A program made the position numbers and the translations under genes. Positions 1-41,135 of a stretch of DNA of 41,135 bases are shown in pieces; the stretch's first letter is position 1, and the number at the start of each line of letters is the position of its first letter. This DNA comes from Bacteroidia bacterium (GTDB taxonomy: Bacteria; Bacteroidota; Bacteroidia; Bacteroidales; Prolixibacteraceae), in NCBI GenBank assembly GCA_026391315.1, contig JAPLDT010000085.1:1-41135 (forward strand), given 5' to 3'. The notes beneath the pieces were generated by a model. That model was not told the DNA's origin. It did no database searches and saw only the letters and a program-made list of their open reading frames with translations.

Positions 1-156
1 CCAAAAGGTGGAGATCAAACTTATAATATAGAGTTCCTTTGCGGAAAACAAAAATTGACAATAAATGACATTCTACTTGGTGAAGTTTGGCTTTGTGGTG
101 GACAATCAAATATGGAGTATAGTTTTAATTGGGGAGGTGTTGTAGACAATTGTTAG
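1..156 (+). pseudogene. 3' remnant of a sialate O-acetylesterase (SASA family)
   Basis: Frame 1 is open from the window edge and encodes 51 residues before TAG at 154-156. It contains [17 protein letters not shown], the SASA-family block around the catalytic serine (GQSNM). Known family members are several hundred residues long and continue far past this block, so the reading frame is cut about ten residues after the active-site motif. The segment is visibly more AT-rich than the genes that follow. Nothing downstream to 235 resumes the protein. I infer a decayed or truncated esterase; its 5' part lies outside the window. Such esterases often sit beside glycan-degrading genes, which fits the neighbouring fucosidase. 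Confidence 0.7.
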
Positions 157-235
157 TCAAATTGCCATAAATATGCAATTCCAAATTTAGTTTAATCCCT
201 GACTGTCAGATTAAATCGCAGCTAATACAAATAAT

Positions 236-1747
236 TTATTTCATGAACTCAACCTTATATGTCGCCACTTCCCAGTCGGGCAATTTTGAAGGTTTGGTAA
301 TCACCAGCGCTTCGTCCTCCTGCTTCCATCTAAGTTTCTCTTTGCTGCCTAAAAGAGTTACCGATTTCACCTTTTTGTCTGATACTTTTGATTGCTTTCC
401 GAGTGAAACAATTTTGACATCGGCGGTAGGGGTTTTCATACAAAAAGCATAAAGCGTCTCCCCCTTTTGGGTAAACCGAATGTCTGAGGAGTCATAGGGT
501 CGTACATCCTTTACCCCACCAAATCGTCCCTTTTCCTGGCTTTTCCTTGTTGTCGGACCTTCGCCGTAAATTTTCCAGGGACGAGTGCCATAGATGGCTT
601 CCCCATTGGCAGGTGTCCATTTGGCAATCACATCCAAAATGGCCAGAACATCCGGTTCTAAATCCCCTTCGGGCGTTTGGACCACATTCAGCAACAGGTT
701 GCCATTTTTGCTCACAATGTCAATCAACATCTGGATAACCTGCGTTCCGGTCATGTATTTTTGTCCGGTGCGGTAGTACCAGTCGCCTATGGAGGTGTCT
801 GTTTGCCAGGGATAAGGGCTGATGGAATCCATTGCCCCGCGCTCCAGGTCTTGTACCCATCTTCCTTCAGAGGAACGCAGTTTGCAAGTGTACACCGCTT
901 CAAGCTTGCCATTGTTTTTAGCCATATCCTGGTTGTAAAAGTGGGACAGCATGGTTCTGCCAACTTCCCCGAAAGGAAGTTCACTGTCTGAATAGAGCAG
1001 ATCCGGTTTGTACATGTCAATCAGTTCTGTGATATTGCCCAGCCAGTCCTTCTGATTTTGCAGATTGGTGGTCAGCCAGGCTTTGTCATTATCCGCTGTT
1101 TTTGGATGGTACAGATCTTCGAATTCCGGATTGGTTCCATCGTAAGGAACACCTGCCATCGGACCGGTTTTGTCTGCTCCCCTGCTCGACTGGAACCATG
1201 TATAACTTGCTCCCAGGTGTTCGGATATCCCAAAACGCAATCCTTCCTTTTTGGCTGCCTTTTGCCACAAGCCGACAACATCCTTCTTTGGACCCATGTT
1301 TACGGCATTCCATTTGTGGCGCTGCGAGTTCCACAAAAAGAAATTATCGTGGTGGGTGCCCATGCTGACAAAATATTTGGCCCCCACTTTTTTGTACAAT
1401 GTCATCAATTGCTCAGGATCCCACCGCTCCGCTTTCCACAAAGGAATGATGTCCTTGTAGCCAAATTTGGAAGGGTGACCGTAATGCGCTACATGGTATT
1501 TGTAAACATCGCTACCCTCCTGGTACAACTTCTTGGCATACCAGTCTCCCTGTCGCGGAACTGCCTGCGGCCCCCAGTGCGCCCAGATACCAAATTTGGC
1601 ATCACGGAACCACTCGGGATAGGTGTAATGCTTGAAAGACTCGAGTGTAGGCTCAAATTTCTGCGCCTGCACCTGATTGCGGATCAGGATGCTGATGGCA
1701 ACAACCAACAGGATCCAACTCATGGATGAATAAAATTTTTTTCTCAT
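236..1747 (-). CDS. Alpha-L-fucosidase, glycoside hydrolase family 29, exported
   Basis: Releases terminal L-fucose from glycans with retention of configuration. The 503-residue product begins with a signal peptide (MRKKFYSS..., hydrophobic core, likely cleavage after VQA before QKFEP), so it acts outside the cytoplasm. GH29 landmarks are FGIWAHWG near the N-terminus, GTHHDNFFLW, and PDLLYSDSE, whose Asp (residue 254) is at the position of the catalytic nucleophile. A C-terminal beta domain follows. A GTG at 1771 would extend the protein back into the preceding gene and place seven residues before the signal peptide; the ATG at 1747, 1 nt after the upstream stop, is preferred. It is the last gene of the fucP operon. 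The exact linkage specificity cannot be read from the sequence. Confidence 0.93.
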   Translation of the reverse strand: MRKKFYSSMSWILLVVAISILIRNQVQAQKFEPTLESFKHYTYPEWFRDAKFGIWAHWGPQAVPRQGDWYAKKLYQEGSDVYKYHVAHYGHPSKFGYKDIIPLWKAERWDPEQLMTLYKKVGAKYFVSMGTHHDNFFLWNSQRHKWNAVNMGPKKDVVGLWQKAAKKEGLRFGISEHLGASYTWFQSSRGADKTGPMAGVPYDGTNPEFEDLYHPKTADNDKAWLTTNLQNQKDWLGNITELIDMYKPDLLYSDSELPFGEVGRTMLSHFYNQDMAKNNGKLEAVYTCKLRSSEGRWVQDLERGAMDSISPYPWQTDTSIGDWYYRTGQKYMTGTQVIQMLIDIVSKNGNLLLNVVQTPEGDLEPDVLAILDVIAKWTPANGEAIYGTRPWKIYGEGPTTRKSQEKGRFGGVKDVRPYDSSDIRFTQKGETLYAFCMKTPTADVKIVSLGKQSKVSDKKVKSVTLLGSKEKLRWKQEDEALVITKPSKLPDWEVATYKVEFMK

Positions 1748-1748
1748 T

Positions 1749-2825
1749 TTACAGGTAGTTAAAGTGTTCACCTATTATTTTTTGCGATTTCAGTTCTTCC
1801 CAGAATCCTGTTGGCAAATCGGTCGCAAGTACTTCCACATTTCGGCTGATACGGCCTGGTTTACTTGGATTGAGGGCCACCGCACTGACCTGTGGCATAG
1901 CCAAAGCGAACTTCAGACAAGCATCACCGGGTGATACACCAAACTTTTCGCAGACTGCAAAAAAACGGCTTCTCCAGTTCAGTAATTGCTGGTCTGCGAC
2001 CAAATCAGGATCAATTTTGCGGTAATCAAAAAACGCTCCACCGGTTAGAAAACCTCCATTAAAAATGGCCGAATTGATGATTCCAACGCCATCTTTATGC
2101 AGACGTTCAACGAAATCTAAGATTTCAGGTGGATGATGAAAAATCGTCAGTTTGTTGGCAAACATCACCCAGTCAAATGGCACGCGATCATACAATTCCC
2201 GGATGGTTAGCCAATCTTTGGCGCCTATACCTACAGCTTTAACCTCCCCTTTCCCCTTCAATTCGAAGAGTGCCATATATGCTTCCAGTATATCATTCAA
2301 ACGTTTGGAACGATCTGCAGGATCAGTGGCAGCGAACAGGTACTCATCCGGATCGTGCACCGAGACTACCTGTGGCCGGTAATATCCGCCCAACAACTCA
2401 CAACCCTGCTCCCAGCATTCCAGTATTCCTTCGTAACTAATTTTTTGTATGGCATCGTATTTCAGGTTGACCCATGCCCCAGGCTCAAAAGTAGGATCTT
2501 CGGTCACCAGCGGTACACGAAACCACCCAAGTTTGTTGCTTATAATGATTTCGTCCTTGTTAACTCCCAGCCTCTTCAGACCGGCCCCAACCACTTCCAA
2601 TGCCAAACCTGCCCCATATTTTCCAGCACAGTCAATCATTGGGGTCGATTCCGAAACATGGAACCACTGTCGCATTATTTCCAGCTTTTCCTCCTCCGAT
2701 AATTCGTGGTAAAGATTTCCCATGAAACTGGTCCCATAAATGATGGCGGGAACCGTTATTCCTGTCTTCCCAAGGGTTCTTGTTGATCTGTATTGGGTTT
2801 GGTTGTTCATAGAGCCCTTAATCAT
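1749..2825 (-). CDS. Aldo/keto reductase, L-fucose (D-threo-aldose) 1-dehydrogenase-like
   Basis: NAD(P)-dependent oxidoreductase of the aldo/keto reductase superfamily. The catalytic tetrad is visible: Asp and Tyr in MIDCAGKYG, Lys in ISNKLG and His in VSVHDPDEY. NGGFLTGG and the overall pattern resemble the D-threo-aldose/L-fucose 1-dehydrogenase subgroup, which oxidises L-fucose to the lactone. It lies between the mutarotase and fucosidase genes, so a sugar substrate is likely. The frame is open back to a GTG at 2885, which would overlap the mutarotase; ATG 2825 (24 nt past that stop) or ATG 2810 (MNNQTQYRSTRTLGKTG) are better starts. Substrate and direction are inference; reduction of lactaldehyde or another aldehyde is an alternative. 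Confidence 0.85.
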   Translation of the reverse strand: MIKGSMNNQTQYRSTRTLGKTGITVPAIIYGTSFMGNLYHELSEEEKLEIMRQWFHVSESTPMIDCAGKYGAGLALEVVGAGLKRLGVNKDEIIISNKLGWFRVPLVTEDPTFEPGAWVNLKYDAIQKISYEGILECWEQGCELLGGYYRPQVVSVHDPDEYLFAATDPADRSKRLNDILEAYMALFELKGKGEVKAVGIGAKDWLTIRELYDRVPFDWVMFANKLTIFHHPPEILDFVERLHKDGVGIINSAIFNGGFLTGGAFFDYRKIDPDLVADQQLLNWRSRFFAVCEKFGVSPGDACLKFALAMPQVSAVALNPSKPGRISRNVEVLATDLPTGFWEELKSQKIIGEHFNYL

Positions 2826-2848
2826 TTTAGCTTGTCGGGTACCGGGAT

Positions 2849-3193
2849 TCAATCCAGTTTGTATATCCGCTCCATCAATTGCCACTTTTCATCGGCAGTT
2901 GCTTCGGCCGAGGATTGCTGAAACCTGGAGACATAGGCCTCCCATTCACTTTGCCTGGGCTTCTTTGCCAATGCCGCCATGGCCTTGTCGTGGTCGAAAT
3001 CCGGGACTGTATCCATGATCATAAACAATCTGGTTCCCTGAATATAGATCTCCATGTCCACGATTCCTACTTCCCGCATACCGGCTGTAATTTCAGGCCA
3101 GGCCGCGCCGGGTGCATGAACCTTTTTGTAATCCTCAATTAATTGAGCGTCCTCTTTGAGCGACAAGGTCTTGCAATATCTTTTGTATTCCAT
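2849..3193 (-). CDS. L-rhamnose/L-fucose mutarotase family protein (RhaM/DUF718-like)
   Basis: A 114-residue protein of the L-rhamnose mutarotase family, which interconverts alpha and beta anomers of 6-deoxyhexoses. The N-terminal pattern YCKTLSLKEDAQLIEDYKKVH places a His (about residue 26) where the catalytic His of E. coli RhaM lies, and GIVDMEIYIQGTRLFMIMD forms the central strands of this ferredoxin-like fold. The ATG at 3193 follows the fucP stop by a single nucleotide, so the two are almost certainly co-translated. Operon context (fucose permease, fucosidase) suggests L-fucose as the physiological substrate, although the family was named for rhamnose. Confidence 0.88.
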   Translation of the reverse strand: MEYKRYCKTLSLKEDAQLIEDYKKVHAPGAAWPEITAGMREVGIVDMEIYIQGTRLFMIMDTVPDFDHDKAMAALAKKPRQSEWEAYVSRFQQSSAEATADEKWQLMERIYKLD

Positions 3194-3194
3194 A

Positions 3195-4436
3195 TCAATA
3201 CTTTACCTCGTGCCCTTTCAGTGCATAGTAAAGGATAAATGCAAACAGCGGGATCGGTGTGAAAAATCCTGCCGACATAGTGTAATGATCAGATATAAAA
3301 CCCATTAATGGCGGGAATAGAGCCCCTCCTACAATCGCCATAACGATAAATGAGGAAGCTTTCTTTGTTTGGGGACCCAAATCCCTGATTCCCAAAGCAA
3401 ATATGGTAGGAAACATGATGGACATGAAGAAGAAAATGGCGTAGAGTGAAACAAGAGAGATCCAGCCAAAATTCAAACTTACGATCGGAAGCAGCAAAAT
3501 GCAAAGTCCGGAATAGAGCGCTAAAATCCTGCTCGGCTTCAAAAATCCCATCATATAGCTTCCCGACATCCGTCCGATCATAAACAATGCAAAGCCAATC
3601 GACAGGAAGTAAGGACCGTTTTTCACATCAAAACGGGGATACTGGCTCTCATCGGTCACGAAGTTGATCAGGTAGCTGAAGATTCCGGTTTGAGCAGCCA
3701 CGTAACAAAATTGGGCAATAACTCCCTTGACAAAATGGCCCTGTTTGATCAGAGGTTTGTCGGGAAATTCATTCTCTTCATCTGCCGCCATGGGTACATG
3801 ATGACCAGACTCCTCTTCCGAGATTTCGGGAAGCGGAAGCCTCATGAATATGAACGCAACGGCAAGTACCACCAATCCGATGATGGCCATTGGCAGGATC
3901 AATGAAGCAAGTTTCTCTCCCTCAACCATACTTTGATTCCCGTAGATATAAAGGCCAATCAGTGGTCCAATCACCCATGCCAATCCGTTGAATGACTGGG
4001 AGAAATTGATACGCCTTGCGGCTGAATCCTTGGGGCCAAGTTTGGTGGTATAAGGGTTGGCCGCTGTTTCAAGGGTTGCCAGCCCACATCCAAGAATAAA
4101 GAGACAGGTCAGAAAAATCCAAAAAGATTCAAATGAGGTTGTTCCGGCAATCAGCAAAGCTCCCGTACTAAAAAGGGACAATCCAAGAATGATCCCCTTT
4201 TTATAACCAAACCTGCGCATGAATATACCTGCCGGCAAAGCCATGCCGAAATAGGCGCCATAGAGCGCAAATTGAATCATGCTCGACTCCGATTTCTTCA
4301 AATGCAGAATCTGCTGAAAATGCTTGTCCAGCGTATCAACCATCCCATGCGCCAATCCCCACAGGAAAAAAAGGAAACTGATCAGAATAAAGGGTACGAG
4401 AAATTCTTTGGTTGTTAGTTTGTGTTTGATCGACAT
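3195..4436 (-). CDS. fucP: L-fucose:H+ symporter FucP, MFS transporter
   Basis: Inner-membrane proton-coupled L-fucose permease of 413 residues with about 12 hydrophobic segments. Family marks are FLFFLWGLAHGMVDTLDKHFQ in TM1 (an Asp at the position of the substrate/proton Asp46 of E. coli FucP), the MRRFGYKKG loop, and TLETAANPYTTKLG, the characteristic FucP ETAANPY motif carrying the proton-coupling Glu. A hydrophilic, acidic loop (EISEEESGHH... to DEENEFPDKP) separates the two six-helix halves. It is the first gene of a four-gene minus-strand operon and is divergent from the LacI regulator; palindromes in the shared 237-nt spacer probably mediate its control. Confidence 0.93.
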   Translation of the reverse strand: MSIKHKLTTKEFLVPFILISFLFFLWGLAHGMVDTLDKHFQQILHLKKSESSMIQFALYGAYFGMALPAGIFMRRFGYKKGIILGLSLFSTGALLIAGTTSFESFWIFLTCLFILGCGLATLETAANPYTTKLGPKDSAARRINFSQSFNGLAWVIGPLIGLYIYGNQSMVEGEKLASLILPMAIIGLVVLAVAFIFMRLPLPEISEEESGHHVPMAADEENEFPDKPLIKQGHFVKGVIAQFCYVAAQTGIFSYLINFVTDESQYPRFDVKNGPYFLSIGFALFMIGRMSGSYMMGFLKPSRILALYSGLCILLLPIVSLNFGWISLVSLYAIFFFMSIMFPTIFALGIRDLGPQTKKASSFIVMAIVGGALFPPLMGFISDHYTMSAGFFTPIPLFAFILYYALKGHEVKY

Positions 4437-4487
4437 AGGTTGAATATTAAATTGTGATGATCTTTAACCATGTTTGACATTTTCTTC

Positions 4488-4516
4488 TCAAAAGCTCTTC
4501 AAAAGCTTTTCAAAAG
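4488..4516. promoter_or_regulatory. Three TCAAAAG direct repeats at 11-nt spacing, with AAAAGCTTTT palindrome
   Basis: TCAAAAG begins at 4488, 4499 and 4510, one helical turn apart; the first two copies continue as TCAAAAGCT. The middle repeat contributes to the perfect palindrome AAAAGCTTTT (4501-4510). The cluster is in the spacer between fucP and the divergent LacI gene, where a LacI-family operator would be expected. Binding is inferred, not shown. Confidence 0.45.
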
Positions 4517-4555
4517 TCACGAAACTAATCCGTTTTGCCAAATAAATCTCCCATT

Positions 4556-4567
4556 GCAAAGCTTTGC
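4556..4567. promoter_or_regulatory. Perfect 12-bp palindrome GCAAAGCTTTGC, candidate LacI-family operator
   Basis: GCAAAGCTTTGC is an exact palindrome. It shares the core AAAGCTTT with the palindrome at 4501-4510; the two centres are 56 nt apart. LacI-family dimers bind palindromes of this kind in pairs, and the only DNA-binding gene nearby is the LacI regulator starting at 4674. The proposed regulator-site pairing is inference. Confidence 0.45.
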
Positions 4568-4611
4568 GGAGAATAAAAAATGTTGTGGAACATGTTTTCT
4601 TGGCTCTTTTT

Positions 4612-4644
4612 TCTGTTTTTGTCGGAGATACGTCAATAGTTTTG
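4612..4644 (+). promoter_or_regulatory. Possible Bacteroides-type promoter of the LacI gene
   Basis: TAGTTTTG at 4637-4644 matches the Bacteroides -7 element TAnnTTTG. A poor -33 match (TCTG at 4612-4615) precedes it by 21 nt; a better TTTG at 4618-4621 is only 15 nt away. The start codon follows 29 nt after the -7 box. Confidence 0.35.
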
Positions 4645-4673
4645 TAATTTCAGCCGATCCATTTTACACCAGT

Positions 4674-5687
4674 ATGGCCAAAAGGCATTTGTCGTTAAAA
4701 GATCTTGCATCAGAGCTGAACATCTCCATATCTACGGTATCCAGGGCACTGAAAAATCATCCTGATATCAGTCCTCAACTTACCATGAAGGTTCAGGAGC
4801 TTGCTGCGATCTGGAACTACACGCCCAACCAGCTCGCCATGGGTTTGTTGAAGCAGGAGACCCGCATGATCGGAGTGATCGTACCCGACCTGGTTACCCA
4901 TTTCTACTCCTCCATCATCTCCGGAATTGAAGAGTACGCAAAGAGTCGCGGCTATTTTATCCTCCTCGCTTCTTCCTATGAAAGCATGGAGAAAGAGATT
5001 GAATCCGTTTCCAATCTGCTGAAGGCACGGGTCGATGGGATGATTGTCTGTTTAAGTAAGGAGACAGATCGTTTTGACCATTTTATGCAACTGATTGATG
5101 ACGAAATACCATTGGTCTTTTTCGACCGCGTATGTCTGTCCGAATCGGCTCCTTGCGTTGTGATTGACAACAAGGGCGCTGTTGAGCAGATTATCCGCCA
5201 TTTTAACCAAGAAAAATACAGACGCATTGCATTTATTTCAGGTCCCGCCCACCTCAACATTTCCCGCGCCAGAGTGGAGGGATATCTCTCAGGATTAGAG
5301 GAATCAGGTTTGAAATTTGATCCTAACCTTTTGCGTTCGTGCAATATGCTTACCGAAGAAGCGATCCGGATAACAGATGATTTGCTCAAACTGCCAGAAC
5401 CTCCGGATGCCATTTTTGCAATCAACGACATGGTCATATTTACGGTGATGAAAGAGCTTAAAAGACGTGGACTCAAAATTCCGCAAGAGGTTGGAGTGGT
5501 CGCTTTTGCCGATGAGTTTCATGCCACCTTCGTTACACCACAACTAACCTCCACCATGCACCCAACCAGGGAGATCGGAATCAAAGCCGCAAAACTTTTT
5601 TTTAAGAAAATGGAAGATCCGGGTTTTGCAGAGACTGTTGTGCTCCAATCAACATTGGTAATCAGGGAATCTTCAACAAGAAATTAA
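4674..5687 (+). CDS. LacI-family transcriptional regulator of the fucose genes
   Basis: A 337-residue LacI/GalR repressor. The N-terminal helix-turn-helix is LSLKDLASELNISISTVSRA followed by a hinge helix region (PNQLAMGLLKQ), then a periplasmic-binding-protein-like sensor domain beginning MIGVIVPDLVTHFYSSII and ending TSTMHPTREIGIKAAKLFFKK. The frame is open upstream to 4470, but the ATG at 4674 gives the standard family N-terminus, so the longer reading is rejected. It is divergent from fucP and likely senses L-fucose or a catabolite; the effector is not evident from sequence. Downstream it converges with the E1 gene across a repeat-filled spacer. Confidence 0.92.
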   Translation: MAKRHLSLKDLASELNISISTVSRALKNHPDISPQLTMKVQELAAIWNYTPNQLAMGLLKQETRMIGVIVPDLVTHFYSSIISGIEEYAKSRGYFILLASSYESMEKEIESVSNLLKARVDGMIVCLSKETDRFDHFMQLIDDEIPLVFFDRVCLSESAPCVVIDNKGAVEQIIRHFNQEKYRRIAFISGPAHLNISRARVEGYLSGLEESGLKFDPNLLRSCNMLTEEAIRITDDLLKLPEPPDAIFAINDMVIFTVMKELKRRGLKIPQEVGVVAFADEFHATFVTPQLTSTMHPTREIGIKAAKLFFKKMEDPGFAETVVLQSTLVIRESSTRN

Positions 5688-5789
5688 AAATTACAGATTA
5701 AAAATTAAAAATTATTCAACTACCTTGTCTGGAGTCCTTAATCCTTTGACAATTTGTAATTTGTAATTTATAATTTATAATCTTTAATT
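5682..5789. repeat. AT-rich fold-back repeat between convergent genes
   Basis: Left arm (5682-5716) is made of AATTAAAAATTA-type words and right arm (5751-5789) of AATTTGTAATTTGTAATTTATAA-type words; they are imperfect reverse complements. In RNA from either strand they could fold into a long AT hairpin that acts as a weak bidirectional terminator. The centre (about 5717-5750) is unrelated sequence. It overlaps the last codons of both flanking genes. Confidence 0.5.
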
Positions 5790-8171
5790 ATCTATTCCTT
5801 TCATCATCCCATAAACTGCCTCCAGCACCGAATCTACATTAGGTTTGGAGAAATACTCCCCATCTGTACCGTAAGCGCCGCGGTGGTTCCGGGCCGAAAT
5901 CACCAGCGGTTGCTCATCCAACGCATAAAACGCCTTTTTCTGTTCCAATATCTTTTGAAGCATATACCCGGTTCCTCCGCCAGGTACGTCTTCGTCAAGC
6001 AATACCAAACGATTGGTTTTTTGCAGGGATTCGGTGATCAGGTGATTCGTATCGAATGGCGAAAGTGTTTGCACATCAATCAACTCTACCGAGATTCCCA
6101 TCGATTTCAGAATCGCGCTTGCTTCCATGGCAATGGTCACATTCCAGCCATAAGTGACCAAAGTTAAATCCGTGCCTTCCAGCAGAATTTCAGGAATGCC
6201 AAGAGGGATACAATATTCTCCGATGTTCTCAGGTAGTTTCTCACGTACATAATATCCTTTCAAAGGTTCGATCACCAACGCAGGTTCATCTCCTTTGAGC
6301 AGGAAATTGTAAAATCCTGCAGCCTGCGTCATGTTTCGCGGAACGCAAATATGAATACCCCTCAACGAACCAAGCAGCATACTCATCGGGGAGCCTGAAT
6401 GCCACATGCCTTGCAGCTGATGTCCGCGGGTACGGATGATGAGCGGTGCGATCTGCCGGCCGCAGGTACGGTAATTCAGGGTAGAGAGATCATCCGCCAG
6501 TGTTGGAAGTGCATAAATAAGATAATCAAGATATTGTATCTCGGCGATTGGTTTGAAACCCCTCAATGCCAATCCGATCCCTTGTCCGATAATGGTCGTC
6601 TCACGAATCCCGGTGTCGAAAACACGGTGGAGTCCGAATTTCTCCGACAACCCTTTTGTCTCCTGGTTGACCCCTCCCAAAACACCTGTATCCTCCCCGA
6701 ACGAGAGCATCAATGGATATTTTTGTAGCAGCTGATCAAAATTCTTGTTCAGCAGTTCTGACCCCGTTACCCAGGCCGGATCATTACTATATTCAATTTT
6801 GACAATATCTCCGGTAGGATATTTTACCGATTCCTCCGACCGGGGAATGCTGAAAAGTCGTTCGCCGATCTCTTCTGATGTTTTGATCCATAAGGCCAAT
6901 TGCTGATCCTGTTCTTTTAACAAGGAATTTCCAACAACCGTTCTGTGCAAGGATTTAGCGAACCGGATCAAAGCCTTCCTGGTCGGATAAGCCGCTTTCA
7001 TCAATGCTTTTAGCTCAGCTGATTTTGTGGACAGAGGAGCATAACTGTTTGAAATGGAGTCAACAACCGCTTTTAAGGAAGTGCTCTCAGCCTCAAATCC
7101 GGCGATGTAATTGGTCCATGCAAGGTCACGGGCGGCCTTGGCTTCCCTTGATGCCTCTTCTTCGAACTGCGCCAATATGACTTCGTCGGCATACTTCTCT
7201 GTTATGATCCACTCTTTGAATTTCACAATGGCATCATAATCCTGTTCCCACTGCAAACGTTCAGCACTCTTGTATCGCTCGTGCGACCCTGAGGTTGAAT
7301 GACCCAATGGCTGCGTAAGTTCGTCAATATGAAATATGACCGGCTGATGCTTGGACCGGCAAACGGCAATACCCTCTTCAAATGTTTGAACCATACAAGG
7401 ATAGTCCCACCCCTTGCACGAATATATTTTACAACCCAGGTCGTTTTCATCGGCTTCAAACCCCTTCAAGGCTTTGGATATGCTGCCTTTGGCTGTCTGC
7501 AAATCAACAGGCACACTGATTCCATAACCATTGTCCCAAATGGCCACGGCCAAAGGAACCTGAAGCACACAGGCAGCATTGATGGTTTCGAAAAACATCC
7601 CTTCGGAGGTGCTGGATTCACCAATTGTGCCAAATGCAACTTCATCTCCGGTGATTTTGCCTGCCGTATATGGTGCAAATTCAGGATGGTCCCTGACTAG
7701 CTTGGAGGCCTGAGCCAGTCCCAGGAGGCGCGGAATTTGCCCGGCTGTGGGAGAAAGGTCTGCTGCAGAATTCTTCATCAATGCAAGCTCCTTCAGTCCT
7801 CCTGAAGCTGATCTGTTGGCTGTTGAATGATGGTTGTTGAAATTGCGACCCCCAGTCGACGGATTGTTGACGGTATTGGTATCCCCATAAAGCTGAGAGA
7901 AAAATTCCGTTGGGGTCATCATTCCAGCCGCCAGCATAAAAGTTTGGTCTCGATAGTACCCCGAACGCCAGTCCCCATCGCGGTAGCTTTTCACATAGGC
8001 TATCTGTGCCAACTCCTTTCCATCACCGAAAATTCCAAACGGAGCTTTGCCAAGATGCACCTCCTTCCTTCCAAGGAGACTCAACTGCCGGCTGAGAAAG
8101 ACAGTATAATAATCTTTCAGTACACTTTCCTTCGTAAAAACTGACTGACTTACAGAGACTTTCAAAACCAT
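5784..8171 (-). CDS. Fused E1 alpha/beta of a branched-chain-type 2-oxoacid dehydrogenase
   Basis: Thiamine-diphosphate E1 component that decarboxylates a 2-oxoacid and acylates lipoyl-E2. The 795-residue protein fuses both chains. The alpha part (about 1-370) has the TPP motif GTIGESSTSEG ... WDNGYGIS and a phosphorylation-loop-like segment GHSTSGSHERYKS. The beta part (about 475-795) begins LMLSFGEDTGVLGGVNQETKGL, contains GIALRGF-type and QYLDY motifs, and ends in a transketolase C-terminal domain (LVTYGWNV ... DVQTLSPFD ... LDEDVPGGG). A charged linker of roughly 100 residues joins them. Similar fusions are common in Bacteroidota. ATG 8171 is chosen over TTG 8177. No E2 or E3 gene is nearby, so its link to fucose metabolism is unclear. 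Confidence 0.88.
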   Translation of the reverse strand: MVLKVSVSQSVFTKESVLKDYYTVFLSRQLSLLGRKEVHLGKAPFGIFGDGKELAQIAYVKSYRDGDWRSGYYRDQTFMLAAGMMTPTEFFSQLYGDTNTVNNPSTGGRNFNNHHSTANRSASGGLKELALMKNSAADLSPTAGQIPRLLGLAQASKLVRDHPEFAPYTAGKITGDEVAFGTIGESSTSEGMFFETINAACVLQVPLAVAIWDNGYGISVPVDLQTAKGSISKALKGFEADENDLGCKIYSCKGWDYPCMVQTFEEGIAVCRSKHQPVIFHIDELTQPLGHSTSGSHERYKSAERLQWEQDYDAIVKFKEWIITEKYADEVILAQFEEEASREAKAARDLAWTNYIAGFEAESTSLKAVVDSISNSYAPLSTKSAELKALMKAAYPTRKALIRFAKSLHRTVVGNSLLKEQDQQLALWIKTSEEIGERLFSIPRSEESVKYPTGDIVKIEYSNDPAWVTGSELLNKNFDQLLQKYPLMLSFGEDTGVLGGVNQETKGLSEKFGLHRVFDTGIRETTIIGQGIGLALRGFKPIAEIQYLDYLIYALPTLADDLSTLNYRTCGRQIAPLIIRTRGHQLQGMWHSGSPMSMLLGSLRGIHICVPRNMTQAAGFYNFLLKGDEPALVIEPLKGYYVREKLPENIGEYCIPLGIPEILLEGTDLTLVTYGWNVTIAMEASAILKSMGISVELIDVQTLSPFDTNHLITESLQKTNRLVLLDEDVPGGGTGYMLQKILEQKKAFYALDEQPLVISARNHRGAYGTDGEYFSKPNVDSVLEAVYGMMKGIDN

Positions 8172-8187
8172 CAACAAGATTTAAAAA

Positions 8188-8241
8188 ATTGACAATTGAC
8201 AATAGTACCTTCGACAAGCGGCTGGGCAGGCAATTGTCAAT
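8188..8241. repeat. Fold-back repeat with 11-bp arms
   Basis: ATTGACAATTG (8188-8198, followed by a further ACAAT) is exactly reverse-complementary to CAATTGTCAAT (8231-8241). The loop holds CCTTCGACAAGCGGCTGGGC. It fills the 137-nt gap between fucI and the E1 gene, and belongs to the style of tandem-word fold-back repeats seen elsewhere in the window. Confidence 0.6.
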
Positions 8242-8308
8242 GATGCATTACCTCCCCTTTTAACGAGAAAACGGGAGATATGTTATCTGAAACGGCATTT
8301 ATTAACAC

Positions 8309-10108
8309 TTATCTGGTTTTTCCGTAAATTGGTCCATAGGTATCACAGGCGCGGTAGTCGGATCCCTCTTTGTCTATTCCGAAGGCGCTCCAGGAAGCAG
8401 GACGGAAAATTTTGCCCTCTTCCACATTGTGCATGCAAACCGGGATCCTAAGCATCGAAGCCAGCGAAATCAGGTCGGCGCCAATGTGTCCGTAACTGAT
8501 GGCACCATGATTGGCGCCCCAGTTGGCCATCACACTGTAGACATCTGCAAAGGCTCCTTTGCCATTGGTACGCGGAGCAAACCAGGTGGTTGGCCAGGTT
8601 GGGTTGGTACGTTGATCGAGTGTATTGTGCACCTCGTCCGGAAGATCAATGGTCCAGCCTTCAGCCAGTTGCAAAACAGGTCCGATCCCTTTTACCAGAT
8701 TGATACGGCTCATCGTTACAGGCATCTCTCCCTCAGTTTTGAAATGGGAAGAGTAACCGCCTCCGCGGAAATAGCCAAGGTCGGCAGGCGCCCAGTCGGT
8801 GGCATCAAGACAAGCTTGTGCCTCGGCTTCCGAGATCTCCCAGAATGGCTTAATGACAGATTTTCCGTTTGCTTTTTGCTTTCCTGTGGCATCCAGGGTC
8901 GTTGATCCGGAATTGATCAGGTGAATGATACCTCCAGCTGCTTTGCCGGTGAGTTTGCTGCCGGTAACCCGTTCAACAGATTCAGGACTCCAGTAGGTCC
9001 GAACATCCGAGAAGATCTGGGCCGTGTTGGTAAGCAAATGTCCGAACAACATGGAGACACCATTTAACGAATCGTTTTCTGTTGCGAAGACGAAAGCCTG
9101 ACGAATGCCGTTCCAGTCGAACGAGGAGTTCAAAATTGCTTCCATAAAATCACCATTGGGCAAATGGTCCGTCCAGGCTCGTTGTCCCTGAAAACCGCCC
9201 AAAATGGCATTGTGGCCCAGCGCCTCTTCGCCGTATCCCAACTCTTTCAATTTTGGATTTCCAATCATCAGGTCGCGGGCCGAAAGGGTCATTTTGACCA
9301 CCATCTCCCACTCCCAGTCTTTTCGCTCCCTGGTTGCCTGACTGGCAGGATCGTTGACGTCCAGGCCCTCTTTGCAGTTCTTTTTCACCCAGGCAAGCGC
9401 TTTAGTGTATTCGGCAGGATCGTATATTCCGCGCTCAGCTCGGCGTACCAGCTCAGACATATCAATAACCTCTGTGCGGATGCCGAGATAGTCGAGCAAA
9501 AACTCCTGATCGACATACGATCCGGCAATACCCATCGACATACCACCCAGCGAGAGGTACGATTTATTTTTCATTTGCGCTACCGCGAGACCGGCTTTGA
9601 CAAAACGCAAAATCTTCTCTTTCACATCTTCCGGAATGGAACCGTCTTTCTTATCCTGAACGTCATGTCCGTATATTCCGAAAGCAGGCAATCCTTTCTG
9701 TGCATATCCTGCAAGCGCTGCTGCAAGATATACAGCCCCCGGACGTTCGGTTCCGTTGAAGCCCCATACCGCTTTGGGCAACAGGGGATCAGTATCCATT
9801 ACCTCAGTTCCGTAACACCAACAGGGTGAAACAGTCAGCGAGACACCTACCCCTGAACGGGCAAATTTCTCGGCACACATGGCAGCCTCAGCTACGCCGC
9901 CAATGGTCGAATCGGCAATCACACATTCAATCTTTTCTCCGTTTGGGAAACGAAGATTTTCGCTGATCAGTTGTGCCGCAGCCTTGGCCATGTTCATTGT
10001 TTGATTTTCGAGCGATTCTCTCACTCCCTGCAACCGTCCGTCGATAACGGGCCGGATTCCCACTTTGGGCAATTCTCCAATTAATCTGTTAGTAGCCATT
10101 TTTGACAT
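8309..10108 (-). CDS. fucI: L-fucose isomerase
   Basis: Cytoplasmic, Mn-dependent aldose-ketose isomerase converting L-fucose to L-fuculose. The 599-residue length matches the family (E. coli about 591). Metal/catalytic positions are conserved: Glu344 in FVFATEND, Asp368 in [10 protein letters not shown] and His534 in [18 protein letters not shown], corresponding to E337, D361 and H528 of E. coli FucI. Other strong blocks are [12 protein letters not shown] and [20 protein letters not shown]. An internal ATG at 10099 is an alternative start. It is the most upstream gene of the minus-strand fucose cluster, separated from the E1 gene by a repeat. No fuculokinase (FucK) or fuculose-phosphate aldolase (FucA) is in this window. 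Confidence 0.96.
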
Positions 10109-10170
10109 GAATTTTATGAATTTCTATATGCTATTTTGTCCGTTCCCACCTATATTATTGATTCTCCCTC

Positions 10171-10211
10171 CCTTTGTGTCTCCTTTGTGTTTTCCTTTGA
10201 GCCCTTCGTGG
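10171..10211. repeat. Tandem CCTTTGTG-type words upstream of fucI
   Basis: CCTTTGTGTCT, CCTTTGTGTTT, CCTTTGAGC and CCTTCGTGG follow one another at 10171-10211 in the gap between marR and fucI. No matching reverse-complement arm is present here, unlike the fold-back repeats at 17263-17443 and 36767-36907, so this may be a half-element. Confidence 0.5.
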
Positions 10212-10225
10212 TAAAATCCTAAGAA

Positions 10226-10642
10226 CTACATCTCCTTAATCATACGACCTATAATCTCCCGAAACTTCTTCACATCCGACTGCGGCAGCACGTTCAACAG
10301 TCTCGCTTCACACTCCTGCCGGTTTTTGTCTATCTCCGCCCTGATTTTCTTGCCTTCATCCGTCAGGCATAGCGTGATAGCCCTTCGGTCAGTTTTGTCT
10401 ATATTTCTGTCGAGGTAACCATCCACCACCAGCTTCTCAATCACCCTGCTGATGCGGGAAGGGGACAAACCCATGTTCTTTGCCAGCTCCGGACTGCTAA
10501 TCCCAGTGCATTGATCCAGGGAACTAAAGAAAAGCAATTCCGACTGAGAGAGTTTTAAATGCTCCATCAAACGGTTGTCGATGGCCGAGCATTTCTTTTT
10601 CATCTCGTAAATTAAGCCCAGAACTTCGCTGCCTTTTTCCAT
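10226..10642 (-). CDS. MarR-family winged-helix regulator
   Basis: A 138-residue MarR-type dimeric repressor. The recognition region reads ISSPELAKNMGLSPSRISRVIEKLV and the wing is DKTDRRAITLCLTDEGKKI, both typical. Cys18 lies in the first helix (MKKKCSAIDN), roughly where OhrR-type redox sensors carry their reactive cysteine; three more cysteines occur at about 44, 92 and 110. It is divergent from a thioredoxin gene that is followed by an OsmC gene, so a redox or hydroperoxide signal is plausible. That assignment is inference; MarR ligands cannot be read from sequence. Ten-bp tandem repeats lie about 30-75 nt upstream of its start. Confidence 0.9.
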   Translation of the reverse strand: MEKGSEVLGLIYEMKKKCSAIDNRLMEHLKLSQSELLFFSSLDQCTGISSPELAKNMGLSPSRISRVIEKLVVDGYLDRNIDKTDRRAITLCLTDEGKKIRAEIDKNRQECEARLLNVLPQSDVKKFREIIGRMIKEM

Positions 10643-10670
10643 AGTATTAATATTTTATCATGATTGGAAA

Positions 10671-10715
10671 TATTATTGAAATATATTGAAATATATTGAA
10701 ATATATTGAAATATA
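10671..10715. repeat. Tandem 10-bp repeat ATATATTGAA
   Basis: Three exact ATATATTGAA units at 10681-10710, preceded by TATTATTGAA and followed by a partial ATATA. The 10-bp period equals one helical turn, so every copy faces the same side of the DNA. It lies just upstream of the marR start codon. Confidence 0.75.
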
Positions 10716-10754
10716 AATTCAAGACTAAATGATCACTTATGAAATTCTGCCCAA

Positions 10755-10780
10755 TTTCTATTTATTTCTATTTATTTCCA
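10755..10780. repeat. Tandem 10-bp repeat TTTCTATTTA
   Basis: Two exact TTTCTATTTA units (10755-10774) and a partial third. A second 10-bp-period array in the same divergent spacer, different in sequence from the one at 10671-10715. Confidence 0.6.
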
Positions 10781-10850
10781 CCTATTGTCCTGCTCTTCAT
10801 TTCAATGATGCAAAACTACAAATAAGTCAACTATTTACAAAAGCATTTTA

Positions 10851-10861
10851 TGCTATTAGCA
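10851..10861. promoter_or_regulatory. Dyad TGCTATTAGCA, candidate MarR operator copy 1
   Basis: Exact inverted repeat TGCTA-T-TAGCA. A second copy with the same arms is at 10923-10933, 72 nt away, and the two bracket the -7 box of the thioredoxin promoter. The adjacent MarR gene is the natural candidate for the binding protein (inference). Confidence 0.5.
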
Positions 10862-10879
10862 AATATTTTTACTAAAAAG

Positions 10880-10910
10880 TTTTTTTATCTGAAAATTTAA
10901 TTTACTTTTG
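10880..10910 (+). promoter_or_regulatory. Bacteroides-type promoter of the thioredoxin gene
   Basis: TACTTTTG at 10903-10910 matches the -7 consensus TAnnTTTG. A T-run at about 10880-10886 sits near the -33 position without an exact TTTG. Predicted transcription start is near 10917, giving a leader of about 45 nt. Confidence 0.55.
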
Positions 10911-10922
10911 CATACGAATAAT

Positions 10923-10933
10923 TGCTAGTAGCA
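10923..10933. promoter_or_regulatory. Dyad TGCTAGTAGCA, candidate MarR operator copy 2
   Basis: Exact inverted repeat TGCTA-G-TAGCA located at the predicted transcription start of the thioredoxin gene, where a bound repressor would block initiation. It has the same arms as 10851-10861. Confidence 0.5.
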
Positions 10934-10960
10934 TATTAATAATTTAAAATATATAAAATT

Positions 10961-11326
10961 ATGGCACTTGAACATTTAACCCTTGATACTTTCAAAGAGA
11001 AAGTATTCAATTTTGAAGCAAACAAAGAGTGGAAATTTGAAGGATCTGCTCCTGCTATTGTTGATTTTTACGCAGATTGGTGTTCCCCATGCAAGATGAT
11101 CGCCCCAATTCTGGAAGAACTGCAGGCCTCCTACGGTACCAAATTGAATATCTACAAGGTGAATACGGAAGAGGAGCGCGAACTGGCCGGCATGTTTGGC
11201 GTCCAGAGCATTCCTTCACTACTTTTTATTCCGATGGATGGACAACCACAAATGGCGCAGGGAGCGCTCCCAAAGGCTACTTTCATCAGCGCGATCGAAG
11301 ATGTGCTGAAGGTAACAGCCAACTAA
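10961..11326 (+). CDS. Thioredoxin
   Basis: A 121-residue cytoplasmic thioredoxin-fold disulfide reductase. The active site is DWCSPCKM (Cys41 and Cys44), with Ser in place of the usual Gly of WCGPC, and the cis-proline segment is QSIPSLLF. There is no signal peptide, so it should act in the cytoplasm. It is divergent from the MarR gene and followed by an OsmC-family gene after 120 nt, suggesting a small thiol-stress group. Two dyads flank its promoter. WCSPC active sites occur in some thioredoxins and may shift the redox potential. Confidence 0.93.
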   Translation: MALEHLTLDTFKEKVFNFEANKEWKFEGSAPAIVDFYADWCSPCKMIAPILEELQASYGTKLNIYKVNTEEERELAGMFGVQSIPSLLFIPMDGQPQMAQGALPKATFISAIEDVLKVTAN

Positions 11327-11446
11327 GCTGAAACAATATCAGATCCGCTTCGTATCAAAAAATGATTTGTATGACCGCTATCAATCATAGCCCTTCTATA
11401 AATCAATTAATCATTGTCAATCATATCAATCACATAAATCCTAATC

Positions 11447-11866
11447 ATGAAGCAAGAGATTAATCTGGCCTGGAAAAAAGGAATGGCTTTCGAAACAGAA
11501 CTTTATGGCCATAAACTTACAATAGATGCTGACAAATCCAATGGAGGTCAAGATTTGGGACCAAGGCCAAAAGCCTTGTTACTGGTAGGGCTGGCTGGCT
11601 GCACAGGCATGGACATTGTCTCCATCCTTGAGAAAATGAGGGTTGAGATAATTGATCTAAATGTAAAAGTTGAAGGTGAATTAACAGAAGAGCACCCAAA
11701 ACATTTTACCTCCATGCATATTATATATGAATTTTGGGGGAAAGATCTTCCGATGGAAAAGCTCGAAAAGGCAGTTTCATTGTCGGATGAACGTTATTGC
11801 GGGGTCGCTGCAACATTTAAAAAAGGAATTCCAATAACGCATGAAATTGTAGTGCACGAAGTTTAA
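11447..11866 (+). CDS. OsmC/Ohr-family protein
   Basis: A 139-residue OsmC-family protein. The two conserved cysteines used by this family for thiol-dependent peroxide reduction are present: Cys52 in GLAGCTGMD and Cys118 in SDERYCGVAATFKKG. The charged KMRVE motif after the first Cys is also family-like. It is more similar in pattern to the YhfA/OsmC-like branch than to canonical Ohr. The gap upstream contains the dyad GCTAT-caatc-ATAGC (11377-11391) and three TCAATCA words (11381, 11417, 11426). A strong terminator follows. A role in organic-peroxide or thiol stress with the neighbouring thioredoxin is inferred. Confidence 0.88.
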   Translation: MKQEINLAWKKGMAFETELYGHKLTIDADKSNGGQDLGPRPKALLLVGLAGCTGMDIVSILEKMRVEIIDLNVKVEGELTEEHPKHFTSMHIIYEFWGKDLPMEKLEKAVSLSDERYCGVAATFKKGIPITHEIVVHEV

Positions 11867-11901
11867 AGATAGAGTTTTTGTAAAAGCAGTTTGTAACGTC
11901 G

Positions 11902-11936
11902 AAAAGGCCATGGTAGAAATACTGATGGCCTTTTTT
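11902..11936 (+). terminator. Rho-independent terminator after the OsmC gene
   Basis: AAAAGGCCAT (11902-11911) pairs perfectly with ATGGCCTTTT (11925-11934), followed by a T-run through 11936. It begins 36 nt past the OsmC stop and isolates the downstream tryptophan attenuator. Confidence 0.9.
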
Positions 11937-11990
11937 GTGTAATCAATATCTAAAATTTTCTACTGTTTGAAATTATTTCCATTGAAACAT

Positions 11991-12020
11991 TTTGAAGATT
12001 GAAATATATCTTTATTTTTG
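11991..12020 (+). promoter_or_regulatory. Bacteroides-type promoter of the trp leader/trpB transcript
   Basis: TTTG at 11991-11994 and TATTTTTG at 12013-12020 match the -33 and -7 elements with an 18-nt spacer, the best promoter match in the window. The start would be near 12027, about 16 nt before the leader peptide ATG. Confidence 0.65.
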
Positions 12021-12042
12021 CTGATAGTTTAATATCAAAACA

Positions 12043-12108
12043 ATGATTACACTTACAAATTACAGGGGCTCGAACTGGCTTTGGCACGACTTTATTCAAG
12101 ATGCGTAA
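12043..12108 (+). CDS. Tryptophan leader peptide (21 codons, two Trp)
   Basis: ATG at 12043 opens a 21-codon frame ending TAA at 12106-12108. It starts MITLTNYRGS and then has NWLWHD: Trp codons at positions 12 (12076-12078) and 14 (12082-12084). Two Trp in 21 residues, directly between a good promoter and a terminator upstream of a tryptophan synthase gene, is the signature of a transcription-attenuation leader peptide. Ribosome stalling at these codons would cover RNA segment 1 (12058-12066). There is no Shine-Dalgarno sequence, as usual for this phylum. Function rests on context and RNA pairing, not homology. Confidence 0.8.
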   Translation: MITLTNYRGSNWLWHDFIQDA

Positions 12109-12178
12109 GCGGTATGCCTGTAATTAAACCATAAAAGGGGATATGTCTGTTTACGAGGCATCTCCCCTTTCCTTTTTT
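12058..12178 (+). promoter_or_regulatory. Tryptophan transcription attenuator (leader RNA)
   Basis: Three alternative helices can be drawn. Pause helix 1:2 pairs AATTACAGG (12058-12066) with CCTGTAATT (12117-12125), 9 bp perfect. Antiterminator 2:3 pairs ATGCCT+GTAA (12114-12123) with TTAC-g-AGGCAT (12151-12161), 10 bp with one bulged G. The terminator pairs 12134-12148 with 12156-12170. The antiterminator uses AGGCAT, the inner 3' half of the terminator stem, so 2:3 and the terminator exclude each other. A ribosome stalled at the Trp codons masks segment 1 and frees segment 2 for the antiterminator; one that reaches the stop at 12106 masks segment 2 and allows termination. Confidence 0.8.
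12134..12178 (+). terminator. Attenuator terminator upstream of trpB
   Basis: AAAGGGGA (12134-12141) pairs with TCCCCTTT (12163-12170); beyond a T-C mismatch the stem continues ATGTCT with AGGCAT (12143-12148 with 12156-12161, one G-U). A T6 run at 12173-12178 follows. The run overlaps the TTG that appears to start the next gene. Confidence 0.88.
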
Positions 12179-13538
12179 GCAAAAGAAAATCTATCTCGAC
12201 GAATCGGAAATGCCCAAACAGTGGTACAACCTGGCAGCTGATCTTCCAACGTTACCCCCGCTTGGTCCAGACGGCAAGCCCATCTCCCCCGAAATGCTGG
12301 CACCGGTCTTCCCCATGAACCTGATCGAACAGGAGGTTAGCACCGACCGTTGGATCAATATACCTGAAGAGGTGCAGGATATGCTAAAAATCTGGAGGCC
12401 AAGTCCGTTGATCAGAGCTTTTGAACTGGAAAAAGCCCTCGGAACCCCGGCAAAAATATTTTACAAGAACGAAAGTGTTTCACCTGCCGGAAGCCACAAA
12501 CCAAACACTGCTATTCCACAGGCATGGTACAACAAACAGTTCGGCATCAAACGGATCACCACAGAAACGGGTGCCGGACAATGGGGCAGCGCCCTCTCAT
12601 TTGCCTGTGCGCTGATTGGTGGCATTGAGTGCAAAGTTTTCATGGTAAGGGTGAGCTACGAACAAAAACCATTCCGCCAGATACTGATGAATACCTGGGG
12701 TGGCAAGTGTGTGGCCAGTCCAAGTACAGAAACTGCGGCCGGACGTGCGGTACTCGCACAATTTCCTGACACGCCTGGAAGTCTGGGAATTGCTATTTCA
12801 GAAGCAATTGAAGCGGCAGTAACAGACCCTACCGGGAAGACCAGGTACGGACTGGGTTCCGTTCTCAACCATGTGATGCTGCACCAAACCATCATTGGAT
12901 TGGAAGCGAAGAAACAGCTGGCCAAAGTTGGCATTAAGAAACCGGATATCGTGATCGGTTGCTGTGGTGGTGGAAGTAACTTTGCCGGTCTCGCTTTCCC
13001 TTTCATTCAGGACAAAATCAATGGCGCCGACATTGAAATAATCGGTGCAGAGCCCGCCTCCTGCCCTACACTGACAAAAGGAACCTTCATGTACGACCAC
13101 GGCGATCTTGCCAAAATGACCCCTTTGTTGCCAATGTACAGTTTAGGCCACAATTTTATCCCAGCCCCTATCCATGCGGGCGGACTACGTTACCACGGGA
13201 TGTCGCCACTGGTAAGTGCTGCCGTTAGAGCCGGTTATGTTACACCTATCGCCATTCAACAATCTGAATGTTTTGAGGCAGGTATGCTTTTTGCCAAAAC
13301 AGAAGGAATTGTACCGGCGCCCGAAACAAACCATGCCATTGCTGCAACCATCCGCGAAGCAAAAAAAGCGAAAGAGGAGGGCAAAGAAAAAATCATTCTT
13401 TTCAACCTTTCCGGTCACGGGATGATGGACCTTCAGGGTTACGACAAATACATGCGCGGCCAACTATCTGACTACGAACTATCTGATCGGGAAATCAGCG
13501 AGAACCTGCACCAGATGGACGGGTACCCGAAACCGTAA
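12177..13538 (+). CDS. trpB: Tryptophan synthase beta chain, TrpB2 type
   Basis: PLP enzyme condensing indole with serine to give tryptophan. The 453-residue length and N-terminus ([22 protein letters not shown]) fit the TrpB2 group rather than the shorter TrpB1. The PLP lysine is Lys108 in [23 protein letters not shown] covers the catalytic loop, and [11 protein letters not shown] binds the cofactor phosphate. TrpB2 proteins often act without a tight TrpA partner, and no trpA is present here. No ATG precedes the conserved N-terminus; the only start is TTG 12177, inside the terminator T-run. ATG 12210 would remove conserved residues. Expression should rise when charged tRNA-Trp is scarce. Confidence 0.93.
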
Positions 13539-13558
13539 GCAAGATTATAGTATCTAAG

Positions 13559-13627
13559 AACTTTTCCAAAGTTTTTTACTAACGAGCAATAATTGTACGT
13601 AACAATCAACTTTGGAAAAGTTTTTTT
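13559..13627 (+). terminator. Terminator between convergent trpB and deaminase genes
   Basis: AACTTTTCCAAAGTT (13559-13573) is exactly reverse-complementary to AACTTTGGAAAAGTT (13608-13622); a T7 run (13621-13627) follows on the plus strand. The 34-nt loop has its own small dyad, ATTGT/ACAAT. It should stop trpB transcripts; on the minus strand the T-run is missing. Confidence 0.82.
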
Positions 13628-13635
13628 CGTAGATT

Positions 13636-14649
13636 TTATCCAACCTCCGCAGCTTCTTCTACTTTTTTAAGGAAAATTCTTTTCTCTCCGTCGCTGATAA
13701 ACGAAGCCTCGAACGAGTTTTTGACCAACTGAACAATCTCCTCTTTCGACAGGTTTAACGCATCTGCTACCGCGATAAAGTTGTCATTGAGGTATCCTCC
13801 AAAATAGGCAGGATCGTCAGAATTGACCGTCACTTTGATTCCCCTGTCCATCATCTCTTTTAACGGATGGTCCTCCATCTTTTGAATCACCTTCAGTTTC
13901 AGGTTGGAAAGCGGGCAGGAGGTAAGTGGAATTTCGTAGATGCCCAACACATCGACCAGATCAGGATCTTCCAGCGCGCTGTTTCCGTGATCGATTCGGG
14001 ATGCCTTCAGCAGATCAAGCGCCGCCCATATGTTCTCCGGTGGTCCCTCTTCTCCCGCATGAACAACGGTTAAAAATCCCATCTCCTGAGCTTTATCAAA
14101 AAGATCGGCAAACAGATTCGGGGGAAACCCTCTTTCAGATGAGTCTAAGCCAACGGCGGTAATCCAACCCTGGAAAGGACGAGCCTCAGCCAAAGTCTTA
14201 AATCCATCCTCTTCACCCAGGTGCCTCAGGAACGATAGGATCAACCGGAATGAAATCCCGAGTTTCTCATAACCATCTGCCAATGCGCGGTAGATGCCTC
14301 CGATCACTGCACTGAATGGGACTCCACGTGAAGTGTGAGCCTGGGGATCGAACATCACTTCCGTGTGTACAATATTATTCTCTTTCGCTTTCAACAGATA
14401 GGCCCAGGTAAGGTCATAGAAATCCTGTTCCTTTAGCAGCACACTACCTGCGGCATAATAAATATCCAGAAAATCCTGTAAATCATCGAACTGGTAGGCA
14501 TTGCGCAAGGCATCAACAGAATCATATTTTAATTCAATTCCATTGCGATCAGCCAGTAGAAAAATGAGCTCAGGCTCCATGGCCCCCTCAATGTGAAGGT
14601 GCAACTCAGCTTTGGGCAGAGAACGTATAAACTTGTGAAGATCAGTCAT
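13636..14649 (-). CDS. Adenosine deaminase family protein, probably adenine deaminase
   Basis: Zinc-dependent purine aminohydrolase of 337 residues. Metal and catalytic motifs are in order: KAELHLHIEGAM (two metal His), VVHAGEEG (His, catalytic Glu), RIDHGNSAL, TSCPLSNLKL and VNSDDPAYFGGYL (metal Asp pair). The SDDPAYFGGY form is characteristic of the adenine-specific branch (yeast Aah1-like), whereas adenosine deaminases carry different residues there, so adenine to hypoxanthine is the likelier reaction. ATG 14649 is used; the frame is open upstream to 14712 but that overlaps rubrerythrin. Five nt separate the two genes. Confidence 0.88.
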   Translation of the reverse strand: MTDLHKFIRSLPKAELHLHIEGAMEPELIFLLADRNGIELKYDSVDALRNAYQFDDLQDFLDIYYAAGSVLLKEQDFYDLTWAYLLKAKENNIVHTEVMFDPQAHTSRGVPFSAVIGGIYRALADGYEKLGISFRLILSFLRHLGEEDGFKTLAEARPFQGWITAVGLDSSERGFPPNLFADLFDKAQEMGFLTVVHAGEEGPPENIWAALDLLKASRIDHGNSALEDPDLVDVLGIYEIPLTSCPLSNLKLKVIQKMEDHPLKEMMDRGIKVTVNSDDPAYFGGYLNDNFIAVADALNLSKEEIVQLVKNSFEASFISDGEKRIFLKKVEEAAEVG

Positions 14650-14654
14650 ACAGC

Positions 14655-15230
14655 TTAATAGTTTTTCCCCTGAATTTCGAAATAAGCCTGAGGATGTTCG
14701 CATACGGGACAAATATGCGGTGCGCTAAGCCCCTCATGCAAATATCCGCAGACAAGGCATTTCCAAACTACTTTTTCCCCCCGTTTGAATACCATTCCCG
14801 ATTCCAGATTGTCATGCAAGGTTCTGTATCGCTCTTCGTGGGCCTTTTCTACTTTCGAAATCATTTTAAAAATGGCTGCTACCGCTTTGAAACCCTCGTC
14901 TTCTGCAATACGGGCAAATTCGGGATATAATTCTGTCCATTCTTCGTTCTCCCCATCTGCCGCAGCCTTTAAATTTTCGAGCGTAGACCCAATTATTCCG
15001 GCAGGATAGGATGCCGTTATTTCCACCATTCCTCCTTCAAGAAATTTGAAAAATTGTTTTGCATGCGACCGCTCATTCATGGAAGTCTCTTCAAAGATAG
15101 CGGCGATCTGTTCAAGACCCTCTTTTCTTGCCTGTTTGGCAAAGTAGTCATAGCGCATTCTGGCCTGGGATTCTCCGGCAAATGCTTTCAACAGATTTTG
15201 TTCTGTTTTTGAACCTTTTATTTTTTTCAT
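14655..15230 (-). CDS. rbr: Rubrerythrin
   Basis: Non-haem di-iron peroxidase of 191 residues that reduces H2O2 in anaerobes. The N-terminal ferritin-like four-helix domain carries the iron-ligand motifs [26 protein letters not shown] and the second-half pair in EDEGFKAV ... [11 protein letters not shown]. The C-terminal rubredoxin-like domain has [10 protein letters not shown] and [11 protein letters not shown], four cysteines for one Fe. It precedes the deaminase gene by 5 nt. Together with the MarR/Trx/OsmC group, it points to an oxygen-sensitive lifestyle. Confidence 0.96.
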
Positions 15231-15327
15231 GATCTAGATTTTTATTTCACAAAAAAGAGCGATCAGGATATCGACTGATTTATGCTAAAGTTAAAAAAAT
15301 AATCGGGTTAAGCAAAAGATGTGCAGG

Positions 15328-17235
15328 TCATTCAGAGATTGCACCTTCCCCTCGTTTGAGCGGGGAATAAATAAGTGAAGGAGAAGGGATCATCTTGCCT
15401 AAACCATACTCGTGCCACCTCCGGTCGACCATGCGTATTGTTTCGGCCGAGGAGACTACCGGATTGGGCCAGTCGCGTTGAAAACCATCAGATTGAGCCG
15501 TTTTACGTGTGCCATCCACCACTAGGTGCGAAACTTCTCCTGGATGAGTTGCCTCAAAAATTTTGCAGTCTCTTCTGGGGTCGATGTTTCCAGTTACATA
15601 CCAAACTACAGCATCAATATTGGCGAGAGGCAATGCAGCATCGACAAAAAGAATGAATTTAACCCGCTGTATGGCAGACATTTTCAAAAGAGCTTCTGTC
15701 AATATAGCCGGACGAAAATCCTGTTCCTTCTCAATCCCAAGAATCAACACCGAAATACCTTTGTCAAGTAGGGATGTCTGGACGGATTTAATCGCAGGAA
15801 TATCCTGAGCTACATTATTAAATAGTTCGGATCCGGGCAGTCTGTTTTCGATAGGCTTCACATTCATCTCTTCAGGAAATTTGGTGGTAGCATCAATACC
15901 CATTTTAGATCCAAATGCAAATTTGGAGGAGGAGTGGTCCAATACATCCATGGGACCTGAAGAAAAAATGATATCGTGAACCGGATCAATTTCATTGCTC
16001 ACTTTCCTGACAAACGCCTCCATGTCCTTCCATGGATTGGCCTGATCGGTCACTACCATGATCTTGTTGAACATCATCTGTCCGGCTCCCCACATGGCAT
16101 TCATTGTCTTCAATGCCTGTCCTGCATAGGTCTTATCGATCCTGGCCAGAGTCAGGTTGTGAGCGACTCCTTCGGCCGGAAGGTAAAGGTCTTTTAGTTC
16201 CGGCATCATGGTCAGCTTCATAGGTGCCAGAAATATTTTCTCCGTGGCCAAACCGATGTAGGCATCTTCCTGAGGAGGTATCCCTACTATGGTGGCGGGA
16301 TATATTGCGCCCTTCCGGTGGGTGATGCATGTGACATGAAATTTGGGATACCAATCAGCCAGTGAATAAAAACCGGTATGATCTCCGAACGGACCTTCCC
16401 AAACCAGCTCCTCAGCGGGATCAACATATCCTTCTATCACAATGTCTGCATCATCCGGCACCTCCAGATCGTTGGTCAGGCACCTGACTAGCTCAACTTT
16501 CTTTTTTCGCAGAAACCCGGCCAGCATGTATTCGTCAATTTGGTCCGGAAGTGGTGCCGTTGCCGCATACGTATAGGCAGGATCTCCTCCCAATACAACG
16601 GATACCGGCATCTTTTTGCCAGCATTTTTATACCCCTGGTAGTGTCGGGCACCTGTCTTGTGCTTGTGCCAGTGCATTCCTGCAGTATCAGGTCCAAAAA
16701 TTTGCATCCGGTACATTCCCACATTGCGGACGCCGGTCTCAGGATCACGGGTAACCACTCCGGGAAGTGTAACGAAAGGTCCGCCATCGGCAGGCCAGCA
16801 AGTGAGAACAGGCAGTTTGGTCAAATCCGGGGTAGCCATCACGATCTCCTGACATCTTCCTCTGCTCGTCTTCTTTTTAGGCATCCAGGAGGCAATTCTC
16901 GAGAGCAAAGGAAGCAACTTTAATTTATCCAAAAGACTCCCGGCAGGACCAGCCAATTGTTTAAATAACTCTTCCAGCTCTGCGCCGATAGCGCCGAGCG
17001 AAGTATGTCCAAGAGCCAGACATATTCTTGACTCTGAACCAAATGCATTAATCAAAAGAGGGAAAGCCGTTCCGTTGTTTTCAAACAAAAGTGCCTTTCC
17101 TCCTCCTGGAGATTTGGAGATACGGTCAACAATTTCTGTGATTTCCAGAACGGTATCAACCCTTAGTTTGATTCTGACAAGTTCATCATTGCGCTCAAGT
17201 ATTTCTACAAAATCGTTTAAACCGTTGTATGGCAT
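15328..17235 (-). CDS. UbiD-family decarboxylase, probably menaquinone biosynthesis
   Basis: Prenylated-FMN-dependent (de)carboxylase of 635 residues. Landmarks are NVGMYRMQIFGPDTAGMHWHKHKTGARHY (Arg and metal/prFMN contacts, given here from about residue 190), VVLGGDPAYTYAATAPLP, and VWEGPFGDHTGFYSLADWYPKFHV, whose Glu lies in the catalytic E-G-P-F-G motif. Members of this size in Bacteroidota are usually assigned to menaquinone (futalosine-type) or 4-hydroxybenzoate decarboxylation. No other quinone gene is adjacent, so the substrate is inferred. It lies between rubrerythrin and citrate synthase, with a large fold-back repeat just upstream of its start. Confidence 0.87.
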   Translation of the reverse strand: MPYNGLNDFVEILERNDELVRIKLRVDTVLEITEIVDRISKSPGGGKALLFENNGTAFPLLINAFGSESRICLALGHTSLGAIGAELEELFKQLAGPAGSLLDKLKLLPLLSRIASWMPKKKTSRGRCQEIVMATPDLTKLPVLTCWPADGGPFVTLPGVVTRDPETGVRNVGMYRMQIFGPDTAGMHWHKHKTGARHYQGYKNAGKKMPVSVVLGGDPAYTYAATAPLPDQIDEYMLAGFLRKKKVELVRCLTNDLEVPDDADIVIEGYVDPAEELVWEGPFGDHTGFYSLADWYPKFHVTCITHRKGAIYPATIVGIPPQEDAYIGLATEKIFLAPMKLTMMPELKDLYLPAEGVAHNLTLARIDKTYAGQALKTMNAMWGAGQMMFNKIMVVTDQANPWKDMEAFVRKVSNEIDPVHDIIFSSGPMDVLDHSSSKFAFGSKMGIDATTKFPEEMNVKPIENRLPGSELFNNVAQDIPAIKSVQTSLLDKGISVLILGIEKEQDFRPAILTEALLKMSAIQRVKFILFVDAALPLANIDAVVWYVTGNIDPRRDCKIFEATHPGEVSHLVVDGTRKTAQSDGFQRDWPNPVVSSAETIRMVDRRWHEYGLGKMIPSPSLIYSPLKRGEGAISE

Positions 17236-17262
17236 AAAATCAATATTGGTGATACAAAAAGC

Positions 17263-17443
17263 TACACAGAGTTACACAGAGAAGCACAGAGTTACACGGA
17301 GAAAAAGAAATGTTTATGATGTTTATTGAGTTTGAATTGTTCAAAGACCTTAACCCTTCAAACTTTTTAAACAATTCAAACAATTAGAACAATTAGAAAA
17401 TGTTCTCTGTGGACCTCTGTGCTTCTCTGTGTAACTCTGTGTA
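17263..17443. repeat. Nested fold-back element with 29-bp perfect arms
   Basis: The arm at 17263-17291 is exactly reverse-complementary to 17415-17443. It is built from words such as ACACAGAGTTACACAGAG. Inside, TTTGAATTGTT (17331-17341) pairs with AACAATTCAAA (17370-17380). Both arms continue inward imperfectly (to about 17305 and from about 17401). It fills nearly the whole gap between ubiD and citrate synthase. No transposase frame or obvious target-site duplication is visible. In RNA it would form a large hairpin behind citrate synthase. Confidence 0.85.
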
Positions 17444-17455
17444 ATATTAAAGGTC

Positions 17456-18769
17456 CTAAATCCCAGCTTTGTTTCTGAAGAACTCCAGTGTTTCTGAAGA
17501 TGGCCTTTCCAACGGCAAATTGTACATCCTGTCCCAAACCAATTGGGCAAGAACACCCAAGGAACGACTAACACCAAACATTACCGTATAGAAAAAATGC
17601 TCTGTAATTCCGTAATGCTGAAGCAAAGAACCGGAGAATGCATCCACATTGGGCCATGGATTTTTAATCTTGCCAAGCGACTTCAGAATTGGTGGGACGA
17701 TATCATAAAGATGATTGACTGTATCAATCAGGCTATCATTCTCTACATATTTTTGAGCAAATATCTGCTGTGCGGTAAAACGCGGATCAGTAACCCTCAA
17801 AACAGCGTGTCCATAACCGGGAACGACCTGACCGCAGGAGATAGTTTTTCTGATATAGGCTTCAATTTTCTCCCTCTCTTCCGCTTCGTTTTCACAAACT
17901 CCCATCTCTTCCTTCATCTCAAAAATCCAGTTGATCACCTCCTGATTGGCATATCCATGCAACGGGCCTGCCAGTCCAAGCATACCGGCAGCGTAGGCGT
18001 AATAAGGATTACTCAGCGCCGACCCAACAAGATGGGTGGCATGAGCAGATACATTGCCACCTTCGTGGTCGGCGTGAATCATCATGTACATCCTGAAAAG
18101 TCGGTATACTTCGTCCTGGTCATAACCCATCATATGGGCAAAATTGGCTGCCCAGTCGAGGTTTGGATCCGGTGGAATGAACTTTCCGTCTTTGAAATTC
18201 TTGCGATAGATGTAAGCTGCAACTACCGGAAGACGGGCAATCAGGTCCATTACATCTTCGAAAGTAGTGTCCCAATAATCATTTTTGTGCAAACCATCGC
18301 GGTGTGCCTTTTGAAACTTTGACTCGGTTGCCATGGCAAGAATGGCAGTACAGAACTGAGTCATAGGTTTACTGGTAAGCGGCATCGCATCCATAATTTC
18401 AATCACGTGTTCGGGTAACTCACTGCGTCTTATCCACTCTTTGCTCAGAGCGTCAACTTCTGCCTTGGTGGGAATCTCATTCAACAGGAAAAGATAGAAA
18501 AGACCTTCAGACAGAGGTTCGCCCTCCGGCCTGACCTTGGGTAATTTTTGTTGTATTTCAGGAATCGTATATCCACGGTAGGTGATACCTGTATTGGGGT
18601 CTAGCTTAGAGGTCACGGTAAGCAGACCGGTAATTCCTTTCATTCCGGTAAGCACCTGATCGATAGTAACCGACTCAAGCACAGTGCTTCCAAATTCATT
18701 GATCAAACGTTTTACGACAAGGCGCTCTTCTTCACCCTTCTTCAAAAGTTTTTGTTTAATGTAATCCAT
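17456..18769 (-). CDS. gltA: Citrate synthase
   Basis: TCA-cycle enzyme condensing oxaloacetate with acetyl-CoA. The 437-residue form has the long N-terminus and large-domain pattern of eukaryotic-like Si-citrate synthases found in Bacteroidota. Catalytic segments are HADHEGGNVSAHATHLVGS, GLAGPLHGYANQEV (His), VPGYGHAVLRVTDPR (His) and NVDAFSGSLLQHYG (Asp). ATG 18769 (MDYIKQKLLKKG) is chosen; the frame runs upstream to 18820 but adds residues with no family similarity. It is separated from rplQ by 247 nt and a terminator, so it has its own promoter, which I could not locate. Confidence 0.95.
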   Translation of the reverse strand: MDYIKQKLLKKGEEERLVVKRLINEFGSTVLESVTIDQVLTGMKGITGLLTVTSKLDPNTGITYRGYTIPEIQQKLPKVRPEGEPLSEGLFYLFLLNEIPTKAEVDALSKEWIRRSELPEHVIEIMDAMPLTSKPMTQFCTAILAMATESKFQKAHRDGLHKNDYWDTTFEDVMDLIARLPVVAAYIYRKNFKDGKFIPPDPNLDWAANFAHMMGYDQDEVYRLFRMYMMIHADHEGGNVSAHATHLVGSALSNPYYAYAAGMLGLAGPLHGYANQEVINWIFEMKEEMGVCENEAEEREKIEAYIRKTISCGQVVPGYGHAVLRVTDPRFTAQQIFAQKYVENDSLIDTVNHLYDIVPPILKSLGKIKNPWPNVDAFSGSLLQHYGITEHFFYTVMFGVSRSLGVLAQLVWDRMYNLPLERPSSETLEFFRNKAGI

Positions 18770-18960
18770 AAAAGAGTTAATTATGTTAGTTATCCATATA
18801 CATGAACTCGCAACCCTCACCGCTCCAAAAAACGATTTTGAAGATCTTTCCGATATGCAGGTGAAAATTACACAAAAAATGAATCAATTTATATATTTAT
18901 CTAACATTGGAGGTAAATATTTTATAAATCCAATATTTAGCCATAGTGGATAAAAAAGGC

Positions 18961-18991
18961 AAAAAAAAGCCATCCCGCTAAGGATGGCTTT
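18961..18991 (-). terminator. Terminator of the ribosomal protein super-operon
   Basis: On the minus strand AAAGCCATCC (18991-18982) pairs with GGATGGCTTT (18975-18966), followed by a T8 run (to 18961). It lies 25 nt past the rplQ stop and marks the end of the S12-to-L17 transcript. Confidence 0.92.
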
Positions 18992-19016
18992 CTATGAAAA
19001 TTCAGTTCACAAGAGA

Positions 19017-19502
19017 TCAGGAAGCAGCTTCTTCTGAGGTAGCTTCAACTTTTTTGTTCTCTTTTGCAGGTGTCTCTGTTTTCTTTGGTTTCCGGATTCT
19101 GCGTTTTTTTGTGGTGTCAGCTTTTGGCGTTGACAGCATGTTCTCGTTGTAATCGACCAGTTCAATGATACACATCTCTGCGTTGTCACCAATACGGTTA
19201 CCTGTTTTCAGTATTCTGGTATATCCACCCGGACGATCTCCGATTTTCACGATAATATCACGGAACAGTTCTGTTACTACTGATTTACTTTTTAGATCGC
19301 TGAATACTTCCCTTCTGTTGTGGGTGGTATCCTCTTTGGCACGTGTAATCAATGGTTCAACAAAAACTCTCAGCTCCTTTGCTTTTGCAAGGGTTGTAGC
19401 GATGCGTTTGTGAAGCAAAAGAGAGTTTGCCATGTTGGAAAGCATCGCCTTCCGGTGAGAGCTGGTCCTACCTAAATGATTAAAACCTTTTCTATGTCTC
19501 AT
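19017..19502 (-). CDS. rplQ: 50S ribosomal protein L17
   Basis: Large-subunit protein at the exit-tunnel side. The conserved core is residues 1-125 ([52 protein letters not shown]). A lysine- and glutamate-rich tail of about 35 residues follows, a low-complexity extension usual in Bacteroidota L17. It is the last gene of the super-operon, just before the terminator. Confidence 0.97.
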
Positions 19503-19595
19503 TTCATCTGTTTATATGTTGTTTTTCAAAGGTCAGATGGAATACCCACATAATCATTTTCGGTTGGTGTGAATATTTCCTCATGGGTATTTTAA

Positions 19596-20588
19596 TTAAT
19601 CCTTGTCTAATTTATACTTACTGATGTCCATCCCGAAACTCAAATTGAGATTTACCAACAAATCATCGAGTTCTGTTAAGGATTTCTTGCCAAAATTTCT
19701 AAATTTCAACAGGTCATTCCGGTTATATGTAACCAGTTCTCCGAGTGTTTCCACATCAGCTGCCTTTAAACAATTGAGTGCGCGGACAGAGAGATCAAGA
19801 TCGACCAGCTTATTTTTCAGTAATTGACGCATGTGCAGAATTTCCTCATCAAACTCTTCATTGGCAAATTTCTCATCAGAATCGAGGGTGATTTTCTCGT
19901 CAGAAAAGAGCATGAAATGGTAAATCAGAATTTTAGCTGCTTCCTTCAGTGCATCTTTTGGGTGAATAGAACCATCTGTATGGATATCAATCACCAACTT
20001 TTCATAGTCGGTTTTTTGTTCTACACGATAGTTTTCGACCGAATATTTCACATTCTTGATCGGGGTGAAAATAGAATCGATTGGAATGACTCCGAACTCC
20101 TCATCAACAGGTTTGTTCTCTACACCAGGCACATAACCGCGCCCCTTCTCGATCGTCATTTCGATCTGAAGTTTCACGTCTGTCTCCATGTTACAGATCA
20201 GCAAATCGGTATTCAAAACACGAAAGCCTGTGATAAAGTTGTTGATGTCACCCGCCTTGAATTTATTTTGTCCGAAGATGGTAACAGTGACCTTTTCACT
20301 GTCAAAATCTTCTACGACTTTTTTGAAACGGATCTGCTTCAGATTAAGAATCATCTCCGTAACATCTTCAATCACACCCGGGATGGTAGAAAATTCGTGC
20401 TCAACACCTTCGATTTTGATCGTTGTGATAGCATATCCTTCCAAGGATGATAACAAAATTCTGCGTAATGCATTTCCGATGGTAATACCATAACCAGGCT
20501 CTAGAGGACGAAATTCGAATTTACCGATTTTGTCATCCGATTCGATCATGATCACCTTATCCGGCTTCTGGAAAGCTAAAATTGCCAT
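19596..20588 (-). CDS. rpoA: RNA polymerase alpha subunit
   Basis: A 330-residue protein. The N-terminal dimerisation domain (about 1-230) includes [22 protein letters not shown], the assembly motif. A linker leads to the C-terminal DNA/activator-binding domain (about 250-330; [34 protein letters not shown]). It lies between rpsD and rplQ as in most bacteria. Confidence 0.98.
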
Positions 20589-20602
20589 AAACCTTATATT
20601 AA

Positions 20603-21211
20603 TTATTTCGAATACAATTCGACGATTAACTGTTCCTTGATGTTTTCAGGGATCTCTTCTCTCTCAGGTACATTCAAAAATTTACCCGATTTTGCCTCGC
20701 CGTTCCATTCCAACCATGAAAAGTTGCTGTGGCGACGTGAGGAGAGTGAATCATTGATCGCTACCAATGATTTAGATTTCTCGCGTACTGCTACTACTTC
20801 ACCGGGACGAACAGAGTAAGAGGGGATATTGACCACTTCACCATTGACAGTAATGTGTTTGTGAGATACCAACTGACGGGCACCTGCACGACTTGGAGAA
20901 ATTCCCAAACGGAAAACCACATTGTCCAAACGGCTTTCAAGCAACTGCAAAAGAACAGTACCTGTAATACCCTTGTGTGAATGTGCCTTTTCGAACAGGT
21001 TACGGAATTGACGTTCTAAAACGCCGTACATGTATTTCGCTTTTTGCTTCTCTTTCAACTGAGTACCGTATTCTGATACTTTTTTACGGCGTTTGCTATT
21101 GCCGTGCATTCCCGGAGGAAAATTTTTGTGCTCAAATGCCTTATCCGGACCATAAATTGGTTCACCGAATTTTCTAGCAATCTTTGACTTAGGACCTATG
21201 TATCTTGCCAT
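20603..21211 (-). CDS. rpsD: 30S ribosomal protein S4
   Basis: A 202-residue primary 16S rRNA binder. The start is [19 protein letters not shown], and the S4 RNA-binding domain is [20 protein letters not shown] followed by [11 protein letters not shown]. The zinc-finger cysteines seen in some S4 proteins are absent. It often acts as a translational repressor of its operon in other bacteria; no site is evident here. Confidence 0.98.
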
Positions 21212-21236
21212 GTTTTTTAATTTAATTTACTGATGA

Positions 21237-21626
21237 TTAGACACGACGACGTTTAGGAGGACGACAACCGTTATGAGGCATTGGGGTAACATCGACGATC
21301 TCAGTCACCTGGATACCAACATTAGCGATAGCACGAATAGCAGATTCGCGGCCGTTCCCCGGTCCCTTTACGTAAACTTTCACCTTGCGCAATCCAAGAT
21401 CAAAAGCTGTTTTTGCACACTCTTCAGATGCAGTTTGAGCTGCGTACGGAGTATTTTTCTTTGAGCCACGGAAACCTTTTTTCCCGGCTGATGACCAGGA
21501 GATAACTTCACCGTTGTTGTTGGTCATCGAAATGATAATATTATTAAAAGAGGATGAAACGTGAGCCTGTCCAACAGCCTCGACATTGACAACCCTTTTC
21601 TTAGATATTCCAGTCTTTTTTGCCAT
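21237..21626 (-). CDS. rpsK: 30S ribosomal protein S11
   Basis: A 129-residue platform protein, with [18 protein letters not shown] near the start and [16 protein letters not shown] and [18 protein letters not shown] at the C-terminus, all family hallmarks. It lies 12 nt downstream of the damaged rpsM. Confidence 0.98.
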
Positions 21627-21638
21627 CTCTACTTATTC

Positions 21639-21927
21639 TTATTTAGTAGCTTTCTTCTTATTTGCAACTGTCTTCTTTTTACCTTTACGAGTACGGGCAT
21701 TGTTTTTGGTACTTTGTCCGCGAACCGGCAGGCCTAAACGATGACGAATTCCGCGATAACAACCAATTGAATTGATCATCATTCCATTCATTGACTTTGA
21801 TGTCTTTGTTGACACCAGCCTTTTCAAGAATTTCAACAGAGCGGCTGCGGCCAATTCCAAAAATATAGGTCAAGGCGATTTCGCCTCTTTTGTTATTTGG
21901 TATGTCTACACCAACTATTCGAGCCAT
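21639..21927 (-). pseudogene. rpsM: 30S ribosomal protein S13, frame broken by an internal deletion
   Basis: Reading from ATG 21927 gives [20 protein letters not shown] and continues as normal S13 to ...NEWNDDQFN (about residue 54), then runs out of family similarity and stops at 21685. The normal C-terminus ([17 protein letters not shown] ... VANKKKATK) is in the +1 frame and ends at 21639. About 30 residues of S13 between these parts (the helix ending KRLMD) are missing; counting nucleotides against the E. coli spacing gives about 86 nt lost, at roughly 21764-21772, where CAATTCAATT forms a short direct repeat on the coding strand. S13 is essential, so this is either a consensus error or a real lesion rescued elsewhere. 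Confidence 0.9.
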
Positions 21928-21968
21928 AATCTTATATTGATTAAAAAATCGTTATAAATTTAACATTT

Positions 21969-22085
21969 TTAACCCTGACGTTGTTTGAACTTCGGGTTTT
22001 TTTTGTTTATCACGTAGAGACGTCCTTTACGGCTTACAATCTTGCACTCCGCACTACGTTTCTTAATGGATGCCCTTACTTTCAT
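21969..22085 (-). CDS. rpmJ: 50S ribosomal protein L36
   Basis: A 38-residue protein starting [17 protein letters not shown] and ending [10 protein letters not shown], an exact fit to L36. It has only one cysteine, so it is the zinc-free type. It lies between infA and rpsM; the 105-nt gap before it (22086-22190) holds a CATGTTG/CAACATG dyad of unknown meaning. Confidence 0.96.
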
Positions 22086-22190
22086 ACTGTAATTATTAGT
22101 TTTTTATTGTAGTATGGAACTCCATGTTGAAGAACAATGATCTCCCCTTAGAGGTTGTCAGGCAACATGTTCGTTTCATTTTTCTACTTA

Positions 22191-22412
22191 TTAATTTTTG
22201 TATCTGAAAGAGATTCTTCCTTTACTAAGGTCATAAGGTGACATTTCAACCTTCACTTTGTCGCCAGGCAGAATTTTAATGTAGTGCATGCGCATTTTGC
22301 CCGAAATATGGGCCGTTATCACATGACCGTTTTGTAATTCAACCCGAAACATCGCATTGGACAATGCTTCAATAATTGTTCCGTCTTGTTCAATAAATGA
22401 TTGCTTTGACAT
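22191..22412 (-). CDS. infA: Translation initiation factor IF-1
   Basis: A 73-residue OB-fold protein that binds the 30S A site. Motifs are [41 protein letters not shown] and [13 protein letters not shown]. In Bacteroidota it is usually preceded by map; here a 413-nt non-coding gap lies between secY and infA. Confidence 0.97.
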
Positions 22413-22825
22413 AGAAACTAATACTTCTGCATTATATTTGAAAACTCAAACTACTCCCCAAACTGCTCTTAAGAGCAAACCTTAAACATTCAATCATTTC
22501 GACAGGGCTCGATGAATTTAAACTCCCCTGTCTCCTTCCAACACCTTAAAAGATGGTCTTTTCATTGCCGCGCTTACTTCCATCGTGTAAATTCAGGAAA
22601 TAATCATAAAAAAACGGAGGCGATCGATTTTTTCAGGTCGGCAAAGATACTGAAAAGAAAAAAAAGATACAACACTCTTTTTCGGAAACAGGTAAACTTC
22701 TGCAAAATGATCAGAACGTATCAGATGGCAACCATTTAATGTCCCATTCTGATGTATGATGATGCTGTACAGCTAACTTGCCAGGATAAAATAATTCCTC
22801 ACAACCTGTTGGATCGACCAACCAA
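22413..22825. other. 413-nt gap between secY and infA; map gene absent
   Basis: No plausible coding frame on either strand and no methionine aminopeptidase motif. It contains a possible promoter for infA (22642-22673) and a short TTTCGACAGGGCTC word (22497-22510) similar to other intergenic repeats in the window. If that promoter is used, infA has a leader of about 220 nt. I see no terminator after secY. Confidence 0.7.
22642..22673 (-). promoter_or_regulatory. Possible Bacteroides-type promoter of infA-rpmJ-rpsM...
   Basis: On the minus strand TATCTTTG (22649-22642) matches TAnnTTTG; GTTG (22673-22670) lies 20 nt upstream as an imperfect -33 element. The predicted start is near 22635. Confidence 0.4.
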
Positions 22826-24169
22826 TTACATATTCATTCCAGCGGTACGACCCTTGATGCGACCAGACTTCAGCAATCCATCGTAGTGACGCATCAACAG
22901 GTGGCTCTCAATTTGTTGTAATGTGTCTAGAATAACACCGACAAGAATCAACAAAGAGGTACCTCCAAAGAAGTGCGCAAACGACGTATTTATGCCGACA
23001 ATCATGGCAAAAGCAGGTAGTATGGTTATCAGTCCCAGGAAGATGGAACCAGGCAGCGTAATTCTCGACATAATGGTGTCGATGTACTCAGCAGTTCTTT
23101 TCCCCGGCTTGATACCTGGAATAAATCCGCCATTTTTCTTCATATCCTCGGCCATTTGGTTAGGATTGATGGTGATAGCGGTATAGAAATAGGTAAATAC
23201 AATCACCATCAGGAACATGACAGCGTTGTACCAAAATCCGGTATAATTAGAGAAGGATGCCATCATCCGTCCCATTGTCTCCGATGAAAAAAGACCGGCC
23301 ACTGTTGCAGGGATAAACATGATTGCCTGAGCAAAAATGATTGGCATAACACCCGCAGCATTCACTTTCAAAGGAATGTACTGACGAACCCCACCATACT
23401 GACGATTGCCAACAATTCTTTTCGCGTATTGTACCGGTACTTTTCGTGTACCCTGAACCAATAGGATTGTACTGGCGATAACCAGCAGGAAGACGACCAA
23501 TTCAACAATCAACATGATAAAACCACGACCCTGTTCAGCCATCCTGCTCACAAATTCCTGAGCCAATGATTGAGGTAGACGGGCAATAATACCTATCATG
23601 ATAATCAGTGATATACCATTCCCAATTCCTTTGTCCGTGATCCGTTCTCCCAGCCACATAATAAACATGGAGCCGGCAGCCAGAACAATGGTTGAACTTA
23701 CATTGAATGCAAAAGCACCTACCAAAAATGCCTGTTCAGGAAGTTGGTATCTGAGGCTGGCCAAATACGCCCAACCCTGGAAAACCAAAATCACAACGGT
23801 CAGATAACGGGTCATCTGGTTGATTTTTCTTCTACCTGACTCACCCTCTTTCTGCAAACGCTGAATGTAAGGAACCGCGAATCCCAAGAGTTGAATCACG
23901 ATCGAAGCACTGATGTAAGGCATGATCCCCAAAGCAAAGATTGATGCATTGGAGAAAGCGCCTCCCGAGAACATGTTCAGCAGTCCAAGAATCCCATCCG
24001 ATGTCTGATTTCTTAAAGCTTCAAAATGAGCAGGATTTGGATCGATACCGGGCAAAATGACGAAGGATCCAAAACGGTAAACCATCAGGAACAACAGGGT
24101 CACACTTAACCGGGATCGTAAATCCTCAATTTTATAAATGTTCTTAAGCGTTTCGATCAACTTTTTCAT
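22826..24169 (-). CDS. secY: Preprotein translocase subunit SecY
   Basis: A 447-residue channel subunit of the Sec translocon with about ten transmembrane segments. Visible marks are FGSFVILPGIDPN after TM1, the plug region NMFSGGAFSNASIFALGIMPYISASI, and the conserved cytoplasmic loops VPVQYAKR and ITINPNQMAEDMKKNGGFIPGI. It starts 5 nt after the rplO stop. Confidence 0.98.
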   Translation of the reverse strand: MKKLIETLKNIYKIEDLRSRLSVTLLFLMVYRFGSFVILPGIDPNPAHFEALRNQTSDGILGLLNMFSGGAFSNASIFALGIMPYISASIVIQLLGFAVPYIQRLQKEGESGRRKINQMTRYLTVVILVFQGWAYLASLRYQLPEQAFLVGAFAFNVSSTIVLAAGSMFIMWLGERITDKGIGNGISLIIMIGIIARLPQSLAQEFVSRMAEQGRGFIMLIVELVVFLLVIASTILLVQGTRKVPVQYAKRIVGNRQYGGVRQYIPLKVNAAGVMPIIFAQAIMFIPATVAGLFSSETMGRMMASFSNYTGFWYNAVMFLMVIVFTYFYTAITINPNQMAEDMKKNGGFIPGIKPGKRTAEYIDTIMSRITLPGSIFLGLITILPAFAMIVGINTSFAHFFGGTSLLILVGVILDTLQQIESHLLMRHYDGLLKSGRIKGRTAGMNM

Positions 24170-24174
24170 CAGAA

Positions 24175-24621
24175 TCAGATTAATTCAGTAGTACCTTCCA
24201 ATTTTTCAATGGCTTCTTTGGCAGTTTTAGAGAAAGCGTGTGCTTTCACATCCAGCTTGCTTTTCAATTCACCTTTGGCGAGGATCTTAACTTTGTCATT
24301 CTTGCTGACAAATCCAGCCTCCAAAAATGTTTGAAAATCGATGGTAGCAAGCCCTAGATCATCTGCCAATTGTTGCAGCGCACTGAGGTTAATCGCTTTA
24401 TATTCAACGCGATTGATGTTCTTAAAGCCAAATTTTGGTACAACTCTTTGCAAAGGCATTTGTCCACCCTGGAAACTTCTTTTCGAAGAGTATCCTGAGC
24501 GTGACTTGGCACCTTTATGACCACGGGTAGATGTACCACCGTGACCCGAACCTTGTCCGCGACCAATCCGTTTTTCTTTTCTAACAGAACCTTCAGCAGG
24601 TTTTAAGTTATTTAATTCCAT
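24175..24621 (-). CDS. rplO: 50S ribosomal protein L15
   Basis: A 148-residue protein with the basic Gly-rich N-terminal extension RIGRGQGSGHGGTSTRGHKG, SGYSSKRSFQGGQMPLQRVVPK and a globular C-terminus. It lies between rpmD and secY in the spc order. Confidence 0.98.
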   Translation of the reverse strand: MELNNLKPAEGSVRKEKRIGRGQGSGHGGTSTRGHKGAKSRSGYSSKRSFQGGQMPLQRVVPKFGFKNINRVEYKAINLSALQQLADDLGLATIDFQTFLEAGFVSKNDKVKILAKGELKSKLDVKAHAFSKTAKEAIEKLEGTTELI

Positions 24622-24633
24622 TTATAAGAAATA

Positions 24634-24816
24634 TTAATCGTTAACTTCTTCAACCTTCACTAAGTGCTGAAGTTTTCTAACCATTCCAAGAATCTCGGGG
24701 GTTGACTCATGAATCTTAGGTTGATTCAATTTGTGCAGACCGAGCGCATCAATGATTTTCTTTTGAGCTTTGGATGCACCAATTTTGCTCTTAAACTGTG
24801 TAATACGAATTTTCAT
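24634..24816 (-). CDS. rpmD: 50S ribosomal protein L30
   Basis: A 60-residue protein beginning MKIRITQFKSKIGASKAQKK, with the family pattern ALGLHKLNQPKIHESTPEILG. Length is normal for bacterial L30. Confidence 0.97.
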   Translation of the reverse strand: MKIRITQFKSKIGASKAQKKIIDALGLHKLNQPKIHESTPEILGMVRKLQHLVKVEEVND

Positions 24817-24830
24817 AATGTACTTTAGAT

Positions 24831-25346
24831 TTATCCGTTAAACACTTTGTCCAGAGCCACACCGCGGTGTTCTGCAACTGTGTAGGCATCTCTCAGTTCG
24901 ACCAATGCTTCAAAAGTTGCCTTAACCAGGTTATGAGGGTTAGACGATCCTTTGGATTTAGCGAGGATATCATGGATTCCAACACTCTCGAGAACGGCAC
25001 GCATAGCACCTCCGGCTTTTACTCCGGTACCTGAAGAGGCTGGTTTCAACAAGACATTTGCTCCACCGAATTTTGCGGTTTGTTCGTGAGGAACAGTACC
25101 GTGAATAATCGGGATTTTAACGAGGTTTTTCTTTGCTGCGTCAACGCCTTTGGCGATAGCTGCTGTAACCTCACTGGCTTTTCCAAGACCCCAGCCCACA
25201 ATACCGTCTTCGTTTCCGACGACAACAATTGCTGAAAAGCTGAAAGTTCTACCTCCTTTGGTAACCTTGGTGACCCGGTTGATTGCAACTAACCTGTCCT
25301 TAAGCTCAAGATCGCTGGTTTTTACTTTTTTAATATTTTTCGCCAT
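24831..25346 (-). CDS. rpsE: 30S ribosomal protein S5
   Basis: A 171-residue protein. The N-terminal double-stranded RNA-binding fold includes [20 protein letters not shown] and [19 protein letters not shown]; the C-terminal domain has [25 protein letters not shown]. It contributes to decoding fidelity together with S4. Confidence 0.98.
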
Positions 25347-25351
25347 AACGG

Positions 25352-25708
25352 TTATATTTTTAAACCTCCTTCACGTGCAGCTTCAGCAACTGCTTTAACT
25401 CGTCCATGATATAAGTTGCCTCCACGATCGAAGCAGGCGGCAGTGATTCCGGCAGCAAGTGCCTTTTCTGCAGCCAATTTCCCGACCAGGGCAGCTATTT
25501 CAGTTTTGGTTCCGGCTTGAGAAGCGATTTCTTTGTTTAATGAAGAAACTGCCAACAAGGTTTTTCCCGCTACATCGTCAACAAACTGAACAGAAATCTG
25601 TTTATTGCTGCGATAGATACTCATGCGAGGAACCTCTGAGGAACCGGAAACAATTTTCCGGATTCTCATGCGAATTCTATCTCTTCTTTGAATTTTTGTA
25701 AGAGCCAT
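25352..25708 (-). CDS. rplR: 50S ribosomal protein L18
   Basis: A 118-residue 5S rRNA-binding protein, with [23 protein letters not shown], the strand QISVQFVDD and the C-terminal [19 protein letters not shown]. It ends 5 nt before the rpsE start. Confidence 0.97.
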
Positions 25709-25721
25709 AACTAAAAATCAT

Positions 25722-26279
25722 TTATTTTTTAGAAGCTGATTTACCAGCTTTGCGACGTAGTACTTCGCCAACGAATTTAACACCTTTACCTTTGTATGGC
25801 TCTGGCATTCTGAAAGACCTGATTTTAGCAGCAACATGACCGATCAACTGTTTATCAGCACATTTGAGCGTGATGATAGGGTTGGCTCTTTTGTCAGTAA
25901 CAGCTGTAACACTTACCTCTTTTGGCAATTGCAGGTAAGTGTGGTGAGAATGTCCCAATACCAGGTCAAGTACCTGATCTTGTGATTCTGCACGGTAACC
26001 AACTCCAACCAGTTCGAGTTTCACTTCATAGCCTTTTGATACACCCTGAACCATATTGTTCAAGAGTGAACGGTACAATCCGTGCAATGCACGATGACGT
26101 TTTTGTTCAGTAGGACGTTTTACCAAAATCTGGCTGCCTTCAACCGAAATTTCGATTTCTTTGTCTACTTTCTGAACCAGGGTGCCCAGCGCTCCTTTAA
26201 CGGTGACAATATTTTCACTGTCGACGCTTATCGTAACTCCGGCGGGTAAATCAATGGGAAGTTTTCCAATCCTTGACAT
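25722..26279 (-). CDS. rplF: 50S ribosomal protein L6
   Basis: A 185-residue protein of two tandem alpha/beta repeats: MSRIGKLPIDLPAGVTI starts the first, and YRSLLNNMVQGVSKGYEVKL leads into the second. The C-terminal signature MPEPYKGKGVKFVGEVLRRKAGK is intact. Confidence 0.98.
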   Translation of the reverse strand: MSRIGKLPIDLPAGVTISVDSENIVTVKGALGTLVQKVDKEIEISVEGSQILVKRPTEQKRHRALHGLYRSLLNNMVQGVSKGYEVKLELVGVGYRAESQDQVLDLVLGHSHHTYLQLPKEVSVTAVTDKRANPIITLKCADKQLIGHVAAKIRSFRMPEPYKGKGVKFVGEVLRRKAGKSASKK

Positions 26280-26294
26280 AATAATCCTCCTTTA

Positions 26295-26693
26295 TTAATA
26301 AACGTAACATAATATTTCACCACCAACGTTCAAATCCTTAGCCTCTTTGTCGGTAATTACACCTTTGGAGGTAGAAATGATAGCGATGCCTAATCCGTTC
26401 AATACCCTTGGGACATCTTCAATTCCGCAGTAGCGTCGAAGTCCCGGTTTAGAGATACGTTTTAGATTCTTTATTGCCGGTGTACCATCAGCGGGATGGT
26501 ATTTCAAGGCAATTTTAATGCTTCCCTGATAGTTGACTTCTTCGTCAAATTTATAATTGAGTATGTACCCTTTTTCTTTCAGAATTCTGGTAATCTCTTT
26601 TTTAATGTTTGACGCAGGGATTTCCACGACTTTATGTTTTGCTTTGATAGCATTTCTTAGTCGGGTCAAGTAATCTGCAATAGGATCTGTCAT
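26295..26693 (-). CDS. rpsH: 30S ribosomal protein S8
   Basis: A 132-residue 16S rRNA-binding protein: [15 protein letters not shown] at the N-terminus and [22 protein letters not shown] plus GGEILCYVY at the C-terminus. In E. coli S8 represses the spc operon; no mimic site was identified here. Confidence 0.98.
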
Positions 26694-26713
26694 CTTTACG
26701 ATAAATTAAACGA

Positions 26714-26983
26714 TTACCAACTTGCTTTTTTAACTCCGGGTATTAGGCCGCTAGAGGCCATTTCCCGGAACTGAATTCTGGAAATACCAAACTGGCGCAT
26801 GTATCCTTTCGGACGACCTGTCAGTTTGCAACGATTGTGCAGACGTACCTTTGCCGAATTTTTTGGCAAAAGGCTCATACCAATGTAGTCACCTTCAGCT
26901 TTTAATCTGGCACGCTTTTCCGCAAACCTTTCAACGAGTTTTGCACGCTTCACTTCGCGGGCTTTCATTGATTCTTTAGCCAT
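26714..26983 (-). CDS. rpsN: 30S ribosomal protein S14 (zinc-free type)
   Basis: An 89-residue long form without the CxxC zinc motifs. The C-terminus [20 protein letters not shown] and [17 protein letters not shown] is diagnostic. Confidence 0.98.
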
Positions 26984-26988
26984 ATCTT

Positions 26989-27546
26989 TTAGTTCTTTTT
27001 TGCGTTCTTGAACGGTAAACCAAAACTTTTCAGTAGTGCATATCCCTCCTCGTCGTTCTTTGCAGTCGTTACGAAGGTGATGTTGTAGCCATTCATTTTG
27101 GTTACTTTATCCATCACAATTTCAGGAAAGATAATCTGCTCGGTAACACCAAGCGTATAGTTGCCGCTACCGTCGAATTTGTCGCCAATGCCTTTGAAGT
27201 CGCGGATGCGGGGAAGTGCGATAGAGACCAAACGATCCAAAAATTCATACATACGGTCACTGCGCAGGGTTACCCTTACACCGATCGGCATTTTCTTACG
27301 AAGTTTGAAGTTGGCAATGTCCTTTTTGGAGATGGTAGATACCGGTTTCTGGCCGCTGATAGAAGAGAGCTCTTCTATAGCCACCTCCATGATTTTCTTA
27401 TCGGCAATTGCAGAACCAAGACCTTGGTTGATGATAATCTTCTCCAGTACCGGAACCTGCATAACAGATTTGTAGCTAAACTCCTTTTGCAAAGCAGGAA
27501 CAATCTCCTCCTGATATTTGCGTTTAAAAGTAGGTGTGTATCCCAT
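26989..27546 (-). CDS. rplE: 50S ribosomal protein L5
   Basis: A 185-residue 5S rRNA-binding protein, with [54 protein letters not shown] and the C-terminal helix. Its ATG shares one nucleotide with the rplX stop. Confidence 0.98.
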
Positions 27547-27869
27547 TACTTAATCTCCTCCCCTGATTTTTTTGAATACCTAACTAGTTTCCCGTTTTTA
27601 TCGAGTTTGCGCCCGATACGGGTAGGTTTCCCTGTTTTAGGATCTTTCAGCATCAAATTTGAAACGTGGATAGACGCCTCTTGCTTGATAATGCCTCCTT
27701 GTGGGTGCTTGGAATTTGGTTTTGTATGTTTAGATACAAGATTAACTCCTTCTACGATGGCACGATCCTTTTCTCTGACCACTTCAAGTACTTTCCCTTC
27801 GGAGCCTCTTGAATTGCCGGAGATTACGACGACCGTGTCTCCTTTCTTTACATGTAATTTTTTCTGCAT
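27546..27869 (-). CDS. rplX: 50S ribosomal protein L24
   Basis: A 107-residue assembly-initiator protein with the KOW motif [20 protein letters not shown]. It continues [20 protein letters not shown], typical of the family. It overlaps rplE by 1 nt. Confidence 0.97.
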
Positions 27870-27883
27870 GGTCTGATTTAATA

Positions 27884-28249
27884 TTAAAGTACTTCAGGTG
27901 CCAGTGAGACAATTTTCATGAAGTTGTCACGAAGTTCACGGGCCACTGGTCCGAAAATACGTGTACCTCTCATCTCGCCTGCAGCATTCAGCAGTACAAT
28001 AGCGTTATCATCAAAGCGGATGTAAGAACCGTCGCTGCGGCGCACCTCTTTGGAAGTGCGTACAACGACTGCTTTAGAAACCGATCCTTTTTTGGTATCG
28101 CTGCCTGGCAGTGCGGTTTTCACAGTCACAACAACTTTATCTCCAACAGAGGCGTAACGTTTTTTTGTTCCGCCCAGTACCCGGATGACCAGGGCTGTTT
28201 TAGCACCGCTATTATCTGCAACTGTACAACGTGATTCTTGCTGTAACAT
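27884..28249 (-). CDS. rplN: 50S ribosomal protein L14
   Basis: A 121-residue protein beginning [20 protein letters not shown], with [18 protein letters not shown] and the C-terminal [23 protein letters not shown]. It forms part of the subunit interface. Confidence 0.98.
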
Positions 28250-28250
28250 A

Positions 28251-28508
28251 TTACTTGGCTCTTTCTAAGATTTTTACTAATCTCCACCCCTTCTGTTTTG
28301 AAAGAGGGCGGGTTTCCATAATTAAGACAGTGTCGCCGATGTTACACTCGTTCTTCTCATCGTGCGCATGGAACTTGGTAGTTCTGTTCACGAATTTTCC
28401 GTAAATCGGGTGTTTCTCTTTTCCCTTTTCAGCAACTACAATAGTTTTCTCCATTTTATTGCTGACCACCACTCCGATACGCTCTTTACGAAGATTTCTT
28501 GTTTCCAT
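28251..28508 (-). CDS. rpsQ: 30S ribosomal protein S17
   Basis: An OB-fold rRNA binder of 85 residues from ATG 28508 ([20 protein letters not shown]), the usual N-terminus in this phylum. An earlier ATG at 28517 overlaps the rpmC stop as ATGATGA and would add three residues; either start is possible. Confidence 0.95.
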
Positions 28509-28513
28509 AGTCA

Positions 28514-28711
28514 TCATTTGTTTTCAATTTGACGTTTGCGTAATTCGGTATTCAGACGAGCGATGTTTTTGCGGGCGAACCGTATTTTCATCGGATTGTC
28601 AAGAGGATTTACGCTGTGATTCAGACACATACGAACCATCTCTTCGTTCCCGTTTTCTATCTTTTCAGTGATTTCGGCCGTTGTAAGCTCTTTGATTTCT
28701 TGCGTTTTCAT
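28514..28711 (-). CDS. rpmC: 50S ribosomal protein L29
   Basis: A 65-residue two-helix protein, [20 protein letters not shown], with the family ending [20 protein letters not shown]. Its start overlaps the rplP stop by 1 nt. Confidence 0.97.
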
Positions 28712-29145
28712 TACTCAATAGTTGAAGTTTCTACAAAATCGCGTCGTACAACAAACTTAGTACTCACTGGAAATTTCTGGGCTCCCAGGCGTAAAGCTTC
28801 TTTAGCCAGATCAAAAGGAACCCCTTCGATCTCGATTAGAATGCGGCCGGGAGTTACTGTTGCAACAAAACCCTCCGGTGCACCTTTACCTTTACCCATC
28901 CGAACCTCGGCAGGCTTTTTGGTAATTGGCTTATCCGGAAAAATTCTGATCCAAATTTGTCCTTGACGCTGCATGTGACGCGTTACTGCAACACGGGCTG
29001 CCTCAATCTGGCGACCGGTGATCCATGCAGTTTCCAAGCTCTTTATGGCAAAAGATCCAAACGATAATTGGTTTCCGCGTTGTGCGTTGCCTTTCAGTTT
29101 GCCCTTCTGTACCCTTCTAAATTTTACTTTCTTTGGCTGTAACAT
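28711..29145 (-). CDS. rplP: 50S ribosomal protein L16
   Basis: A 144-residue protein near the peptidyl-transferase centre: [40 protein letters not shown] and [20 protein letters not shown] are all intact. Confidence 0.98.
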
Positions 29146-29178
29146 CTTGTTTCGCTTTGTCGATGATTATCAGACTAA

Positions 29179-29913
29179 TTACTTTTTACGCTTTCTAAAG
29201 CCGCCTTTTCCACCAGCCGGCGGAGTTGGACGGGCATTGGTGCTGCGTGTCTGCTGCGCCTGACCTACATTTGGAGAAAGATCACGCTTACCGTAAATCT
29301 CACCTCTGCAGATCCAAACCTTGATACCGATCAAACCGGTCTTGGTTAAAGCTTCAGCCAGTGCATAGTCAATATCGGCTCTTAAAGTATGCAAAGGAGT
29401 TCTACCCTCTTTGTACATTTCTGAACGGGCCATTTCTGCCCCATTTAAACGACCGGAACACAATACTTTGATACCTTCAGCGCCCATACGCATGGTTGCA
29501 GCGATGGCCATCTTGGTTGCACGACGGTAGGCGATCTTGCCTTCTACCTGACGGGCAATGTTGTTGGCAACAATCTGAGCATCCAATTCAGGACGTTTGA
29601 TTTCAAAGATATTGATCTGAACCTCTTTTTTAGTGATCTTTTTCAACTCCTCTTTGAGTTTGTCTACTTCCTGACCACCTTTACCTATAATAATACCGGG
29701 CCTGGAAGTCTGAACAGTAATGGTGATCAGTTTCAAGGTACGTTCAATGATTATCTTTGAAATACTCGCTTTTGCAAGACGTGCATTCAGATAAGCCCTG
29801 ATTTTGTGGTCCTCGATCAGTTTATCACCATAATTGTTGCCTCCGAACCAGTTGGAATCCCATCCTCTGATGATTCCAAGCCTATTAGAAATCGGATTTA
29901 CTTTTTGTCCCAT
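29179..29913 (-). CDS. rpsC: 30S ribosomal protein S3
   Basis: A 244-residue protein: N-terminal KH domain with the GxxG loop in [20 protein letters not shown], and C-terminal domain [20 protein letters not shown] ... GVKVWI-type strand ([19 protein letters not shown]). A basic Gly/Lys tail ends the protein. Confidence 0.98.
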
Positions 29914-29917
29914 ATTA

Positions 29918-30334
29918 TTATTTCGTATTTTCTTCTACAACATTTTTACTTGCCAAACGGACAGTTACGTGATTCGAACGCTTTCTGATACGGTGTCCTC
30001 TTCCTTGCGGAGCCGGACGGAGACGTTTCAGCATGCGAGCCGAATCAACAAAAACTTCCTGCACGTATAGGTTGCTTTCTTCAAGTCTAACCCCTTCATT
30101 TTTAGCCTGCCAGTTTGCAACTGCCGACATAAGGAGTTTTTCTACTCTGCGTGATGCCTCTTTGGAAGAGAACTTCAATACGTCCAGTGCACGATTTACC
30201 GCCATTCCACGAATCATATCGGTAACAAGGCGCATCTTACGCGGCGAAGTGGGGCAATCGTGCAAAACAGCTTGACATCTCAGTTTATTTGCTTCTTTGA
30301 GCAATTCAGCGCTTTGCTTTTTTCTAGAACCCAT
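29918..30334 (-). CDS. rplV: 50S ribosomal protein L22
   Basis: A 138-residue exit-tunnel protein. The core has [21 protein letters not shown] and the tunnel hairpin [20 protein letters not shown]. About 25 extra residues precede the core, usual in this phylum. Confidence 0.97.
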
Positions 30335-30377
30335 CTTGGTACTTTTTACTTCTATTATACATATCCGCGTTCATGGC

Positions 30378-30647
30378 TTATTTCTTCTTATTGCCACCAT
30401 GACCTCTGAAGGTGCGGGTAGGAGAAAACTCACCCAATTTGTGTCCAACCATATTCTCAGTAACATAAACCGGAATAAACTTATTCCCGTTGTGTACTGC
30501 AATGGTATGTCCTACAAAATCAGGCGAAATCATTGAATGTCTTGCCCACGTTTTTACGATCGACTTCTTTGCTGATTCATTGAGAACCAACACTTTTTTC
30601 TCCAACTTAAAGTCGATGAAAGGGCCTTTTTTTAACGAACGACTCAT
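30378..30647 (-). CDS. rpsS: 30S ribosomal protein S19
   Basis: An 89-residue head protein, [20 protein letters not shown], with [22 protein letters not shown] and [20 protein letters not shown] at the C-terminus. Confidence 0.98.
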
Positions 30648-30669
30648 AATCTACTCAGTTTTTTAGCGA

Positions 30670-31480
30670 TCATTTTTTTCTACGTTCAATAATGTACTTG
30701 GTCGAAGATTTTTTCTTCGAGCGGGTCTTGTAACCCTTCGCAAGCAACCCTTTACGTGAACGCGGATGTCCACCGGATGCACGTCCTTCACCACCACCCA
30801 TAGGGTGATCCACAGGGTTCATGGCTACGCCACGAACACGGGGACGACGCCCCAACCAGCGGCTTCGACCGGCTTTACCTGATCTTTCAAGGGCATGATC
30901 GGCGTTTCCTACAGTACCTACTGTTGCACGACATGCAACCAGTATCATACGTGACTCGCCTGAGGGGAGTTTGATGATGGCGTATCGTCCTTCACGTGAG
31001 GTGAGTTGTGCATAGGTGCCGGCCGAGCGAGCCATTATTCCGCCCTGACCAGGATGCAACTCAATGTTGTGAACGATTGTACCAAGAGGTATTTTTCCAA
31101 GAGGTAGCGAATTACCGATCTCTGGAGCAACTTCATTTCCGCTAACAACCGTCTGACCTACTTCAAGGCCATTGGGTGCTAACATATAGCGCTTCTCTCC
31201 ATCGGCATAAATCAAGAGTGCGATACGAGCCGTACGATTTGGGTCGTACTGGATCGAATCAACGCGTGCCGGAATATTGTCCTTCTCACGGACAAAATCT
31301 ATCACACGGTATTTTCTCTTGTGCCCGCCACCTATATACCTCATTGTCATCACACCGCTGGTATTTCTACCACCGGTACTCTTCTTTTTCAGGTGTATTG
31401 CCAGTTGTAATTGAGTCAAAAGTACCAATCACTTTGTGCCTTTGACCCGGAGTTACAGGTTTTAACTTTCTAACTGCCAT
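30670..31480 (-). pseudogene. rplB: 50S ribosomal protein L2, frame broken near the N-terminus
   Basis: ATG 31480 starts a normal L2 ([20 protein letters not shown], then [12 protein letters not shown]) but after 37 codons it meets TAG at 31367-31369. The rest of L2, from [20 protein letters not shown] to [12 protein letters not shown], is intact in the +1 frame and ends at 30670. The two parts meet at about 31384-31390 (coding-strand CCTGAAAAAGAAGAG). Compared with Bacteroides L2 (PEK, then five residues, then KK) about 17 nt are missing. L2 is essential for peptidyl transfer, so a consensus error at an A-rich run is likely, though a real mutation cannot be excluded. All later motifs, including [20 protein letters not shown], are present. 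Confidence 0.9.
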
Positions 31481-31487
31481 TTTTTAC

Positions 31488-31781
31488 TTAGATATTGCTG
31501 TAAAAATCAATATTCTCTCCTTTGTTCAACGTGATAACTGCTTTTTTATAAGCATTTGTACGTCCGGTAATCACCCCACTCTTTGTAAAACGGGATTTTA
31601 ACTTACCGGCATATACCATCGTGTTGACAGAAACTACTTTAACGCCATAGATTTCTTCCACGGCTCTTTTGATCTGATGCTTATCTGCCTTCTTATCTAC
31701 CATGAAACCATAGCGGTTTAATTTCTCCGCTTGGGCATTCATTTTCTCGGTTACGATAGGGCGAATCAAAATTTCAACCAT
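31488..31781 (-). CDS. rplW: 50S ribosomal protein L23
   Basis: A 97-residue exit-site protein that docks trigger factor and SRP: VEILIRPIVTEKMNAQAEKL and ADKHQIKRAVEEIYGVKVVSVNT are family signatures. It ends 7 nt before rplB. Confidence 0.98.
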   Translation of the reverse strand: MVEILIRPIVTEKMNAQAEKLNRYGFMVDKKADKHQIKRAVEEIYGVKVVSVNTMVYAGKLKSRFTKSGVITGRTNAYKKAVITLNKGENIDFYSNI

Positions 31782-31785
31782 TTTC

Positions 31786-32421
31786 TTACGCGTTAATCTT
31801 AAATAATTCCTCCAATTTAGCTACAGAACTCTCTGCTAAAACAATTTTTTTAGCTCTCATAATCTTGTAAGTACATAAATCTGAGGTAGTTACAACTTCT
31901 ATGTTCTGTAAATTTCTGGTTGACAAATATATGTTTTTATTTGCTTCCGATAACACTATCAACGAGTTTTTATCACCAATTTTCAAATTATTTTGAAGGG
32001 TGATAAATTCTTTCGTTTTGGGCGTTTCAATTGAGAAGTCCTCAAGAATTAAGATATCACTGCCTTGCGCCTTGTAGGTCAGGGCAGATCTGCGTGCCAA
32101 TTCTTTGAGTTTCTTGTTCAATTTGAAGCCATAATTCCTCGGACGTGGCCCAAACATACGGCCTCCACCACGGATGGTACCTGATTTGATACTTCCCGCA
32201 CGGGCGCCACCGGTTCCTTTTTGCTTTTTAATCTTTCTGGTTGACCCGGATATTTCGCCACGTTCCTTGCTCTTATGGGTACCCTGACGTTGATTTGCCA
32301 GATATTGCTTCACGTCGAGATAAATCGCGTGATCGTTAGGTTCTACCGAGTAAATACTGGGATTCAGCTCTACTTTTCTTCCGGTCTCTTCACCTGCTCT
32401 GTTTAAAACTGCAATTTCCAT
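31786..32421 (-). CDS. rplD: 50S ribosomal protein L4
   Basis: A 211-residue protein. The long tunnel loop is [20 protein letters not shown] through [20 protein letters not shown]; the globular part ends [20 protein letters not shown]. It shares one nucleotide with the rplC stop (TAATG). Confidence 0.98.
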
Positions 32422-33038
32422 TACTTCAAGATAATTAAGTATGAATCTTTGGCTCCGGGGACAGAACCTTTAACAATTAAAAGATTGTTCTCCGGAATAA
32501 CTTTCAATACCTGAAGGTTTTGAACAGTTATAGTTTTTCCACCGTCACGACCTGCCATACGCATTCCTTTGAATACGCGGGAAGGATAGGAAGAGGCACC
32601 GATAGAACCTGGTGCGCGCAAGCGGTTGTGCTGGCCGTGAGTGCTCTGTCCGACACCGCTAAAGCCGTGACGTTTTACAACACCCTGGAACCCGCGTCCC
32701 TTTGATACGCCGGAAACGTCGATGAATGAATCGGCTTCAAGAATGTCAACAGTTATGACATCTCCAAGCTTCACATCGCTACCGAACCCATCAAATTCTA
32801 CCACTTTTCTCTTAGGAGTAGTACCGGCCTTTTTATTATGGCCGATTTCTGCTTTAGTCGCATGCTTCTCTTTTTTGTCGATAAATCCCAACTGAACAGC
32901 CTCATAACCATCGGTTTTAAGGGTGCGGATCTGGGTTACCGTGCATGGACCAGCCTCAATCACAGTGCATGGGATGTTTTTCCCCTCAACACTGAATACG
33001 GAAGTCATTCCGATTTTTTTTCCAATTAATCCTGGCAT
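32421..33038 (-). CDS. rplC: 50S ribosomal protein L3
   Basis: A 205-residue protein, [20 protein letters not shown], with the central loop [19 protein letters not shown] and [20 protein letters not shown] that reaches the peptidyl-transferase centre. Confidence 0.98.
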
Positions 33039-33062
33039 TTTTTCTACTTGTTAAGCAGTTTA

Positions 33063-33368
33063 TCAAACTTTAATTTCAACTTCAACCCCACTGGGCAATT
33101 CCAGTTTCATTAAGGCGTCGATAGTTTTTGCTGTTGAACTGTAAATGTCGATCAATCTCTTGTATGAAGATAATTCGAACTGCTCCCTCGACTTTTTATT
33201 GACGAAGGTGGATCTCAAAACGGTGAAAATACGACGGTGAGTTGGCAGCGGAATTGGTCCGCTTACAATTGCACCGGTTGATTTTACTGTCTTTACAATC
33301 TTCTCAGCTGATTTGTCAACCAGATTGTGATCGTACGATTTCAGTTTAATTCTGATTTTTTGACTCAT
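33063..33368 (-). CDS. rpsJ: 30S ribosomal protein S10
   Basis: A 101-residue protein: [39 protein letters not shown] and the C-terminal [11 protein letters not shown]. In other bacteria it also pairs with NusB in antitermination. It follows fusA by 19 nt, joining the str and S10 clusters. Confidence 0.98.
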
Positions 33369-33387
33369 GATAAGAACGTATTTAGTG

Positions 33388-35496
33388 TTATAACAACTCT
33401 ACTTTTCCTTTAACATTTTCAAGAACCGAAATGGCAATGTTCTTGGGAACTTCTGCATAGTGGGAAAACTCCATTGTGGAGGTTGCCCGACCGGAAGAAA
33501 GGGTACGTAAGGTCGTTACGTAACCGAACTGTTCGGATAGCGGAACCAATGCCTTAATGACGCGGGCGCCAAATTTGGCATCCATGCTCTCGATGTGACC
33601 ACGACGGCGGTTTAAATCACCGACAATATCACCCATGTAATCGTCCGGAGTAACAACTTCCACCTTCATAATAGGCTCAAGCAAGATTGGTTTTGCCTTG
33701 GATGCCGCATTTCTGAAAGCTTGTTTGGCGCACAACTCGAAAGAGAGGGCATCGGAGTCAACTGGGTGGAATGATCCGTCGACCAGCACCACTTTGAGAT
33801 TCTCAATCTTATAACCGGCCAAGGGACCATTGTTCATAGCCTCTTTGAAACCCTTTTCAATAGAAGGAATGTATTCGCGCGGAATAGTTCCCCCTTTGAT
33901 CTGATCGACAAACTGAAGACCTGTTTTGCCTTCATCAACCGGACCAATGTGAACAGAGATGTCGGCGAATTTACCGCGACCACCGGTCTGTTTTTTGAAC
34001 ACTTCACGCAAGTTAACCTCCTTGGTAATGGTCTCTTTGTAAGAAACCTGAGGAGCACCTTGGTTACATTCAACTTTAAACTCCCGTTTCAGTCGGTCGA
34101 CAATAATCTCAAGGTGAAGCTCACCCATTCCGCGAATGATGGTCTGTCCGCTGTCCTGGTCAGTATTGACCTGGAAGGTTGGATCCTCCTCAGAAAGTTT
34201 AATGAGACCATTGGACAATTTATCGAGATCTTTTTGAGTTTTTGGCTCAATAGCGATACCAATTACGGGTTCCGGGAAAGTCATTGATTCGAGAACAATC
34301 GGATGATCCAGCGAACAAAGGGTATCCCCGGTACGAATGTCTTTGAAACCAACAGCGGCACAGATGTCGCCTGCTTCAATAACATCGCGGGGTTGTTGTT
34401 TGTTGGAGTGCATCTGGAAGAGACGGGAAATCCGCTCTTTCTTTCCCGTACGGGTATTTAGTACATAAGAACCTGAATCAATTTTTCCTGAGTAGACACG
34501 AATGAAGCACAAACGACCAACATACGGGTCTGTAGCAATCTTGAACGCAAGCGCGGCAAGTGGTTCGCCAACATCTGGTTTTCTTTCGATCTCTTCTCCT
34601 GTATCAGGATTAGTCCCAACGATGGAAGCGACATCCAACGGATTAGGCAAATAAGCACAAACCGCATCCAGAAGTGTCTGAACACCTTTGTTTTTAAATG
34701 CCGAGCCACATAACATCGGAATAATCACCCCCTTGAGAGTAGCTTTGCGAATCACGTGTTTCAACTCCTCCTCAGTAATACTTTTGGGATCTTCGAAGAA
34801 TTTCTCCATCAAAGTTTCATCCTGTTCAGCCACAGATTCAACCAGCTTATCGCGCCATTCATTGGCAAGCTCAAGCATATCAGCCGGAATCTCTTCCACT
34901 GAATAATCGGCTCCCATGGTCTCATCGTGCCACACCACTGATTTCATGGCTACCAGATCGATGATCCCTTTGAAACGCTCTTCAGCGCCAATTGGTATTT
35001 GAATCGGAACCGGATTGGCTCCCAACTTCTCCTTGATATCGTTGTAAACATTGAAAAAATCGGCACCAGCACGGTCCATCTTGTTGATGAATGCAATTTT
35101 AGGCACCCCGTATTTATCTGCTTGACGCCAAACAGTCTCCGACTGGGCTTCTACACCACCAACGGCACAAAAGGTTGCAACCGCACCGTCAAGAACCCTT
35201 AACGAACGTTCCACCTCAACTGTAAAGTCGACGTGACCCGGAGTATCTATGATATTGATCTGATGAACAATATCCTGGTATGTCCACTCAGTAAATGTCG
35301 CAGCAGAAGTGATCGTAATTCCACGCTCCTGCTCCTGTTCCATCCAGTCCATCGTAGCAGCACCATCGTGAACTTCACCAATGCGGTGAACTTTACCCGT
35401 GTAAAACAAAATCCGCTCTGAAGTGGTTGTTTTACCGGCATCGATGTGCGCCATGATCCCGATGTTCCTGGTATTTGTAAGGTCCCTTTTCGCCAT
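33388..35496 (-). CDS. fusA: Elongation factor G
   Basis: A 702-residue translocation GTPase. G-motifs are AHIDAGKTT (G1), [11 protein letters not shown] (G2), IDTPGHVDF (G3) and [10 protein letters not shown] (G4). Domains II-V follow, with [37 protein letters not shown] and [20 protein letters not shown]. It is the canonical EF-G; a divergent paralog starts at 39949. Confidence 0.98.
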
Positions 35497-35542
35497 TATA
35501 AATTATCGTACTAATCTAAACTATACTATATCAATATTCCGG

Positions 35543-36019
35543 TTAGAACCGGAAGTGTGCAAACGCACGGTTTGCTTCTGCCATTCTGTGTGTATCCTCT
35601 TTTTTCTTGAAAGCTCCACCCTCTTCGTTGTAAGCAGCAATGGTCTCAGCAGCAAGTTTTTCTGCCATTGAATGACCGGAACGCTTTTTCGAAAAGATGA
35701 TCAGGTTACGCATGGAGATGGCCACTTTTCTTTCCGGACGGATTTCCATCGGAACCTGAAAGTTGGCACCACCGACACGCCTACTTTTAACCTCAACCTG
35801 GGGAGTGATATTGATCAATGCCTTTTTCCAAACGTCAAGAGCAGACACATCATTGTCTTTCATCTTCTTCTCAACGATATCAAGGGCATCGTAAATTATT
35901 TTGAATGCAATGGACTTCTTTCCATCAAACATAAGACTGTTCACGAAGCGAGTAACGAGAACGTCATTGAATTTCGGATCCGGAAGAATGATCCGTTTTT
36001 TTGGTTTTGTCTTTCTCAT
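35543..36019 (-). CDS. rpsG: 30S ribosomal protein S7
   Basis: A 158-residue head-assembly initiator: [40 protein letters not shown] and [20 protein letters not shown]. It lies between rpsL and fusA. Confidence 0.98.
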
Positions 36020-36145
36020 CTTAGTTACAAATTGTTTGTGTTATTCGAATCGGTTGTTGTTTAGCCTTCAGTTATACAGCCCGTTCAAGACAAGCCCTTA
36101 CTCAACCAAACCTCCAAACTAATAACTAATGTTTCTTTTACTTAA

Positions 36146-36553
36146 TTACTTTTTCTTTTTTGTTGCTGCAGCTACTTGTCCTGGTTTTGGGCGTTTTGCG
36201 CCATACTTGGAACGACGTTGCTTGCGGCCTTCGACACCGGCGGTATCAAGTGCACCGCGGATTAAATGGTAACGAACTCCCGGCAGATCTTTTACACGAC
36301 CACCACGTACAAGAACAATTGAGTGCTCCTGCAAATTGTGACCTTCTCCCGGAATGTAGGCATTCACCTCTTTGCCATTGGTTAGCCTAACCCTGGCAAC
36401 CTTCCGCATGGCGGAATTCGGCTTTTTAGGCGTCGTAGTGTATACACGTACACACACGCCCCTACGCTGCGGACAAGAGTTCAATGCCGGAGACTTACTT
36501 TTGTCTTCGATATTTACCCTTCCCTTACGTACTAACTGTTGAATAGTAGGCAT
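36146..36553 (-). CDS. rpsL: 30S ribosomal protein S12
   Basis: A 135-residue decoding-site protein, [20 protein letters not shown]. The two decoding loops [17 protein letters not shown] and [19 protein letters not shown] are unchanged, so residues linked to streptomycin resistance look wild type. It is the first gene of the super-operon. Confidence 0.98.
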
Positions 36554-36674
36554 AAACGTTTTTTAAATTTTATAAAAAATACACACATAATTTACCCGGA
36601 GAAATCTCGCAATTCCCCGTAAGTTCTGCAATCTAACACTTTATTACAACGCAAAACTTCTCCAAAATGGACTG

Positions 36675-36682
36675 CAAAAGTA
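36675..36682 (-). promoter_or_regulatory. Probable -7 box of the ribosomal super-operon promoter
   Basis: The minus strand reads TACTTTTG, matching TAnnTTTG and identical to the box of the thioredoxin promoter. No clear TTTG is found at the -33 position. The leader to rpsL would be about 115 nt. Confidence 0.45.
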
Positions 36683-36766
36683 CACATTTCTTTGGAAAAA
36701 ACACTACAACTTTAAAAAAAAGTGATTTTCAGCAGGATTGTCGGTAAGCGGGTATTTGACAACAAG

Positions 36767-36907
36767 AATGTGAAAATTGGGAAATGTGGAAATGTGGAAA
36801 TGGAGGGCATCGCTTCATTAAATCGATAATAGTTTTTGCCAAATGAGTGTTTCGGTCCCTGAGCGTAGTCGAAGGGTCACATTTCCACATTTTCCAATTT
36901 CCACATT
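36767..36907. repeat. Fold-back repeat with 31-bp arms (3 mismatches)
   Basis: Arm 36767-36797, made of GAAATGTG words, pairs with arm 36877-36907, made of CACATTTC words, with 28 of 31 positions matching. The loop contains GGTCCCTGAGCGTAGTCGAA followed by GGGTC. It ends 2 nt from the HlyD-like stop codon, so it may serve as its transcript end. Confidence 0.82.
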
Positions 36908-36909
36908 GC

Positions 36910-37416
36910 TTATTTTATCGTTGGATGAAGAATCCGGTCCAACAACCTCCGTTCCTCCGTAATTATTTCAGCAGTGCCTTTTAGCTCCTGCTGAAACTCC
37001 AATTTCTTTCCGAATGTTGAAACCATCTGGCCGGGAAGGTTTACTTCAAGTGCATAGGTTTCCCCGTTTGGAACGGAGGATATTTTGCTTACAACACCTT
37101 CGACGACACCATACTCCATATAGGGATAGGAGGCAAACTTAAGATTAACCCGCTGACCAACCTGAACCTTTCCCGAAAGATTAAGGCTTAACTGAACACA
37201 ACCGACGAAAGTAGTTGGATGATCTGGCGCTGCGGTAACCACAACCGGAGCAGTGATAACATCAGGGTACTTAAAAAACCAACTACCAGCAACAAGCATC
37301 ATCAAGAGCAGTATCACCATAATAATTCCATTCCTGATCAGCCAGGAAGGCATTCTTCCCATCAGATCCTGGACCTCCTTGCTGTGTAGCTCAATTTCAT
37401 CTATCTTTTTCGACAT
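36910..37416 (-). CDS. Very short HlyD-like membrane fusion protein, middle missing
   Basis: A 168-residue protein of the adaptor type that partners C39-peptidase exporters. The N-terminus (IELHSKEVQDLMGRMPSWLI), one transmembrane helix (about 27-48) and GSWFFKYPDVITAPVVVT are normal. It then jumps directly to APDHPTTFVGCVQLSLNLSG KVQVGQRVNLKF and the C-terminal beta-barrel end (YPYMEYGVVEGVVSKIS ... TAEIITEERRLLDRIL). Full-length relatives have about 250 more residues between these parts, holding the lipoyl domain and the alpha-helical hairpin that reaches TolC. The joined frame is open. Either a real internal deletion, giving an adaptor unlikely to bridge to the outer membrane, or an assembly collapse. 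It follows the exporter gene by 16 nt. Confidence 0.8.
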   Translation of the reverse strand: MSKKIDEIELHSKEVQDLMGRMPSWLIRNGIIMVILLLMMLVAGSWFFKYPDVITAPVVVTAAPDHPTTFVGCVQLSLNLSGKVQVGQRVNLKFASYPYMEYGVVEGVVSKISSVPNGETYALEVNLPGQMVSTFGKKLEFQQELKGTAEIITEERRLLDRILHPTIK

Positions 37417-37432
37417 ACTTCCCTATTCATTT

Positions 37433-39622
37433 TTATGCTCCTAACTCCAATTGATTCTTTACCAGATGCCAATAGCTGCCCTTCAATTTGATCAACTCTT
37501 CATGCTTACCCCGTTCAACAATTTCTCCCCTGTCGAGTACAACAATCTGACCGGCATTCCTTACCGTACTCAGCCTATGCGCTACCACCACAACAGTACG
37601 GCCTTTGTAGAATTCATTCATATTCTCCATAATCACCTTCTCGTTGTTGGCATCCAATGCGTTGGTGGCTTCATCAAAAAACAGAAACTCCGGGTTTTTG
37701 TACACCGCTCGTGCAATAAGGATCCTTTGCTTCTGCCCCTGGCTTAGTCCTGCCCCCTCCTGACCAATTTTCGTATGATAACCCATTGGCAACGACTCGA
37801 TGTATTCACCAATATTGGCCATCCTGACAGCCTCCACAACTCTTTCCTTATTAATAGTGTCAACCCCAACGGCTATATTGTTAATAATCGTGTCAGAAAA
37901 GATGTACCCATCCTGCATCACAACTCCGCATTTTTCGCGCCACATAGAGGTTGAGAACCGATCCAGATTAGTTCCACCGATCGATACAAAGCCCGAAACC
38001 GGAGGATAAAAACCAAGCAACAACTTGATGAGGGTGGTCTTTCCGCTCCCGCTCATGCCGACAATGGCCGTTGTTTCATTGACCGGAATGTCCAGGGTTA
38101 TCTCTTTTAAAACTTTTGGGGACCGGGGACCTTCATACTGAAAGGTTACATCCTTTAAAGAAATATCCCTGCTCTCAGGAAGATGGACCAATTTATTCTC
38201 CTCCTTACGCTCTTCATCCTTCTTCAGATGAATCTCATTGAACCGTTCCAGTGATATTTTGGCATCCTGGGCGTTCTGAATGAATTCCATCAAATTGGTC
38301 AAAGGGGCATTCATCTGTCCGATGATGTAGGAGACAGCAACCATCGCCCCTATGGTGATGTGTCCGTCAATAACCAGTTTCGCCGCTAGAAAACTAATGA
38401 GAATATTTTTTAGCTGATTAATAAAAGAGGAGCCGATGGTCTGGGTCTGACTCAATGTGAGTCGACGAATGTTCACTTTAAACAGTCTGGCCTGAATTCT
38501 TTCCCATTCCCATCGTTTCTGTTTTTCACAATTGTTCAGTTTAATCTCCTGCATTCCAGTGATAAGCTCTATCAATTTTGCTTGATTTTCGGATAACTGT
38601 CTGAACCGATGAAAATCCAATTCCCTCCGTCTCTTTAAAAACAGGACAATCCAGGCTACATAGAGTGCACTTCCCAACAGAAAAATGAGAAGGATTGTCC
38701 AACTGTAAAGCGCCAGCACGATGGAGAAAACAAAAAGATTGACCATCGAAAAGAGCACGGTCAGGGTTTGGTTGGTGATGAAATTTTCGATTCTTGTATG
38801 ATCCCCGATGCGCTGCAACAGATCACCAATCATCTTGGTATCGAAGTAGGCTATCGGGAGCTTCATCAACTTGATGAGGAAATCAGATATCAGGGAAATA
38901 TTTAATCGGGTGGTAAGGTGAAGAAGTATCCATCCCCTGAAAAACTCGACAGTCATCTGGGATACAAACAGGATCAATTGAGCGATCAGTATCAGTGTTA
39001 CAAAACCAATATCCTGGTTGTTAATACCTACATCGACCATCGACTGGGTAAGCAACGGGAAGATCAGTTGAAACAAACTCCCCAAAATGAGCCCGAGCAG
39101 AAGCTGCCACAAGAATTTTTTCTGATTCCTGAAATAGGAGAACAGAAACGTAAAGGATGATTTATCTATTTTTTCATCCTGCAACTGGTAAAAATCCGGA
39201 GTTGGTTCGATGATAAGTACAAGACCTTTTGCACTATTTTCATCTGTAATGCCACTCCATCCTTTTAAAAACTCCTCCCTCTTGTAACTAATCAATCCAA
39301 ATGCTGGATCAGCTACCTGCACTTTCCCTCTTTTAACTCCATAAACAACGACAAAATGCTCATTCTTCCAATGGACAACTGCAGGAAGTGGTATTTCTTC
39401 AGAAAGTTGCTGAAAGCCAACCCTAGCCCCAACCGACCGCATTCCCAACGACTCCGCTGCATCCGACAGGCCCAGGAAGGAGACTCCTTCCCGGGTCAGG
39501 AAACTCATTTTTCGAATCGTTTGCAGCGATATATTTTTACCATAGTATTTTGCGATCATCCTTAAACAGGAGGGTCCGCAATCCATGGCATCCAATTGCT
39601 TGTAAAACGGGAATCGTGGCAT
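37433..39622 (-). CDS. C39-peptidase-containing ABC exporter (PCAT)
   Basis: A 729-residue inner-membrane exporter that cleaves double-glycine leader peptides and transports the product. The N-terminal C39 domain (1-about 130) has Gln9, Cys15 in DAMDCGPSC, His89 in NEHFVVV and Asp105 in VADPAF, a complete catalytic set. The membrane domain spans about 160-450 with six hydrophobic segments. The ATPase domain has Walker A GMSGSGKTT (about 520), signature LSQGQKQRIL (about 626), Walker B FLFFDEATNALD and the H-loop VVAHRLSTV. The downstream HlyD-like gene completes the expected pair. No precursor peptide, modification enzyme or immunity gene is visible nearby, so the cargo is unknown. Confidence 0.95.
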   Translation of the reverse strand: MPRFPFYKQLDAMDCGPSCLRMIAKYYGKNISLQTIRKMSFLTREGVSFLGLSDAAESLGMRSVGARVGFQQLSEEIPLPAVVHWKNEHFVVVYGVKRGKVQVADPAFGLISYKREEFLKGWSGITDENSAKGLVLIIEPTPDFYQLQDEKIDKSSFTFLFSYFRNQKKFLWQLLLGLILGSLFQLIFPLLTQSMVDVGINNQDIGFVTLILIAQLILFVSQMTVEFFRGWILLHLTTRLNISLISDFLIKLMKLPIAYFDTKMIGDLLQRIGDHTRIENFITNQTLTVLFSMVNLFVFSIVLALYSWTILLIFLLGSALYVAWIVLFLKRRRELDFHRFRQLSENQAKLIELITGMQEIKLNNCEKQKRWEWERIQARLFKVNIRRLTLSQTQTIGSSFINQLKNILISFLAAKLVIDGHITIGAMVAVSYIIGQMNAPLTNLMEFIQNAQDAKISLERFNEIHLKKDEERKEENKLVHLPESRDISLKDVTFQYEGPRSPKVLKEITLDIPVNETTAIVGMSGSGKTTLIKLLLGFYPPVSGFVSIGGTNLDRFSTSMWREKCGVVMQDGYIFSDTIINNIAVGVDTINKERVVEAVRMANIGEYIESLPMGYHTKIGQEGAGLSQGQKQRILIARAVYKNPEFLFFDEATNALDANNEKVIMENMNEFYKGRTVVVVAHRLSTVRNAGQIVVLDRGEIVERGKHEELIKLKGSYWHLVKNQLELGA

Positions 39623-39707
39623 CAGGTAAATCCGTATTGGTTACATGCAAATATGCAAAATTTATCAGGATCTTGCCTGTTAGGTGAAAGAGGAATAAAA
39701 ATTTGCG

Positions 39708-39764
39708 CTTGAAATATGTTTAAAAGTCCATAACATGTTTAGTAACATGAAATTCCATTTCAAG
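39708..39764. promoter_or_regulatory. Nested inverted repeats upstream of the exporter gene
   Basis: Outer arms CTTGAAAT (39708-39715) and ATTTCAAG (39757-39764) enclose inner arms CATGTT (39734-39739) and AACATG (39744-39749). It sits about 90-140 nt before the exporter start and could be a regulator site or hairpin; no regulator is adjacent. Confidence 0.35.
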
Positions 39765-39815
39765 TCGATTAGTTAGTTGTGCATTTCATTGATATCAGGT
39801 TATTTACAAATTTTC

Positions 39816-39850
39816 CGAAAATCGAAAATCGAAAATCGAAAATCGAAAAT
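39816..39850. repeat. Five tandem copies of CGAAAAT
   Basis: Exact 7-bp units begin at 39816, 39823, 39830, 39837 and 39844. No reverse-complement arm is present nearby. Confidence 0.9.
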
Positions 39851-39852
39851 TC

Positions 39853-39866
39853 TACGGCCGGTCGTA
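39853..39866. promoter_or_regulatory. Near-palindrome TACGGCCGGTCGTA at the -35 zone of the EF-G-like gene
   Basis: It matches its own reverse complement except for one symmetric base pair. It is GC-rich within AT-rich DNA and lies 17 nt before the -7 box, where an activator or repressor could act. Confidence 0.35.
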
Positions 39867-39883
39867 CCATTTTAAATAATTTC

Positions 39884-39891
39884 TATTTTTG
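39884..39891 (+). promoter_or_regulatory. Bacteroides-type -7 box of the EF-G-like gene
   Basis: TATTTTTG matches TAnnTTTG. No TTTG is present at -33; the palindrome at 39853-39866 occupies that zone. The start codon is 57 nt downstream. Confidence 0.45.
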
Positions 39892-39948
39892 AAGGAATTG
39901 AATATAAGTTTTCTAAACAACCAGATAATTTTATTTAAATTTTTTGTT

Positions 39949-41135
39949 ATGAAGGTATATCAAACGAATGAAATTAGGAACATTACGGTGCTCGGAAACT
40001 CGGGCGCTGGGAAAACCACCCTTGTAGAAGCCATGCTCTTCGAGGGTGGGATTATTAACCGCAGAGGGGATGTCAAAAGCAAGAACACTGCGTCAGATTA
40101 TAACCTCGTGGAGCAAGAGTATGGCAACTCTGTTCATGAAACTGTTCTTTACACTGAATTTGAGGGATGCAAGATTAACATCATCGACACTCCCGGGATG
40201 GACGATTTCGTCGGAGGGGTAATTCCCGCCCTGAGTGTCGCAGCGACAGGATTACTTGTTTTTAATGCTGTCAACGGCGTAGAAGTTGGAACCGAAATTG
40301 CCAACAGGAATGCCGAAAAATTTCACAAACCGCTGATTTTTGTTGTCAATCACCTTGATCACGAAAACAGCAACTGGGACAATACCATGGAAATGGCCAA
40401 AACTACTTTTGGCAATAAACTGGCCATTGTCCAATACCCTGTAAACCCGGGATTGGGTTACAACAAAGCCATCGACGTTTTAAAGATGAAGTTGCTTCAG
40501 TGGGGGCCAAACGGAGGAAAACCGGAGATGCTGGATATCCCTGCCTCTGAAATGGAGAAAGCCGAGGAATACCACAATAACCTTGTGGAGATGGCTGCCG
40601 AGAATGATGAAGCGCTGATGGAGCTCTTTTTTGAGCAAGGTTCTTTGAACGAAGATGAAATGAAAAAGGGATTAAAACTGGGCATGCTTTCAAGAGGGCT
40701 GTATCCGGTTTTCTGTACTTGTGCAGCAAAAGACATGGGCATACGCAGGCTCATGGATTTCATCGTCAACGTTGCTCCCGATCCGGGAGAACTGGCGCCT
40801 GTAGAGACAGTCGACGGGAAATTGATCCCAATCAGTGTAAAAGGCCCCACCTCTATATATTGTTTTAAAACTGCCCTGGAGCAGCACGTTGGTGAAGTCA
40901 CCTATTTCAAGGTAATATCCGGAACACTGAAAGAGGGAATGGATTTGACCAACATGGCCAAGAACTCCAAAGAAAGAATCTCCCAGATTTTTGCTGTAGC
41001 CGGGAAAACCAGAACCAAGGTTCCCGAAATGGTAGCCGGAGATATAGGCGCCACTGTTAAATTGAAAGATGTCAAACACAACAATACGCTTTGCGATAAA
41101 GATGCTGAGATTGAATTTCCACCCATTCAATTCCC
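39949..41135 (+). CDS. EF-G-like translation GTPase, 5' part
   Basis: ATG 39949 opens a frame that runs 395 codons to the window end without a stop. P-loop is VLGNSGAGKTTLVEAMLFEG, G3 is [15 protein letters not shown] and G4 reads NHLD instead of NKMD. The RGITI switch-I motif of true EF-G is replaced (EYGNSVHETVLYTEF). EF-G domain II begins at about residue 300 (GPTSIYCFKTAL). This is the Bacteroidota EF-G paralog, usually about 700 residues. Its role is unclear: paralogs of EF-G in other bacteria serve ribosome recycling or stress translation. The altered G2 and G4 suggest changed nucleotide or ribosome handling (inference). Confidence 0.9.
   Translation, partial: MKVYQTNEIRNITVLGNSGAGKTTLVEAMLFEGGIINRRGDVKSKNTASDYNLVEQEYGNSVHETVLYTEFEGCKINIIDTPGMDDFVGGVIPALSVAATGLLVFNAVNGVEVGTEIANRNAEKFHKPLIFVVNHLDHENSNWDNTMEMAKTTFGNKLAIVQYPVNPGLGYNKAIDVLKMKLLQWGPNGGKPEMLDIPASEMEKAEEYHNNLVEMAAENDEALMELFFEQGSLNEDEMKKGLKLGMLSRGLYPVFCTCAAKDMGIRRLMDFIVNVAPDPGELAPVETVDGKLIPISVKGPTSIYCFKTALEQHVGEVTYFKVISGTLKEGMDLTNMAKNSKERISQIFAVAGKTRTKVPEMVAGDIGATVKLKDVKHNNTLCDKDAEIEFPPIQF

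Follow-up and report, generated by a model that had tools for sequence, protein, structure and literature searches.

Analysis of the window, that is the whole stretch of 41,135 nucleotides studied here (contig JAPLDT010000085.1 of a Bacteroidia bacterium of the Prolixibacteraceae), revealed a trpB2 gene preceded by a promoter, a short open reading frame and an intrinsic terminator, all on the forward strand. The trpB2 gene (12177 to 13538; 453 codons, open frame) codes for a TrpB-like PLP enzyme and starts with a TTG that overlaps the U-run of the terminator; its product scored 707.1 bits against NF009057 (cut-off 366) and 621.1 bits against TIGR01415 (cut-off 518.85). The putative promoter, TTTG-N18-TATTTTTG (11991 to 12020), was read from the sequence and is of the Bacteroidota type, with TTTG at 11991-11994, an 18-nt spacer and TATTTTTG at 12013-12020; TTTG/TANNTTTG is what we take to be the Bacteroidota promoter consensus. 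TANNTTTG was found at the same place, 30 nt 5' of the leader start, in six of the seven sequences of the genus (window included) and was replaced by TACTTTCG in the seventh. Among 93 leaders of all groups, only 20 had an exact TANNTTTG in the 60 nt upstream, while 79 had TANNTTT there.

The leader open reading frame (12043 to 12108) codes for the 21-residue peptide MITLTNYRGSNWLWHDFIQDA, with an ATG at 12043, a TAA at 12106-12108 and TGG codons for tryptophan at codon 12 (12076-12078) and codon 14 (12082-12084). A leader with both tryptophans was present in seven of the eight genomes of the genus, window included, while in the eighth (L003) the contig ends 61 nt before the gene. The start codon is GTG in two of the genus sequences, and the stop varies between TAA, TAG and TGA. 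When the intergenic region of 310 nt was dinucleotide-shuffled 2000 times, an ATG-initiated frame of 8 to 45 codons carrying Trp-x(0,1)-Trp arose in 30 of the shuffles, a count that leaves the terminator out of consideration. A Pfam search with two of the leader peptides gave no match.

The intrinsic terminator (12134 to 12178) consists of a hairpin at 12134-12170 followed by CC and six T. The fold of 12128-12182 gave a z-score of -4.23, and none of 200 shuffles was equally stable. In the genus, 88.8% of the terminator cells were paired, two loop-side pairs being broken in five and six of the seven sequences. The protector (1:2) helix is formed by strand 1, AATTACAGG (12058-12066), and its partner CCTGTAATT (12117-12125); it comprises 9 bp with 98.4% of cells paired in the seven sequences, and it closes a fold that sequesters strand 2 too. 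Strand 2 (12104-12115) is the 5' side of the antiterminator and overlaps the leader stop codon, while strand 3 (12143-12155), whose assignment is based on conserved pairing and folding, is the 3' side of the antiterminator and also belongs to the 5' arm and loop of the terminator. Promoter, 21-codon leader with its two tryptophans, 9-bp 1:2 helix, terminator and TrpB2 gene had all been described in the first-pass annotation, and each was recovered at the positions given here.

The antiterminator proved to be different from the one first described. The helix formed between 12104-12115 and 12143-12155 had 98.8% of cells paired in the seven genus sequences, window included, whereas the pairing through AGGCAT (12156-12161) proposed in the first-pass annotation had only 80%, with pairs broken in five, six and three of the seven sequences, and was rejected. 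The changes that break the AGGCAT helix are the same ones that break the two loop-side pairs of the terminator.

The helices are conserved with little covariation. Within the genus, the covariation expected of the helices was seen once in the 1:2 helix, as a single compensatory change from U-A to C-G in L120 that 79 of 500 shuffles equalled, and not in the antiterminator, which had no two-sided change in the seven sequences. The duplex energy of the window antiterminator gave a z-score of -2.87 against shuffles. Across groups, 85.4% of the antiterminator cells paired in 28 leaders compared with 42-53% for slid versions, but 83% still paired when strand 3 was redealt among the 23 distinct rows, and 281 of 2000 such redeals reached the observed value. 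These 28 leaders were drawn from 46 leaders of groups other than the Prolixibacteraceae type; L155, L059, L068, L090 and L202 were excluded individually, and the remainder lacked an anchor.

Folding in silico with a masked ribosome indicated how the alternative helices would be selected. Counted from 12076, where the first Trp codon begins, strand 2 of the window starts to pair 28 nt downstream (27 nt when an unpaired flank base is counted). At the point immediately before strand 4 is transcribed, the antiterminator had a probability of 0.95 for a ribosome at either Trp12 or Trp14, 0.16 for RNA free of ribosomes and 0.00 for a ribosome at the stop codon; in the ribosome-free state the protector helix had a probability of 0.76 at this stage. 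Once strand 4 was present, the predicted terminator probability was 0.96-0.97 in every ribosome state. Since equilibrium favours the terminator whatever the position of the ribosome, antitermination would have to be kinetic, by trapping.

We consider it highly probable that the region is a ribosome-mediated transcription attenuator that couples trpB2 expression to charged tRNA-Trp, where the response to tryptophan and the kinetic lead of the antiterminator are what we infer. When tryptophan is short, a ribosome stalled at codon 12 or 14 would cover strand 1, leaving 12104-12115 free to pair with 12143-12155 ahead of the synthesis of the terminator 3' arm; with the antiterminator formed first, trpB2 would be transcribed. 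When tryptophan is plentiful, a ribosome at the stop codon (12106-12108) would cover strand 2 and the terminator would form, and in the absence of translation the protector fold would lead to termination too. Regulation of trpB2 by stalling at Trp codons, as the first-pass annotation had proposed, is well supported, by conserved leaders and terminators, a nearly fixed spacing of Trp codon and antiterminator strand and the predicted state-dependent folding, for the window and for most relatives outside the Prolixibacteraceae-type group, although the AGGCAT pairing given for it was wrong in detail.

The start of trpB2 is peculiar in the window. The two Ts of the TTG are the end of the U-run, while the seven genus relatives have an ATG as start; the gap between terminator and start is 6 nt compared with 37-43 nt in the six relatives where it could be measured, and 31-37 nt of these six are missing at 12171-12179. 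The shortened gap and the position of the TTG mean that terminator and translation start are fused in the window, where an assembly error may also account for the peculiarity. A decaying element, with a constitutive terminator, a leftover leader and a trpB2 start impaired by a deletion of 31-37 nt, would explain why the window alone among the eight genus genomes has a TTG abutting the U-run. Decay of this kind is suggested by the TrpB2 homologue of L100, which has three in-frame stops and retains a terminator with a GTTGCTTACGCAGC loop, and in which the Trp leader was not found. In the window, however, the leader, the antiterminator and the terminator are all preserved intact, as is the open frame of 453 codons, and we regard decay as very improbable.

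Further evidence on the attenuator came from related loci. TrpB2 searches yielded 80 named loci, the best of at least 584 confirmed, together with matches in 105 of the 295 order genomes and 95 of the 140 family genomes. Upstream DNA was read for 198 loci among the closest matches, which gave 151 distinct regions once duplicates had been removed; L180, whose gene start was not found, was dropped too. A leader frame with W-x(0-3)-W was present in 99 of the 151 regions, not counting the four Prolixibacteraceae-type leaders with a single Trp codon described below. Of the 148 regions that offered 300 nt or more of upstream DNA, 94 carried a paired-Trp leader with an ATG start compared with 25 of 740 shuffled regions. 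At the level of the order, 30 loci (window included) were examined, which rank ahead of 75 weaker matches among the 105 trpB2 genomes, and 20 of the 29 besides the window had a leader that starts with ATG and carries W-x(0-2)-W. Against the attenuator reading, the leader was absent from some relatives, including L005, whose TrpB2 is 88% identical, and the group of L006, L122 and L124. In a set of 20 regions from farther away in the phylum, 17 were readable (L291 and L302 had no gene start and L300 only 36 nt upstream); two of them, L296 and L297, had WWW leaders, and weaker W-pairs were seen in L290, L293, L301 and L304. Two of 28 loci titled as other phyla had a paired-Trp frame, L044 without and L068 with a terminator. 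The leader of L068, from a Spirochaetota MAG, carries WQAWGW, and a WSFWWGW leader with a terminator also lies upstream of trpB2 in L059, from an unplaced bacterium.

A terminator, consisting of hairpin and U-run, followed 98 of the 99 paired-Trp leaders, the exception being L044. All 98 hairpins had energies of -11 kcal/mol or below, as had 8 of 294 shuffles, and the real score was matched by none of the 294. Leaders and terminators are too frequent in comparison with shuffles for a chance arrangement. A different RNA switch, such as a T-box or a riboswitch, would account for the presence of a terminator and for nothing more; no Rfam family reached its gathering score in the window, and the best Rfam match in 11960-12260 was the microRNA model MIR535 (E 2). 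Another switch or chance is in our view exceedingly unlikely.

The geometry of the leaders is consistent with an attenuator that senses Trp codons. Strand 2 started at a median of 28 nt downstream of the first Trp codon (quartiles 25.75, 28 and 31; n=98, one flank base included), whereas its position relative to the leader stop codon varied (quartiles -31, -24 and -2.75; n=98). A distance of 28 nt fits a strand that emerges immediately downstream of the stretch covered by a ribosome stalled on the Trp codon. Strand 2 lay 24-36 nt from the Trp codon in 78% of the real leaders and 31% of the shuffled ones (n=93, that is the 98 minus L155 and L190 with a wrong ORF, L059 and L068 as outside or unplaced in Bacteroidota, and L090 for its length). 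Outside the Prolixibacteraceae-type group, masking the ribosome at Trp instead of at the stop raised the pairing of strand 3 by more than 0.1 in 35 of 45 leaders (L155 and L190 left out), where 19.5 were expected from shuffles, and the 2:3 duplex had a mean z-score of -1.45, negative in 37 of 42. L202, a duplicate of Prolixibacteraceae type, is counted among the others in the geometry, duplex and Trp-versus-stop figures. In L029, L191, L200 and L024 the leader frame enters the terminator, its stop codon ending 23-30 nt downstream of the point where the hairpin begins, a position that sits badly with a ribosome simply reaching the stop codon.

The Prolixibacteraceae-type group behaved differently. 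Moving the masked ribosome from the stop to the Trp codons raised the pairing of strand 3 in 48 of 51 leaders, but masking alone already gave 44.1 in shuffles, so that the contrast says little in this group. The 2:3 duplex hardly beat shuffles (mean z-score -0.35, negative in 27 of 51), and pairing of strand 3 was 0.63 without a ribosome and 0.64 with the ribosome at Trp. The idea that in these leaders a Trp-stalled ribosome blocks the antiterminator and that an arrest at KME is needed was set aside, because the main partner of strand 3 lies further downstream, at the usual distance from the Trp codon; this placement is itself weakly supported in the group, and the idea keeps some plausibility.

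Comparison of the leader codons indicated selection on the peptide itself. In the seven sequences of the window genus no amino-acid change was found in the ten codons before Trp12, seven of which had synonymous changes; pN/pS was 0.13 before Trp12, entirely from Ser codon paths, and 0.61 after the Trp pair. In 56 Prolixibacteraceae-type leaders pN/pS was 0.08 for YGKE and 0.13 for RN[VI]KME compared with 0.78 and 0.89 for the flanks. Parsimony on a tree of 30 full trpB2 genes gave 0, 5 and 16 changes at codon positions 1, 2 and 3 of YGKE and 3, 3 and 19 for RNxKME, while the flanks had 21, 15 and 22 and 34, 39 and 37. Some of the sequence of the RN codons also takes part in helix 1:2 (U-A in 30 and C-G in 24 of the 56), whereas YGKE lies upstream of the helix. 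When up to two mismatches were allowed, 63 of the 140 genomes of the family contained the motif pattern, each a single time, and none contained the reversed control; the sites compared by eye lay just upstream of trpB2. A pN/pS of 0.26 before the Trp run was obtained for the WWWW-type group (five sequences, L155 left out), while there was little constraint in the WRWRWW-type group (0.74, seven sequences) and in trpE leader 2 (0.68, 20 sequences). Judged from these substitution patterns, the leader peptide appears to be under selection at the amino-acid level, which is unexpected and unexplained by classical attenuation.

These data bear on the alternative that the peptide itself, and not the Trp codons alone, senses, or that it acts in trans, as a nascent-chain arrest peptide in cis or a micropeptide, the terminator being its output or a bystander. 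The low pN/pS of YGKE and RN[VI]KME, the few changes of YGKE at the first two codon positions and the unchanged ten codons of the window genus are what it would lead one to expect, and the motif is kept with a single Trp codon in four of the 56 Prolixibacteraceae-type leaders (L021, L137, L142 and L167), the group in which the fold evidence for codon stalling is weak. The distance between strand 2 and the Trp codon is, however, nearly constant across groups with unrelated peptides, and together with the little-constrained codons of the WRWRWW-type group and trpE leader 2 this fits codon sensing; we hold the peptide alternative to be improbable. A combination of both is conceivable, in which the trpB2 leader of these Bacteroidales would sense Trp codons and in addition have a function as a peptide, either as a nascent chain that tunes the stall or as a micropeptide in trans, although we put this forward tentatively. 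The residues that would be selected on such a view, possibly, are ITLTNYRGSN-W-L-W in the window genus and YGKE-W-x-W-RN[VI]KME in the Prolixibacteraceae type. The element would still be an attenuator, one in which a member of the Trp pair may have disappeared in some lineages. A precedent for a leader peptide acting in trans is peTrpL of Sinorhizobium meliloti, a Trp leader peptide that likewise shows signs of an independent function (PMC7298713); that role was established by experiment, whereas here the likeness is known from selection on the peptide alone. The conserved trpB2 leader may add another example of a Trp leader peptide that does more than regulate its operon.

Attenuation at paired Trp codons is established for the enteric trpL of the Yanofsky type, which has two nearby Trp codons, 1:2, 2:3 and 3:4 helices and an intrinsic terminator. 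The trpB2 element shares the paired Trp codons, the set of helices and the terminator. Unlike trpL, it precedes one gene instead of a trp operon, its strand 1 of 9 bp is situated 5' of the Trp codons, and the leader peptide is conserved outside the tryptophans. A comparative study of attenuators from 2004 reportedly covers Bacteroidetes. In the literature search, to which subscription journals were mostly closed, no paper on trpB2 leaders in Bacteroidota was recognised. The nearest trpB2 case is Corynebacterium diphtheriae, with candidate attenuators of trpB1EDGC and trpB2A (PMC1262725). It resembles the present genome in having two Trp attenuators, one before a second trpB-type gene, while it belongs to the Actinobacteria and trpB2A is a two-gene unit; the likeness of the two trpB2 genes is one of name.

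The first-pass annotation had considered such an attenuator out of place in Bacteroidota, a view contradicted by RF01692 (Bacteroid-trp), which is the tryptophan peptide leader RNA of Bacteroidetes (Weinberg 2010, PMC2864571). The leader of the trpB1-trpE operon of the same genome, MITRLANTYWWWLAYNSQKS with its terminator (L002:1126-1262), matched RF01692 with 60.1 bits (cut-off 49). The trpB2 element shares with this family the phylum and, by the Rfam name, the Trp peptide leader, but it controls a stand-alone trpB2 and was not matched by the model; the region 11960-12260 gave no match up to E 10 and the gathering score was not reached, and 18 related trpB2 loci (L008, L043 and 16 others) gave no match up to E 1. 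The attenuator is of a known kind, and the trpB2 copy appears, on the model searches, to be a member of an uncatalogued group. A Bacteroid-Trp element lies 5' of the trp operon of Flavobacterium psychrophilum, where there are clues to leader-peptide attenuation of amino-acid operons (PMC6414381, PMC9723704), and short open reading frames in long 5' UTRs of B. thetaiotaomicron have been likened to such leaders (PMC7366714).

The role of TrpB2 is described as unsettled; a second function, such as serine deaminase, has been proposed and the position of TrpB2 apart from other trp genes is taken as a need for separate control (PMC1854888). Candidate Trp-codon attenuators preceded trpB2 in 20 of the 29 loci examined as closest in the order; such control would mean that the cell wants TrpB2 at low tryptophan, which favours a role in tryptophan supply, for example from indole. 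Very probably, a hidden leader with two tryptophans and competing folds would switch on a spare tryptophan-making enzyme at tryptophan shortage. The attenuator makes the question of the role of TrpB2 testable.

Upstream regions of trpB1 from 50 loci revealed leaders of YWWW or LWWW type in six (L213, L214, L216, L217, L219 and L220) and no convincing Trp leader in the other 44. Since trpE lies 3-4 kb upstream of trpB1 on the same strand in the genomes compared by eye, the upstream region of trpE was used instead. In all 20 Prolixibacteraceae-type genomes (L263-L282) two tandem Trp clusters were present upstream of trpE. The first, NTIWLPWWGLL, has DNA almost invariant even at silent sites, lies in an ATG-initiated frame in 18 of the 20 and matched RF01692 below threshold in L264 (35.8 bits, cut-off 49), while the second is WWW(R/H/Q)xNF. 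A His-rich short open reading frame, MTKINFHLGHHHLLP, was found upstream of hisG in the same genome as the window (L287:1353) and is likely to be a His leader. The Trp leader of the genome's own trp operon and this His-rich frame were both counted in favour of reading the trpB2 element as an attenuator.
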